From contig JAAYVD010000050.1 of the NCBI GenBank assembly GCA_012517355.1, positions 87,350-128,690 of the forward strand: 41,341 nucleotides of DNA. The letters run 5' to 3'. This document shows positions 1 through 41,341 of this stretch, one piece after another. The notes under the pieces were generated by a model. It saw only the letters and a list, made by a program, of their open reading frames with translations, did not search any database and had not been told where the DNA came from. Made by a program: the position numbers and the translations under genes. This DNA comes from Candidatus Rifleibacteriota bacterium (lineage in GTDB: Bacteria > Muiribacteriota > Ozemobacteria > Ozemobacterales > Ozemobacteraceae). How positions within the stretch are numbered: position 1 is the first letter of the stretch; the number at the start of each line of letters is the position of its first letter.

Positions 1-924
1 CTCGGCATCGCCCTCGCCTGCGGCTGGGTCCTGGCCGACCTGTTCCTCGCGCCGGTGGGCGACCTGGCGGGGGGCCTGGCCGCCCTGGCCCGGCGCGATC
101 CCGCGGTGCGCATCCCTGCCGACCGGGCCGACGAGTTCGGCGACCTGGCCCGGGCCTTCAACCTGATGGTCGAGAACCTCAAGGAACTGGAACTGGCCCG
201 GGTCGTGCAGGAGGCCCTCCTACCCGCCGAGTTCCCCATCGTCCCCGGCTGTTCGGGCGCGGTCTGGAACCGGCCCGCCACGCACCTGGGCGGCGACTAC
301 TGCGACTTCTTCCCCCTCGCCGACGGCCGCCTGATGGCCGTCATCGGGGACGCCACCGGCCACGGGGTGGCCGCCGCCCTCGTCATGTCGATGGTCAAGG
401 CCGAGGTCTTCGATTTCGCCGGGGAGCCGGGCCCCCTGCCCGGCCTGCTCGCCCGCCTCGACCGGCTGCTGATGGCCCTCACCCCGCGCAAACTGAAGAT
501 GACCTTCTGCGTGGTGGTGCTCGACCCCGCGACCGGCGATCTCGAGGCGGTCAACGCCGGCCATCCCTTCCCCATCCTGCTGAGCCGCCAGGGCTCGGCC
601 CAGGAATGGCCCATGACCGGCTTTCCCCTCGGGTTCGCCGCCAAGGGCCGCCCCCAGCGGGTGGCCACCTTCCCCCTGACCCCCGGCGGCCAGGTCGTCC
701 TGGTCACCGACGGCCTGTTCGAGGTCGCCAGCCCGCAGGGCCAGCCGTTCGGCTACGATGCCCTCCGCCAAAGCCTGCAGAAGGTCGGCTGGCGACACCC
801 CGCCCACGTGGCCGACCACCTGCGCGAGGTCATCGACCGGTTCCGCGGCCCCTGCCCCTTCACCGACGATTGCACGATCGTCGTCGTCCGCTGGGACGGC
901 CCGGCAGGAGGCACCGATGCCTGA
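1..924 (+). CDS. HAMP-SpoIIE (PP2C-type) serine phosphatase, 5' end outside window
   Basis: The frame is open from base 1, so the gene starts upstream. The visible part begins with the end of a membrane helix (residues LGIALACGWVLADLFL), then a HAMP linker with the DEFGDLARAFNLM signature, then a SpoIIE/PP2C-like phosphatase domain. Metal-binding acidic motifs are present: GGDYCDFF, GDATGHGVAAALV, VTDGLFE and DDCTIVVV. In this family the domain dephosphorylates an anti-anti-sigma (STAS) partner, linking an extracytoplasmic signal to gene expression or surface behaviour; no such partner gene is visible here. It ends with TGA inside the start of the next gene, an 8-bp overlap that implies translational coupling. 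The sensor half is missing, so the input cannot be judged. Confidence 0.9.
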   Translation, partial: LGIALACGWVLADLFLAPVGDLAGGLAALARRDPAVRIPADRADEFGDLARAFNLMVENLKELELARVVQEALLPAEFPIVPGCSGAVWNRPATHLGGDYCDFFPLADGRLMAVIGDATGHGVAAALVMSMVKAEVFDFAGEPGPLPGLLARLDRLLMALTPRKLKMTFCVVVLDPATGDLEAVNAGHPFPILLSRQGSAQEWPMTGFPLGFAAKGRPQRVATFPLTPGGQVVLVTDGLFEVASPQGQPFGYDALRQSLQKVGWRHPAHVADHLREVIDRFRGPCPFTDDCTIVVVRWDGPAGGTDA

Positions 925-3760
925 CCGCCAACGCCCCGGCTTCGCCGCCGTCCGCGAGTTCGTGCTGTTCGTCCTCCTGCCCCTGTTGTGTCTGCGCTTC
1001 GCCGGACAGTACGCGATCCGCTGGGACGAACGCGACCGCCGGGAACGGGCCGCCGCGCGGCTGGCCGAGCGGCTGGGCCGGATCGTCCGCGACAGCGACG
1101 CCGAGAGCCTCTTCCAGAGGCTGGCGGCGGGGCTGGTCGCCGACCTGCGGGCGGGGCCGCCCACCCCCGACCGGGTCGGAGCCTGCTGGCGGGCGGCCGT
1201 GGCCAGCTCGGGGCTCGACCTCCAGCTCTACGCGTTCGACGCCTCGGGAACCCTGGTTCCCCTGCCCGGAAAGCCCCCCCGGGCGGCCGACCTGGTGGCT
1301 GACGGCTGGCGCATCCTGCTCGGCAGCGGCCGCCGGCTCGACCTGTTCCGCACCAAGGAGATCTACGCCCTGTTCGGCAGCAGCTTCGAGTTCCCCGCCC
1401 TCAAGGCCCACGCCGGCACCGCCATGCCGGTCTACGGAGGCGCCGGGAACGGCCTCCTCTACTGGGAACCCCTGGCTTCGCCGCCCTTCGACAGCGTCCT
1501 GATCGCCTTGTGGGACCGCCCGCCCCCCGAGGTGTTCCTGCGCCAGTCCCTGCAGGAGAGCCCCGAACCCGGCCTGTTCCTCCTCGGCGAGGGTCCGGGA
1601 GGCGCCCGGACCACCTTCGCGGCCATTCCGGGGCTTTCCGTCCCCGACGGCCTGCCGGCGCAGCCCCCGGAGGGCGGGACCGGCCGCGACGCCGGCCTCC
1701 CCGACACCTGGAGCCTGGCCTGGGACCGCCACGGCAGCCTCCGCCTGATCGCCGCCGAACCCTACCGGCCGGGCCCCCACCGCGGGTGGTCGGTGGCCCT
1801 CGACGCCCTCCTGGCCTGCCTGGTCCTCGGCCTCGCCGCCGCCCTGGCCCGCTGGGGAACCCCGGCCACCCTGGCCCGGCTGCCTCTGCGCGCCCGGCTG
1901 ACCGGCCTGTTCCTCTACCTCACCCTGATCGGCCTCGCCGCACTCGGCGCCCTCGCCCTCAGCCATTTCCGCGAACGCGAGGAGGTCCTGATCGCCGAGG
2001 CCCAGAGGGCCGCCCTCGAACGCCTGACCCGCATCGACCAGGGCTTCGCCGCCGAAAAGGAACGCTTCCTGCGCGACCTGCGCGAGTTCGCCCGGGATCC
2101 CGAATTCCGCCGGAACCCGGCCGGGGCGAAGGACAAGGCCACGCTCTACGACCGGACCAACCGGGTGAACTGGCTCGAAGCCCGTGACCTCGACGGCAAC
2201 CTCCTGTTCACCACCGAACGCCCCGACCTCACCCAGAAGATCGGCGTCCTCGCCCGCGTGCTGAGCCGGCGGTTCATCGACCTGTTCCTGTCCGACCGGA
2301 TTCCTCCCTCGCAGAAGGTCCGGATCGACCCCGCCGAACTGGTCATCACCAGCATCCTCGACAGCCCCCTCACCGGGTGGGTCCACATCACCAACGCTCC
2401 CGACACCGTGCACGAACTGAAATTCGGCGACTACGACCTGTGGTGGTGGTGGACCTGCTTCCGCGACCCCGCCTCCTCCCTCGCCATCCTGCAGGCCGAC
2501 CAGAAGCTCGAGGAGGTCATCCCCCCCTACCTGACCCGCGTCCTGCTCGAACGGGAGGGCATCGACCAGGCAGCCCTCCGCGTCGCCGCCTGGAGCCTGA
2601 ACCGCGGCCAGTTCGTCCCCGCCGAGCCGGTCGGCCTCCCCGCTCCCCTGCGGGCGTTCGCCCACCGCGTGCGGATCGTCGGCGAGCCCCTCCAGATCAG
2701 CTTCGAATGGCAGGGCGAGGACTACCTGGCCGTCGGCGCGCCCGCCCGCCAGATCAAGCGCCATCTGCTGCTCGCCTGGTATCCCATGTCCGCCATCCGC
2801 TCCTCCCTGGCGGGCATCCGGTTCGCCCTGGCCCTCGGCATGGTCCTGGCCCTCGTCGTCGCCCTGCTGCTCGGCAGCATCTTCACCGACACCCTGGTCA
2901 CCCCGCTGCGGGAACTGATGCGGGGCGTCGAGGCCCTGCGGGCCCGCGACGTGTCGGTCCGCCTGCAGGTCGATTCCGACGACGAGTTCGGGGAACTCGG
3001 CCGCTCGTTCAACCGCACCATCGAGGAGATCGGGGAACTGGTGTTCGCCCAGTCGGTGCAGAACCGCCTGATGCCCATCGTCCCCCCCGCGGTCGAAGGG
3101 TGCCAGCTGGCCGTGGTCAACCGCGCCGCCGCCGACCTGGGCGGCGACTTCTTCGACATCGTCCCCCTGCCCGACGGCCAGGTCCTGTTCTGCATCGGCG
3201 ACGTCACCGGCCACGGCGTCGCCTCCGCCCTCGTCATGGCCATGGCCAAGGCCGCCACCTGGTCCTGGAGCCGCACCGGCCAACCCCTGATCCCGTTGAT
3301 GCAACGCCTCAACCGCCTGTTCCACCGCCTGTTGCGCCGCAAAAAACTGATGACCTTCTTCGCCCTGCTGCTCGACCCCGCCACCGGCCGGATGACCTTC
3401 TCGAACGCCGGCCATCCCCAACCCTTCGTGCTCGGCGCCGACGGCACCATCACCAGGCTCGACCTGCCCCATCCGCCCCTCGGGTTCAGCGAACGCGCCC
3501 CCTTCGAGACGGCCGACGCCGTCCTCCCGCCCGGCGCCACCCTCCTGCTGTTCACCGACGGGCTCCTCGAACTGCCCCCGGAAGAACCCTGGCTGATGGG
3601 CGGCCTCGAGCTCTTCCTCCGCGCCCATCCCCCGGCCGCCGCCGACGAACTGCGCGACGCCCTGCTCGCCGAGGCCATCACCCGCAACGGCGGTCCCGGC
3701 TTCCCCGACGACGTGACCATCGTGGTGGTGCGCCGCAACGAGGATTCCCACGCGTCCTGA
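917..3760 (+). CDS. Membrane sensor with HAMP and SpoIIE phosphatase domains
   Basis: A 947-residue protein paralogous to the upstream gene. I chose ATG 917 because AGGAGG lies at 906-911, five bases before it, and it overlaps the preceding stop. Predicted order: membrane helix near residues 13-30, a first extracytoplasmic region, helices near 293-312 and 328-350, a second extracytoplasmic region of about 280 residues with a helical start resembling Cache-type sensors (inference), a fourth helix near 633-656, HAMP (DDEFGELGRSFNRT), then SpoIIE phosphatase from about 720 to the end. Phosphatase motifs are GGDFFDIV, GDVTGHGVASALV, FTDGLLEL and DDVTIVVV. It probably dephosphorylates a STAS-domain partner in response to an envelope signal. 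Two linked copies suggest two inputs to one switch, or paralogous switches. Confidence 0.92.
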   Translation: MPDRQRPGFAAVREFVLFVLLPLLCLRFAGQYAIRWDERDRRERAAARLAERLGRIVRDSDAESLFQRLAAGLVADLRAGPPTPDRVGACWRAAVASSGLDLQLYAFDASGTLVPLPGKPPRAADLVADGWRILLGSGRRLDLFRTKEIYALFGSSFEFPALKAHAGTAMPVYGGAGNGLLYWEPLASPPFDSVLIALWDRPPPEVFLRQSLQESPEPGLFLLGEGPGGARTTFAAIPGLSVPDGLPAQPPEGGTGRDAGLPDTWSLAWDRHGSLRLIAAEPYRPGPHRGWSVALDALLACLVLGLAAALARWGTPATLARLPLRARLTGLFLYLTLIGLAALGALALSHFREREEVLIAEAQRAALERLTRIDQGFAAEKERFLRDLREFARDPEFRRNPAGAKDKATLYDRTNRVNWLEARDLDGNLLFTTERPDLTQKIGVLARVLSRRFIDLFLSDRIPPSQKVRIDPAELVITSILDSPLTGWVHITNAPDTVHELKFGDYDLWWWWTCFRDPASSLAILQADQKLEEVIPPYLTRVLLEREGIDQAALRVAAWSLNRGQFVPAEPVGLPAPLRAFAHRVRIVGEPLQISFEWQGEDYLAVGAPARQIKRHLLLAWYPMSAIRSSLAGIRFALALGMVLALVVALLLGSIFTDTLVTPLRELMRGVEALRARDVSVRLQVDSDDEFGELGRSFNRTIEEIGELVFAQSVQNRLMPIVPPAVEGCQLAVVNRAAADLGGDFFDIVPLPDGQVLFCIGDVTGHGVASALVMAMAKAATWSWSRTGQPLIPLMQRLNRLFHRLLRRKKLMTFFALLLDPATGRMTFSNAGHPQPFVLGADGTITRLDLPHPPLGFSERAPFETADAVLPPGATLLLFTDGLLELPPEEPWLMGGLELFLRAHPPAAADELRDALLAEAITRNGGPGFPDDVTIVVVRRNEDSHAS

Positions 3761-3783
3761 CCCTCGGCACCTGCCAGGGCCGG

Positions 3784-3992
3784 CCGGTCGTGACGCGGGC
3801 GCAGGTGGCCGGGCCGTTGCCACGGGAACCGGCTTCTCCTCACCGCCGGGCCTTCCACGCCCACCCGGTGATGACGCGGGCGCAGGTGAACGGGTCGTTG
3901 CCACGGGAACCGGCTCCCCCGGTCCCCCGCCCCTACCAGGTCCAGCCGGTGGTGAGGCGGGCGCGCGTCGCCGGGTCGTTCCGGCACAGGAT
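3784..3992. repeat. Three degenerate copies of a pseudopilin 3' end, period 81 bp
   Basis: Segments beginning at 3784, 3865 and 3946 share the core CGGGCGCAGGTG/GCGGGCGCGCGTC followed by GGGCCGTT or GGGTCGTT and a GGGAACCGG-type tail. Spacing is exactly 81 bp (27 codons). The third copy is the last codons of the pilin-like gene at 3933-4541, read on the minus strand (CRNDPATRARLTTGW). The first two lie beyond its stop codon and would encode similar residues, so they look like decayed tandem duplications of the C-terminal coding segment. Confidence 0.7.
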
Positions 3993-4541
3993 GAACCGTT
4001 CCAGCGTGTGGGTCTCCCCGCCTTCGGGGCCCGAGGAAACGGTGACCGTCACGAAGAACCCGACGCTGCCCTCGACCGTGGCCCGGCGCCACCGCAGGAC
4101 GGTCGGCAGGCCACGGGCGAAGGTGTGCCCTTCCCCCTCGTCTCCCGCCTCGGCCCCGGATCCAGTAACCGTGCGGGTCACCCCCAGGCCGCCGGCGGCC
4201 GGCCGGTAGGAGGCCGCCACTTCGCCCGCGGGGCTCAGCAGCCGCAGGATCATGCTGCCGCCTGGTCCGGGGTCGGCCTGGACCGCCCGCTCCAGGTCGC
4301 GCTCGATGCGGGAAAGGAGGATCCCGGCGTTCTGCACGGTGGTCAGGTGGGCCGCCCCCTTCTGCGAGATCCGCATTCCGCCCGACAGGAGGCGGGTGAC
4401 CGCCACCGCCAGGATGGCCCCGATCAACACGGCCATCATCAGCTCGACCACGGTCACCCCCCGTCTCACGGGCACCGCCCCTCTCACGGCCGTCGCCCCG
4501 CTCGCGGTCCCCCCCAGTCTCACGGTCCCCCCGCGTCTCAC
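3933..4541 (-). CDS. GspJ/PilW-like pseudopilin
   Basis: About 202 residues. The prepilin motif RRG|VTVVELMM precedes one hydrophobic helix (VLIGAILAVAVTRLL), as in type IV pilin-like proteins cleaved and methylated by prepilin peptidase. The rest (SRIERDLERAVQ, then beta-rich sequence with LRLLSPAGEVAASYR) resembles the GspJ/PulJ/PilW minor pseudopilin group. GTG 4541 overlaps the TGA of the upstream pilin gene as GTGA, so it is probably coupled. Further in-frame GTG codons at 4523, 4487, 4469 and 4451 arise from an 18-bp repeat. GTG 4469 would give the short leader MRRG, so the true start is uncertain. It is the last gene of a minus-strand pilin-like operon. The specific GspJ assignment is less sure than pseudopilin. 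Confidence 0.85.
   Translation of the reverse strand: MRRGGTVRLGGTASGATAVRGAVPVRRGVTVVELMMAVLIGAILAVAVTRLLSGGMRISQKGAAHLTTVQNAGILLSRIERDLERAVQADPGPGGSMILRLLSPAGEVAASYRPAAGGLGVTRTVTGSGAEAGDEGEGHTFARGLPTVLRWRRATVEGSVGFFVTVTVSSGPEGGETHTLERFILCRNDPATRARLTTGWTW
4452..4541 (-). repeat. Five tandem 18-bp units spanning start codon and prepilin leader
   Basis: On the minus strand five units follow each other: GTGAGACGCGGGGGGACC, GTGAGACTGGGGGGGACC, GCGAGCGGGGCGACGGCC, GTGAGAGGGGCGGTGCCC and GTGAGACGGGGGGTGACC. Four begin with a potential GTG start. The first, second and last encode V-R-x-G-x-T-like hexapeptides, and the last is the functional RRG|VT prepilin cleavage site. The array starts at the GTGA overlap with the upstream gene. 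Confidence 0.85.
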
Positions 4542-5143
4542 GGCCGCCTCCCCGCGAAGACCAGGCCGGTCAGGGCGAATTGCTGCGCCACCCCGCCGGT
4601 GGTCCAGGTCACCTCGGCCAGGATGATGCGATAGTCGATCGGCCAATCGGCATTCCCCGGAGGCAGGACCTGCCCGGTCACCGTCAGGAAGCGGCGGAAC
4701 CGCGGATCGACCGGGGTGCCGCCGGCCACGACGGGAACCTCGCGGCGCTGATTCGCGGCGGGGTCCAACCGGTCGAACCCCTGGGCCTGCGCGAAATCGA
4801 CCAGTTCCGCCGCCCAGGCGTGTGCCAGGATCTCGTCGCGGGTCATCATCGTTCCCATGTTCCCCCGCGAAAACAGATAAAAGACCGGCAGCAGGCCGCA
4901 CGACAGCACCGCCACCCCGATGATCACCTCGAGGAGCGACAGACCCCAGCGAGGCCAGGTGTGACCGGCCCCGGCCACACGAATCCGGCCCCCCCCACGA
5001 GGGCAGCGGTCTCCGGGCCACCCGACCGACACGAGGTCGGCCACACCCCTTTGCCGCCACGGCTGGCGGCGCGGGACGCCCATTTCGCCCACCGCCAAGG
5101 GGCCGCCCGCGGCTGCATTCTTCCGCCCGGTCATCCCACCCAT
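4538..5143 (-). CDS. GspI/PilV-like pseudopilin with palindromic-element insert in its leader
   Basis: 201 residues. The pilin signature WG|LSLLEVIIGVAVLSCGLLPV is followed by a short soluble part with ILAHAWAAELVDFAQAQGF, typical of GspI/PilV minor pilins. ATG 5143 lies one base after the TGA of the upstream gene with GGTGGAG before it, so it is probably coupled. Residues of about 13-43, between this ATG and the cleavage site, are encoded by a copy of the dispersed 82-bp element, giving an unusually long leader of about 70 residues. An internal in-frame GTG near 4970 would give a normal-length leader but lacks a clear Shine-Dalgarno. The gene overlaps the next one by 4 bp. Role: minor subunit of a pilus or secretion pseudopilus. 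Confidence 0.85.
   Translation of the reverse strand: MGGMTGRKNAAAGGPLAVGEMGVPRRQPWRQRGVADLVSVGWPGDRCPRGGGRIRVAGAGHTWPRWGLSLLEVIIGVAVLSCGLLPVFYLFSRGNMGTMMTRDEILAHAWAAELVDFAQAQGFDRLDPAANQRREVPVVAGGTPVDPRFRRFLTVTGQVLPPGNADWPIDYRIILAEVTWTTGGVAQQFALTGLVFAGRRP
5022..5108 (+). repeat. Dispersed ~82-bp palindromic element, copy R1
   Basis: Begins CCGACCGACACGAGGTCGG and contains CCCCTTTGC, CGCCAcggcTGGCG and a closing CCAAGGGG. The third arm has decayed. It lies in frame inside the leader of the GspI-like pseudopilin on the opposite strand, which reads it as GVPRRQPWRQRGVADLVSVG. Confidence 0.85.
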
Positions 5144-5144
5144 C

Positions 5145-7622
5145 TCACTCCACCACCAGGGGCGAGGGTTCGAAACTGAAGCCCAGCAGCGGCTCCTCGC
5201 TCTGTTCCGCGGGCGGCGGCTCCCCGGTGCCCGGCCGGGGGGTGGGCAGCGCGGCCAGGGCCGGAAAGTAGGTCAGGGTGCCTCCGGGGAACCCGGCCAG
5301 GTCGGCCGGGCCCGTGCAGAACCGCTTCATCACCACGTTGCCGGTCACCTGCAGGCCGGGCCCGCCGCCGAAGACCACCCGCCCGCCCGCCACCAGCGAC
5401 GCCTGCACGCGCGCCCCGGCCGGCGTCTCGAGACGGATGTCCCCCCGGGGGGCGGCCAGCAGCAGGATCTCCCGGGACCGGGCCGGGAACTGGGGTTCGA
5501 GGGGGGCCCGCACCACCCAGTCGCCGTCCTCCAGGACCAGCGCGCCGTTGCCGACGAACCGCCAGGGCCGCTCGAGGACCACCCGCCGGTCGGCGCTGGA
5601 GACCACCACCAGCCCGTCCAGGAACAGCACGTCCCGCCACAGCAGTCCCCGGCGTTGCAGCGCGGTGGACAGATCGGGGTCGCCCGCCCCCGGCAGCTCG
5701 ATCCGGTGGGTCACCCGCCCCGCCGCCCCCAGCGAGGCCAGGAAGGGGGCCATCTCCCGCAGGGTGGCCCCCGCCGGGGCGGCCCGGACGAAGGGAGCGG
5801 GCACCCCGTGCAGGGCATCCGCAGGAATGACAGGTCGGAAGAAATCGTACAAATGATCACTTTCGGACACGACCGTCCAGGGATCGGGAACCCGGTTGTT
5901 GTGCGCGAACGCCAGGCCGAGGTTGTACGACCGGCTGGCCACGAACGAACTGTAGTGCAGCAGGTAGCGGGCGAGCTCCCCCCGGATCGGCGAGAGCAGC
6001 CCCGCCCGCACCAGCGGCACCAGCTTGCCGTTGGCGGTCTGCGCCTCGATCAGGAACCGGTCCTCCTCCTCGTACAAAAACAGCCGTTCCCGCGTCCGGC
6101 CCTCCGGGCTGTTCCAGGGCGGGCCGGCCAGCGGCGGCCAGGCGTAGATGCGCGCCAGCAGGGTCATCGACCGGACGTCCCCCAGCACCAGGGTCGGCGA
6201 CCGGTTGCCGTCCACCCCGTTGGGGCGAAGCAGGGAACTGGATTCCACCCGCAGGGTGTCCCGGAAGGCCGGCCACAGACCCGGCGCAAACTCCCGGATC
6301 AGGTCGTAGAACAGCCGCACGCTGTTGTGCGGGCTGGGGGACATGCCTACGTCCATCTGGAACAGGTCGAGGGGCTGTCCATCGGGAGTGCGGGTCGCCA
6401 GCACCTTGTAGAAACCGTCCCCGTTGGGGCGGCGGAACAGCTGGAACCCCTCCCCCGCCCCCGATCCCGCGTTCCCCGGCGGGGAATGGGCCAGGTTCAG
6501 CACCACCGTGCCGGTGCCCCCGAGGTAGACCAGGCCACGCGGGCCGGTCACCAGGTCCCGCCAGGTGGTCGGCACCGGCAGCGGTCCGTGCGGACCACCG
6601 TGATCCCCGTCCGCGTCGAAGACCAGGGGACGGGCGGGCGAGGTGGCGAGCACCTCGCCGTTCTCGTCGACCGCCACCTGGTTCAGCCCGTGGAACGACC
6701 CTGGCCCCGGCTGCCCCATGTCTTCCGCGTAGAAGACGAATTTCGACAGCACCGGCACCAGCGCCGCCGTCACCTTCACCCGGCACCGGAACTGGAACTC
6801 CTCCACCAGCTCCGGCCGCGCCCCCTTCCGCTGCCGCACCACCACGGTCAGGCGAACCGCCCCCCGCTTCTCCCGCGGATATCCCGCCGCCGCCAGCCCG
6901 GTTTCCTCGAAATCCTCCGGCTCGCACCGGTAGCGGATCTCGAACCCGAATGACCCTTCGCGCGCCAGGGGAGCGGTGAGCGCCTGCCCCACCGCGAACA
7001 GGTCGCTGGTCGCGGTCTCCTCCAGGTCCACCTGGCCTGTCACCGGCCGCATCTCCGACCGCGGCCTGGCCAGTTCCCGGAACAGCGGGGCCAGGGACGG
7101 GCTATCGGCGTCGGTCACGGGGAACGGACCGTTCCCGCCCTGGGCCAGCAGCGGCCCATACTGCAACTTGTGCACCGCCAGCGTCGCCAGGCCGAACGCC
7201 GCCCGCGACAGGATGCCCTGTTTCCCAGCCCGCTCGCTGAGCCGCCGCTGCTGCAGCATGTAGTGGAAATACCCGACCGCGAACAGGGTCACGCAGAAAA
7301 GGGTCCCGACCGCGATCAGCAGGAACGAACCCCGACGGCCCCTGGGCGGTGCGCGAAACCCGCGCTGCGCGCCGCCATTCCTGACGGCAAAGGGGAAGCC
7401 CTTCCGACGTCGTGTCGGTCGGGTCCGACCGGCAGGAGATCGGATGGTCTTCCCTGTTGCCTCCAGCGACGGCAGCGCGAAACCCCCGTTCCCCGCCTCG
7501 CCGGGGGACCGCCCGGGCTGACCTCGGCAGAGCCTTCCCGTGGCCACCGCGGGGAAAGCCGCGCATCCCCCGGTTCGCGCCTTCCCAAGGAACCCTCCGG
7601 CCGACGCTAGGGGCGACACCAT
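5145..7622 (-). CDS. Large GspK/PilX-like envelope protein with pilin-type N-terminus
   Basis: About 825 residues. A pilin-like motif, RRG|SFLLIAVGTLFCVTLFAVGY, is followed by a helical segment (LQQRRLSERAGKQGILSRAAF) as in PilX/GspK-type minor pilins. Then comes a very large region I do not recognise, far longer than ordinary GspK (about 320 residues). The stretch before the cleavage site, roughly residues 1-100, is made of two to three copies of the dispersed palindromic element; the nearer copies contain no in-frame ATG, GTG or TTG, so translation must start upstream, and I chose ATG 7622. This lies 16 bases after the stop of the SH3 gene. Probably part of an envelope-spanning pseudopilus or surface assembly with the two downstream pilin-like proteins. 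Confidence 0.75.
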   Translation of the reverse strand: MVSPLASAGGFLGKARTGGCAAFPAVATGRLCRGQPGRSPGEAGNGGFALPSLEATGKTIRSPAGRTRPTRRRKGFPFAVRNGGAQRGFRAPPRGRRGSFLLIAVGTLFCVTLFAVGYFHYMLQQRRLSERAGKQGILSRAAFGLATLAVHKLQYGPLLAQGGNGPFPVTDADSPSLAPLFRELARPRSEMRPVTGQVDLEETATSDLFAVGQALTAPLAREGSFGFEIRYRCEPEDFEETGLAAAGYPREKRGAVRLTVVVRQRKGARPELVEEFQFRCRVKVTAALVPVLSKFVFYAEDMGQPGPGSFHGLNQVAVDENGEVLATSPARPLVFDADGDHGGPHGPLPVPTTWRDLVTGPRGLVYLGGTGTVVLNLAHSPPGNAGSGAGEGFQLFRRPNGDGFYKVLATRTPDGQPLDLFQMDVGMSPSPHNSVRLFYDLIREFAPGLWPAFRDTLRVESSSLLRPNGVDGNRSPTLVLGDVRSMTLLARIYAWPPLAGPPWNSPEGRTRERLFLYEEEDRFLIEAQTANGKLVPLVRAGLLSPIRGELARYLLHYSSFVASRSYNLGLAFAHNNRVPDPWTVVSESDHLYDFFRPVIPADALHGVPAPFVRAAPAGATLREMAPFLASLGAAGRVTHRIELPGAGDPDLSTALQRRGLLWRDVLFLDGLVVVSSADRRVVLERPWRFVGNGALVLEDGDWVVRAPLEPQFPARSREILLLAAPRGDIRLETPAGARVQASLVAGGRVVFGGGPGLQVTGNVVMKRFCTGPADLAGFPGGTLTYFPALAALPTPRPGTGEPPPAEQSEEPLLGFSFEPSPLVVE
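7338..7423 (-). repeat. Dispersed palindromic element, copy R2
   Basis: Minus-strand copy starting CCCGACCGACACGACGTCGG, then CCCCTTTGCCGTC and GGTTTCGCGCACCG. It is in frame within the prepilin leader of the 5145-7622 gene, immediately before the RRG cleavage motif, and is read as RPTRRRKGFPFAVRNGGAQ. It is head to head with R3. Confidence 0.85.
7424..7510 (+). repeat. Dispersed palindromic element, degenerate copy R3
   Basis: Plus-strand copy with CCGACCGGCAGGAGATCGG, then CCCTGTTGCCTCC, GGCAGCGCGAAACCCCCGTT and CCGGGGGA. Its 5' end abuts the 5' end of R2, forming an inverted pair in the same leader region. Confidence 0.65.
7520..7600 (+). repeat. Possible further degenerate palindromic element, R4
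   Basis: CTCGGCAGAGCCTTCCC, GGGGAAAGCCGCGC and GGTTCGCGCCTTCCC follow the order of element blocks but with many changes. It lies just downstream of the chosen ATG 7622 of the same gene. Confidence 0.35.
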
Positions 7623-7638
7623 GGAACCCCGTCCCCGG

Positions 7639-8250
7639 TCAGCGACGTGTCGCCGGCTTGAGCAGCCGGCCGAGCGAGGCCACCAGGGCGGGATCGGCCC
7701 GCGGGGCCATCGGCCGCACCCGCGCCGGGTCGCGACGGGTGGCGGCATCCTCCTGCTCCTTCAACAACCGCAGGAGCGTGGGCTCACCGACCCCGCCGGG
7801 GGGGGCTTCCTGGTCCTCGATCTGCAGGTAGCTTCCCCAGACCCATCCCCCGTCGGGGAACTTCGGACAGACCACGCGGGCGAAAAAGCCGTCCACCGTG
7901 ATCAGCTGCACCACATCGCCATTCGAGATGAACCCGAGCCGGGGCGCGGCCTGGCTGGGCTCCTTGAACACCAGCAGGTTGCCCCCATAGGGAGGGGCGG
8001 TCGACACGCCCTCGACCCGGGCGGTCCGCGGGGCCGCCTCCGTCTGGGCCGGCGCCGGCCGGCCGCCGGCGGCAAGGAGGAGCAGCACCAGAAGCAGCCC
8101 CACCCACGTCACGACCGCCCACCCCTTCTGCCGCAAGACCGACCCCGGCTCCGGGGTCCTGGTCTGGCTCTCGAGCCTTGACCGGACGGATGACCGGACT
8201 TCGCGGTCAGGAAAACGGAGATCCTCGGGCCATGACGTCAGCTGATCCAT
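7639..8250 (-). CDS. Exported or membrane-anchored SH3-like protein
   Basis: 203 residues. ATG 8250 has AAAGGA four bases upstream. About 40 charged residues precede a hydrophobic segment (AVVTWVGLLLVLLLLAAGG) that ends in GRPAPAQ, which could be a signal peptide or an N-terminal anchor. The following region (GNLLVFKEPSQAAPRLGFISNGDVVQLITVDGFFARV) looks like a bacterial SH3 fold, with WVWGSYLQIEDQ as its end strand. The family is usually periplasmic and binds peptide or wall material; the exact ligand is unknown. It is the first gene of the minus-strand pilin-like operon, with its own sigma-70-type promoter, so it may serve the same surface structure. Confidence 0.75.
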   Translation of the reverse strand: MDQLTSWPEDLRFPDREVRSSVRSRLESQTRTPEPGSVLRQKGWAVVTWVGLLLVLLLLAAGGRPAPAQTEAAPRTARVEGVSTAPPYGGNLLVFKEPSQAAPRLGFISNGDVVQLITVDGFFARVVCPKFPDGGWVWGSYLQIEDQEAPPGGVGEPTLLRLLKEQEDAATRRDPARVRPMAPRADPALVASLGRLLKPATRR

Positions 8251-8282
8251 CGGGTCCTTTCGAAGGCCGGTTGCCTGTCCGC

Positions 8283-8312
8283 AGGATACCGGCAAGCGCG
8301 GCCTCCGGTCAA
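8283..8312 (-). promoter_or_regulatory. Sigma-70-type promoter for the SH3/pilin-like operon
   Basis: Minus strand: TTGACC (8312-8307), 18-bp spacer, TATCCT (8288-8283), about 33 bases before ATG 8250. Visual match only. Confidence 0.55.
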
Positions 8313-8330
8313 CGCTCCACCCCCACCCCT

Positions 8331-8354
8331 TCGGCAGACGGAGCATTCTGCCGA
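8331..8354. promoter_or_regulatory. Perfect inverted repeat between divergent genes
   Basis: TCGGCAGA-N8-TCTGCCGA lies between the promoter of the minus operon and a weak extended -10 (TGCTATGAC, 8375-8383) for the plus gene at 8424. Its position suits an operator acting on one or both genes; no regulator is assigned. Confidence 0.45.
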
Positions 8355-8423
8355 CATTACGGAATGGCTTTTCTTGCTATGACCAAGAAACCCCGGGAAC
8401 CATCCCCGCACCGAGAGGATCGC

Positions 8424-9134
8424 ATGCGCCACCACGACGTCCGCCCCGGCTCCCGCCCCTGGAAGATCGGCATCTCCCCCTGGACCCTTTCCCTGCTCCT
8501 GGGAACCGCCATCCTGCGCTGGGCCACCCTGGCCCCGGCCGGCGACCTTCCGCACGCCCAACCGGTCCCCTCCCCCGCTCCCGCCTCCCGTACCGTCCAT
8601 TCCCCGCCCATCCCCCACGGCGGCCGCACCTTCGACCTGGAGTATCTGCGGTTGCGCGAAGCCGCCCGCCCGGGCGAGACCGCCCCGGTCGTCCCGCTGA
8701 CCGGCCAGGTCGTGCACCGCCAGCACGCCGAGACGGGCCTGTCCGACGTGCGCATCTTCCTGGGAACCCGGGTCGGCACCGTCCCCGGCGGCAAGGGACT
8801 CGACATCGTCCAGGGCGAGGGCCTGACGGCGGCCGCCATCAGCGGCCCCGACGGCTCCTTCGCCCTCGCCGCGCCCCCCGGCACCTATGAAGCCCTCCTC
8901 TGGAAGAGGGATTTCCTGCCCCGACGGATCCGGGTGACGATTCCCGGCCGGGACCTCCTGCAGATCTCCCTGTCGCCGGCACCCGAACTCTCCCACACCC
9001 GCCTTTCCTGGAAACCCGACTCCCCGCCATCCCCCCCGGCCAGGGCGAAGGGCCGTGGAAAGCCGCCGGCCGGCGCCCGGGCCAAATCCGGCCGCCGCCT
9101 CCGCCCGTCCGGCACCGCCATCGCCGCCCGGTAA
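8424..9134 (+). CDS. Exported protein with carboxypeptidase-regulatory-like beta-sandwich domain
   Basis: 236 residues. ATG 8424 is preceded by GAGAGG at 8413-8418; upstream in-frame ATGs at 8364 and 8379 lack such a site. A hydrophobic export segment (WTLSLLLGTAILRWATLAPAG) occupies about residues 20-40. Residues of about 90-190 (TGQVVHRQHAETGLSDVRIF, then GPDGSFALAAPPGTYEALLW) match the CarboxypepD_reg-like/transthyretin-type fold, seen as a surface or receptor accessory module. The tail is rich in Pro, Lys and Arg (PPARAKGRGKPPAGARAKSG). Function unknown. It is divergent from the pilin-like operon. Confidence 0.65.
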   Translation: MRHHDVRPGSRPWKIGISPWTLSLLLGTAILRWATLAPAGDLPHAQPVPSPAPASRTVHSPPIPHGGRTFDLEYLRLREAARPGETAPVVPLTGQVVHRQHAETGLSDVRIFLGTRVGTVPGGKGLDIVQGEGLTAAAISGPDGSFALAAPPGTYEALLWKRDFLPRRIRVTIPGRDLLQISLSPAPELSHTRLSWKPDSPPSPPARAKGRGKPPAGARAKSGRRLRPSGTAIAAR

Positions 9135-9138
9135 ATGA

Positions 9139-9167
9139 TTGCAGACGCGCTTCCGCCGGGATAGAAT
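9139..9167 (+). promoter_or_regulatory. Sigma-70-type promoter for zinc-ribbon gene
   Basis: TTGCAG (9139-9144), 17-bp spacer, TAGAAT (9162-9167). The ~100-base leader contains a small hairpin, TGAGAGggtCTCTCA, at about 9182-9196. Confidence 0.65.
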
Positions 9168-9273
9168 GCCGAAAATCCACCTGAGAGGGTCTCTCATCCA
9201 AACCCGGCATCCTGTCGATGACCGGGACGGTCAGTGAGAGGTCCCGAGCGTCCGGTTTCCGAAGGAGAAAACC

Positions 9274-9837
9274 ATGGCCAGTTCCACCTTCGTCAAAGGA
9301 ATGGAAGACCTGTCCGTCACCAGCGGCGACTCCGCCGGGTTCCAGTTCCGCGCCAAATGCGGCTGCTGCCCGAAGGTCACCTTCACCTCGGAGTTCATCC
9401 CCTTCTCCCAGGCGGGCGGGAAGGGCGTCTTCTCCAAGGTGTTCAGCAAGAGCGTCGACCCCGCCCCCAACGCCAATTCCCAGGCCTGGGCGGATGAGCA
9501 CAAGAAGGTGGCCGAGGCGTTCGCCGACGCCGTCGAGGGCAACTTCACCTACTGCCCCAAGTGCGACAAATACGTCTGCGAAAAATGCTGGAACACCGTG
9601 CGCGACATGTGCCTCAACTGCTGCGCCCAGTTTGCCCGGTCCGCCTACGACGACCCCTTTTTCCGCCAGAAGAAAGAGGAACAGAAATGCGCCCAGTGCG
9701 GCACCGCGGTCGCCGGCGCCAAGTTCTGCCCCAAGTGCGGCACCAAGGTCATCCCCAAGGGAACCTGCCCCAAGTGCTCCCACAAAGTGCCCGATGACGC
9801 GGTCTTCTGCCCCGAATGCGGCAACAAGATGAAGTAG
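9274..9837 (+). CDS. Multi-zinc-ribbon protein
   Basis: 187 residues with no export signal, so probably cytoplasmic. ATG 9274 has AAGGAG at 9262-9267. The sequence holds four Cys-rich sites: CGCC near residue 30; CPKCDKYVCEKCW plus CLNCC in the middle; CAQCGTAVAGAKFCPKCG; and CPKCSHKVPDDAVFCPECG at the C-terminus. The last two are classic double zinc ribbons (DZR-type). Such proteins are scaffolds or regulators of unknown partner in many bacteria. It has its own promoter and a strong hairpin after it, so it is probably monocistronic. No catalytic domain is visible. Confidence 0.85.
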   Translation: MASSTFVKGMEDLSVTSGDSAGFQFRAKCGCCPKVTFTSEFIPFSQAGGKGVFSKVFSKSVDPAPNANSQAWADEHKKVAEAFADAVEGNFTYCPKCDKYVCEKCWNTVRDMCLNCCAQFARSAYDDPFFRQKKEEQKCAQCGTAVAGAKFCPKCGTKVIPKGTCPKCSHKVPDDAVFCPECGNKMK

Positions 9838-9863
9838 CCGCTTTCCCCCCGCACCACCTCTCC

Positions 9864-9888
9864 GGCGCCCCGCCACCCGCGGGGCGCC
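9864..9888 (+). terminator. Strong GC hairpin after zinc-ribbon gene
   Basis: GGCGCCCCGC-caccc-GCGGGGCGCC, a perfect 10-bp stem 26 bases after the stop codon. No U-tract follows (GCCCCTTTCC), so termination is likely but not certain. Confidence 0.6.
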
Positions 9889-10321
9889 GCCCCTTTCCGG
9901 CACCTCCCGGCATCCGATCCGCCCGGTCTGGGCCCCTCCGCGTCCTTCCACGTCCACCGGCGTTCATCCGCGTCCATCGGCGGCCTGGTCCACATTGACC
10001 TTCTCCGAAACTTCCGCATTTTGACAGAAACCTCGAGGGCGGCAGGGGAAAGGGAGAAAGGGGGGAAATGGCGAAGGGAGTCGCCACCACGATCTGCGCC
10101 ATCAGCATCGATGGGTGGATGAAGAACGTGGATGGATGCGTCAGTCGAAATGCAGGAATGTCCCGTTTCCAGGCATGATTCGGGAGAAACGATGCCGAAG
10201 GCCCGAACAGGCGGTGGAGGTCCCGCCTGTGGTAGGATGTCAACGAAATCCGCGCCCGGTCGAGGCCAGCCTGGCCGGTCACCGCGCGCACCGACGTTCG
10301 AACAAGGGAGGAAGGGCATCC
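9889..10321. other. Intergenic region with inverted short repeats
   Basis: No gene seen. CGTCCACC/CGTCCATCGGC motifs at about 9948-9985 are roughly complementary to ATCGATGGGTGGATGAAG and GTGGATGGATGCG at 10108-10140. A TGTGGTAGGATG box near 10228 could be an extended -10 for the next gene; I see no good -35. Confidence 0.35.
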
Positions 10322-11176
10322 GTGAAACACCGCCATGACGCGGAAAATGGATACCATGGGAGGGGGATCAGCCGGTTGGCCGGTGCCGCACGTAAGGCTC
10401 GGTTCCTGGCTCTGCTGCTCGTGATCTGCGGAATGGTGGGAGGACACCCAGGGATGGCAAGCCAGCGCCCGGGGCCGATTCCCGGCCGGGGCGACGGGGG
10501 CTTCCCGAGGCCGGATGACGACGACGGCGGGCTCCTTCCCCGGACCGCCCCGGCCGGCCCGGGCACCCTCTCCCCCTCGGATTTTCCCGCCGATGTCCAC
10601 TGCGAGATCGATCTCGTCGCCAACCGGTTCGGCTGCCGCCGGCCCGACGCCATCCACGTGTTCGAGGGCCCGCACGACGGCCAGGTCGTCGTCAAGGTCG
10701 TGCTCGACCCGCGCGGGACCGAGATGACCAGGGCCCGGTTCGAGGTGCTCTACGGCGACCAGGCCTCCGGCTGGACGGTCAACATCGGGGATTCCCCCTC
10801 GAACAACGGGTGGGGCGGTGATTCGTCAGACCAGACCAGGGACAGCGAACTGCAGGTGTTGGACGGTGCGCTCACCGTGATCTGCGACGACGTCGGGCTG
10901 GCGGCCTTGAAGGACAAGAACCTCCTGGCCCTGCCCGATTTCGCCCGGCCCGGCGACACGGTCACCTTCGAGGTCGAAAACAACCGCCTGGTCTATTGGA
11001 ACAACCGCGGCAGCGAAGGCAACGTCGACTCCCCCTACCTGTTCTGCCTCGCCGGCCAGGATGACAAGGAAGGCCCGGTGAACTACGACCTCTTCGCCGG
11101 CTTCAACCGTGTCGTCCAGGGCGGCCGCACCGGCACCGGCGTCAAGCGGGTCCGCATCACCCTGTTCCCGAAGTGA
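10322..11176 (+). CDS. Secreted protein of unknown function
   Basis: 284 residues if started at GTG 10322, which follows GGGAGGAAGG at 10306-10315. A signal peptide is visible (KARFLALLLVICGMVGGHPGMAS, residues of about 25-47), followed by a Gly/Pro/Asp-rich linker (GRGDGGFPRPDDDDGG). The mature part is beta-rich (VVVKVVLDPRGTEMTRARFE, GWTVNIGDSPSNNGWGGD, VTFEVENNRLVYWNNRGSEG), consistent with a compact extracellular beta-sandwich, but I recognise no family. The N-NGWGGD and D-rich stretches could bind Ca2+ (inference). It stands alone between two promoters. An upstream ATG at 10115 is possible but would place about 70 residues before the signal peptide. Confidence 0.7.
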   Translation: MKHRHDAENGYHGRGISRLAGAARKARFLALLLVICGMVGGHPGMASQRPGPIPGRGDGGFPRPDDDDGGLLPRTAPAGPGTLSPSDFPADVHCEIDLVANRFGCRRPDAIHVFEGPHDGQVVVKVVLDPRGTEMTRARFEVLYGDQASGWTVNIGDSPSNNGWGGDSSDQTRDSELQVLDGALTVICDDVGLAALKDKNLLALPDFARPGDTVTFEVENNRLVYWNNRGSEGNVDSPYLFCLAGQDDKEGPVNYDLFAGFNRVVQGGRTGTGVKRVRITLFPK

Positions 11177-11238
11177 GACCCCCGCGCACCGCTGCGGGCA
11201 ATCTTGGGCGTGGGCTTTCAGGAAACTCCCTTTCCATT

Positions 11239-11267
11239 TTGACTGGGGTTGGGATATCGCGTAACCT
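11239..11267 (+). promoter_or_regulatory. Sigma-70-type promoter for small lipoprotein
   Basis: TTGACT (11239-11244), 17-bp spacer, TAACCT (11262-11267), 34 bases before ATG 11302. Confidence 0.6.
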
Positions 11268-11301
11268 CGGTACACAAAGATGAATTCCCTGGAGGGGACC
11301 G

Positions 11302-11643
11302 ATGAAATCCTGGAATCGCGCTCTGTCGGTGTTTTTTTGCGTCCTGGCCGTGGCCATCCTGCTCGGATGCCGTCTGAACCCGTTCGAACGTCACGACGAC
11401 GGAGAGGATGTCAGTCCCGTGGCGGTGGTCGAAACGCCGTTCACCATGGCGGTATCGGTATCCGGCCTGGAAGCCGGCATCACCTTCACGGCGGCGCTCC
11501 AAGCCTCTCCCGCAGCCGCCCTCCAGGCTTCCCCCCCGCTGGAGGTGCCTGTTTCTCCCCCGGCAGATCTGCCGGCCGGTGCGACCCGGGCTGCCCTGGC
11601 GATTCCCCTGAGTTCGCTCGGATTCTGGATTCTGGGGACGTGA
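11302..11643 (+). CDS. Small lipoprotein, possibly truncated by a repeat
   Basis: 113 residues. GGAGGGG precedes ATG 11302. The N-terminus is a lipoprotein signal peptide with lipobox ILLGC (Cys near residue 23). The rest is low-complexity: a Val/Ser segment, then Ala/Pro-rich repeats (AALQASPAAALQASPPLEV). The last codons and stop (FWILGT) fall inside the direct repeat that begins at 11627, and the same bases recur at the start of the second repeat copy. The original 3' end has therefore probably been replaced. Function unknown. Confidence 0.6.
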   Translation: MKSWNRALSVFFCVLAVAILLGCRLNPFERHDDGEDVSPVAVVETPFTMAVSVSGLEAGITFTAALQASPAAALQASPPLEVPVSPPADLPAGATRAALAIPLSSLGFWILGT

Positions 11644-12066
11644 TATCGAATTCGAAACGCGGGGCCAACCAGACCCCCCAAAAAACACGAATCCACCCCG
11701 CCGGATCCGCTGCATCTCCGATCAGCGTATCCCGAAGGGGTGATGGGCTGCCTAAGCGGCCCCGCCTGGACGGCGGGAGTGGCAGGGGGCTCGCCGCCCG
11801 CGTCAGGTCCGCCGAATGCGGCATTCGGCCGGGGCGCGCAGCCGGCCAGGGGCCGGGCGCAAGCGGCATTACAGGCGGCGCCACGGAAGGCGCCGGCTGG
11901 AAGGACGCTTGTCCTTCTCCCGACCCCGGTGCCGCCTTCCCGGCGGGAGCCCGCAGGGAAGTGTTTCGCGAAACCCCGTCGCGACCAGCCGTTCAGAGCG
12001 GGGCGCGCAGCCGGGGGCGCCCAGCCCGGCCCCGCAGCCGGCGGGCGCCGCCGAAGCCACGGGGCC
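11627..12066. repeat. Long GC-rich direct repeat, copy 1
   Basis: Begins GGATTCTGGGGACGTGATAT and is collinear with copy 2 at 12964 (offset 1,337 bp). Shared blocks include a hairpin-forming CCCCGCCTGgACGGCGGG-like stretch, GAATGCGGCATTCGGCC, AAGTGTTTCGCGAAACCCCG and GGGCGCGCAGCCGGGGGCGC. No credible coding frame. It lies directly downstream (3') of the YafQ-type toxin gene. Confidence 0.85.
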
Positions 12067-12168
12067 GACCAAGCCCCGGCCCCGCATAGTCAAGATGTCC
12101 TGAGAGCGCGGCCACAGGCACGGGTTCCCCGTTCCGGGGACCCGACCAGGCCGCGCTACCGCTCGGTC

Positions 12169-12438
12169 CTATCCGAACAATTCCGAATGCGACCCCGTTC
12201 GAGCGAGAATCAGGATGTTTCCGGTGATTTTGTAAATGAGCAGCCAGTCCGGTTGAATGTGAAGCTCTCGGTATCCCTTCCAATTGTGGCTCAAGGCATG
12301 ATCCCGATACTTTGGGTCGAGAGGTTCCTCGTTCACCAGGCAGGAAAGGACTGCCCGAAAAAGCTCGAAATCCTTGCCCTGGGCAATGACCCGCCGAAGG
12401 TCCCGCCTTAAGGTCGTGGTTTCCCGGGCTTCAAGCAT
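12169..12438 (-). CDS. yafQ: YafQ-family mRNA-interferase toxin
   Basis: 89 residues, the normal size for this RelE/ParE-superfamily ribosome-dependent endoribonuclease. Conserved YafQ blocks are clear: YRDHALSHNWKGYRELHIQ, PDWLLIYK and the C-terminal RTGSHSELFG. They contain the catalytic-type histidines (DHAL, ELHI, GSHSELF) expected from YafQ. The ATG overlaps the antitoxin stop by 8 bp (ATGCTTGA), so the pair is co-translated. The locus is visibly less GC-rich than the surrounding chromosome and is bracketed by long direct repeats, both signs of horizontal acquisition. Confidence 0.9.
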   Translation of the reverse strand: MLEARETTTLRRDLRRVIAQGKDFELFRAVLSCLVNEEPLDPKYRDHALSHNWKGYRELHIQPDWLLIYKITGNILILARTGSHSELFG

Positions 12439-12718
12439 CCCGGAATTCCTTGTCCAGCCTCTTCAAATATTCTTCCCCGGGGACAGTCTTTCCGGGCTTT
12501 TCGGCTTCCTCAAGAGCCTTGATCGTCTCTTCGTTCGGTTCATGGCCGAACTTCCGGCAAAGCCGGCACTCTTCGGAGTCGGGGTTCTCCGCCGTCCAGA
12601 AATCAGCCAAGCGCGCCACCATTTCGGAAAGGGTGACACCGTTCAACCCGGCCAAGCCCTTGAGAAGCCGGTGAGTTTTTTCGTTGATCCTGATCGTCGC
12701 AGTGTTTCCGGTTTTCAT
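12431..12718 (-). CDS. DinJ/RelB-type ribbon-helix-helix antitoxin
   Basis: 95 residues. ATG 12718 is preceded by AGGAGGG. The N-terminal TATIRINEKTHRLLKGLAG followed by GVTLSEMVARL is the ribbon-helix-helix DNA-binding unit. The C-terminal part (EPNEETIKALEEAEKPGKTV) is the usual toxin-wrapping tail. It neutralises the downstream YafQ-type toxin and should repress its own promoter. The promoter is nested inside a perfect 10-bp inverted repeat just upstream, a fitting operator. A longer upstream ATG (near 12790) lies beyond the promoter and is rejected. Confidence 0.88.
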   Translation of the reverse strand: MKTGNTATIRINEKTHRLLKGLAGLNGVTLSEMVARLADFWTAENPDSEECRLCRKFGHEPNEETIKALEEAEKPGKTVPGEEYLKRLDKEFRDA

Positions 12719-12736
12719 GGCAACCCTCCTATTCCA

Positions 12737-12777
12737 AATATAGTATGCAAAGTCGACAAAAGCAAATTTTGCATACT
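12737..12777 (-). promoter_or_regulatory. Autoregulated toxin-antitoxin promoter with operator
   Basis: Minus strand: TTGCTT (12765-12760), 17-bp spacer, TATATT (12742-12737). A perfect inverted repeat, AGTATGCAAA (12742-12751) and TTTGCATACT (12768-12777), brackets it with 16 bases between the arms, as expected for a ribbon-helix-helix repressor. Confidence 0.75.
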
Positions 12778-12963
12778 CGGAAGGATTCATCGGGAGGCGG
12801 CCGGGCCTCCCAATCTGCGGCAGAAACGCTACTTCTCGGCCTTTACGTCGCCTTCGGAGTGACCGCCCACCGCGTGGCCTCATGCTTCAAAATGAGGCTG
12901 TCTTGGATTTCCATAACCAGCTGTTTTTCCGGTAAAGCAAACCGGGAGATGGCTCAAACTGCG

Positions 12964-13427
12964 GGATTCTGGGGACGTGATATCGAATTCGAAACGCGGG
13001 GCCAACCGACCCTCACAAAACACGAATCCAACCCCCCGGATCCGCTGCCTCTCCAATCAGCGTACCACGAAGGGGTGATGGGTTGCCTAGGCGGCCCCGC
13101 CTGAACGGCGGGACTGGCAGGGGGCTCGCCGCCCGCGTCAGGTCCGCCGAATGCGGCATTCGGCCGGGGCGCGCAGCCGGCCAGGGGCCATGCGCAAGGC
13201 ACATGACAAGACGCCCCAGGGAAGGCGAGGCTTGGCGTGGGCCTTGTCCTTCTCCCGTTCCCGGTGCCGCCTTCCCTGCGGGAGCCCGCAGGGAAGTGTT
13301 TCGCGAAACCCCGCCGCGACCAGCCGTTCAGAGCGGGGCGCGCAGCCGGGGGCGCCCAGCCCGGGCGCGCAGCCGGGGGCGTTCAGCCCTGCCCCGCAAC
13401 CGGCGGGCGCCGGAGCCAAGGGGCCGC
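12964..13427. repeat. Long GC-rich direct repeat, copy 2
   Basis: Same order of blocks as copy 1, starting GGATTCTGGGGACGTGATAT. It differs by small indels and by an internal duplication of GCGCGCAGCCGGGGGCG near 13337-13382. It lies 3' of the YgiT-type antitoxin gene, just as copy 1 lies 3' of the YafQ gene. The flanking stretch 13428-13568 shows no gene. Confidence 0.85.
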
Positions 13428-13568
13428 CGTCGGTGAAGCAGGCATCACATGAAAATGCGCGGCCTCCGGCCCGGGAAGCCCATAGGGCACACGACGGGGG
13501 CGCCCAGCCCAGGGGCCGCGCTACCGCTTTCGGGTATCTGCTATTCTTTGTGATCGGCGAAACGAAGA

Positions 13569-13781
13569 TCAGGCGGCCCTTTCCAGCTTCTTTGATCTCT
13601 TGTCGAGGGCTGTGACCACCTCATCAATGGTCTTCATCTCCGATTCCTCGAACAGAGATTGACCACAAAGCTGGCAAATCAGGGCGGGAACGCTGTCAAG
13701 GGTGACATGGATTCCTTTCCGATCGATATGAAAAGGGATCGTCCCTTTTTTCAATTCTCCTGGGCAAAATGGACACTTCAT
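13569..13781 (-). CDS. YgiT-type zinc-finger antitoxin domain protein
   Basis: 70 residues. ATG 13781 overlaps the TGA of the toxin remnant (ATGA) and follows AGAGGAAG. Two Cys pairs, CPFC near the start and CQLCG near residue 40, and the intervening KGTIPFHIDRKGIHVTLDSV are typical of the YgiT/MqsA N-terminal zinc-binding domain. In such loci it is paired with a DUF4258 toxin. The tail (SEMKTIDEVVTALDKRSKKLERAA) is helical and lacks the HTH of full MqsA. The cognate toxin upstream is only a fragment, so this is probably an orphan antitoxin. Confidence 0.8.
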   Translation of the reverse strand: MKCPFCPGELKKGTIPFHIDRKGIHVTLDSVPALICQLCGQSLFEESEMKTIDEVVTALDKRSKKLERAA

Positions 13782-13875
13782 GCTTTCTTCCTCTTTCGGA
13801 AATCCTTTGTCCAATCGTCTTCCGTGGGGCGGTAAGCAGTCAGGATCACCAGATACTCTTCCCTGATCGGCAACC
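13778..13875 (-). pseudogene. 3' remnant of a DUF4258-type toxin
   Basis: The frame ending TGA 13780-13778 reads LPIREEYLVILTAYRPTEDD then WTKDFRKRKKA, like the conserved C-terminus of DUF4258 toxins (EYLVxTxYRPxxxxW). The 5' part is absent: within about 10 bases upstream the esterase gene ends (stop 13884). Deletion or recombination has removed most of the toxin. Confidence 0.7.
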
Positions 13876-13883
13876 GGGGAAGG

Positions 13884-14984
13884 TCAGGGACGGGGGTGGG
13901 AGCGGAAGAACTGCCAGATGACCGTGGTGGCCGCAAAGTCCCGGCAGACGCGGCCGATCAGGCCCTGCGGGAGATACTGGCCGCCCCCCGGCCAGGTGTG
14001 GCCGCCGCCGGCGACCTTCAGCAGCACGACCTCGGTACCGGCCCGGCCGCCGCTCCAGGTCGATGCGGTGACCAGGCAGCCATCGTCGGGATCGACGTCG
14101 GGCCAGACGGCCACCGCCGGCGGCGAGGCACACCCGTTGAAGGTGACCCACTTGTCGACGGCGACGGCCGTGCTGACACAGCGTCCCCGCTTCGTCCGCA
14201 GGATCTTCACCTCCCCGCCGTCGTAGGGCACGAGGGGATCTTCGGTGCCGTTGATGATCATCACCGACACCGGAAGGGTCGGGGTGAACGAGGCGGCGAC
14301 CGCCTCGCCCATGGTGGCCGTGACCGCCGCGATGGCCGCGAACGTGCCCGAGTCGCGAATCGCCAGATACTGCGACATGAACCCCCCGTTGGAGATGCCG
14401 GCGGCGAACACCCGCTTCGCATCGACGGGGTATTCTTTGCCCACGGCGGCAACGAGCGAGGTCAGGAACCTCACGTCGTCGACATCCCTGAGATTGGCGT
14501 GTTCCGGCAGGAAGTTGACCCGCCCTTCGTTCCAGTTCTTGTCGAAGGCATTGGGATAGGCCAGCAGGAATCCTTCGCTGGCGGCGAGAGGTCGGAAATC
14601 GACGAACCGGCTGAAGCTCCACATGTTCCCGCCCCCCCCGTGGATGGCCAGCACCAGCGGCATCGGCGCTGAGGCACCGGTCACCCCGGGCGGGACATAG
14701 AGCAGGAACCGGCGCTCGTGCCCGCCGATCGACAGGGTCTTTTCGGTGAGCCCGGCGTACCGGTAGTCCTGCCAGGTCTTCTTCAACCACCTGGCCAGCG
14801 GACGGTCCTGGCGTCCCCCTCCTGGTGGTGGAAGCTGGATCGCCGGCGCGAGCGTCGGCTCCTCCCCACGGACCGGCCGGCGGCCGGGCAGCAGCAACAA
14901 GGCGACCGTCAGCAGGACGAGCAGGAGGACACCGGCGCGGGAGGGTGGTCGGATTCTGTTGTTCTGGGTGAGGTTCCCTCTCAT
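13884..14984 (-). CDS. Secreted polyhydroxybutyrate-depolymerase/feruloyl-esterase-family hydrolase
   Basis: 366 residues. ATG 14984 has AAGGAGG four bases upstream. A signal peptide (VLLLVLLTVALLLLPGRRPV) is followed by an alpha/beta hydrolase of the LpqC/PHB-depolymerase group. The oxyanion loop is HGGGGN (115-120), the nucleophile Ser198 lies in GISNGG, Asp249 in NGTEDPLVPYDGG, and His329 in GGGHTWPGG. Members cleave polyester or acyl esters of plant polymers outside the cell; the substrate here cannot be told from sequence. It has its own promoter and faces away from the SPFH genes. Its 3' end abuts a truncated toxin, so a recombination boundary lies right after the stop. Confidence 0.88.
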   Translation of the reverse strand: MRGNLTQNNRIRPPSRAGVLLLVLLTVALLLLPGRRPVRGEEPTLAPAIQLPPPGGGRQDRPLARWLKKTWQDYRYAGLTEKTLSIGGHERRFLLYVPPGVTGASAPMPLVLAIHGGGGNMWSFSRFVDFRPLAASEGFLLAYPNAFDKNWNEGRVNFLPEHANLRDVDDVRFLTSLVAAVGKEYPVDAKRVFAAGISNGGFMSQYLAIRDSGTFAAIAAVTATMGEAVAASFTPTLPVSVMIINGTEDPLVPYDGGEVKILRTKRGRCVSTAVAVDKWVTFNGCASPPAVAVWPDVDPDDGCLVTASTWSGGRAGTEVVLLKVAGGGHTWPGGGQYLPQGLIGRVCRDFAATTVIWQFFRSHPRP

Positions 14985-15082
14985 AGAGCCTCCTTGGCCG
15001 AACCTGACGCGGATGGTGGTTCAGGTGGGTGAACGGTGCCGCATGAGGACCAGCCAGAGGCCAACCCTCGACCCTCCTCCAG

Positions 15083-15088
15083 ATTATA
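15083..15088 (-). promoter_or_regulatory. -10 box for the esterase gene
   Basis: TATAAT on the minus strand, about 100 bases before ATG 14984. No convincing -35. Confidence 0.45.
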
Positions 15089-15198
15089 CGACACTCTCGC
15101 AACGTGCCCGAGGGCAGATGGGCATTCTTCCCTCCCGCCCAAACCTCGAGCCCTGTGCCCGCCGAGAGGTTCTGCCCTCCTCGCCCTGTCCATCCGCC

Positions 15199-15281
15199 TC
15201 GACCGGCACGAGGTCGGAAATACGCCCCTGGCAGCCACGAATGGCCGCGTCAATCACCCGTGATGCGCAGCGGTTGGGGCC
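15199..15281 (+). repeat. Dispersed palindromic element, copy R5 (degenerate)
   Basis: CGACCGGCACGAGGTCGGAA, then GCCCCTGGCAGCCACGAATG and GGTTGGGGCC. Intergenic; tandem with R6, one base apart. The rest of the 14985-15491 gap holds only this pair and two promoters. Confidence 0.7.
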
Positions 15282-15282
15282 C

Positions 15283-15366
15283 GCCCGACACGACGTCGGA
15301 AGGGGGCCCCTTGGCCGCCACGGGTGGCGGCGCGAAACGCCCGTTTCGCGCACCGCGAAGGGCCCG
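15283..15366 (+). repeat. Dispersed palindromic element, copy R6
   Basis: CCCGACACGACGTCGGAAGG, GGCCCCTTGGCCGCCAC, GGTGGCGGCGCGAAACGC, CGTTTCGCGCACCG and AAGGGCCC. Both inner arms are intact. Intergenic, upstream of the SPFH promoter. Confidence 0.88.
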
Positions 15367-15431
15367 TCCGGCCGCCGGATCTCACCTGTCACCCGGGGAA
15401 CCGGAGCGAAGGGGCGGCGGCCCAGGCATGC

Positions 15432-15437
15432 TATAAT
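15432..15437 (+). promoter_or_regulatory. Extended -10 promoter for the SPFH gene pair
   Basis: TGCTATAAT (consensus TATAAT at 15432-15437 with TGn before it), 54 bases before ATG 15492. The -35 is weak, as is usual for extended -10 promoters. Confidence 0.6.
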
Positions 15438-15491
15438 GCCTTGCGCCGTCGCTTCGGTCCGGCGAACCATGTAGGGCAAGGAGGGAAATCG

Positions 15492-17111
15492 ATGAACACA
15501 TCCTACAGGCGGATCCTGGGAATGGGGAAGGGAAGCCGCCGGGGCCAGGCCACCACCGTCGGGTTGGCGGTCTTCGCCCTCATCGTGTTGTTTACGCTCT
15601 GGCAGGTCTGGCAATGGTTCTTCTGCCGCATCGAGATCGAACCGGGCATGGTCGGCATTCTCATCGCCAAGATGGGGAAGGATCTCCCGCCCGGGGAGAT
15701 CATCGCCCCCGACTCCTCCTACAAGGGCATCCGGATGCTGCCTCTGGCCGAAGGCCGCCATTTCTTCGACCCCATCATCTGGGACTGGGAAATCCATCCC
15801 ATGATCGAAATCCCCAACAAGCATCTCGGCGTCTGCCTCCGGTTCTACGGCAAGGACTTCAGCGACGAGGAACTGCGCGCCGGCAAGGTCATCGCCGAGG
15901 AGGGGGAGAAAGGCCTCCAGCGGGAAGTGAAGATGCCGGGCCGCTACCGCGTCAACAAGTATGCCGAGGCCGTCGAGATCCACCCCGCCGTCGAGATTCC
16001 GGCAGGCTTCGTCGGCGTGGTGACCTGGTTCGGTGGCACCGACAAACCCCTCGCCAGTGGCGCGGCCCCGGACCTCCCCGCCCCCCGCCCCGCGACCGCT
16101 TCCGGCCCGGCCCCCGAGTATGCCAACGCCTCCGAGTTCCTGGTCGAGCCCGGCCGCAAGGGCGTGTCCCGCGAGGTGTTGACCCCGGGCGTCCATTACC
16201 TCAACCCCTACGTCACCAAGGTCACGTTGATGGACTGCCGCTCCCAGCGCTTCGAACTGGCCGGCAACGACGCCCTCCTGTTCCCCTCCAGCGACGCCTT
16301 CGACATGACCGTGCTGATGACCGTCGAATGGGCCATCGATCCCGCCCGCGCCCCCGAGATCTTCGTGCGCATCGGCGAACTCGATGCCGACCCCGAGAAG
16401 AACGAGATCCTCCAGAAAGTGCTGATCCCCGCCATCCGAGGGTTCGGCCGCATCGAAGGGTCGAAATACACCGCCCTCGATTACATCTCGGGCAACTCCC
16501 GCCAGGCCTTCCAGAACACCCTGTTCGAGAAGATCAAGGACACCTGCGAACCGAAGGGCATCCTCATCAAGTCCGTTCTGATCAACGACATCGAGCCCCC
16601 CCAGGAGATCGCCACCCCCATCCGCGAACGCGAGATCGCCAAGGAGGAGCTGAACCGCAACAAGACCCAGCTCCTGCAGGCCCAGGCCGAACAGTCCCTG
16701 GCCCGCTCCGAGGAGATGGTCAAGCTCGAGCGCGAACGCGTCGCCGCCAGCACCAAGAACAAGGTCAAGATCATCGACGCCACCAACCAGCGCAAAGTCG
16801 CCCTGATCAACCAGGACCGCCGCCTCCAGATGGAAGCGACCTTTCTGGAAGCCTCCCGCCGCGAGGCCGAGGCCATCCTCTCCCGCGGCCAGGCCGAGGC
16901 CGACGTCGTCCTGCTCAAGGCCGAGGCCGAGGCCAAGGCCATCGAGAAATCGATCGCCGCCTTCAAGACCGCCGACAACGCGGCCTACTTCGAGTTCGTC
17001 AGCCGCGTCGCCCCCGCCATGCATTCCATCTTCGCCAACACCGAGGGGGTCTTCGGCCGCATCTTCCAGGGCATCGTGACCCCACGCCGCGACGACAAGG
17101 GAGGGAACTGA
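15492..17111 (+). CDS. SPFH/band-7 membrane protein with triplicated N-terminal repeat (first of pair)
   Basis: 539 residues. ATG 15492 follows AGGAGGG; the frame is open further upstream but has no ribosome site there. A single membrane helix (about 21-42) is followed by three repeats sharing a G-xVG-V-x-G-P-x-G then EGxKGxxREVxxPGxYxxNPY pattern (about 51-95, 112-157 and 171-240; the third has a Pro/Ala-rich insert). Then come an SPFH/prohibitin core (about 241-376) and a long charged coiled coil (EEMVKLERERVAASTKNKVK and following). The family forms membrane-associated oligomeric cages or scaffolds that organise proteases or lipid domains. The next gene begins two bases after its stop, so the two probably assemble together. 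Confidence 0.85.
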   Translation: MNTSYRRILGMGKGSRRGQATTVGLAVFALIVLFTLWQVWQWFFCRIEIEPGMVGILIAKMGKDLPPGEIIAPDSSYKGIRMLPLAEGRHFFDPIIWDWEIHPMIEIPNKHLGVCLRFYGKDFSDEELRAGKVIAEEGEKGLQREVKMPGRYRVNKYAEAVEIHPAVEIPAGFVGVVTWFGGTDKPLASGAAPDLPAPRPATASGPAPEYANASEFLVEPGRKGVSREVLTPGVHYLNPYVTKVTLMDCRSQRFELAGNDALLFPSSDAFDMTVLMTVEWAIDPARAPEIFVRIGELDADPEKNEILQKVLIPAIRGFGRIEGSKYTALDYISGNSRQAFQNTLFEKIKDTCEPKGILIKSVLINDIEPPQEIATPIREREIAKEELNRNKTQLLQAQAEQSLARSEEMVKLERERVAASTKNKVKIIDATNQRKVALINQDRRLQMEATFLEASRREAEAILSRGQAEADVVLLKAEAEAKAIEKSIAAFKTADNAAYFEFVSRVAPAMHSIFANTEGVFGRIFQGIVTPRRDDKGGN

Positions 17112-17112
17112 G

Positions 17113-18726
17113 ATGAACCGCTACATCCTCGGCATGGTTGCCGTCGCCTTCCTCATCGTCGTCATCTTCTTCTCCGCCTTCTACCACACCTTCTTCATCT
17201 ACGTCCCCACCGAGCAGATGCTGATCATCATCAGCAAGACCGGCTCCGACCTGCCGCCCGGCCAGAACATCGCCACCGAACCCGGCCAGAAGGGCATCCA
17301 GCTCGAGGTCTACGGCGAGGGCCGCCACTTCGTCATGCCCTACTTCTACGAGACCCGCCTGGAACGCATCACCACCATCCCGCCCAAAAAGATCGGCGTG
17401 GTCACCGCCCTCGTCGGCAAGGACCCCGCCCCCGGCACCGTCCTCGTCAACACCGACGAAAAGGGCGTCTGGCGCAAAGTCCTGCCTCCCGGCAAGTACC
17501 GCCTCAACCCATACGCCTACAAGGTGACCGTCGAACCGGCCGTCGAGATCATGCCGGGCTTCGTCGGCTGCGTCACCTCCCTCGTCGGCACCCCGCCCAG
17601 AGGCCGGTTCGCCGAGCCCGGGGAAAAGGGCATCCGGCGCCAGATCCTGCAGCCCGGCCTGTATTACCTGAACCCGCTCGAATTCCGGGTCCAGGAGGTG
17701 GAGGTCGGCATCAACCAGGTCTCGTTCACCGACACCAACCAGATCCGCTTCCCCTCGAAGGACGCCTTCAGCATCTCGGTGGAAGCCACCGTCGAGTGGG
17801 AGCTGCTGCCCGAGCACGTCGCCCAGGTCATCTCCGAATTCGGCGGCAAGCAGGCCATCGAGGAGAAGGTCATCATCCCCCAGAGCAAGTCGATCGGCCG
17901 CATCCAGGGCTCCAGCTACGGCGCCAAGGAGTTCCTGCTCGGCGTCGAGCGCGAAAAGTTCCAGCACACCTTCACCCGGGAACTCGAGCGCATCTGCGAA
18001 GCCAAGAACATCACCATCCACAGCGCCTTCATCCGCCACCTGACCATCCCCGACAACCTGCTGCTGCCCATCCGCGAGAACTTCATCTCCGTCGAGAAGG
18101 AGAAGACCGCCAAGTTCTGGGAGGACACCCGCAAATCCGCCTCCGAGCTCGAGCGCGAACGGGCCATGATCAACCAGCGCCGCGCCGAGGTGAAGGCCGA
18201 GACCGAGGCCATCGTCAACACCATCGCCGCCGAGACCGACCAGGAGGTCGGCCGCATCGAAGCCGACACCAAGCTCGAGGTCGCCAAGAAGGAACAGGAG
18301 ATCGCCGCCATCGAGGCCAGCAAGACCGTCCTCCTCGGCGAGGCCCGCGCCACCGTCACCCGCCTCCAGGGCGAAGCCCGCTCCACCGGCTTCGAACGCA
18401 AGATCCGCGCGTTCGGCGACAACCCCCGCGCCTACGCCAACTACATGTTCGCCCGCCAACTGCCCGACAACCTCCAGCTCCGGCTCATCTACTCCGGCCA
18501 GGGAACCCTGTGGACCGACCTCGGCAAGACCGGCGGACTCGACAGCCTCACCCGCCTGCGCACCCTGCAACGGGAACCCGGCACCCCCACCCCGCCCGCC
18601 ACCCCCGCACCCGACGAAACCCTCGACGGGCCCGCCACCATTCCCGACCACGAACCGGCACCCGACCCCGATGACGACGCCACGGGCCTGCAGATGCCAC
18701 CGACCCTGCCCCCGGTCGGCCAATGA
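17113..18726 (+). CDS. SPFH/band-7 membrane protein with triplicated N-terminal repeat (second of pair)
   Basis: 537 residues, paralogous to the preceding gene and starting one base after its stop, with GGGAGGG upstream. Membrane helix at about 6-26. The same three repeats are clearer here: PTEQMLIIISKTGSDLPPG to FVMPY (about 32-77), KIGVVTALVGKDPAPG to YRLNPY (93-135), and FVGCVTSLVGTPPRG to YYLNPL (150-189). The SPFH core (190-325) and a coiled coil rich in Glu, Lys and Arg (to about 440) follow. The last 45 residues are Pro/Asp-rich and probably disordered. Likely a hetero-oligomeric ring or cage with its partner at the inner membrane. Role inferred only from the family. Confidence 0.85.
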   Translation: MNRYILGMVAVAFLIVVIFFSAFYHTFFIYVPTEQMLIIISKTGSDLPPGQNIATEPGQKGIQLEVYGEGRHFVMPYFYETRLERITTIPPKKIGVVTALVGKDPAPGTVLVNTDEKGVWRKVLPPGKYRLNPYAYKVTVEPAVEIMPGFVGCVTSLVGTPPRGRFAEPGEKGIRRQILQPGLYYLNPLEFRVQEVEVGINQVSFTDTNQIRFPSKDAFSISVEATVEWELLPEHVAQVISEFGGKQAIEEKVIIPQSKSIGRIQGSSYGAKEFLLGVEREKFQHTFTRELERICEAKNITIHSAFIRHLTIPDNLLLPIRENFISVEKEKTAKFWEDTRKSASELERERAMINQRRAEVKAETEAIVNTIAAETDQEVGRIEADTKLEVAKKEQEIAAIEASKTVLLGEARATVTRLQGEARSTGFERKIRAFGDNPRAYANYMFARQLPDNLQLRLIYSGQGTLWTDLGKTGGLDSLTRLRTLQREPGTPTPPATPAPDETLDGPATIPDHEPAPDPDDDATGLQMPPTLPPVGQ

Positions 18727-18815
18727 CCGGCGTTTCCGTAGCCAGCTCCCACCGCGACAAAGCCGGGTGGCGGCAATGGCGAAGCGGCCTGGTCAGTCAG
18801 GAGAGCCAAACGTGA
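18723..18815 (+). CDS. Possible 30-residue coupling ORF
   Basis: ATG 18723 overlaps the SPFH stop as ATGA, and TGA 18813-18815 overlaps the GTG start of the next gene as GTGA. The product would be MTGVSVASSHRDKAGW and 14 further residues. No family and no strong Shine-Dalgarno. It may be a translational bridge rather than a functional peptide, or chance. Confidence 0.3.
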   Translation: MTGVSVASSHRDKAGWRQWRSGLVSQESQT

Positions 18816-19879
18816 AGCCACCACGCCCCTCCCGCCGGACCAGCCCAACCGGCAAGACGGTTCGGCCGCGTGGCAACGGGCGCAGCCACACTCGAGGCTC
18901 CGACCACGGCCATGACCGCGACCAGGAGCGCGGCTATGACCACGGCCATGACCGCGACCACGAGCGCGGCTCCGGCCGCGGCTCTGACCACCGCCACGGC
19001 ACCGGCCCGCGATCCGCCGCCAGCCGACGGCAACCCCCTCCCGACCCCCAACATGCGGATTCGGCCCTCCCACCCGCCGGCCGGCGGCGGCACCCCCCCG
19101 GCGACGCCCCCTCCCGCCCCGGAGGCCGACCGCCACCCGCCCACCGCCACCCCGCCGTCGACCAGGAACGCCCGGCCGCCCCCCCGCCGAAGCTCGCCTG
19201 GCCGGGCGGCACCATGCTGTGGCCCACCCCCGTCGCCCTCGTCGCCTGCCAGGGCCGCGACGGCCCCGCCAACCTGCTGACCATCGCCTGGACCGGCATT
19301 GTTTGTACAAAACCTCCAATGTTATCAATCGCCGTCACCCCGGCCCGCCACTCCTTCCGGCTGCTGCAGGAAACGGGCGAGTTCACCGTCAACCTGCCCA
19401 CCACCACCCTCGTGCGGGCCGTCGACCACTGCGGCGTCCGGTCCGGGCGTGACGAGGACAAGTGGCAGCGGGTCGGCCTCACCCCGCTCCCCGCCCTCGA
19501 AGTGGGGGCGCCCCTGGTAGCAGAGTGCCCGGTCAATCTCGAGTGCCGCGTCGACCGGACCCTCGAACTCGGGTCCCACGTCCTGTTCGTGGCCGAGATC
19601 CTCCGCGTGCACGTCGACCCCCGCCTCGTCGACGCCCGCGGCCGCCTCGCCCTCGAACGGGCTGGCCTGCTCGCCTTCTGTCACGGCCATTACTACGCCC
19701 TCGGCCGCCAGCTCGGACATTTCGGGTTCAGCGTCCGCCGCCACCCCTCCCGCCATCCAGACCGTCACCCCGACCGCCACACCGGCAGCCACCCCGACCG
19801 CCACCCCGACCGCCACACCAACCGCCAGCCCGACCCCCACCCGGCCCGCCATCCCCGCCCGCCCAAAGGCCACCCTTGA
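18812..19879 (+). CDS. Flavin-reductase-like (FMN split-barrel) protein with repetitive tails
   Basis: 355 residues from GTG 18812, which follows AGGAG at 18799-18803; ATG 18776 is an alternative. The core (about residues 127-305) matches the flavin reductase/flavoredoxin family: GTMLWPTPVALVAC, NLLTIAWTGIVCTKPPMLSI, RHSFRLLQETGEFTVNLP, DHCGVRSGRDEDKW and ECPVNLECRV. These proteins bind FMN and reduce flavin or act as electron carriers. The N-terminal 126 residues and the last 45 are low-complexity, His/Asp/Arg-rich (DHGHDRDHERG; HPDRHPDRH), and come from tandem DNA repeats. In another frame both flanks read as Thr/Ala/Pro linkers, so frameshifts are possible. No in-frame start exists just before the core. 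Confidence 0.75.
   Translation: MKPPRPSRRTSPTGKTVRPRGNGRSHTRGSDHGHDRDQERGYDHGHDRDHERGSGRGSDHRHGTGPRSAASRRQPPPDPQHADSALPPAGRRRHPPGDAPSRPGGRPPPAHRHPAVDQERPAAPPPKLAWPGGTMLWPTPVALVACQGRDGPANLLTIAWTGIVCTKPPMLSIAVTPARHSFRLLQETGEFTVNLPTTTLVRAVDHCGVRSGRDEDKWQRVGLTPLPALEVGAPLVAECPVNLECRVDRTLELGSHVLFVAEILRVHVDPRLVDARGRLALERAGLLAFCHGHYYALGRQLGHFGFSVRRHPSRHPDRHPDRHTGSHPDRHPDRHTNRQPDPHPARHPRPPKGHP
18902..18973 (+). repeat. Two 36-bp tandem repeats in N-terminal extension
   Basis: GACCACGGCCATGACCGCGA followed by CCAGGAGCGCGGCTAT, then a near-identical copy ending CTCC. Encodes DHGHDRDQERGY and DHGHDRDHERGS. Confidence 0.85.
19737..19862 (+). repeat. 12-bp tandem repeats in C-terminal tail
   Basis: Degenerate units of CACCCCGACCGC, read as HPDR in the flavin reductase frame and as TPTA in the +1 frame. 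The array runs almost to the stop codon. Confidence 0.8.
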
Positions 19880-21195
19880 CGAAGCACCACGCAGACCATG
19901 CCCTGGCCGGCCGCATCCTGGCCGGCCTGCTCCTCGGCGGCGCCACCGGGGTCGGCCTGAACCTCCTCGCCGGCGGCTCGTCCGGCCTCGAAACCCTCGT
20001 CCGCTACGGCACCGAACCGGTCGGTCAGGTATTCCTTCGCCTGATGATCATGGTCGTCCTGCCCCTCGTCTTCTGCTCGATCTCCCTCGGGGTCGCCGGC
20101 CTCGGCGACCTGCGCAAGCTCGGCCGCATCGGCCTGAAGACGATGGCCTGTTTCCTGGTGGTCACCACCCTCGCGGTCACGATCGGCCTGGCGCTGGTCA
20201 ACCTCTTTCAGCCGGGGAAAGGCCTTTCCGAGGACGTCAAGACACGTCTGATGGAAATGTACAAGGGCGAATCCGAGAGGAAGGTCGGCCAGGCGCAACA
20301 AACGGATTTCGGCTTGGCCACCCTCCTCAACATCATTCCCAAAAACCCCTTCGCCGCCGCCGTCCAGGGCGACATGCTGGCCATCATCTTCTTCGCCCTC
20401 CTCTGCGGGGTCGGCCTCACCCTCATCCCCCCGGCGCGGGCCGCCCCCGTCATCGCCGTCCTCGAAGGCACCGGCGACCTGATGGTGGCCATCATCGGCA
20501 TCGCCATGAAGCTGGCCCCCGTCGGCGTCGCCTGCCTCATCTTCAGCGTCACCGCCCGGTTCGGCTTCGACCTGCTCCTCAAGCTCGGCCTGTTCGTCGG
20601 AACCGCCCTGTCGGGCATGGCCATCCACCAGTTCGTGGTCTTCCCCGTGCTCGTCTGGTGGCTGGGCAGCATCGGGCCCCGCACCTTCTTCCGCAAGGCC
20701 CAGACGGTCATGCTCACCGCCTTCTCGACCAGCTCCTCCAGCGCCACCCTTCCCACCACCATGGCCGTCGCCGAGGAGGAGTTCGGCATCCCCAAGGAGA
20801 TCGTCGGGTTCGTCATCCCCCTCGGCGCCACCATGAACATGAACGGCACCGCCCTCTTCGAGGGGGTCGCCGTCCTGTTCCTGGCCCAGGTCTTCGGCGT
20901 CCAACTCGGCCTGGGAGCCCAGCTCGTGGTGACCGTCATGGCCGTGCTGATGGCCGTTGGCGCGGCCGGCGTGCCGGGCGGCTCGATCCCCACCCTGATC
21001 CTGGTTCTGCAATCCGTGGGCGTTCCGGGCGAGGGGATCGCCATCATCATCGGCGTCGACCGCCTCCTCGACATGTGCCGCACCGTCCTCAACGTCACCG
21101 GGGACCTCACCGCTGCCATCGTCGTCGCCCGCTCGGAAGGTCTGCTTCCCCCACACCATCCCGCCAGCCACGACCAGAAGTCGATCCCGGAGTGA
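19876..21195 (+). CDS. Dicarboxylate/glutamate:cation symporter (DAACS, SLC1-like)
   Basis: 439 residues from TTG 19876, which overlaps the preceding TGA (TTGA). No ATG or GTG lies nearby and only a weak AAAGG precedes it. Inner-membrane protein with family hallmarks: the Ser-rich re-entrant loop AFSTSSSSATLPTT, NMNGTALFE (usually NMDGT), the hairpin region VPGGSIPTLILVLQSVGVPG, and DRLLDMCRTVLNVTGDL, in which the Arg after CR is the residue that favours acidic substrates. It should import glutamate, aspartate or C4-dicarboxylates with Na+ or H+. The loop between helices 3 and 4 (about residues 114-150) is longish. Coupled to the flavin-reductase-like gene. Confidence 0.9.
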   Translation: MTKHHADHALAGRILAGLLLGGATGVGLNLLAGGSSGLETLVRYGTEPVGQVFLRLMIMVVLPLVFCSISLGVAGLGDLRKLGRIGLKTMACFLVVTTLAVTIGLALVNLFQPGKGLSEDVKTRLMEMYKGESERKVGQAQQTDFGLATLLNIIPKNPFAAAVQGDMLAIIFFALLCGVGLTLIPPARAAPVIAVLEGTGDLMVAIIGIAMKLAPVGVACLIFSVTARFGFDLLLKLGLFVGTALSGMAIHQFVVFPVLVWWLGSIGPRTFFRKAQTVMLTAFSTSSSSATLPTTMAVAEEEFGIPKEIVGFVIPLGATMNMNGTALFEGVAVLFLAQVFGVQLGLGAQLVVTVMAVLMAVGAAGVPGGSIPTLILVLQSVGVPGEGIAIIIGVDRLLDMCRTVLNVTGDLTAAIVVARSEGLLPPHHPASHDQKSIPE

Positions 21196-21284
21196 GGGAC
21201 CCGCCAGTCGCTGATGGCGTGAGCCCTCCGCGGGTGGGGAACCCCGTCCGGACGTTGGCGGTTGCTGTCGGCACCCGATCTCAT

Positions 21285-21333
21285 CCTGGGGTCCGGGCAA
21301 ACCGGTACGCGAAGCCGGACCGTGGACCCCAGG
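21285..21333. terminator. Hairpin between convergent genes
   Basis: CCTGGGGTCC ... GGACCCCAGG, a 10-bp stem enclosing a smaller CCGG hairpin. A second stem, CTGGGG/CCCCAG, lies at 21351-21376. Together they could end transcription from both sides; no U-tract. Confidence 0.5.
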
Positions 21334-21387
21334 TCCACTCCTCCCCCTTCCTGGGGCTTTGAACCCTGATCCCCAGCCTGGGCCCGG

Positions 21388-22179
21388 TTAGAAGTCTCCC
21401 AACAACCGGTACGACGGATCTTCGGGGTAGTACCGGTCGAGGGCGCGGCCGATCGCCTCTGCCTCCCCGGGCACGGGCTGCACCTGCAGGCCGGTCAGCA
21501 ACCGCAGGTCGTCGATGGCGACAAGGTCTTCCGGCCGGGCCATGACCACCGTCAGGCGGTTGCCCTCCCGCCGCACCGCGATCAGCAGATGCCGCCGGGC
21601 GATGTTCGGGGGAACCAGCCGCACCGCGTCCAGCTCCACTTCCCGCGCCAGGTCGGCATCGAACCCACCCGCCACCCGCGCCGGAGCCGCCGGCCGCGCC
21701 GAACCGTCGGAGAAACCCTCGGGCGGAGTCGTGGGGCGGTTGAGGTGCAGGTCGAGAGCGCGCTGGATGGCGGCCGCCTCCCCCCGGCGGACGACGACCA
21801 TCAGGCCGGTCAGCAACTGGATGTCATCGACGGCCATCACGTTGTTCGGATCGGCCATCACCACCTCCAACCGCCGGCCCCGCCTCCGGACGGGAATCAG
21901 GACATGCCGCCGGCAGATGTGCTGGGGCACGAACCGTACCGCCACGGGGTCGATCTCCATCCGCAGGACGTCGGCCACCTCACCCTGGCCGGAACCCGCC
22001 TCACCACCCGGCCGCGACGGCCCATCCAGGCCGAGACCCGCCAGGGCCTGCTCCACCGACCCGCCCGTTTCCCGCATCCGCTCGAGCACGCGCCGGATGC
22101 CCGGCTCGTCGATCCCCCCTTCGTCGTACAGCTTCTGCAGCAAGGGGTATTGTCGCAGGATCAGGCGCAGTTCGGCCAT
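21388..22179 (-). CDS. Stand-alone protein with two MshEN (GspE N-terminal) domains
   Basis: 263 residues, cytoplasmic. A helical start (LRLILRQYPLLQKLYDEGGI) precedes two copies of the GspE_N/MshEN core: VRFVPQHICRRHVLIPV with MADPNNVMAVDDIQLLTGL (about 80-145) and VRLVPPNIARRHLLIAV with MARPEDLVAIDDLRLLTGLQ (about 180-245). In type II secretion and MSHA ATPases this domain sits before the motor, and some members bind cyclic-di-GMP. Here no ATPase follows, so it may be a c-di-GMP or pilus-ATPase adaptor (inference). It starts 13 bases after the stop of the membrane coiled-coil gene, probably the same operon. Confidence 0.8.
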   Translation of the reverse strand: MAELRLILRQYPLLQKLYDEGGIDEPGIRRVLERMRETGGSVEQALAGLGLDGPSRPGGEAGSGQGEVADVLRMEIDPVAVRFVPQHICRRHVLIPVRRRGRRLEVVMADPNNVMAVDDIQLLTGLMVVVRRGEAAAIQRALDLHLNRPTTPPEGFSDGSARPAAPARVAGGFDADLAREVELDAVRLVPPNIARRHLLIAVRREGNRLTVVMARPEDLVAIDDLRLLTGLQVQPVPGEAEAIGRALDRYYPEDPSYRLLGDF

Positions 22180-22192
22180 CGGCGACCCCGGG

Positions 22193-22957
22193 CTACTGGG
22201 CCTGCCGGTCGGGCGGCGGAACCGGCGGGGAACCCTCTTCCTCCCCCACGGCTTCGCCGCTTCCCTGTCCGGGCCGCCGGTCGACCGTCTCGTACATCGT
22301 GTCGAAGGTCCTGATCTCGGTCATCAGCCGGTCGAGGTCGTCGCTGTGCAGCGACGTGCCTTCCTCGAGCCGCATCTGTTCCAGTTCGATCCGCAGGCGG
22401 GTGTTCTTGAAGTGGCCGGCCAGCACCGCTTTGCTGTCCTCGTACTTGTGCAGGAACTCCTGCAGCTCTTCGAGGTGGACCAGGGTCTCGTGCGCGTCGG
22501 CCAGCGACTTTTCGAGGAAGACGCGTCTCTCGGCATCGGGATTGTCGGCCAGTTGCTGCTGCAGGTCCTTGATCCGGTCCTGCACCCGGGCGGGGGGTTC
22601 CTGGTACAGGTAGGCCTGCAGCTTCTCGGCCCGGTCGCGCGCGGCCAGCAGGTGCTTCATGCCGTTCTGCACCACTCCGGCATAGGAGCGCAGCCGCAGC
22701 CGGTCCAGCAGGGTTTGCAGGCGATCATACTCCGGCACCACCGCCCACAGGTCGCGGTATTTGTACTGCCGCCACAGGTACCACAGCATGGGCACCAGGA
22801 CCAGCAGCACGAACAGCATCGGGAACAGCAGCCGCAGGAACCGGCGCAGCAGCACCAGCGCCAGGAATCCCAGGATCGACAGGATCAGCGACCAGGGGAT
22901 CTCCCCCCCCTCGTCGGGCGGCTGGATCTGCTTCGGTTCGTCCGGTTTCTTCGCCAT
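22193..22957 (-). CDS. Membrane protein with cytoplasmic coiled coil, family not recognised
   Basis: 254 residues from ATG 22957, 37 bases after an extended -10 promoter. A polar start (MAKKPDEPKQIQPPDEGGEI) is followed by a long hydrophobic stretch, about residues 22-60, that can form two helices (SLILSILGFLALVLL and LLFPMLFVLLVLVPMLWYLW). The remainder is mostly charged helix (RDRAEKLQAYLYQ, DRIKDLQQQLADN, ETLVHLEELQEFLHKYEDSK) with coiled-coil character. No catalytic motif. The upstream in-frame ATG at 23053 would include the promoter and is rejected. Its neighbour, the double MshEN protein, suggests a membrane anchor for a cytoplasmic signalling or motor complex (inference). Confidence 0.7.
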   Translation of the reverse strand: MAKKPDEPKQIQPPDEGGEIPWSLILSILGFLALVLLRRFLRLLFPMLFVLLVLVPMLWYLWRQYKYRDLWAVVPEYDRLQTLLDRLRLRSYAGVVQNGMKHLLAARDRAEKLQAYLYQEPPARVQDRIKDLQQQLADNPDAERRVFLEKSLADAHETLVHLEELQEFLHKYEDSKAVLAGHFKNTRLRIELEQMRLEEGTSLHSDDLDRLMTEIRTFDTMYETVDRRPGQGSGEAVGEEEGSPPVPPPDRQAQ

Positions 22958-22993
22958 CTTCCCGCCCCCGGCCTTTGCCGGGGAGACGGACGT

Positions 22994-23002
22994 AGTATAC
23001 CA
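22994..23002 (-). promoter_or_regulatory. Extended -10 promoter for the coiled-coil/MshEN operon
   Basis: TGGTATACT on the minus strand, a good extended -10 about 37 bases before ATG 22957. Confidence 0.6.
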
Positions 23003-23098
23003 CGCCCGCCCCCGAACCTCTCTCGTCACCAGCCACTCAATCTCGCCCGCCACCGCCGTGCCGGCCGGTTCGAAAGGAGGGCAGGAAACGACCGGGCC

Positions 23099-23962
23099 TC
23101 AATCCTCGGCAGCCTGGCCCTCGAAGGAGGCGTAGTCGTCCTGCCCCGGCACGAACACGGGGTAGACCACCAGGCGGTTCTTCCGCTTGTGGACCTCGGA
23201 ATCGTAGTGCTTCTTGATCGTCTTCCAGTCCGACAACGTCAGCAGGTCCTGCACGAAATTGAGGATCCGCACGTGGTCGTAGAGGTTGAACACGGGAAAC
23301 TCGACGGTCACGAGGTCGATCGGGGCCGAGCATTCCGAGAACCGTTTGCTCCAGCTCTCGCGGAAGTGGGCATCCGAGTCGCAGCAGTTGAGCATCACGA
23401 TCCGGTATTCCGAGGGGAAGGTCGTGGCCTGCAGGTCTTCGGCCGTGGCCTGGAAATACCGGTAGGGCTCGGTGTGCCGGTCCTCGATCAGCTCCCCGTT
23501 GCCGCTGCGAAAGATGTCGTCGCGATCGGAGAAGGCCATGCCGCCACCGTAGCGGGCATGCCCCGAGTAGATGACGACGTCGATGGTGGGGTCCTCGAGC
23601 GCATTCTGGAACAGCCGTTTCGCTCCGGGGGTGACAGAGGTGAATACCCCCAGCTCGATGCGCGCGGCGCGGCCGTTGAAGTAGACGTTCTTCCCGTTGA
23701 GGGTCTCGAAGGCGGGGAAGACCGCCTCGATGGTCTCGCGCGGATGGTCCCATCCCCAGAACAGGGCGATGCGGAACGCCCCGTCGGCGAACATGCGCTC
23801 ATACCAGGGGCGCCCCTTCGGCACCAGGTTGGCGTGGATCCGCTTCGGTTCCTTCTTCGACGAGGCCGCCGGCTGCTTCTTCTTCGCCCCCGTGAGGCCG
23901 ACGACGAGCAGAAAGGCGGCCAGCAGCAAAATCAGGGGACGGACATGGCGGATCCTGTTCAT
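23099..23962 (-). CDS. Exported caspase-like (clan CD) protein
   Basis: 287 residues with a signal peptide (PLILLLAAFLLVVGLTG). A caspase/CHAT-like pattern is visible: a hydrophobic strand ending in His135 (VVIYSGHARYGGG) and a second strand ending in Cys193-Cys194 (YRIVMLNCCDSDAHF), the usual order and spacing of a His/Cys dyad after core strands. It also carries an N-terminal strand (FRIALFWGWDHPRETIEAVF) that could be the first strand of the fold. It may be a periplasmic or secreted cysteine peptidase or an inactive relative; I cannot assign the family precisely. It lies upstream of the MshEN/coiled-coil operon but is separated by 141 bases holding that operon's promoter. Confidence 0.65.
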   Translation of the reverse strand: MNRIRHVRPLILLLAAFLLVVGLTGAKKKQPAASSKKEPKRIHANLVPKGRPWYERMFADGAFRIALFWGWDHPRETIEAVFPAFETLNGKNVYFNGRAARIELGVFTSVTPGAKRLFQNALEDPTIDVVIYSGHARYGGGMAFSDRDDIFRSGNGELIEDRHTEPYRYFQATAEDLQATTFPSEYRIVMLNCCDSDAHFRESWSKRFSECSAPIDLVTVEFPVFNLYDHVRILNFVQDLLTLSDWKTIKKHYDSEVHKRKNRLVVYPVFVPGQDDYASFEGQAAED

Positions 23963-24195
23963 TATGACGATGCTCCACCTTACTCATCGGCATATCCCCC
24001 CATTTCCTGAGTCCCTCCCCAAACGGACCTTTGTCTTCTCCGGGAAAAGGGGGACAGGGAGATCCCGCTTTGGCTTCCCCCAAAAACCACGACCCCTGGA
24101 CGGACCACCGATCGATCAGCGGTCCCCGGCCCTCCCTATTGCCGCCAGCCATCAACCCGGCCGGAACGTCTGGAACGATGGCGATTCGATTCCAT
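23963..24195. other. Divergent intergenic spacer
   Basis: Between the exported caspase-like gene and the cation exporter. No gene, repeat element or strong minus-strand promoter is seen. Confidence 0.4.
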
Positions 24196-24224
24196 TTGCC
24201 AAACCTCCTTCCAGGGAGGATAAT
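24196..24224 (+). promoter_or_regulatory. Sigma-70-type promoter with inverted repeat for cation exporter
   Basis: TTGCCA (24196-24201), 17-bp spacer, GATAAT (24219-24224). The spacer contains CCTCC-N6-GGAGG (24204-24219), and TTTGCC/GGCAAA flank the whole region, so a regulator could bind here. Confidence 0.6.
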
Positions 24225-24287
24225 TCCCCCAGGCAAAGCCAGGCCCCGATTTTCCCCCAACCCTCAAGCGCCAACCGCGAGGCTCCC

Positions 24288-25217
24288 ATGGAAAACGATT
24301 CCTCTCTTTCCGCCCTCCAGGAAGTCAACCGTGTCACGGTCGTCGGCCTGGTCGTCAACCTCGTCCTCACCACGCTCAAGTTCGTCGCGGGCCTCACCGG
24401 GCAGAGCCAGGCCGTGGTGGCCGATGCCGTCCACAGCCTTTCTGATTCGGCCACCGACATCGTCGTCCTGGTGGGAGCCCGGTTCTGGGGCAAACCCGCC
24501 GACGCCGACCACCCCTACGGCCATCGCAAGGTCGAAAGCTTCGCAACGGCCTTCATCGGCCTCGCCCTGGGAGCGGTCGGACTCGGCCTTGGATACAACG
24601 CCATCGTCACCATGCACGAGCAGCACCGCTCCCCTCCCAGCCTGATGGCCTTGGGAGCCGCGGTCCTGTCCATCGTGGTCAAGGAATGGCTCTACCGCTG
24701 GACCATCCGGGCGGGGAAGCGCACGAGATCGTCGGCAGTCATCGCCAACGCCTGGCACCACCGGTCCGACGCCCTGTCGTCCATCCCCGTGGCCGTCGCC
24801 GTGGGCACGTCCTTCCTCCTGCCGGGCTGGTCCTTCCTCGATCATGTCGCCACGGTGGCGGTCGCCCTGTTCATCCTGCAGGCCACCTGGACGATCATGG
24901 CGACACCCCTCCACGACCTCCTGGAACGGGGAGCAGAAGAGGAGGTCATCCGGGACATCGATACCCGCGTCCGCTCCCTGCCCGGCGTCCGCGACCTGCA
25001 CAAGATCCGCAGCCGGTCGGTTTCCTCCGCCCTGTTCATCGACCTGCACGTCCATGTCGATTCCCACCTGAACATCGAGCAGGGCCACGTCATCGCTGGC
25101 CAGGTGAAGACCGCCCTGTTGGCCGCAGACCTGGGCATCGTCGACGTCCTGGTCCATATCGAACCATATTCCCCCCCGCCGCCCGACGCCGCCCCATCCT
25201 CCCCCTCTTCCGGCTGA
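24288..25217 (+). CDS. Cation diffusion facilitator family metal exporter
   Basis: 309 residues. ATG 24288 follows GAGG; the frame is open further upstream but crosses the promoter. Inner-membrane helices carry the metal-site pairs HSLSD (His49-Asp53) and HHRSD (His157-Asp161). HPYGHRKVESF marks the cytoplasmic loop after helix 2. The C-terminal cytoplasmic domain (DLHKIRSRSVSSALFIDLHV, HVDSHLNIEQGH) is the usual metal-sensing ferredoxin-like fold. The family expels Zn2+, Fe2+, Mn2+ or Co2+ by proton antiport; selectivity cannot be assigned. The inverted repeat in its promoter may give metal-responsive control (inference). Confidence 0.93.
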   Translation: MENDSSLSALQEVNRVTVVGLVVNLVLTTLKFVAGLTGQSQAVVADAVHSLSDSATDIVVLVGARFWGKPADADHPYGHRKVESFATAFIGLALGAVGLGLGYNAIVTMHEQHRSPPSLMALGAAVLSIVVKEWLYRWTIRAGKRTRSSAVIANAWHHRSDALSSIPVAVAVGTSFLLPGWSFLDHVATVAVALFILQATWTIMATPLHDLLERGAEEEVIRDIDTRVRSLPGVRDLHKIRSRSVSSALFIDLHVHVDSHLNIEQGHVIAGQVKTALLAADLGIVDVLVHIEPYSPPPPDAAPSSPSSG

Positions 25218-25316
25218 CCCACCGGATCCCCGGGGCGCGGACGGCCCCTTCCCCCTCCCATCGCCCCTCTCCGGCTCATCCCCCCTCCCCGCCACTCCTC
25301 CCCCGCCACGCCGGCC

Positions 25317-25345
25317 TTGACTCCAGGGCGACCTCCGCCTATGCT
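25317..25345 (+). promoter_or_regulatory. Sigma-70-type promoter for TlpA-like gene
   Basis: TTGACT (25317-25322), 17-bp spacer, TATGCT (25340-25345), 39 bases before ATG 25385. Confidence 0.7.
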
Positions 25346-25384
25346 GGCCGCAGACCTTTCCCCATCCGGACTCTGGAGGTGCCC

Positions 25385-26392
25385 ATGCGCGCCGTCCTCC
25401 TGACCCTGCTGACCGTCTCCCTGCTCCTGACCCCCGCCCTTCCCGGCCTGGCCACGCCCGAGAACCTGGCCAAGGCCGACCTCGACGAGCAGGAGATGCA
25501 GGAACCCAAGCCCGTCATCGAGTTCCGCGACTCCGTCATGCGCAAGATGGTCGGGGAGGTCCGCCAGAGCATGGACCCCGACATCCAGGCCGGCAAGGTG
25601 GACCCGAAAGACCCCGCCTCCTTCCGCCCCGAGCTCGGCAAGCGCCTGGCGCCGGTCAAGGCGAAATGCGAGGAGTTCCGCCAGACCCTGCAGAAACCCG
25701 AACACCGCCTGGTCCTCGATTTCATGCAGCTCGGCCTCTACGCCGAAACCGGCCAGGCCGACTGGGTGGAAGCCCTCGCCGCCAACTGGGCCGGTGAGGT
25801 CGGCGACGACTTCGTCCTGTCCGGAGCCGAAGCGTTGATCCAGAACGGGGCCGAACCCACCCCTGCCCTGCTGGCCCGCGTCGAGGAGATCTCGAAGAAG
25901 GGGTCCGAAGAGGCGATGGCCACCGCCAAGCGCCTGCTCGACCCGTTCTTCCGCAACCCCGTCGGCCTCCCCTTCCCCGCCTTCCCCGCCGGCCAGACCA
26001 CCCTCGACACCCAACCCCTCACCCTCGACCGGTTCAAGGGCAAGACGCTCCTGGTCGACTTCTGGGCCACCTGGTGCCCGCCCTGCAAGGCCGAGGTCCC
26101 CAACCTCGTCGCCGCCTACCAGGCCTTCCACGACAAGGGGTTCGAGATCGTCGGCATCTCCTTCGACCAGGACAAGGCCGACCTCGATGCCTACGTCAAG
26201 GAGAACAAGATGACCTGGCCCCAGTACTTCGACGGCAAGGGCTGGGAAAACGAGATCGGCGCCGCCTACGGCATCAAGTCGATTCCCGCCATGTACCTGC
26301 TCGATGGCGACGGCAAGGTGCTCGCCACCGGCAACGGCCTGCGCGGCGGCGGCCTCGAGAAGATCCTCCAGGAACGCCTCGGCAAGAAGTGA
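25385..26392 (+). CDS. Exported TlpA/ResA-like thioredoxin-fold oxidoreductase
   Basis: 335 residues. GGAGG precedes ATG 25385. A signal peptide (MRAVLLTLLTVSLLLTPALP) is followed by a helical N-terminal domain of about 180 residues (EFRDSVMRKMVGEVRQSMDP, HRLVLDFMQLGLYAETGQ), then a redoxin domain with TLLVDFWATWCPPCKAEVP. The active site is Cys231-Pro-Pro-Cys234, the cis-Pro region is IKSIPAMYLLD, and the TlpA-type insertion is present. It probably reduces disulphides or supports cytochrome maturation or peptide-thiol redox in the periplasm. It has its own promoter and a GC hairpin downstream, so it is probably monocistronic. Confidence 0.9.
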   Translation: MRAVLLTLLTVSLLLTPALPGLATPENLAKADLDEQEMQEPKPVIEFRDSVMRKMVGEVRQSMDPDIQAGKVDPKDPASFRPELGKRLAPVKAKCEEFRQTLQKPEHRLVLDFMQLGLYAETGQADWVEALAANWAGEVGDDFVLSGAEALIQNGAEPTPALLARVEEISKKGSEEAMATAKRLLDPFFRNPVGLPFPAFPAGQTTLDTQPLTLDRFKGKTLLVDFWATWCPPCKAEVPNLVAAYQAFHDKGFEIVGISFDQDKADLDAYVKENKMTWPQYFDGKGWENEIGAAYGIKSIPAMYLLDGDGKVLATGNGLRGGGLEKILQERLGKK

Positions 26393-26404
26393 TCACCCTC
26401 TCCG

Positions 26405-26425
26405 GCCGCCCGCTCCCCGGGCGGC
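26405..26425 (+). terminator. GC hairpin after TlpA-like gene
   Basis: GCCGCCCG-ctccc-CGGGCGGC, 10 bases after the stop. No U-tract. The remainder of the gap to the TonB gene holds only its promoter. Confidence 0.5.
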
Positions 26426-26645
26426 TGGAGGCATCCCAGGCCGGCCCTGTCACCTGTCAGCGGGTCCGGCGGCCGCAGACTCACCGCCCCGACCCGGCCT
26501 CCCATAATTCTCACCATGTGATCTGGAGCGGTTTCCCGACCCGTTACGGCCTGCCTTTCCGATGGGGACGGATTCTGCCGGGATCGCCATCCATCAGGAA
26601 AGCCAAGGATCGCTGAGTGGGAATTGCTGCCCGGCCTCCCCCTGA

Positions 26646-26675
26646 TTGGACGACTCCCCGAAAAAGGGGTAACAT
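26646..26675 (+). promoter_or_regulatory. Sigma-70-type promoter for TonB-dependent receptor
   Basis: TTGGAC (26646-26651), 18-bp spacer, TAACAT (26670-26675). It lies downstream of ATG 26617 and overlaps ATG 26674, which argues against both as starts. Confidence 0.6.
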
Positions 26676-26739
26676 GGGACCGGATGTCCCGCCCCCGGCT
26701 GGCCTGCAGAGAAGTCCAGATGGGGCGGGCCAAGGTGTG

Positions 26740-26754
26740 AGGAGGCAGATCGTG
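26740..26754 (+). promoter_or_regulatory. Shine-Dalgarno deciding the TonB receptor start
   Basis: AGGAGG at 26740-26745, six bases (CAGATC), then GTG at 26752. This places initiation upstream of palindromic element R7, so R7 must be translated. Confidence 0.8.
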
Positions 26755-28950
26755 GTCAGCCCGAGAGAGAGGTGTCCGGTTTCGTCCCGCCCGGGAGAAG
26801 ACCGTCCCCGGAAGAGGTGGTTTGGGAACCGGACCTGCGCGACGTCGGAATGGCTTCCCCTTTGCCGCCAAGGATGGCAACGCGCAACACCCGCTTCGGG
26901 CACCCCGAGGGGAACATCGTCGGGCCCCCACCGGCCCGCACCGTTCCGCCCCGCCCCCCTGGCAGGACTGGCGTTCTGCCTTGGGCTCCTCTGGACGCTC
27001 GTCGCCTGCCCGGCCACCGGCGCTTCCGTCCCCCAGAACCGGTCCTTGCAGGAACTGGTAAGCCTCAGCCTCGAAGACCTGGCCAACGTGGTCGTGTCGA
27101 CCCCGTCCAAGAGCGCCCAGCGCCTGCCCGAGGTTCCCGCCACCGTCCGCGTCATCACCGCCCAGGACCTCCGCGACCGTGGCTGTCTCACCCTCGAGGA
27201 GGCCCTCGCCGACCTTCCCGGCATCCAGTTCCGCAACCTCGTCGGGTTTAACGGGTATGCCTTTTTCCGGGGGGTTCCCAACCAGAACAACCACGTCCTC
27301 CTCATGATCGACGGGGTGCAGGTCAACGAACTCAACTCCGGTGGGTTCTACCTGGGCGGCCAGTACAACCTGGCCAACGTCGAACGCATCGAGGTCGTCT
27401 ACGGCCCCGCCTCCTCGATGTACGGCACCAACGCGGTCGGCGGGGTGATCAACCTCATCACCCGCGACCCGCAGGACACCCCCGGACTCCGTGTCAGCAC
27501 GCTCTTTGGCGGGTTCGACACCCGGCGGCAGGACTTCACCTGGCGATCGCACGACGCGGAGCAGGACCTCGGGATCAGCCTGTCGGGCATGCTCAAGTCG
27601 GGTGACAAGGCCGACCTGCGCGGTTCGCGCGGCGACGGGAACTGGTCCGGTTCCCTCGACACCTCCGAACAGGACGCCGCCCTCGACGCCAAAATCCGCT
27701 GCCGGCGCGTCACCGTGGGCCTGAACCTGCTCGACAAGGAAGCCTCCTATGCGACGAAAGACCGCAGCACCGGCACCGCCCTGCAGGATTTCGACGTCCC
27801 CTGGCACATCCGGTTCCTGAACACCTGGGCCCGGTATGACTTCCGGCGGGCCGACCGCTGGTCGTGGAGCTCCACCGCCTACTACCGCGACACCACCGTC
27901 GAAGACGACACCCGCCCCGTGATCAGCCGGCCCACCGCGACCGACCCGGGCTACCGGGAACGCTGGTTCCGCCCCAACCACCTGGTCGGGCTCGAGAACC
28001 GGTACGACGGCACCCTCGGGCCTCACCTTTCCCTCAACCTGGGACATTTGCGGGAAACCGAAACGCTGGCCGCCGGGTTCGCCAGGTCCCGCAGCGCCGC
28101 CTGGTCCGTGGAGCCCGAGGCCCCGGCCCGGCCGGACATGCTCACCAACGACCTGACCAGCCTCTACGCCCAGCTCACCTGGCACCTGTCCGAGCCGCTG
28201 CGCCTGACGGTCGGCTCCCGTTACGACGACAGCGACGTCTACGGCACCGTGAACACCCCGCGGCTGGGGCTGGTCTACAACCGGGGCCGGTGCAACGCCA
28301 AGCTCCTCTACGCCGAAGCCTACCGGGCCCCCAAGCCCTGGGATTTCCGCGACGGGCTGGGCAACCCCGACCTCGCCCCCGAAACCATGCGCTCGTCCGA
28401 ACTGGCCGTGGGATACCGGTTCGCCGAAAACCTGCGAGCCGAGATCTCCCTCTATCGGAACGTGCTCGCCAACTGCCTGACCCGGGAAAACTCCGCCGCC
28501 GGCTGGCGGTGGGTCAACCTGGGCAAGGTGCGCACGACCGGGTGTGAAGGAACCCTGGAATACCGCCGGGGCAAGGGTAGGTCCTACCTGAACCTCACCT
28601 ACACCGATGCCGACGATTCCACCGGCCGGGCCGTGCCCGAGATCGCCCTCCACACGGCGAACGCGGGATGCCAGTATGCCTTCACCGACCGGGTGAAGTT
28701 CGATCTCCGCGGGCAGTATCTCGGCCGCCGGCGGAACCCCCCGACCACGGCGGCCGGGGGCGACCCCGAGATCGACGATGCCTTCGTGATGAACGGGACG
28801 CTGAGCCTCGCCGACGTCGCCGGATGCGACGTCCAGATCGCCGGCCGCAACCTTCTCGACGCGAAGTATTTCCACACTTCGAACACCACCGTGAGCCGCT
28901 ACCGGCAGCCGCAACGGTCTGTCTCCCTCGAGATCGCCCGTCGGTTCTGA
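26752..28950 (+). CDS. TonB-dependent outer-membrane receptor with element-derived signal-peptide extension
   Basis: 732 residues from GTG 26752. About 65 polar residues, of which some 28 come from element R7, precede the signal-peptide core (LAGLAFCLGLLWTLVACPATGA). The plug follows: SLEDLANVVVSTPSKSAQRL, VRVITAQDLRDRG, LADLPGIQF, DGVQVNEL, and NVERIEVVYGPASSMYGTNA with GGVINLITR. The remainder is a beta-barrel ending in the terminal aromatic strand RSVSLEIARRF. It imports a chelated nutrient (siderophore, haem, cobalamin or other metal complex) using TonB energy; specificity is not evident and no TonB or ABC partner is in the window. No in-frame ATG, GTG or TTG lies between R7 and the hydrophobic core. 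Confidence 0.92.
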   Translation: MVSPRERCPVSSRPGEDRPRKRWFGNRTCATSEWLPLCRQGWQRATPASGTPRGTSSGPHRPAPFRPAPLAGLAFCLGLLWTLVACPATGASVPQNRSLQELVSLSLEDLANVVVSTPSKSAQRLPEVPATVRVITAQDLRDRGCLTLEEALADLPGIQFRNLVGFNGYAFFRGVPNQNNHVLLMIDGVQVNELNSGGFYLGGQYNLANVERIEVVYGPASSMYGTNAVGGVINLITRDPQDTPGLRVSTLFGGFDTRRQDFTWRSHDAEQDLGISLSGMLKSGDKADLRGSRGDGNWSGSLDTSEQDAALDAKIRCRRVTVGLNLLDKEASYATKDRSTGTALQDFDVPWHIRFLNTWARYDFRRADRWSWSSTAYYRDTTVEDDTRPVISRPTATDPGYRERWFRPNHLVGLENRYDGTLGPHLSLNLGHLRETETLAAGFARSRSAAWSVEPEAPARPDMLTNDLTSLYAQLTWHLSEPLRLTVGSRYDDSDVYGTVNTPRLGLVYNRGRCNAKLLYAEAYRAPKPWDFRDGLGNPDLAPETMRSSELAVGYRFAENLRAEISLYRNVLANCLTRENSAAGWRWVNLGKVRTTGCEGTLEYRRGKGRSYLNLTYTDADDSTGRAVPEIALHTANAGCQYAFTDRVKFDLRGQYLGRRRNPPTTAAGGDPEIDDAFVMNGTLSLADVAGCDVQIAGRNLLDAKYFHTSNTTVSRYRQPQRSVSLEIARRF
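26829..26914 (+). repeat. Dispersed palindromic element, copy R7
   Basis: Blocks CCGGACCTGCGCGACGTCGG, CTTCCCCTTTGCCGCCA, GGATGGCAACGCGCAACACC and CCCCGAGGGGAAC. Inside the TonB receptor gene, between the start and signal-peptide core, read as CATSEWLPLCRQGWQRATPA. The structure has partly decayed. Confidence 0.8.
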
Positions 28951-29044
28951 AAGGCCAGCCTCCCCCCCCACGGGTCCGCTCCTGCCGGGAGAGGCACAGG
29001 GAGGGGCCAAGAACCATCGCCGCTTCTGGTATCCGCGGGGCCGT

Positions 29045-29073
29045 TTGCGGGACAGCCGACTCCCTGCTACATT
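29045..29073 (+). promoter_or_regulatory. Sigma-70-type promoter for beta-propeller gene
   Basis: TTGCGG (29045-29050), 17-bp spacer, TACATT (29068-29073), 31 bases before ATG 29105. Confidence 0.6.
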
Positions 29074-29104
29074 GGGCAGGAAGATCCTCCGGGAAGGAAC
29101 CATC

Positions 29105-30427
29105 ATGACCCGTCACCAGTCCGCCTGGCCACGCGAACGACACGCCGTCGGCAAGGCTTCCCCTGTGCCGCCACCAAGGGCGGCACGAAACCCCTGTGGC
29201 GCGCCCCGCCCGGGGGCAGGCCGTGACGAAGGGGGCCACCCTCTTTCGCCGCCCCGGAGGGGGGCCCGCAACCTCCGTTTCGCGCCTCGCCAGCGAGCCC
29301 TCAGATGGTTGGGCTTGGCCATCGTTCTCCTGGCGGTGGCCGGGTCGGGCCCGGTCGGGGCGGCCGCTCCCCGGCCCGACCGACACGACGTCGGAAGTGC
29401 CCCCTTGCCGCCAGGGATGGCGGCGCGAAACGCCAGTTTCGCGCATCGCAAGGGGGCCGACCGACACGACGTCGGAAGTGGGCCGCGGGCGCCAGGATGG
29501 CGCATCCTCCGCGGACCCACCCCCGCCATCCAAGCCCAGTGGCAGGAGCAGGCGCGGCTGGCCGAACGGGCCGCCCTGCCCTGGGTCACCGACATCGAGA
29601 CCTGGCACGAGCGCCGCACCCTCGCCGTGGCCCGCCACGACTTCCCCAGCCTCCTCCGCCTGCGCGACACCGAATGGCGCATCTACTGGAACGAGGAACG
29701 CTCGGGCGGGATCACGAGTGCCCTGTCGATCGACGGCGCCACGGAATTCCGCAGTGAGCCCGACTTCCGCATCCGCAACGGCGGCCGCGGCTCACCCGAG
29801 GCCGTCGTCGGCCACCCGTGGGTCGTCCCCCTCGCCACCGGGTTCCGGATGTACTACCACGGCGACGCACGCTGGCAGCCGCGGGTCGGGGAAGCTCCGA
29901 TCATGCGCGTGTTCAGCGCCTGGTCCCGGAACGGCCGCCACTTCTTCGGCGAGGGGGTCCGCCTCGACCTCGGCGACCGCACCGGCCTCGACCTCGCCGC
30001 CCACCCCTGTGTCCGCCCCATGCCCGACGGCACCTGGCGGATGTGGTTCACCGCCGTCCGCAACGGATCCGGAGGCCGCCCGTGCGTCCTCGGGGCCGCC
30101 TCGGCCGACGGCCTCGCCTGGCGGCCCGACCCCGTCCCGACCATGGACGGAGCCTCCGATCCCCTGGTGTTCGAGCGGGCTGGACGCTGGGTCATGTTCG
30201 CCCGGTTCGGCGCCGACAACGTGCTGCTGCTGAGTTCCCCCGACGGACTCGTCTTCCACCCCCAGGCCTGGGTCGAGTTCTTCGACGCCCGCGGCCTCCG
30301 ACTCTCCGGCTTCGTCCCCGCCGAGGTGCTCGACGCCGCCGACGGCCGGGTGCGGGTGCTGGGCACCGGCGACCATTCGCGCGGTCTCGGCCTGTTCGAG
30401 CGGCACGAAAACCGATGGCCCCACTGA
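29105..30427 (+). CDS. Secreted five-bladed beta-propeller (GH43/GH32-like) protein with elements around its signal peptide
   Basis: 440 residues. ATG 29105 follows AAGGA. Residues of about 9-65 derive from elements R8 and R9. The signal-peptide core follows (LRWLGLAIVLLAVAGSGPV, about 66-84), then residues 91-138 from R10 and R11. The mature part repeats blade-like strands: WRIYWNEERSGGITSALS, GFRMYYHGDARWQ, TWRMWFTAVRNGSGGRPCVL, SADGLAWRPDPVPTMDGASD, and RWVMFARFGADNVLLLSSPD. This is the pattern of glycoside hydrolase clan beta-propellers, though the catalytic acids cannot be assigned with confidence. It may hydrolyse or bind an extracellular glycan. Finding an export signal sandwiched between two element pairs in one open frame is very unusual. 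Confidence 0.8.
   Translation: MTRHQSAWPRERHAVGKASPVPPPRAARNPCGAPRPGAGRDEGGHPLSPPRRGARNLRFAPRQRALRWLGLAIVLLAVAGSGPVGAAAPRPDRHDVGSAPLPPGMAARNASFAHRKGADRHDVGSGPRAPGWRILRGPTPAIQAQWQEQARLAERAALPWVTDIETWHERRTLAVARHDFPSLLRLRDTEWRIYWNEERSGGITSALSIDGATEFRSEPDFRIRNGGRGSPEAVVGHPWVVPLATGFRMYYHGDARWQPRVGEAPIMRVFSAWSRNGRHFFGEGVRLDLGDRTGLDLAAHPCVRPMPDGTWRMWFTAVRNGSGGRPCVLGAASADGLAWRPDPVPTMDGASDPLVFERAGRWVMFARFGADNVLLLSSPDGLVFHPQAWVEFFDARGLRLSGFVPAEVLDAADGRVRVLGTGDHSRGLGLFERHENRWPH
29131..29216 (+). repeat. Dispersed palindromic element, copy R8 (degenerate)
   Basis: CGAACGACACGCCGTCGG, GCTTCCCCTGTGCCGCC, GGGCGGCACGAAACCCC and CGGGGGC. In frame between start and signal peptide of the propeller gene. Confidence 0.7.
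29217..29299 (+). repeat. Dispersed palindromic element, copy R9 (degenerate)
   Basis: CCGTGACGAAGGGGGC, CCTCTTTCGCCGCCCCGG, CCCGCAACCTCCGTTTCGCG and CTCGCCAGCGAG. Adjoins R8 and runs up to the signal-peptide core. Confidence 0.65.
29376..29457 (+). repeat. Dispersed palindromic element, copy R10
   Basis: CCGACCGACACGACGTCGGA, outer stem CCCCCTTGC/GCAAGGGGG, arms CGCCAgggaTGGCG and GCGAAACgccaGTTTCGC, all intact. The outer stem has C-G where R14 has T-A, a compensatory change. In frame just after the signal peptide. Confidence 0.9.
29457..29520 (+). repeat. Dispersed palindromic element, partial copy R11
   Basis: Begins CCGACCGACACGACGTCGGA, sharing its first bases with the end of R10, then diverges after GGCCGCGGGCGCCAGGATGG. 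In frame in the propeller gene. Confidence 0.7.
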
Positions 30428-30529
30428 CCTCCCCACCCCCGCCATGGTTCGGCCCACCGGGTCCGCCGCCTTCCCGCGGCCGGGACGTTCCCGATCAGGC
30501 GGTGGCGATCCCGGGCTCCGCTGCCGGGG

Positions 30530-30572
30530 TCGACCTGCGCCGGCATTTTTGTACAATCTATAGTTCTTGCAC
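30530..30572 (+). promoter_or_regulatory. Promoter and operator-like inverted repeat before SH3 gene
   Basis: TCGACC (30530-30535), 16-bp spacer, TACAAT (30552-30557). The -10 starts inside GTACAA-N10-TTGCAC (30551-30572), the same architecture as upstream of dprA at 32584-32605, where TACAAT also overlaps the repeat. Confidence 0.55.
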
Positions 30573-30590
30573 TTTTGGAGGATTCATGTC

Positions 30591-31634
30591 ATGAAACGTC
30601 TCCTTCTCCTGGCGGCCGCCGTTCTGCTGTTCATCGCTCCTTCCCCCGCCCCCGGCGGGACCACCCCACCCGCCAGCCGCGTCACCGTCGGGGCGGGGGT
30701 GCGCCTGCGGGCCGCCCCCCAGACCACCGGCGCCGAGGTTTGCCTGCTGCCCCTCGGAACCGTCCTGGAAGTCCGTGAACGCGGCGCGGCGCCAGCCACC
30801 GTCGGGACGAAAACCGACTTCTGGTACCAGGTGAAAGCCCCTGACGGCCGCTCCGGCTGGGTCTTTGGCGCCCTCACCCGGCCGTTTTCCCCCGACCAGG
30901 CCAGGACGTTCTGGCGCGAGCTGTTCGCCGAGCGCCTGGCCAAGGAGGACGCCTCCCTCGACGACCACCGGGAACTCTTCCAACTGGTGGAGCGCTTGCA
31001 GAAGCAGTTCCCCGTCCCGGCCGCCACCGCGGGCGGCCGGCCCGCCTCCGACGAGGACCGCGCCTTCGCCTTCGAACTCGCCCTGGTCCGCCTGCAGGCC
31101 CTGCACGCCATGCTGGCAGCCATTCCCCACGACCGCCGGGAGAAGATCGTCAAGACCGACCCGCTCCTCAAATCCCTGGCCGATCTCATCGTCTACAGCG
31201 AACCCGCCGGTTGCCACTTCGTGCGGGCCGACGAGTTCTGGAACCTGGCCGACCGGGCCGCTCCCCTTCCCGTCGCCGAGACCATCGCCTGGGCGGCCGC
31301 CCGCCAGCCCCTGCCCGGCGAGACCGAGGGCTACATCCCGGCGGTGCTCGCCGTCATCCGCCTCACCGACGGCCGCTACCTCGACCGTTTTCCCAAAGGG
31401 CCCCACGCGGAGGACGCGGTGAAGCGCATCGACGAGTATCTGGGCAACTTCGACGAGTTCGAGTTCACCCGCGACAACCTGCCTCTCGAGGACGTCGCCA
31501 GCGCCGCCGAGGAACTCGACGCCCTCGAGAAAACCCTCGAGCCGACCGGTTCCCCCCTCCTCGTCTCCGTCTTCCAGCGCCTCGCCCGCCTGCGCGCCCT
31601 CTGCCGCCCCGACCCGGCCGCCGGGAAAAACTGA
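30591..31634 (+). CDS. Exported SH3-domain protein
   Basis: 347 residues. GGAGG (30577-30581) precedes two ATGs: one at 30586 that reads Met-Ser-stop, and the chosen ATG 30591, whose first base lies in that two-codon ORF. The protein starts with a signal peptide (MKRLLLLAAAVLLFIAPSPA), then a bacterial SH3 domain (VTVGAGVRLRAAPQTTGAEV to FWYQVKAPDGRSGWVFGALT, residues of about 35-100). A helical region of about 240 residues follows (HRELFQLVERLQKQF, RIDEYLGNFDEFEF, ALEKTLEPTG) and matches no family I know. Probably periplasmic; ligand unknown. It shares a palindromic promoter site with dprA. Confidence 0.8.
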   Translation: MKRLLLLAAAVLLFIAPSPAPGGTTPPASRVTVGAGVRLRAAPQTTGAEVCLLPLGTVLEVRERGAAPATVGTKTDFWYQVKAPDGRSGWVFGALTRPFSPDQARTFWRELFAERLAKEDASLDDHRELFQLVERLQKQFPVPAATAGGRPASDEDRAFAFELALVRLQALHAMLAAIPHDRREKIVKTDPLLKSLADLIVYSEPAGCHFVRADEFWNLADRAAPLPVAETIAWAAARQPLPGETEGYIPAVLAVIRLTDGRYLDRFPKGPHAEDAVKRIDEYLGNFDEFEFTRDNLPLEDVASAAEELDALEKTLEPTGSPLLVSVFQRLARLRALCRPDPAAGKN

Positions 31635-31674
31635 TTCCCTCACCGGGCTGGCCCCCCGCCGACCCCCGAAAGCC

Positions 31675-32526
31675 TTAGATGTCGGCCGGCTCCAGCGGTT
31701 CCGCGCCGGCCTCGAGCAGGCATTGATTCCCCGCCCACAGCGGGCCTGCCGCGGGCGGCACCACCACCCGCACCCGGCGGCCGGCCCGCCGGGCATGTTC
31801 CGCGGTCAGCAACGCCCCGCTCCGGGCGGGGGCCTGCACCACGATCGTCTCCTCGGCCAACCCCGCCACGATCCGATTGCGGGTCGGGAAAAACCCCGGG
31901 CGCGGGGCGGTCCCCGGCAGGAGCTCGCTCAGCAGAGCCCCCCGGGCCGCGATCTCCGCGAACAGGACGGCATGCGCCCGCGGGAACACCACGTCCACGC
32001 CGCAACCCAAGACGGCCACGGTGTGTCCCCCTGCCGCCAGCGCCCCACGGTGCGCCGCGGCATCGATCCCCGCCGCCCCGCCGCTGACCACCACGCGCCC
32101 CGCGGCAGCCAGGACACGACCGAGCCTCTCCGCCAGCGGAAGCCCGGCGGCGTCGGCCCGCCGGGTCCCGACCACCGCCACCATCGGTTCGACCGGCAGG
32201 GCCCCCCGCCCGAACAGCACGGGCGGCGGCTCGGACAGGTCAGCGAGCCGCCCCGGATACCCCGGCCCGCCCCAATGCCACCCCAGCCCGCCCTCGGCCA
32301 AAAACCGCTCCGCCGCGGCCACCCCCTCTTCGGTGGCCGCCTTCCTCCGGCTGACCGCCGGCAGGGAAGACCGCCGCTGCGGCAGGACGGCCAGCCAGGC
32401 GGCCAGCGCCGCCGAGGGGCTGCCATGCGCCGACACCAGGTCCTTGAACCCGGCCGCCCCCACGCCCGGCAACCGGCTCAACCGCACGGCCGCCAGCAGC
32501 TCCGCCCGTCCGGGAACAGGGACCAT
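31675..32526 (-). CDS. dprA: DNA-processing protein DprA
   Basis: About 283 residues. The N-terminal helix-hairpin-helix-like part (LSRLPGVGAAGFKDLVSAHG) is followed by the Rossmann-like DprA core: VAVVGTRRADAAG, VVSGGAAGIDAAAHRGALAA, VAVLGCGVDVVFP, SELLPGTAPRPGFFPTRNRI and VVQAPARSGALLTAEHARRA. DprA loads RecA on single-stranded DNA taken up in transformation. The usual C-terminal winged-helix domain is missing, so it is at the short end of the family. I chose ATG 32526 (MVPVPGRAELL). In-frame GTG 32529 and several codons up to ATG 32589 are alternatives, but the latter falls inside the operator. It is convergent with the SH3 gene. Confidence 0.9.
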   Translation of the reverse strand: MVPVPGRAELLAAVRLSRLPGVGAAGFKDLVSAHGSPSAALAAWLAVLPQRRSSLPAVSRRKAATEEGVAAAERFLAEGGLGWHWGGPGYPGRLADLSEPPPVLFGRGALPVEPMVAVVGTRRADAAGLPLAERLGRVLAAAGRVVVSGGAAGIDAAAHRGALAAGGHTVAVLGCGVDVVFPRAHAVLFAEIAARGALLSELLPGTAPRPGFFPTRNRIVAGLAEETIVVQAPARSGALLTAEHARRAGRRVRVVVPPAAGPLWAGNQCLLEAGAEPLEPADI

Positions 32527-32583
32527 CACCGCCCCCCGGCCGCCATACCACGCCCCTCCCGACACGCCCACATTTCCTTTTTT

Positions 32584-32605
32584 GTACAACTATTGATTAT
32601 TGTAC
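32584..32605 (-). promoter_or_regulatory. Operator-like inverted repeat upstream of dprA
   Basis: GTACAA-N10-TTGTAC, with a minus-strand TACAAT (-10 candidate, 32604-32599) beginning inside it. The -35 is weak. Matches the site at 30551-30572 in sequence, spacing and position of the -10. Confidence 0.5.
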
Positions 32606-32663
32606 CAAACATCAATTTGCGCCATTCGCGGGCATCTCCCGGAATGAAAGGACCGGAAAACCA

Positions 32664-32912
32664 CCCCTTCCTCGGACCCTCTTGCCACGCCACGATGTGC
32701 TGACCCCGCTCGCCCTTTCCCCTTCCTTCCCCGTTTCCCCTGCCGTTCCTGAGGTAGAAGCCAACCCGCCAGGCTCTTCAAATGCCGGGTCCTCTCCCTT
32801 CCCCCCACCTTCCTCGGACCCTCTTGCCACGCCACGATGCGCTGACCCCGCTCGCCCTTTCCCCTTCCTTCCCCGTTTCCCCTGCCGTTCCTGAGGTACA
32901 GGCCAACCCCCC
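32664..32912 (+). repeat. Tandem duplication, period 142 bp
   Basis: Copies at 32664-32770 and 32806-32912 are almost identical over about 105 bases (CTTGCCACGCCACGATG, CTGACCCCGCTCGCCC, GTTCCTGAGGTA). A diverged relative (CCTGCCACGCCAAAATGTCC) lies at 41083-41165. No gene is seen in 32606-33046. Confidence 0.85.
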
Positions 32913-33046
32913 AGAGCGGTCAAAAAACCGGTCCTGCCCCGGATGCCTGGCCATCAACCGAAACCCCTTGACGCTCCTGGAGCGGCTATTGCAAACAGGC
33001 CCTGTCGGTTCGCGGATATCTGCGCCCCTTCCCCTGGCGCGGGCAG

Positions 33047-34075
33047 TCAGCTCTCCCCCCACTCCTTCAACTTCATCTGCAGCGAGCGCAGGGAGATGCC
33101 CAGCCGCTTGGCGGTCTGGGTCTTGTTCCGCTCCAGCGCCGCGTAGGCGGCCAGCACGTAGGCGCGCTCGACCTCGGCCAGGGACCTGACCTCGCCGGCC
33201 TCCCGGGGCAGGCTCCCCCCCGACCCCGCCGACGGCCCGCCGCCTTTCACGGCGAAGGGGGCCTGGCAGAGCCGCACGTGGTCGGGAAGGTCGCCGAGCC
33301 CCACCGTCCCGCCGTCCATCATGGTGACCGCGAAATGCAGGCAATTCTCCAGCTCCCGGATGTTCCCCGGCCAGGAGTATGCCGTCAGCAGGGTCTCCAC
33401 TTCGGGGGCCAGCCGCACCTCGCCCTCCCATCCCTGCTGCCGCGCGAACCCGGCCGCGAAATGCCGCGCCAGGGGCAGGATGTCCTCGCGCCGGTCCCGC
33501 AGGGGCGGAATGGTCAACGGGAAAAGGTTGATCCGGAAGTAGAGGTCTTCCCGGAACCGGCCTTCCTCGACCAGCGTCTCCAGGTCCTGGTTGGTGGCCG
33601 CCACCACCCTCGTCTCGACCCGGTGCGAACGCGCCGCACCGACCGGCTGGACCTCCCCGGTCTGCAGCACCCGCAGCAACTTGACCTGGTGCTCGGGCGC
33701 CATGTCGCCGATCTCGTCGAGGAACAGCGTCCCCCCGTCGGCCTCGTCGAACCGGCCGGTGCGGTCCCGGTCAGCCCCCGTGAAACTGCCCTTCTGGTGC
33801 CCGAACAGCTCGCTCTCGAACAGCTCGCGGGGGATGGCGGCCGCATTGACCGCGATGAAGGGCTTCCCCGCCCGCGGCCCCTGCAGATGGATCGCCTGGG
33901 CCAGGATCTCCTTCCCCGTGCCCGACTCCCCCCTGATCAGCACGGGCCCCGTACTGCGGGCCACTTTGCGCACGATCTCGCAGATCTGCTTGATCTGCCG
34001 GTTCTCGCCGAACAGGCAACGGCTGGTACCCACGGCGGCCAAAGGATTGTCCATGATTCCGGGCGGCATCGACAT
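33047..34075 (-). CDS. Sigma-54-dependent activator lacking a sensor domain
   Basis: About 342 residues from ATG 34075; ATGs at 34069 and 34054 are close alternatives, and none has a strong ribosome site. It consists of only an AAA+ domain and a Fis-type helix-turn-helix: Walker A GESGTGKE (49-56), sigma-54 contact loop GSFTGA (96-101, the common GAFTGA with A to S), Walker B GGTLFLDE (114-121), the arginine-containing FREDLYFRINLFPL, and C-terminal NKTQTAKRLGISLRSLQMKL. It remodels RpoN holoenzyme at enhancer-dependent promoters. With no REC, GAF or PAS domain it is probably controlled by abundance or a partner protein. Divergent from the L25 gene. Confidence 0.92.
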   Translation of the reverse strand: MSMPPGIMDNPLAAVGTSRCLFGENRQIKQICEIVRKVARSTGPVLIRGESGTGKEILAQAIHLQGPRAGKPFIAVNAAAIPRELFESELFGHQKGSFTGADRDRTGRFDEADGGTLFLDEIGDMAPEHQVKLLRVLQTGEVQPVGAARSHRVETRVVAATNQDLETLVEEGRFREDLYFRINLFPLTIPPLRDRREDILPLARHFAAGFARQQGWEGEVRLAPEVETLLTAYSWPGNIRELENCLHFAVTMMDGGTVGLGDLPDHVRLCQAPFAVKGGGPSAGSGGSLPREAGEVRSLAEVERAYVLAAYAALERNKTQTAKRLGISLRSLQMKLKEWGES

Positions 34076-34093
34076 GCCCGCAGAATACCAGAA

Positions 34094-34122
34094 TTGACCG
34101 GGGGGGCGAAAGGTGATATAGT
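34094..34122 (+). promoter_or_regulatory. Sigma-70-type promoter for L25 gene
   Basis: TTGACC (34094-34099), 17-bp spacer, TATAGT (34117-34122), 38 bases before ATG 34160. A strong match, as expected for a ribosomal gene. Confidence 0.8.
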
Positions 34123-34159
34123 GAAGATCCCATTTTGCCGATGTAGAAAAGGAGATTCT

Positions 34160-34879
34160 ATGGCAGAGTTTACATTGAACGCTGAAGTAAGAACCCAGAC
34201 GGGCAAAGGGGATTCCAGGCGCCTTCGCATGAAGGGTTTGGTTCCCGCCGTCATCTATGGAACGGGGATCACCCCCCTGCACATCGCCCTGTCCCGGCAT
34301 GACTTCGAACGCACCATGCTGAAGGCGAAGCGCAACTCCATCCTGAAGATTGCCTTCGGTGGCAAGGAGACCGACCGCGAGGTCATCATCCGCGACCACC
34401 AGAAGGACTTCATCACCCACCACTTCTCGCACATCGACTTCCAGGCCATCGACCTCGCCGTGCCCATCAAGGTCGAGGTCGACCTCAACCTCGTCGGGGA
34501 GCCGATCGGCAAGAAGGCCGGCGCCATCCTCACCTCCCAGCTGCGCACCATCCGCATCGAGTGCCTGCCGGCCAAGATCCCGGCCAAGATCGACCTCGAC
34601 GTCAGCACCCTCGACGTCGGCGACTCGCTGCACGTCTCCGACCTGCCCAAGAGCGAGTTCAAGATCCTGTCCAATCCCAAGCTGACGATCTGCCAGATGT
34701 CCATCGTCAAGGAAGAAGTGGTCGCCGCCCCGGTGGCCGCTGCCGAACCCGGTGCCGAAGGCGCCGCCCCGGCCGAAGGAGCCGCCCCTGGCGCCGCTCC
34801 CGCCGCCGGTGCCGCCCCCGCTGCCGGTGCCGCCCCTGCCGCCGCCCCGGCGGATGCCAAGAAGGAAGGCAAGAAGTAA
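34160..34879 (+). CDS. rplY: 50S ribosomal protein L25 (Ctc/TL5 type)
   Basis: 239 residues. AAAAGGAG precedes ATG 34160. The N-terminal 5S-rRNA-binding domain is clear (LNAEVRTQTGKGDSRRLRMK, GLVPAVIYGTG, SILKIAFGGKETDREVIIRD, FSHIDFQAIDL), followed by the TL5/Ctc beta-domain (KVEVDLNLVGEPIGKKAGAI, IDLDVSTLDVGDSLHVSDLP). The last 45 residues are an Ala/Pro/Gly-rich tail of GAAPAAGAAP repeats ending in Lys-rich residues, longer than in most L25 proteins. It binds 5S rRNA in the large subunit. A good terminator follows, so it is probably a single-gene unit. Confidence 0.95.
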   Translation: MAEFTLNAEVRTQTGKGDSRRLRMKGLVPAVIYGTGITPLHIALSRHDFERTMLKAKRNSILKIAFGGKETDREVIIRDHQKDFITHHFSHIDFQAIDLAVPIKVEVDLNLVGEPIGKKAGAILTSQLRTIRIECLPAKIPAKIDLDVSTLDVGDSLHVSDLPKSEFKILSNPKLTICQMSIVKEEVVAAPVAAAEPGAEGAAPAEGAAPGAAPAAGAAPAAGAAPAAAPADAKKEGKK

Positions 34880-34937
34880 CACAACGAAGGAGTCGGGCCC
34901 CATCTTCGTGGCTCAATACCAGACCAGCAACCGAACA

Positions 34938-34970
34938 GCCGTTCTCCCCACCGGGAGAACGGCTTGTTTC
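34938..34970 (+). terminator. Rho-independent terminator of L25 gene
   Basis: GCCGTTCTCCC-cacc-GGGAGAACGGC, an 11-bp perfect stem followed by TTGTTTCC. It lies 58 bases after the stop and before the palindromic element pair. Confidence 0.85.
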
Positions 34971-35004
34971 CTCTTTTCTCCCGGCTCGTCCCGACCGGGT
35001 GTTC

Positions 35005-35086
35005 TGACCGACACGATGTCGGAAATACCCCTTTGCCGCCATGGATGGCAGCGCGAAACGCCCGTTACGCGCACCGCAAAGGGGCC
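35005..35086 (+). repeat. Dispersed palindromic element, copy R12
   Basis: TGACCGACACGATGTCGGAA, outer stem CCCCTTTGC/GCAAAGGGG intact, arm GCGAAACGCCCGTTACGC with one mismatch. Intergenic, upstream of carD, tandem with R13. Confidence 0.92.
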
Positions 35087-35170
35087 GACCGACGACACGA
35101 TGTCGGCCTTGTCCCCTTGCCGCCACGGATGGCAGCGCGAAACGCCCGTTTCGCGCATCGCAAGGTGGCC
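35085..35170 (+). repeat. Dispersed palindromic element, copy R13
   Basis: CCGACCGACGACACGATGTC (a 3-base insertion), CCCCTTGC/GCAAGGTGG outer stem and an intact GCGAAACgcccGTTTCGC arm. It shares two bases with the end of R12 and lies 54 bases before carD. The rest of 34880-35224 is the L25 terminator. Confidence 0.92.
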
Positions 35171-35224
35171 GTCCTCTGCCCTCCGTCCTTCCGCCCTCAA
35201 TTTTGTGGTGCAGGAGTAGAGTAG

Positions 35225-35734
35225 ATGCATACCTTCGAGATCGGATCCCCCATCGTCCACCCGATCCACGGCGCCGGAATCCTCCGGCAGATCGAAAAAC
35301 GTCAGGTGCGGGGGAGACTGTTGCGATACTACGTCATCGATTTCCCGTACAGTGATCTCGGCCAGGTCATGGTCCCGGTCGATATGGCCGACAAGGTCGG
35401 CCTCCGCGTGATCAACGCCCGGACCAACATCGACACCATCTTCGACACCCTGGGCGGCAACTTCTCCGAGGCCGAAGAAGAGGAGAGCAAGAGCTTCCAC
35501 CAGCGCTACCGCGAGTATCTCGAGAAGATCCAGAGCGGCGACCTCAACCAGGTCGCCCAGGTCTACCGCCTGCTGTACCGCCGCAGCATGATCAAACCCC
35601 TCGGCACCAAGGACAAGGCCCTCTTCGAGACCGCCCGCCAGCTCCTCGTCTCCGAGATCGTCTACGCCCGCGCCGTGGGCGACGACGAGGCCCGCACCCT
35701 CCTCGACGAAGCCATGGAGGACCTGGTCTTCTGA
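35225..35734 (+). CDS. carD: CarD/CdnL-family transcription regulator
   Basis: 169 residues. AGGAG precedes ATG 35225 with a longer than usual spacing. The N-terminal RNA-polymerase-interacting Tudor-like domain is visible (IGSPIVHPIHGAGILRQIEK, YYVIDFPYSDLGQVMVPVDM), followed by the helical DNA-binding domain (QRYREYLEKIQSGDLNQVAQ, YRLLYRRSM, ALFETARQLLVSEIVYAR). CarD-type proteins stabilise RNA polymerase open complexes, notably at rRNA promoters. It is preceded by a tandem pair of structured palindromic elements and followed by a rho-independent terminator, so it is probably monocistronic. I see no good promoter between R13 and the start; transcription may begin before or inside the elements. 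Confidence 0.9.
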   Translation: MHTFEIGSPIVHPIHGAGILRQIEKRQVRGRLLRYYVIDFPYSDLGQVMVPVDMADKVGLRVINARTNIDTIFDTLGGNFSEAEEEESKSFHQRYREYLEKIQSGDLNQVAQVYRLLYRRSMIKPLGTKDKALFETARQLLVSEIVYARAVGDDEARTLLDEAMEDLVF

Positions 35735-35767
35735 CCCGTTCCTGACCTCTCAGCCCCGTCCGTCACT

Positions 35768-35798
35768 CCCGCCACCCCGTCCCGGGGCGGCGGGTTTT
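35768..35798. terminator. Bidirectional rho-independent terminator
   Basis: CCCGCC-a-CCCCG/CGGGG-c-GGCGGG followed by TTTTCC, between convergent carD and the dehydrogenase gene. Confidence 0.85.
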
Positions 35799-35810
35799 CC
35801 TTTCAGGGTG

Positions 35811-36791
35811 TCACCATTTCCGGGACCGCCAGGCCGGGGTCGTGTAGACCTCGGGGTTGACGGTGTGGGAGGCCTTGCCGCCGGTCAGGGCCTCGTGCAA
35901 CGAGCGGGCGGCCATCATCCCCATCTCGGTGCGGGTTTCCACCGTGCCCGAGCCGATGTGCGGCAGCAGCACCGCGTTCGGCGCCTGCCACAGGCCGGGA
36001 TGCACCTTCGGCTCCTCCTCGAACACGTCGAGGCCCGCCCCCAGCAGATGGCCCTCGGCCAGCACCACGGCCAGCGCCGCCTCGTCGATCACCGGCCCAC
36101 GCGCGGTATTGATCAACACCGCCCCGCGCTTCATCCGCCGCAGCTCGGCCGCCCCGAACAGGTGGCGCGTCGTGTCCGCCAGCGGCACGTGCAGGCTGAT
36201 CGCGTCCGATTCCACCAGCAGCTTCTCGAACGACACGGCAGGCCACGGCAGGCCGGCCTTCGCGCCGGAGCGGGTGTGGTAGACGATCCGCATGCCGAAC
36301 GCCTCCGCCCGACGCGCCACCGCCTGGCCGATCCGCCCCATGCCAACGATGCCGAGGGTCTTGCCGCGCAGGTCGTGCCCGAGCAGCAGGTCGGGCTTCC
36401 AGCCTTTGAACTTCCCCTCGGCCAGATACCGCATGGCGGCCGGGACGCGCCGCATGACCATCAGCAGCAGGGTCATCGCCACGTCCGCCGTCGCGTCGGT
36501 CAACACGTCGGGGGTGTTCGTCACCGGGATGCCCGCCGCCGTGGCCGCGGCCACGTCGACGTTGTTGTATCCCACCGCGTAGTTCGCGATGGCCCGCAAC
36601 CGGCTTGCCGCGCCGATCACGTCGGCCCCCATCGGATCGCTCAGCAGGCAGATCACCCCGTCCGCCCCGGCCAGTTCCCGCCGGAATTCCTCGGTCGGCC
36701 GGTCGTCGGCCAGCATCGTCACCCGGTGTCCCCGTTCGCGCAGGAACGCGGGAGCCGGCCCCGGCAGGGGTCGGGAAATCAGAATGTCCAT
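35811..36791 (-). CDS. D-isomer 2-hydroxyacid dehydrogenase (glyoxylate/hydroxypyruvate reductase type)
   Basis: 326 residues. AGGAGGG lies just before ATG 36791. NAD(P)-binding Rossmann motif GIVGMGRIG (147-155); catalytic triad Arg231 (INTARGPVIDE), Glu260 (VFEEEP) and His278 (LLPHIGSGT). The substrate loop YAVGYNNVDV and TNTPDVLTDATADVAMTLLL are those of the D-glycerate dehydrogenase/glyoxylate reductase group. It should reduce glyoxylate to glycolate or hydroxypyruvate to D-glycerate in the cytosol. Lies 57 bases after the stop of the SH3 gene on the same strand and may be co-transcribed. Confidence 0.92.
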   Translation of the reverse strand: MDILISRPLPGPAPAFLRERGHRVTMLADDRPTEEFRRELAGADGVICLLSDPMGADVIGAASRLRAIANYAVGYNNVDVAAATAAGIPVTNTPDVLTDATADVAMTLLLMVMRRVPAAMRYLAEGKFKGWKPDLLLGHDLRGKTLGIVGMGRIGQAVARRAEAFGMRIVYHTRSGAKAGLPWPAVSFEKLLVESDAISLHVPLADTTRHLFGAAELRRMKRGAVLINTARGPVIDEAALAVVLAEGHLLGAGLDVFEEEPKVHPGLWQAPNAVLLPHIGSGTVETRTEMGMMAARSLHEALTGGKASHTVNPEVYTTPAWRSRKW

Positions 36792-36848
36792 GGTTCCCTC
36801 CTGGTCATTGGTGATGACAGTGAGCTTGGCACTCAATGAGTCTTGTAC

Positions 36849-38030
36849 TTATTTCGAAATCGTGATCGTCCAGGTGGCCGCCGCGGCGTCGAACCCGGCC
36901 ACGGCGTCGGTGTGGGAAAGGACCCCATCGGAGTTGACCACCACCCGCTGGAAGGCCAGGCGGTCCTCGCCCGACCAGACGGGGGCATGCGGGCCCCAGT
37001 CCTCGCCCTCGAAGGTGGCCTCCAGGGTGGCTTTTCCCTGCCGCACCGCGTAGATCTTCAAGGCGTTGGCCAGATACCCGGCCTGCAGATCGAGACTGGC
37101 CGTGCAGAAACGCGTCCAGCCGGGAGAAAAGACCGGCACATGGTCGAGCTGGACCTTTTCCCCGGACTTCAGCAGAACCAGGGTGCAGCCGCTCCATTCC
37201 CAGCCGGTGGCAAAGAGCACCACCATCCGCACCTCGGGGAAGAACCGCCCGAAACAATACCGGATACACGATTCGCCATACGACAGGTCGTCCTCGAACC
37301 GGAGGGTGCGACCGGCGTCCGTCCTGACCAGAAGGGTCCGCACCTCGCGTTTCACCACCCCACCGGTCTCGGCCAGCCGCCGCTCCTCGTCCCTGACCCA
37401 CGCTCCCAGGCTCTGCCCATACCAGTCCATGGAATAGGGGGGGGCCTGCGAGAGGTCTTCCTCCACGGGATCGGTCGAGACGAACCCGCCGAACACATAC
37501 CCCTCGCGGCCGTCCACCCGCACCTTCCACCAGAACTCTTCCCGGCCCTCGATCGTCTCCTGCTTTCCCTGGCGGGTCTCGACGACTTCCAGCCGCGTCC
37601 CGTAGGCGACCCGGCCCAGGGGCTTCCCCTGCCGGTCAGGGGTCGCGCGCAGCACCAGGCCGCTCTTGGCACTGACCAGGCCGGTCGGCAAGGGTGGCTC
37701 CTTCTCCTCCGCCGACGGCTCTCCATCCGGGGCGTCCGCCATCCGGGGGGCTGATCCGACCGACACGATGTCGGCCATACCCCTTTGCCGCCACGGATGG
37801 CGGCGCGAAACGCCGGTTTCGCGCACCGCAAAGGGGCCCTCCACCGACACGGTCTGGGAGGCCCCATCCAAGACGGTTCCGGCCTGGGCGGCTCCAGCCT
37901 GGGCGGCTCCAGCCTGGGCAGGCACCGGCGCCAGGAACAGCCAGGCACCGAGCCAGGCCATTCCGACCACCCCGATCACGTTGGCCTGCACCCACGAACC
38001 CGGCGCCATACGAATCCTGCGGATCTTCAT
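36849..38030 (-). CDS. Exported SH3 protein with palindromic element after its signal peptide
   Basis: 393 residues from ATG 38030. The signal peptide (VIGVVGMAWLGAWLFLAPVP) is followed by a 15-bp triplicate giving QAGAAQAGAAQAG, then residues of about 64-92 encoded by element R14 (GPFAVRETGVSRRHPWRQRG), and a Glu/Pro-rich linker. A bacterial SH3 domain follows (SGLVLRATPDRQGKPLGRVA to FWWKVRVDGREGYVFGGFVS, about 120-190). The last 200 residues are beta-rich (TLRFEDDLSYGESCIRYCFG, VVLFATGWEWSGCTLVLLKS) and I do not recognise them. Probably periplasmic, ligand unknown. Third exported SH3 protein of this window; the other two are at 7639 and 30591. Confidence 0.82.
   Translation of the reverse strand: MKIRRIRMAPGSWVQANVIGVVGMAWLGAWLFLAPVPAQAGAAQAGAAQAGTVLDGASQTVSVEGPFAVRETGVSRRHPWRQRGMADIVSVGSAPRMADAPDGEPSAEEKEPPLPTGLVSAKSGLVLRATPDRQGKPLGRVAYGTRLEVVETRQGKQETIEGREEFWWKVRVDGREGYVFGGFVSTDPVEEDLSQAPPYSMDWYGQSLGAWVRDEERRLAETGGVVKREVRTLLVRTDAGRTLRFEDDLSYGESCIRYCFGRFFPEVRMVVLFATGWEWSGCTLVLLKSGEKVQLDHVPVFSPGWTRFCTASLDLQAGYLANALKIYAVRQGKATLEATFEGEDWGPHAPVWSGEDRLAFQRVVVNSDGVLSHTDAVAGFDAAAATWTITISK
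37756..37838 (+). repeat. Dispersed palindromic element, copy R14 (most intact)
   Basis: CCGACacgatGTCGG hairpin, then outer stem CCCCTTTGC (37780-37788) with GCAAAGGGG (37828-37836), enclosing CGCCAcggaTGGCG (37789-37802) and a 9-bp arm GCGCGAAAC/GTTTCGCGC with loop GCCG (37803-37824). A perfect three-way junction. It lies in frame in the SH3 gene on the opposite strand. Confidence 0.95.
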
Positions 38031-38059
38031 CACCAACACCCCCTGTCCGGTCTCCCCGC

Positions 38060-38065
38060 ATTGTA
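38060..38065 (-). promoter_or_regulatory. Extended -10 for exported SH3 gene
   Basis: TGTTACAAT on the minus strand (TACAAT at 38065-38060), 30 bases before ATG 38030; -35 weak. Confidence 0.5.
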
Positions 38066-38187
38066 ACAGACCCCCCGGCCGGCAACACACCAGGCGGGGT
38101 GGTGCGGGCGGGGTGGTGACCCCCGGTCTCCTGTGTTACAGTGGGCGCGGGCGCCTGACGCGCCAATCACGGTATTGGAGTGAGCCC

Positions 38188-39300
38188 ATGCTCGTGACCA
38201 AACAGACCTTCTCCCGCCCGGAGTTCCGTTTCGAGCCCGCCAACCGGACCATCCCCCTGCGCCTCGGGTACGAGACCTACGGCACCCTGTCGCCGGCCCG
38301 CGACAACGTGATCCTGGTCTGCCAGTATTTCACCGGCACCAGCCATGCCGCCGGCCGCTACACGCCGACCGACCCCCTGCCCGGCTGGTGGGACGCGCTG
38401 ATCGGCCCCGGCAAGGCCATCGACACCGACCGCTGGTTCGTCGTCTGCGTCGACACCATCAGCAACATCAACTTCCACAGCCCCACCGTGGTCACCACCG
38501 GCCCGGCCTCGATCAACCCGGCCACCGGCCGCGAGTATGCCATGGACTTCCCCATCTTCACGCTGAAGGACGTGGTCCGCGCCCAGCGGCTCCTGCTCGA
38601 CGACCTGGGCATCCGCCGGCTGCGCTGCGTCCTCGGGCCGTCGATGGGCGGCCTGCAGGCCTACCTGTGGGGAAGGTTCTTCCCCGACGACGTCGACAAG
38701 GTCGTGGCCGTCGTCTCCACCCCCATGATGCGGCCCTCCTGCCTGATGGTCCCCAACCAGCTCGGCATGGACGCCATCATGCTCGATCCCAACTGGCGCG
38801 GCGGCGACTACTACGGCCACGAACCCCCCACCCGCGGGCTGCTCCTCGCCTTCAAGATCCTGCTCACCGAGACCCGCACCGACCACTGGGCCGAGAGCAA
38901 CTTCGGCCGCCGGTTCCTCGACCCCTCCTTCCAGGCCAGCCCCAATCCCTTCCTCAGCTTCCAGGGCCGGTTCCTGGTCGACGCCGAGATCGAAAAGACG
39001 GTCGTCCAGCGCATGCAGTTCTTCGACGCCAACTCCTACCTCTACATCGCCAAGGCCAACACCCTGTTCGACCTGCGCGAGCCGGGCGAGGAACTGCCCC
39101 AGGCCCTCGCCCACCTGAAGATGCCGGTGCTGATGATCATCGACGAGTCCGACCTGATGTTCACCCGCGAGCAGGCCGAGGAGGCCCTTCCCCACCTGCC
39201 GCAGGGCCGGCTCGAAACCTACGACAGCCGCAACGGCCACCTGTCCTGCCTGTACGAGACCGACCATTTCGCCGGAAGGCTCGCGTCCTTCCTGGCCTGA
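38188..39300 (+). CDS. MetX-like alpha/beta hydrolase (homoserine O-acetyltransferase family)
   Basis: 370 residues. GGAG precedes ATG 38188. The family fold is clear: LRLGYETYGTL, FTGTSHAAGRY, GWWDALIGPGKAIDTDRWFV, nucleophile Ser152 in LGPSMGGLQAYLWG, Asp322 in IIDESDLMF and His351 in RNGHLSCLYE. In homoserine acetyltransferase the N-terminal loop carries a GxCxGTTGPSS-type motif; here that place reads NINFHSPTVVTTGPASINPA, so true homoserine acetylation is doubtful. It may be an acyltransferase or esterase of the same family. The gene lies 33 bases before the CoA-transferase gene, suggesting a shared acyl-CoA-linked role. Confidence 0.82.
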   Translation: MLVTKQTFSRPEFRFEPANRTIPLRLGYETYGTLSPARDNVILVCQYFTGTSHAAGRYTPTDPLPGWWDALIGPGKAIDTDRWFVVCVDTISNINFHSPTVVTTGPASINPATGREYAMDFPIFTLKDVVRAQRLLLDDLGIRRLRCVLGPSMGGLQAYLWGRFFPDDVDKVVAVVSTPMMRPSCLMVPNQLGMDAIMLDPNWRGGDYYGHEPPTRGLLLAFKILLTETRTDHWAESNFGRRFLDPSFQASPNPFLSFQGRFLVDAEIEKTVVQRMQFFDANSYLYIAKANTLFDLREPGEELPQALAHLKMPVLMIIDESDLMFTREQAEEALPHLPQGRLETYDSRNGHLSCLYETDHFAGRLASFLA

Positions 39301-39333
39301 ACACACGCATCACCGAAGGAGAGGAACCGACCC

Positions 39334-40905
39334 ATGAAATCGAAACTCATCTCGGCCGAACAGGCGGTTTCCCTGATCAAGGACGGCGACCGCGTCGTGG
39401 TCGGCGGCTTCGTCGGCAGCGGCCACCCCGAGGGCCTGACCAGCGCCCTCGAGCAGCGGTTCCTGGCCGAGGCCCACCCCCGCGACCTCGAATTGTACTT
39501 CGTGGCCGGGCAGGGCGACAGCAAGGACCGCGGCCTCAACCACTTCGGCAACCACGGCATGGTCCGCAAGGTGGTCGGCGGCCACTGGGGCCTCGCCCCC
39601 AAGCTGGGCCGGCTCGCCCTCGACAACAAGATCCAGGCCTACAACCTGCCCCAGGGCGTCATCTCGCACATGTTCCGCGACATCGCCGCCGGCAAGCCCG
39701 GCACCATCACCCACGTCGGCCTGCAGACCTACGTCGACCCCCGCCTCGAGGGCGGCCGGATGAACCCGATGACCACCGAGGAGATCGTCGAGGTGGTCTC
39801 CTTCGACGGCGCCGAGTATCTTCGCTACAAGCACTTCGGCCTCGACGTCTGCCTGATCCGCGGCACCACCGCCGACGAGTTCGGCAACATCAGCATGGAA
39901 CAGGAGGTCGCCCCCCTCGACGCCCTCCACCAGGCCATGGCCACCAAGAAATGCGGCGGCATCGTCATCTGCCAGGTCATGCGCCTGGCCCGCGGCGGCG
40001 GCATCAACCACCTGTTCGTCCAGATCCCCGGCATCCTCGTCGACTACGTCGTCCTCACCGACATGGCGAAGAATCCGCAGCACCACATGCAGACGTTCGG
40101 CGAACAGTACTGCCCCTACTACTCCGGCCAGGTCCAGTTCCCCGAGGATTCGCTGTTCCAGCCCATGGAACTGTCGGTGCGCAAGCTGATCGCCCGGCGG
40201 TCCCTGTTCGAGCTCCTGCCCCTCGGCGAGTGCGTGGTCAACCTCGGCATCGGCATGCCCGAAGGGGTGGCCAACATCGCCAAGGAAGAAGGCGTCCGCG
40301 ACCGCCTCACCCTGACCGTCGAATCGGGGCCCATCGGCGGCCTGCCCGCCTCCGGCCTCAGCTTCGGTGCTTCCTACAGCCCCTCCTGCGTCATTCCCCA
40401 GCCGTCGCAGTTCGACTTCTACGACGGCGGCGGGCTCGACATCGCCTTCCTCGGCGCCGGCGAGATCGATGCCGCCGGCAACGTCAACGTCTCCCGCTTC
40501 GGGCCGAAGTTCGCCGGATGCGGCGGCTTCATCAACATCACCCAGAACGCCAGGCGCGTCGTCTTCTGCACCACCTTCACCGCCGGCGGCATCGAGGTGG
40601 CCGCCGAGGACGGCCGGCTCCGCATCCACCAGGAGGGCAAGAGCCGCAAGTTCATGGAGAAGGTGCAGCAGGTCACCTTCAGCGGCGACTACGCCCGCCG
40701 CAAGGGCACCGAGGTCACCTACGTCACCGAGCGCGCCGTGTTCCGGCTCGACCCCGAGGGCCTGACCCTCGTCGAGATCGCCCCCGGCGTCGACCTGCAG
40801 AAGGACATCCTCGACCAGATGGCATTCAAACCCCGGATCCCCACTCCCCCGAAGCTCATGAACCCGCGCATCTTCATGACCGGGACGATGGGCGTGAAGG
40901 AGTAA
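39334..40905 (+). CDS. Acyl-CoA:acetate/3-ketoacid CoA-transferase (YdiF type)
   Basis: 523 residues, typical for the fused alpha-beta form. GAAGGAGAGG lies before ATG 39334. The first half has GDRVVVGGFVGSGHPEGL and the CoA-transferase alpha motif; the second half starts near KLIARRSLFELLPLGECVVN and contains NLGIGMPEGVAN and the catalytic glutamate Glu330 in LTVESGPIGG, which forms the glutamyl-CoA thioester. It moves CoA between short-chain acyl groups such as acetate, butyrate or acetoacetate, in fermentation or fatty-acid use. Probably an operon with the MetX-like hydrolase upstream. Followed by a cluster of hairpins. Confidence 0.93.
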   Translation: MKSKLISAEQAVSLIKDGDRVVVGGFVGSGHPEGLTSALEQRFLAEAHPRDLELYFVAGQGDSKDRGLNHFGNHGMVRKVVGGHWGLAPKLGRLALDNKIQAYNLPQGVISHMFRDIAAGKPGTITHVGLQTYVDPRLEGGRMNPMTTEEIVEVVSFDGAEYLRYKHFGLDVCLIRGTTADEFGNISMEQEVAPLDALHQAMATKKCGGIVICQVMRLARGGGINHLFVQIPGILVDYVVLTDMAKNPQHHMQTFGEQYCPYYSGQVQFPEDSLFQPMELSVRKLIARRSLFELLPLGECVVNLGIGMPEGVANIAKEEGVRDRLTLTVESGPIGGLPASGLSFGASYSPSCVIPQPSQFDFYDGGGLDIAFLGAGEIDAAGNVNVSRFGPKFAGCGGFINITQNARRVVFCTTFTAGGIEVAAEDGRLRIHQEGKSRKFMEKVQQVTFSGDYARRKGTEVTYVTERAVFRLDPEGLTLVEIAPGVDLQKDILDQMAFKPRIPTPPKLMNPRIFMTGTMGVKE

Positions 40906-40921
40906 AACCCGGGGGAACGAC

Positions 40922-41039
40922 CCGCGGAGCGGGGCTTCCGCGAGGTGAACGCGTCAGCGTTCACCTCGCCAGAAAGAAGGGTCCAGGGCCATCGGCCCTG
41001 GTGGGGTGAAGGGGCAAAGCCCCTTCGGCCGTCCCTTTT
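40922..41039 (+). terminator. Cluster of four perfect hairpins
   Basis: CGCGGA/TCCGCG (40923-40942), a 12-bp stem CGAGGTGAACGC-gtca-GCGTTCACCTCG (40941-40968), CCAGGGCC-atc-GGCCCTGG (40983-41001), and GAAGGGGC-aaa-GCCCCTTC (41008-41026) followed by CCCTTTT. It probably terminates the CoA-transferase transcript, but four stems in 105 bases exceed what that needs. Confidence 0.6.
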
Positions 41040-41341
41040 GCACATCCTTGTCCCTTCCCCACACCCCCAGATCCCAAACAATCCTGCCACGCCAAAATGT
41101 CCTGACACCCTTGCGCCTTTCCCCCCCTTCCACGTCGCCCCTCGGCGCTCGCGAGGGGTCTGACAACGTGCGGAAGTCCCGGTTCTTCTGATCGGAAGCC
41201 GCCTCATCACCGGTGGTTCCGTTTCCGGTTTTCCGGCGATGGTCCCGTTCGATGCCCCCTGCGGTGCGTTGACCTGAAGCGGATCTCCGGGGCGGTTACC
41301 CCGCTCGGGGACCGGGGCCACTTCCGGTGAACGGAAAAACC
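41040..41341. other. Non-coding end of window
   Basis: No gene is seen. 41083-41165 is a diverged copy of the 142-bp-period repeat at 32664. A small CCCCTCGGCGCTCGCGAGGGG hairpin lies within it. Confidence 0.4.

Follow-up and report, generated by a model that had tools for sequence, protein, structure and literature searches.

A dispersed 89-92 nt repeat is probably translated in the signal peptide n-region of a TonB-dependent receptor of a Candidatus Rifleibacteriota bacterium

Introduction

The DNA analysed here, referred to below as the window, is a stretch of 41,341 nt from a Candidatus Rifleibacteriota bacterium (GCA_012517355.1, contig JAAYVD010000050.1) in which an 89-92 nt repeat occurs about twelve times. 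One of the copies, element R7, sits between the ribosome site of a TonB-dependent receptor gene and the hydrophobic core of the receptor's signal peptide, which raises the question whether the repeat is translated as part of the leader. Repeats that code in frame have been described in Rickettsia, Wolbachia and Methanocaldococcus (PMC2229807, PMC2759123, PMC10969869). The Rickettsia palindromic elements, as later papers relate them, are short, structured, multi-copy elements that lie in frame in protein genes and are apparently translated (Ogata et al., 2000, 2002, via PMC2229807 and PMC10969869). In Yersinia, part of one signal peptide comes from a repeat, RU-2/YPAL at locus YPO1552 (Delihas, 2007, PMC2759123). 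A text search of the literature for palindromic repeats in Riflebacteria found nothing.

The Receptor Gene and Its Leader

The receptor open reading frame extends from 26617 to 28950 and is in frame with GTG 26752. Its plug (PF07715, 80.5 bits) and barrel (PF00593, 120.2 bits) both score above the Pfam cut-offs, and together they form 650 residues that are open, conserved and codon-adapted. The in-frame start codons are GTG 26617, ATG 26674, GTG 26737 and GTG 26752 only. The original prediction had placed the sole good ribosome site, AGGAGG, upstream of R7, and our estimates agree: the predicted pairing with the 16S tail at GTG 26752 is -12.2 kcal/mol, a strength equalled by the best site of only ∼2% of 794 genes with a nearby start and reached by 0.10% of background start codons out of frame inside genes and 0.25% of intergenic ones. 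It had also stated that no in-frame ATG, GTG or TTG lies between R7 and the hydrophobic core LAGLAFCLGLLWTLVAC at 26959; none was found there, and GTG 26752 is the last in-frame start.

R7 is a true but decayed copy of the repeat (47.6 bits, E 8e-8) as scored with model R2, which was built only from copies outside the window and hence without R7. Its length corresponds to ∼30-31 codons, so that the predicted contribution of about 28 n-region residues is supported as to translation and needs correction as to size. All three forward frames are open at R7, which by itself says little because the genome is 68% GC. We consider it very probable, judging from the start codons, the ribosome site, the homologous leaders and the recurrence of this arrangement in other genes at a rate above chance, that R7 is translated as ∼30 extra n-region residues from GTG 26752. 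An ancestral repeat copy would have entered the receptor leader downstream of the start codon and ahead of the hydrophobic core; since the R7 frame is open, ribosomes starting at GTG 26752, the likely start codon, would read through it, and the receptor would gain ∼30 net positive residues in a leader of 85-92 residues that signal peptidase should remove. The expected leader of roughly 85 residues agrees with the 85 residues that precede the Cys of LVAC; cleavage after GA/GAS would make it 91-92. The features of a Sec signal peptide (positive n-region, hydrophobic core and cleavage site) can all be read in the receptor. The LVAC at the end of the core (26998-27009) is compatible with a lipobox; the close homologues have no such lipobox fit. 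Feature coordinates are given in Table 1.

Comparison with receptors that lack the insert agreed with this reading. The leaders of four close homologues (55-60% identity) are ordinary, align at an F-R/K position and contain no insert, and since this position is kept directly after R7, the element lies within the n-region. In 66 homologues from many phyla, the distance from the start to the conserved QELVSLSLEDL stretch has a median of 29 residues and reaches 59 at most when the best ribosome site is used to set the start; from GTG 26752 the distance is 99 residues, of which R7 accounts for ∼31. A same-genus orthologue of this receptor was not found, so its empty site was not observed directly. 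The receptor N-terminus of a same-family relative (G007) is the same as that in Candidatus Riflebacteria nHGRbin4, which puts the organism in the vicinity of Riflebacteria/Wallbacteria.

Table 1. Features of the receptor locus, further repeat copies in the window, and genes elsewhere in the genome compared with orthologues.
Feature	Position	Strand	Remarks
Second dispersed RNA-like motif	26495..26645	+	Upstream of receptor; 139 bits with model R3, which includes 26495-26645
Promoter-like string TTGGAC-18-TAACAT	26646..26675	+	Weak; 7/12 match to sigma-70 consensus
Shine-Dalgarno AGGAGG	26740..26745	+	6 nt before GTG 26752; -12.2 kcal/mol, top 2% of genes
TonB-dependent receptor gene	26752..28950	+	Read from GTG 26752; 732 aa; plug and barrel domains
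n-region preceding R7	26752..26831	+	∼27 residues
Element R7	26832..26923	+	Decayed copy of the 89-92 nt repeat; read as ∼30 residues (TCATSEWLPLCRQGWQRATPASGTPRGTSSG)
n-region following R7	26924..26958	+	PHRPAPFRPAP; F-R/K position common to homologues
Hydrophobic core and cleavage region	26959..27027	+	LAGLAFCLGLLWTLVACPATGAS; LVAC also compatible with lipobox
Repeat copy	7329..7420	-	Directly before prepilin-like hydrophobic N-terminus (GRRG|SFLLIAVGTLFC), ORF 5145-7748 (-)
Repeat copy	29135..29226	+	Between ATG 29105 and signal core, ORF 29045-30427
Repeat copy	29378..29466	+	Directly after signal core, ORF 29045-30427; orthologues without copy
Repeat copy	37758..37846	+	Read antisense directly after signal peptide, ORF 36849-38090 (-), SH3_3 domain protein
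Gene with repeat in leader	C34:38503		Orthologue without element; SD -12.8 vs -13.4; orthologue most distant, 38% identity
Gene with repeat in leader	C22:75432		Orthologue without element; SD -10.3 vs -11.6
Gene with repeat in leader	C7:50271		Element absent in one of two orthologues; SD -11.8 vs -8.5
Gene with repeat in leader	C34:176546		Orthologue keeps start and core, without element
Gene with repeat in leader	C19:28586		Orthologue keeps start and core, without element
Gene with repeat in leader	C10:97553		Prepilin-like leader of ∼10 residues before FTIVEV, ∼40 with element; orthologues without element

Alternative Explanations

Translation could instead begin in or after R7, either at ATG 26850 or ATG 26874 if an indel or assembly error lies near the C-run at 26954-26959, or at the non-standard CTG 26959. 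Both ATG codons are present in another frame that stays open, the element frame yields MATRNTRFGHPEG..., a plausible n-region, and a codon model trained on this genome gives a coding signal at the receptor from 26944 only. Two further genes of this genome (C19:28586 and C19:76809) may use an in-element GTG with a strong site. However, ATG 26850, ATG 26874 and CTG 26959 have no ribosome site (0.1, 1.9 and 1.2 kcal/mol, respectively, against the value at GTG 26752), and a start in another frame requires an assumed undetected frameshift; we regard a start in or after R7 as unlikely. As for the coding signal, the segment 26752-26943 scores -0.91 bits per codon, lower than every 64-codon coding window, and at first this counted against translation of R7. 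The argument was dropped because poor scores are also the rule for natural n-regions that have a good ribosome site (mean -0.26 bits per codon, 18% at or below -0.9); six inserts backed by orthologues score -0.15 to -0.53, and codon use does not discriminate in n-regions.

The R7-bearing n-region would have 69 residues, the 99th percentile of natural n-regions in the genome being 42. This great length and the decay of R7 itself would fit a leader broken by the insertion, with R7 not usefully translated and the receptor gene decaying; yet plug and barrel are open, conserved and codon-adapted, and the gene is intact although R7 has diverged considerably since insertion, which leaves this reading hardly any probability. 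Only slightly better placed, and still very unlikely, is the view that R7 goes untranslated and works as a folded RNA of the 5' leader, perhaps as a regulator. In the fold of the repeat consensus, a small 5' hairpin (CCGAC...GTCGG) precedes a three-way junction whose closing strands are CCCCTTTG/CAAAGGGG, and most copies lie outside coding-scored segments. R7 retains only 20 of the 27 consensus pairs, however, shuffles fold as well as the receptor 5' region does (z -0.22), and copies before genes occur in both orientations. Pairing across the copies is high but covariation is not above that of shuffles, as expected if repeat copies decay freely after insertion. Translation of R7 from GTG 26752 is the best of these readings.

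The Repeat Family and Its Place in Export Leaders

We counted 114 repeat copies in 1.18 Mb of the genome and, with the cut-off made stricter, 59 in another 0.79 Mb, which extrapolates to ∼600 copies in the 7.11 Mb genome. Six matches were found in one further genome of the genus and none in the 34 other genomes of the phylum that were searched; no Rfam match of the palindromic coding-repeat kind was found. Flanks were compared by eye, empty sites being too diverged, and the 5' edge usually follows CC with no clear duplication. The genome has one Y1_Tnp gene (C109:4387-4713), and repeat copies lie on the same contig at 11354-11523.

Within 1.21 Mb of sampled sequence, many copies are in an open frame that has a start before the copy and a hydrophobic core after it, the core being that of a signal peptide or of a leader resembling a prepilin's. 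Orthologues, mainly same-genus ones plus a few belonging to different genera in the family, were compared for ten genes and three more, and for six genes they have a comparable start and core without the element (Table 1). The orthologue of C34:38503 may be a paralogue. At C19:28586 the true start may be the in-element GTG with its strong site, in which case part and not all of the element is translated; at C19:76809 the element may supply the start. At C19:28586-28608, L071:17317 and L123:11032, the 5' hairpin CACGAGGTCGG is changed to CAGGAGGTCGG or similar, which yields a ribosome-site-like AGGAGG near an in-element GTG. The G002 orthologue of C7:50271 (L228, G002:C78) also has a very long leader that is not obviously derived from the 89-92 nt repeat. 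The remaining comparisons are less clear; for C7:27491 and for the copy at window 7329-7420, some orthologues are also long-leadered. The ORF at 29045-30427 (window 29105-29530) seems to carry copies on both sides of its signal core, and its same-genus orthologues are without them. A copy at C19:65442 in a DegT-type aminotransferase was set aside as a case of insertion, since the orthologues show unrelated variable loops at that place.

We then defined a leader class of non-coding-scored copies that are in an open frame, have a start codon within them or upstream but none between the copy and a hydrophobic segment, and show a coding signal beyond. In the first sample 14 of 91 copies belonged to this class, while non-coding-scored positions taken at random lead one to expect 3.6 (p 1.5e-5). 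Because the class had been drawn up after viewing this sample, the unchanged definition was applied to a further 0.79 Mb, where it took in 6 of 54 copies versus 1.7 expected (p 0.0067). The pooled count over ∼2 Mb is 20/145 versus 5.3 expected (p 4e-7), with copies found by two models (R1, then R2), tandem neighbours that are not fully independent, and a high base rate, a hydrophobic N-terminus being present in 182 of 404 well-started genes (45%). The matching class without a hydrophobic segment contained 0 copies. The consensus has no stop codon in any of its six frames, a property shared by 2.5% of its shuffled versions and by 14% of intergenic 89-mers, and the consensus peptides are net positive in all six frames (+2 to +9); the peptides of 21 leader-class copies have a mean charge of +4.3. 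The front end of the leader looks like a place that tolerates selfish DNA. Insertions would be tolerated, and would persist, because the n-region needs positive charge and can accept extra positive residues, and because the leader is removed after export.

Comparison With Known Repeats

The repeat appears to work like the known in-frame coding repeats. It shares with the Rickettsia palindromic elements the in-frame insertion in protein genes that stay open. Those elements are 105-146 bp single stem-loops with terminal inverted repeats, described in conserved proteins such as guanylate kinase, whereas the present repeat has 89-92 nt, a small hairpin plus a three-way junction, and copies that concentrate in leader n-regions; its host, unlike theirs, is a 68% GC uncultured bacterium with Riflebacteria/Wallbacteria relatives. 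In the enterobacterial RU-2/YPAL, described for single loci, the repeat carries hydrophobic residues, whereas here it gives a positive n-region and recurs ∼20 times in 2 Mb. With REP/REPIN and MITE-type repeats (e.g., PMC3733652) it has in common hundreds of copies, hairpins, tandem arrays, a mostly intergenic location and restriction to a species; terminal repeats and target duplications did not stand out in the flanks compared by eye, nor did a transposase that would match it. The concentration of a repeat in export leaders looks new. The extended signal peptides of autotransporters also combine a very long n-region with an ordinary core and are a conserved family trait, in contrast to the long n-region here, which would stem from repeat insertion in one species.

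Few lineages are known to carry coding palindromic repeats, and here the insertions favour a protein part that is cut off after export; an n-region that needs only positive charge offers a simple and testable reason for their tolerance. Repeat-bearing leaders may serve as natural experiments on permissible n-region length, and in genomes of this sort many exported proteins will be given wrong starts by automatic start calling. More tentatively, the family might be shaped for translation in export leaders, sometimes supplying the start codon and ribosome site, with n-regions as a genome-wide refuge for selfish DNA: a repeat that is open and net positive in six frames would give a working leader when inserted either way between start and core. 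We find this broader idea possible and rather doubtful; if it were true, perhaps 70-80 exported proteins of the species would have repeat-derived leaders.

Upstream Elements and a Local Duplication

The promoter TTGGAC-18-TAACAT proposed upstream of the receptor did not hold up: the string is present, but its agreement with the sigma-70 consensus is no better than chance and it was not recovered in the scan. A 5' end at 26682, also proposed, was not borne out either, as a second dispersed motif at 26495-26645 suggests a transcript start further upstream; if this motif is transcribed with the receptor gene, the 5' end is not at 26682. The motif is structured and RNA-like, ∼150 nt long and present in ∼100 copies in the genome (e.g., C19:101202-101352, C22:103905-104055 and C145:8730-8880), with tandem pairs at C164, C96 and C181, and is nearly absent from relatives. 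It lies upstream of a same-strand gene in 11 of 14 sampled cases, mostly 40-180 nt before it. No Rfam match was found for it, and it is either riboswitch-like or another repeat. Elsewhere in the window, two 300-nt stretches (11675-11974 and 13010-13309; spacing 1335) are 88% alike with matching flanks, which indicates a local duplication.

Follow-up and report, generated by a model that had tools for sequence, protein, structure and literature searches.

RESULTS

Copies of a palindromic repeat in the window

The window, the whole 41,341-nt stretch of DNA analyzed here, is part of contig C124 in the 7.1-Mb, 184-contig genome (G000) of an uncultured Ozemobacter bacterium. The closest relatives compared were Candidatus Ozemobacter sibiricus BY5 (G001) and an Ozemobacteraceae MAG (G002). 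A palindromic repeat, here called the element, occurs in the window inside five genes for exported proteins and between genes:

4538 to 5143, minus strand: gene of a GspI-like prepilin, motif ...RWG/LSLLEVIIGVAVL
5024 to 5101, plus strand: element copy in the GspI-like prepilin leader (nhmmer E-value 3.3e-16)
5145 to 7622, minus strand: gene of a GspK-like prepilin, leader about 97 residues long, start set by hand
7341 to 7420, minus strand: element copy immediately before the GspK-like prepilin motif RRG/SFLLIAVGTLF (nhmmer E-value 3.4e-16)
7427 to 7506, plus strand: second copy in the GspK-like leader, in the opposite orientation (nhmmer E-value 6.2e-11)
15201 to 15361, plus strand: two intergenic copies upstream of a Band_7 gene (nhmmer)
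26752 to 28950, plus strand: gene of a TonB-dependent receptor with Plug and TonB_dep_Rec_b-barrel matches
26832 to 26911, plus strand: element copy before the h-region of the receptor's signal peptide (nhmmer E-value 3.7e-12)
29105 to 30427, plus strand: gene of an exported beta-propeller-like protein with three A copies and one B copy, all in frame
29136 to 29214, plus strand: element copy before the beta-propeller h-region (nhmmer)
29222 to 29293, plus strand: degenerate element copy before the same h-region (nhmmer)
29378 to 29454, plus strand: element copy after this h-region (nhmmer E-value 1.1e-21)
29456 to 29522, plus strand: type B copy in the beta-propeller gene, with many matches in G002
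35006 to 35165, plus strand: two copies in the intergenic region that separates the L25 and CarD genes (nhmmer)
36849 to 38030, minus strand: gene of an exported SH3_3 protein, ATG at 38030, SH3_3 domain at residues 123 to 185 (E-value 7.6e-12)
37755 to 37843, plus strand, opposite to the gene: element copy R14 in the SH3 gene (nhmmer match 37758 to 37835, E-value 1.3e-21)

R14 lies in frame, and the SH3 protein runs from the signal peptide MKIRRIRMAPGSWVQANVIGVVGMAWLGAWLFLAPVPAQAGA through the element-coded stretch GPFAVRETGVSRRHPWRQRGMADIVSVG to the SH3_3 domain. The predicted folds of this copy have energies of -45.9 kcal/mol on the plus strand (z-score, -4.7) and -50.9 kcal/mol on the minus strand (z-score, -3.7). 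An earlier note on this DNA regarded R14 as the most perfect copy, but at 77.0 bits it scores just below the copy at 29378 to 29454 (77.2 bits), and better copies exist in the genome. The same note was right that the in-gene copies of the window are confined to five genes for exported proteins and adjoin hydrophobic segments, with the qualification that a GTG downstream of the copy in the GspI-like gene leaves the true start of that gene ambiguous. In the GspK-like gene, the copies are followed by the prepilin motif and h-segment with no in-frame start intervening. Upstream of its copy the TonB receptor gene has AGGAGG followed by a GTG start, and the stretch from the copy to the h-region is free of start codons. 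Pfam returned no match for the beta-propeller-like protein, whose name is that of the earlier note; in its orthologues in G001 and G002 the signal peptide runs directly into the mature part, whereas here an A and a B copy lie between them. No counterparts of the SH3 and TonB genes were found at the syntenic places of G001 and G002.

The window holds other repeats. Two further families (40922 to 41030 and 41202 to 41341) recur frequently in G002; the former is present in G001 as well, in a few copies. A 300-nt direct repeat (11675 to 11974 and 13010 to 13309) has units 1,335 nt apart that are 88% identical, and two tandem 138-nt repeats at 32661 to 32940 are likewise 88% identical.

Structure and copy number of the element

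The element is about 81 to 84 nt long and of the non-autonomous palindromic type, with the consensus (C)CCGACCGACACGAYGTCGGAAGTGCCCCTTTGCCGCCACGGATGGCGGCGCGAAACGCCCGTTTCGCGCACCGCMAAGGGGCC. A 5' head hairpin, CCGAC...GTCGG, is followed by the stem CCCCTTTGC...GCAAAGGGG around two hairpins, giving a three-way junction. The pairs of the consensus fold contain 106 compensatory cells against a mean of 67 in shuffles (shuffle maximum, 82), an excess that lends the fold modest support. An Rfam search of the window gave no family match above the gathering score. All six reading frames of the consensus are free of stop codons, as are those of 3.6% of shuffled versions (P = 0.036). Of the head-to-tail spacings between tandem copies, all 22 in-gene ones and 18 of 29 intergenic ones are 81 or 84 nt; intergenic spacings of 80, 82, 83, and other lengths also occur. 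The type B variant keeps the CCGAC...GTCGG head and has a different palindromic body; it is rare in this genome and commoner in G002. Six clear type B copies were seen in the sample described below, counting that of the window (29456 to 29522; G000 C54:91547, C153:64318, C71:94089, C34:46268, and C71:21531), and four of these six clearest copies are in genes.

Searched with a single copy, this genome yielded 55 matches with 488 first-look candidates; 57 relative genomes together yielded only two weak matches, both in G002. Exact-pattern scans of collections of genome contigs and viral contigs found no match, nor did plasmid and phage searches. For the detailed tally we joined thirteen contigs or contig parts into a 1.495-Mb sample, in which an iterated nhmmer search identified 227 copies forming 168 arrays. 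Extrapolation to the whole genome gives about 1,080 copies, roughly 1,000, which may be high because the contigs were partly picked for carrying strong copies. Genes were called by a home-made caller that treated element bases as neutral, and hydrophobicity stood in for SignalP. Nine N-terminally hit genes have hand-set starts and were excluded from the permutation test. Only 54 of the 168 arrays lie inside confident genes, though such genes make up 85% of the sample (P = 4e-55).

In-gene copies are enriched beside export signals

Of the 54 arrays, 26 are located within residues 1 to 100 and 22 within residues 1 to 60, against expectations of 12.0 and 7.2 in the same genes; mid-protein positions hold 22 (34.9 expected) and the last 60 residues 6 (7.2 expected). 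Of the 21 genes struck in their first 60 residues, 18 carry a hydrophobic segment at the N terminus, compared with 46% of all genes (P = 2e-4). Arrays in the first 60 residues of genes with a hydrophobic N terminus number 18 against 3.5 expected, and 10,000 random in-gene placements never gave more than 14. With the hand-set starts included there are 88 in-gene copies, 49 of them near the N terminus, where 35 precede and 4 follow the hydrophobic segment. The earlier note had placed every in-gene copy within about 100 residues of the start and next to an export segment. The tally and permutation test of the sample uphold the strong enrichment beside export signals but not its exclusiveness, as 28 of the 54 in-gene arrays lie beyond residue 100.

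We recognized 33 prepilin-like genes in the sample, and 6 of them have a leader copy where about 1 would be expected (hypergeometric P = 3e-4); this expectation comes from the share of N-terminally hit genes, whose number was rounded to 30. Prepilin peptidase removes the leader of a prepilin, so extra leader residues should not show in the mature protein.

Are these leader copies translated? In 18 of the 25 genes with copies before the hydrophobic segment there is no ATG, GTG, or TTG between the segment and the nearest copy; these genes must therefore start upstream of or within that copy. Several leader genes also have AGGAGG or GGAGG ahead of the upstream start.

No flank motif was seen around the copies (at most 0.08 bit beyond the element ends), and leader, deep, and intergenic copies are equally similar to the consensus. 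Genes near intergenic copies show no enrichment for export segments, with 49 to 52% against 46 to 50% (67 genes with a copy within 250 nt upstream and 90 with a copy downstream).

Copies deep in enzymes and domains

Several of the 28 arrays deeper than residue 100 lie in frame inside cytosolic enzymes. The cytosolic repair enzyme MutY has two inserts near its N terminus, after MPSLT and between LPWR and DPYAILVSEIMLQQT, both absent from MutY of G001 and G002; an AlphaFold prediction from a three-sequence input had a pLDDT of 43, too low to be of use. NadB aligns with its relatives to residue 398 and again from about residue 516, and the stretch between comprises 23 residues in G001 and about 117 here. 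An SDR epimerase and UvrA have in-frame copies where the relatives, judged by match coordinates only, have no extra residues. A UvrA-type protein (G000 C124:11577-17831) has 2,084 residues, about twice the length of the relatives' open frames, with at least two inserts compared with them.

Some copies split a Pfam domain match or are spanned by one (ABC1 kinase-like, Epimerase, YdjC, ATP-grasp, and GAF), and others sit in the C-terminal tails of AnmK, an M20 peptidase, an alpha/beta hydrolase, and an ABC ATPase. At G000 C50:60435-63712, consecutive genes for a YdjC-like protein, an ATP-grasp protein, and a glycosyltransferase carry four element arrays within 3.3 kb.

The statement that no copy interrupts a cytosolic enzyme or a folded domain is thus contradicted by MutY, NadB, UvrA, and the SDR epimerase, and for folded domains also by the in-domain copies of the ABC1 kinase-like, YdjC, ATP-grasp, and GAF proteins. 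The earlier note had named deep copies at the expected frequency as the finding that would overturn its view, and this is borne out only by half: deep copies exist, but mid-protein arrays remain below expectation (22 against 34.9).

Reading frames of the copies

Leader copies are read in five frames and in both orientations; the sixth frame is contributed by deep copies. Leader and deep arrays differ in their use of frames (chi-square P = 5e-4), and two strongly basic frames, a pair chosen post hoc, account for 12 of 28 leader arrays and none of 28 deep arrays. The difference in frame use implies that peptide chemistry matters. The n-regions of signal peptides are positively charged, and the frame bias speaks for a filter on peptide chemistry that matches such n-regions. 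It may reflect tolerance, or it could reflect a mild benefit.

DISCUSSION

The element resembles known coding repeats. Rickettsia palindromic elements (RPEs; Ogata et al. 2000, reviewed in PMC2229807 and PMC10969869) are likewise short palindromes found in frame in unrelated genes, conserved enzymes included, whose proteins apparently stay functional, and they too come in several families per genus. In-frame insertion in diverse genes that are still open is what we found in MutY, NadB, the SDR epimerase, UvrA, and the leader genes. By description, RPEs are set apart by their length (105 to 146 nt, compared with about 82 nt) and their number (tens of copies rather than about 1,000), and the host of our element belongs to the GC-rich Riflebacteria. 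Moreover, RPEs are reviewed as encoding a conserved peptide, whereas the element has no conserved frame or peptide and uses all six frames, five of them in leaders. The intragenic REPs of the GTAG and CGTC super-families (PMC3733652) are also mostly intergenic palindromes, sometimes at the N termini of ORFs and often in multimers. The element differs in being a larger three-way-junction unit with head-to-tail tandems of 81 or 84 nt and in that its leader copies are mostly forced to be coding and tied to export segments. Its consensus lacks GTAG and has no unpaired CGTC tag at the foot of a hairpin; CGTC or TGTC is confined to the arm of the head hairpin. The uvrA gene hosts intragenic REPs in other bacteria (PMC3733652), and that UvrA carries the element here is a coincidence.

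A RAYT was considered as the mobilizer and rejected: the genome has one Y1_Tnp gene, and the surrounding 3.3 kb contain no element. This RAYT-like Y1 transposase gene (L166; G000 C109, about 4387 to 4713) is flanked by a different repeat, GTTCGGTATCAYGTCCCCGGAACTC, to which sequences at 11627 to 11686 and 12964 to 13023 of the window are similar. One RAYT-like gene is present in G002, and none was found in G001. Because the element departs from RPEs in its frames and from REPs in its tag and the RAYT, we assign it to neither, although it works like RPEs and intragenic REPs. Open-frame MITEs (ERIC/RU-1, YPAL/RU-2, and short Correia; PMC2229807) are similarly small and non-autonomous, with stop-free variants that fuse in frame, and YPAL/RU-2 has been reported as part of a signal peptide (PMC2229807). 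No conserved motif was seen in the flanks of the element, and terminal inverted repeats and target-site duplications like those of MITEs are not demonstrated for it.

Why, then, do the in-gene copies gather beside export signals? We consider it likely that a non-autonomous palindromic repeat has no obvious preference for insertion sites and persists in frame wherever its peptide is harmless. In this Ozemobacter species it would have multiplied to roughly 1,000 copies, landing without an evident target motif. Because the consensus is stop-free in six frames and the unit usually measures 81 or 84 nt, translation can pass through a copy and add about 27 to 28 residues. Placement, open frames, enrichment, and insert-free relatives are observed; beyond them, we infer that selection purges copies from most coding positions and spares sites where the extra peptide does no harm. 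At the N terminus such sites would extend from the start codon to the h-region in signal peptides and prepilins, and would include positions just past the cleavage site; leader residues would later be cleaved off or kept as a cytosolic tail. Interdomain linkers, surface loops, and C-terminal tails would be further tolerant sites, with leaders the most forgiving place for the insert. If copies survive where the peptide is harmless, the link to export is a survival bias and not a function. The C-terminal tails count against this explanation, since they are not enriched (6 arrays against 7.2 expected), contrary to a pure model in which protein ends are tolerant. The differing frame use of leader and deep copies, the lack of any mobilizing enzyme linked to the element, and the dependence on home-made or hand-set gene starts also weigh against it. 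Of the options that the earlier note offered, tolerance fits best, though these are not the only positions that tolerate the insert, while targeting and a modular leader are disfavored.

A model in which export-signal regions attract insertion through their DNA or chromosomal context would account for the 18 arrays (3.5 expected) near the starts of genes with a hydrophobic N terminus and for the leader copies in 6 of 33 prepilin-like genes (about 1 expected; hypergeometric P = 3e-4). We nevertheless find it highly improbable, as the flanks are motif-free (at most 0.08 bit), half of the in-gene copies are elsewhere, and intergenic copies are not biased to exported genes. This last observation also argues against the suspicion that the N-terminal copies are really 5' untranslated, their coding appearance being due to mis-called starts and to the absence of stop codons from the element, an argument made for many N-terminal REPs (PMC3733652). 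A strong ribosome site does follow the copy in some arrays, which we counted as intergenic, and translation of the GspI-like gene and of a few others could begin downstream of the copy. However, 18 of the 25 leader genes lack an in-frame start between copy and h-segment, and the export bias is limited to copies called coding and absent for copies upstream of genes, which makes a general mis-calling of starts unlikely. Export signals seem to tolerate landing copies, as one place among others, and not to be what the element aims at.

The copies might instead serve as modular leaders, or as mRNA structures that govern the translation or export of secreted proteins. Their very stable folds on either strand and the preference for basic frames before h-regions, as positive n-regions would want, are in keeping with such a role. 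A single functional leader peptide is nonetheless disfavored, because leaders use five frames and both orientations; in addition, only some exported genes have a copy, the relatives' beta-propeller orthologues do without one, and 5' intergenic copies are unbiased toward exported genes. We therefore give this role little credence and favor survival at harmless sites.

The coding palindromic repeats described before were chiefly those of Rickettsia and scattered REPs, whose N-terminal copies were suspected to be mis-annotations, and we found no description of a comparable repeat in Riflebacteria in the literature searched. The copy number of the element is large enough to measure how proteins tolerate a random 28-residue insert. 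The resulting map shows real insertions in housekeeping enzymes and a strong bias, specific to coding copies, toward survival in export leaders, prepilin leaders among them. It is conceivable, if rather doubtful, that the n-regions of signal peptides and prepilins form a systematic reservoir for the spreading repeat, with element-coded leaders of 28 to 85 residues in many exported proteins that are frame-filtered for positive charge and possibly tune export. If this were true, the copies would constitute a natural, large-scale map of the leader extensions that the export machinery accepts.
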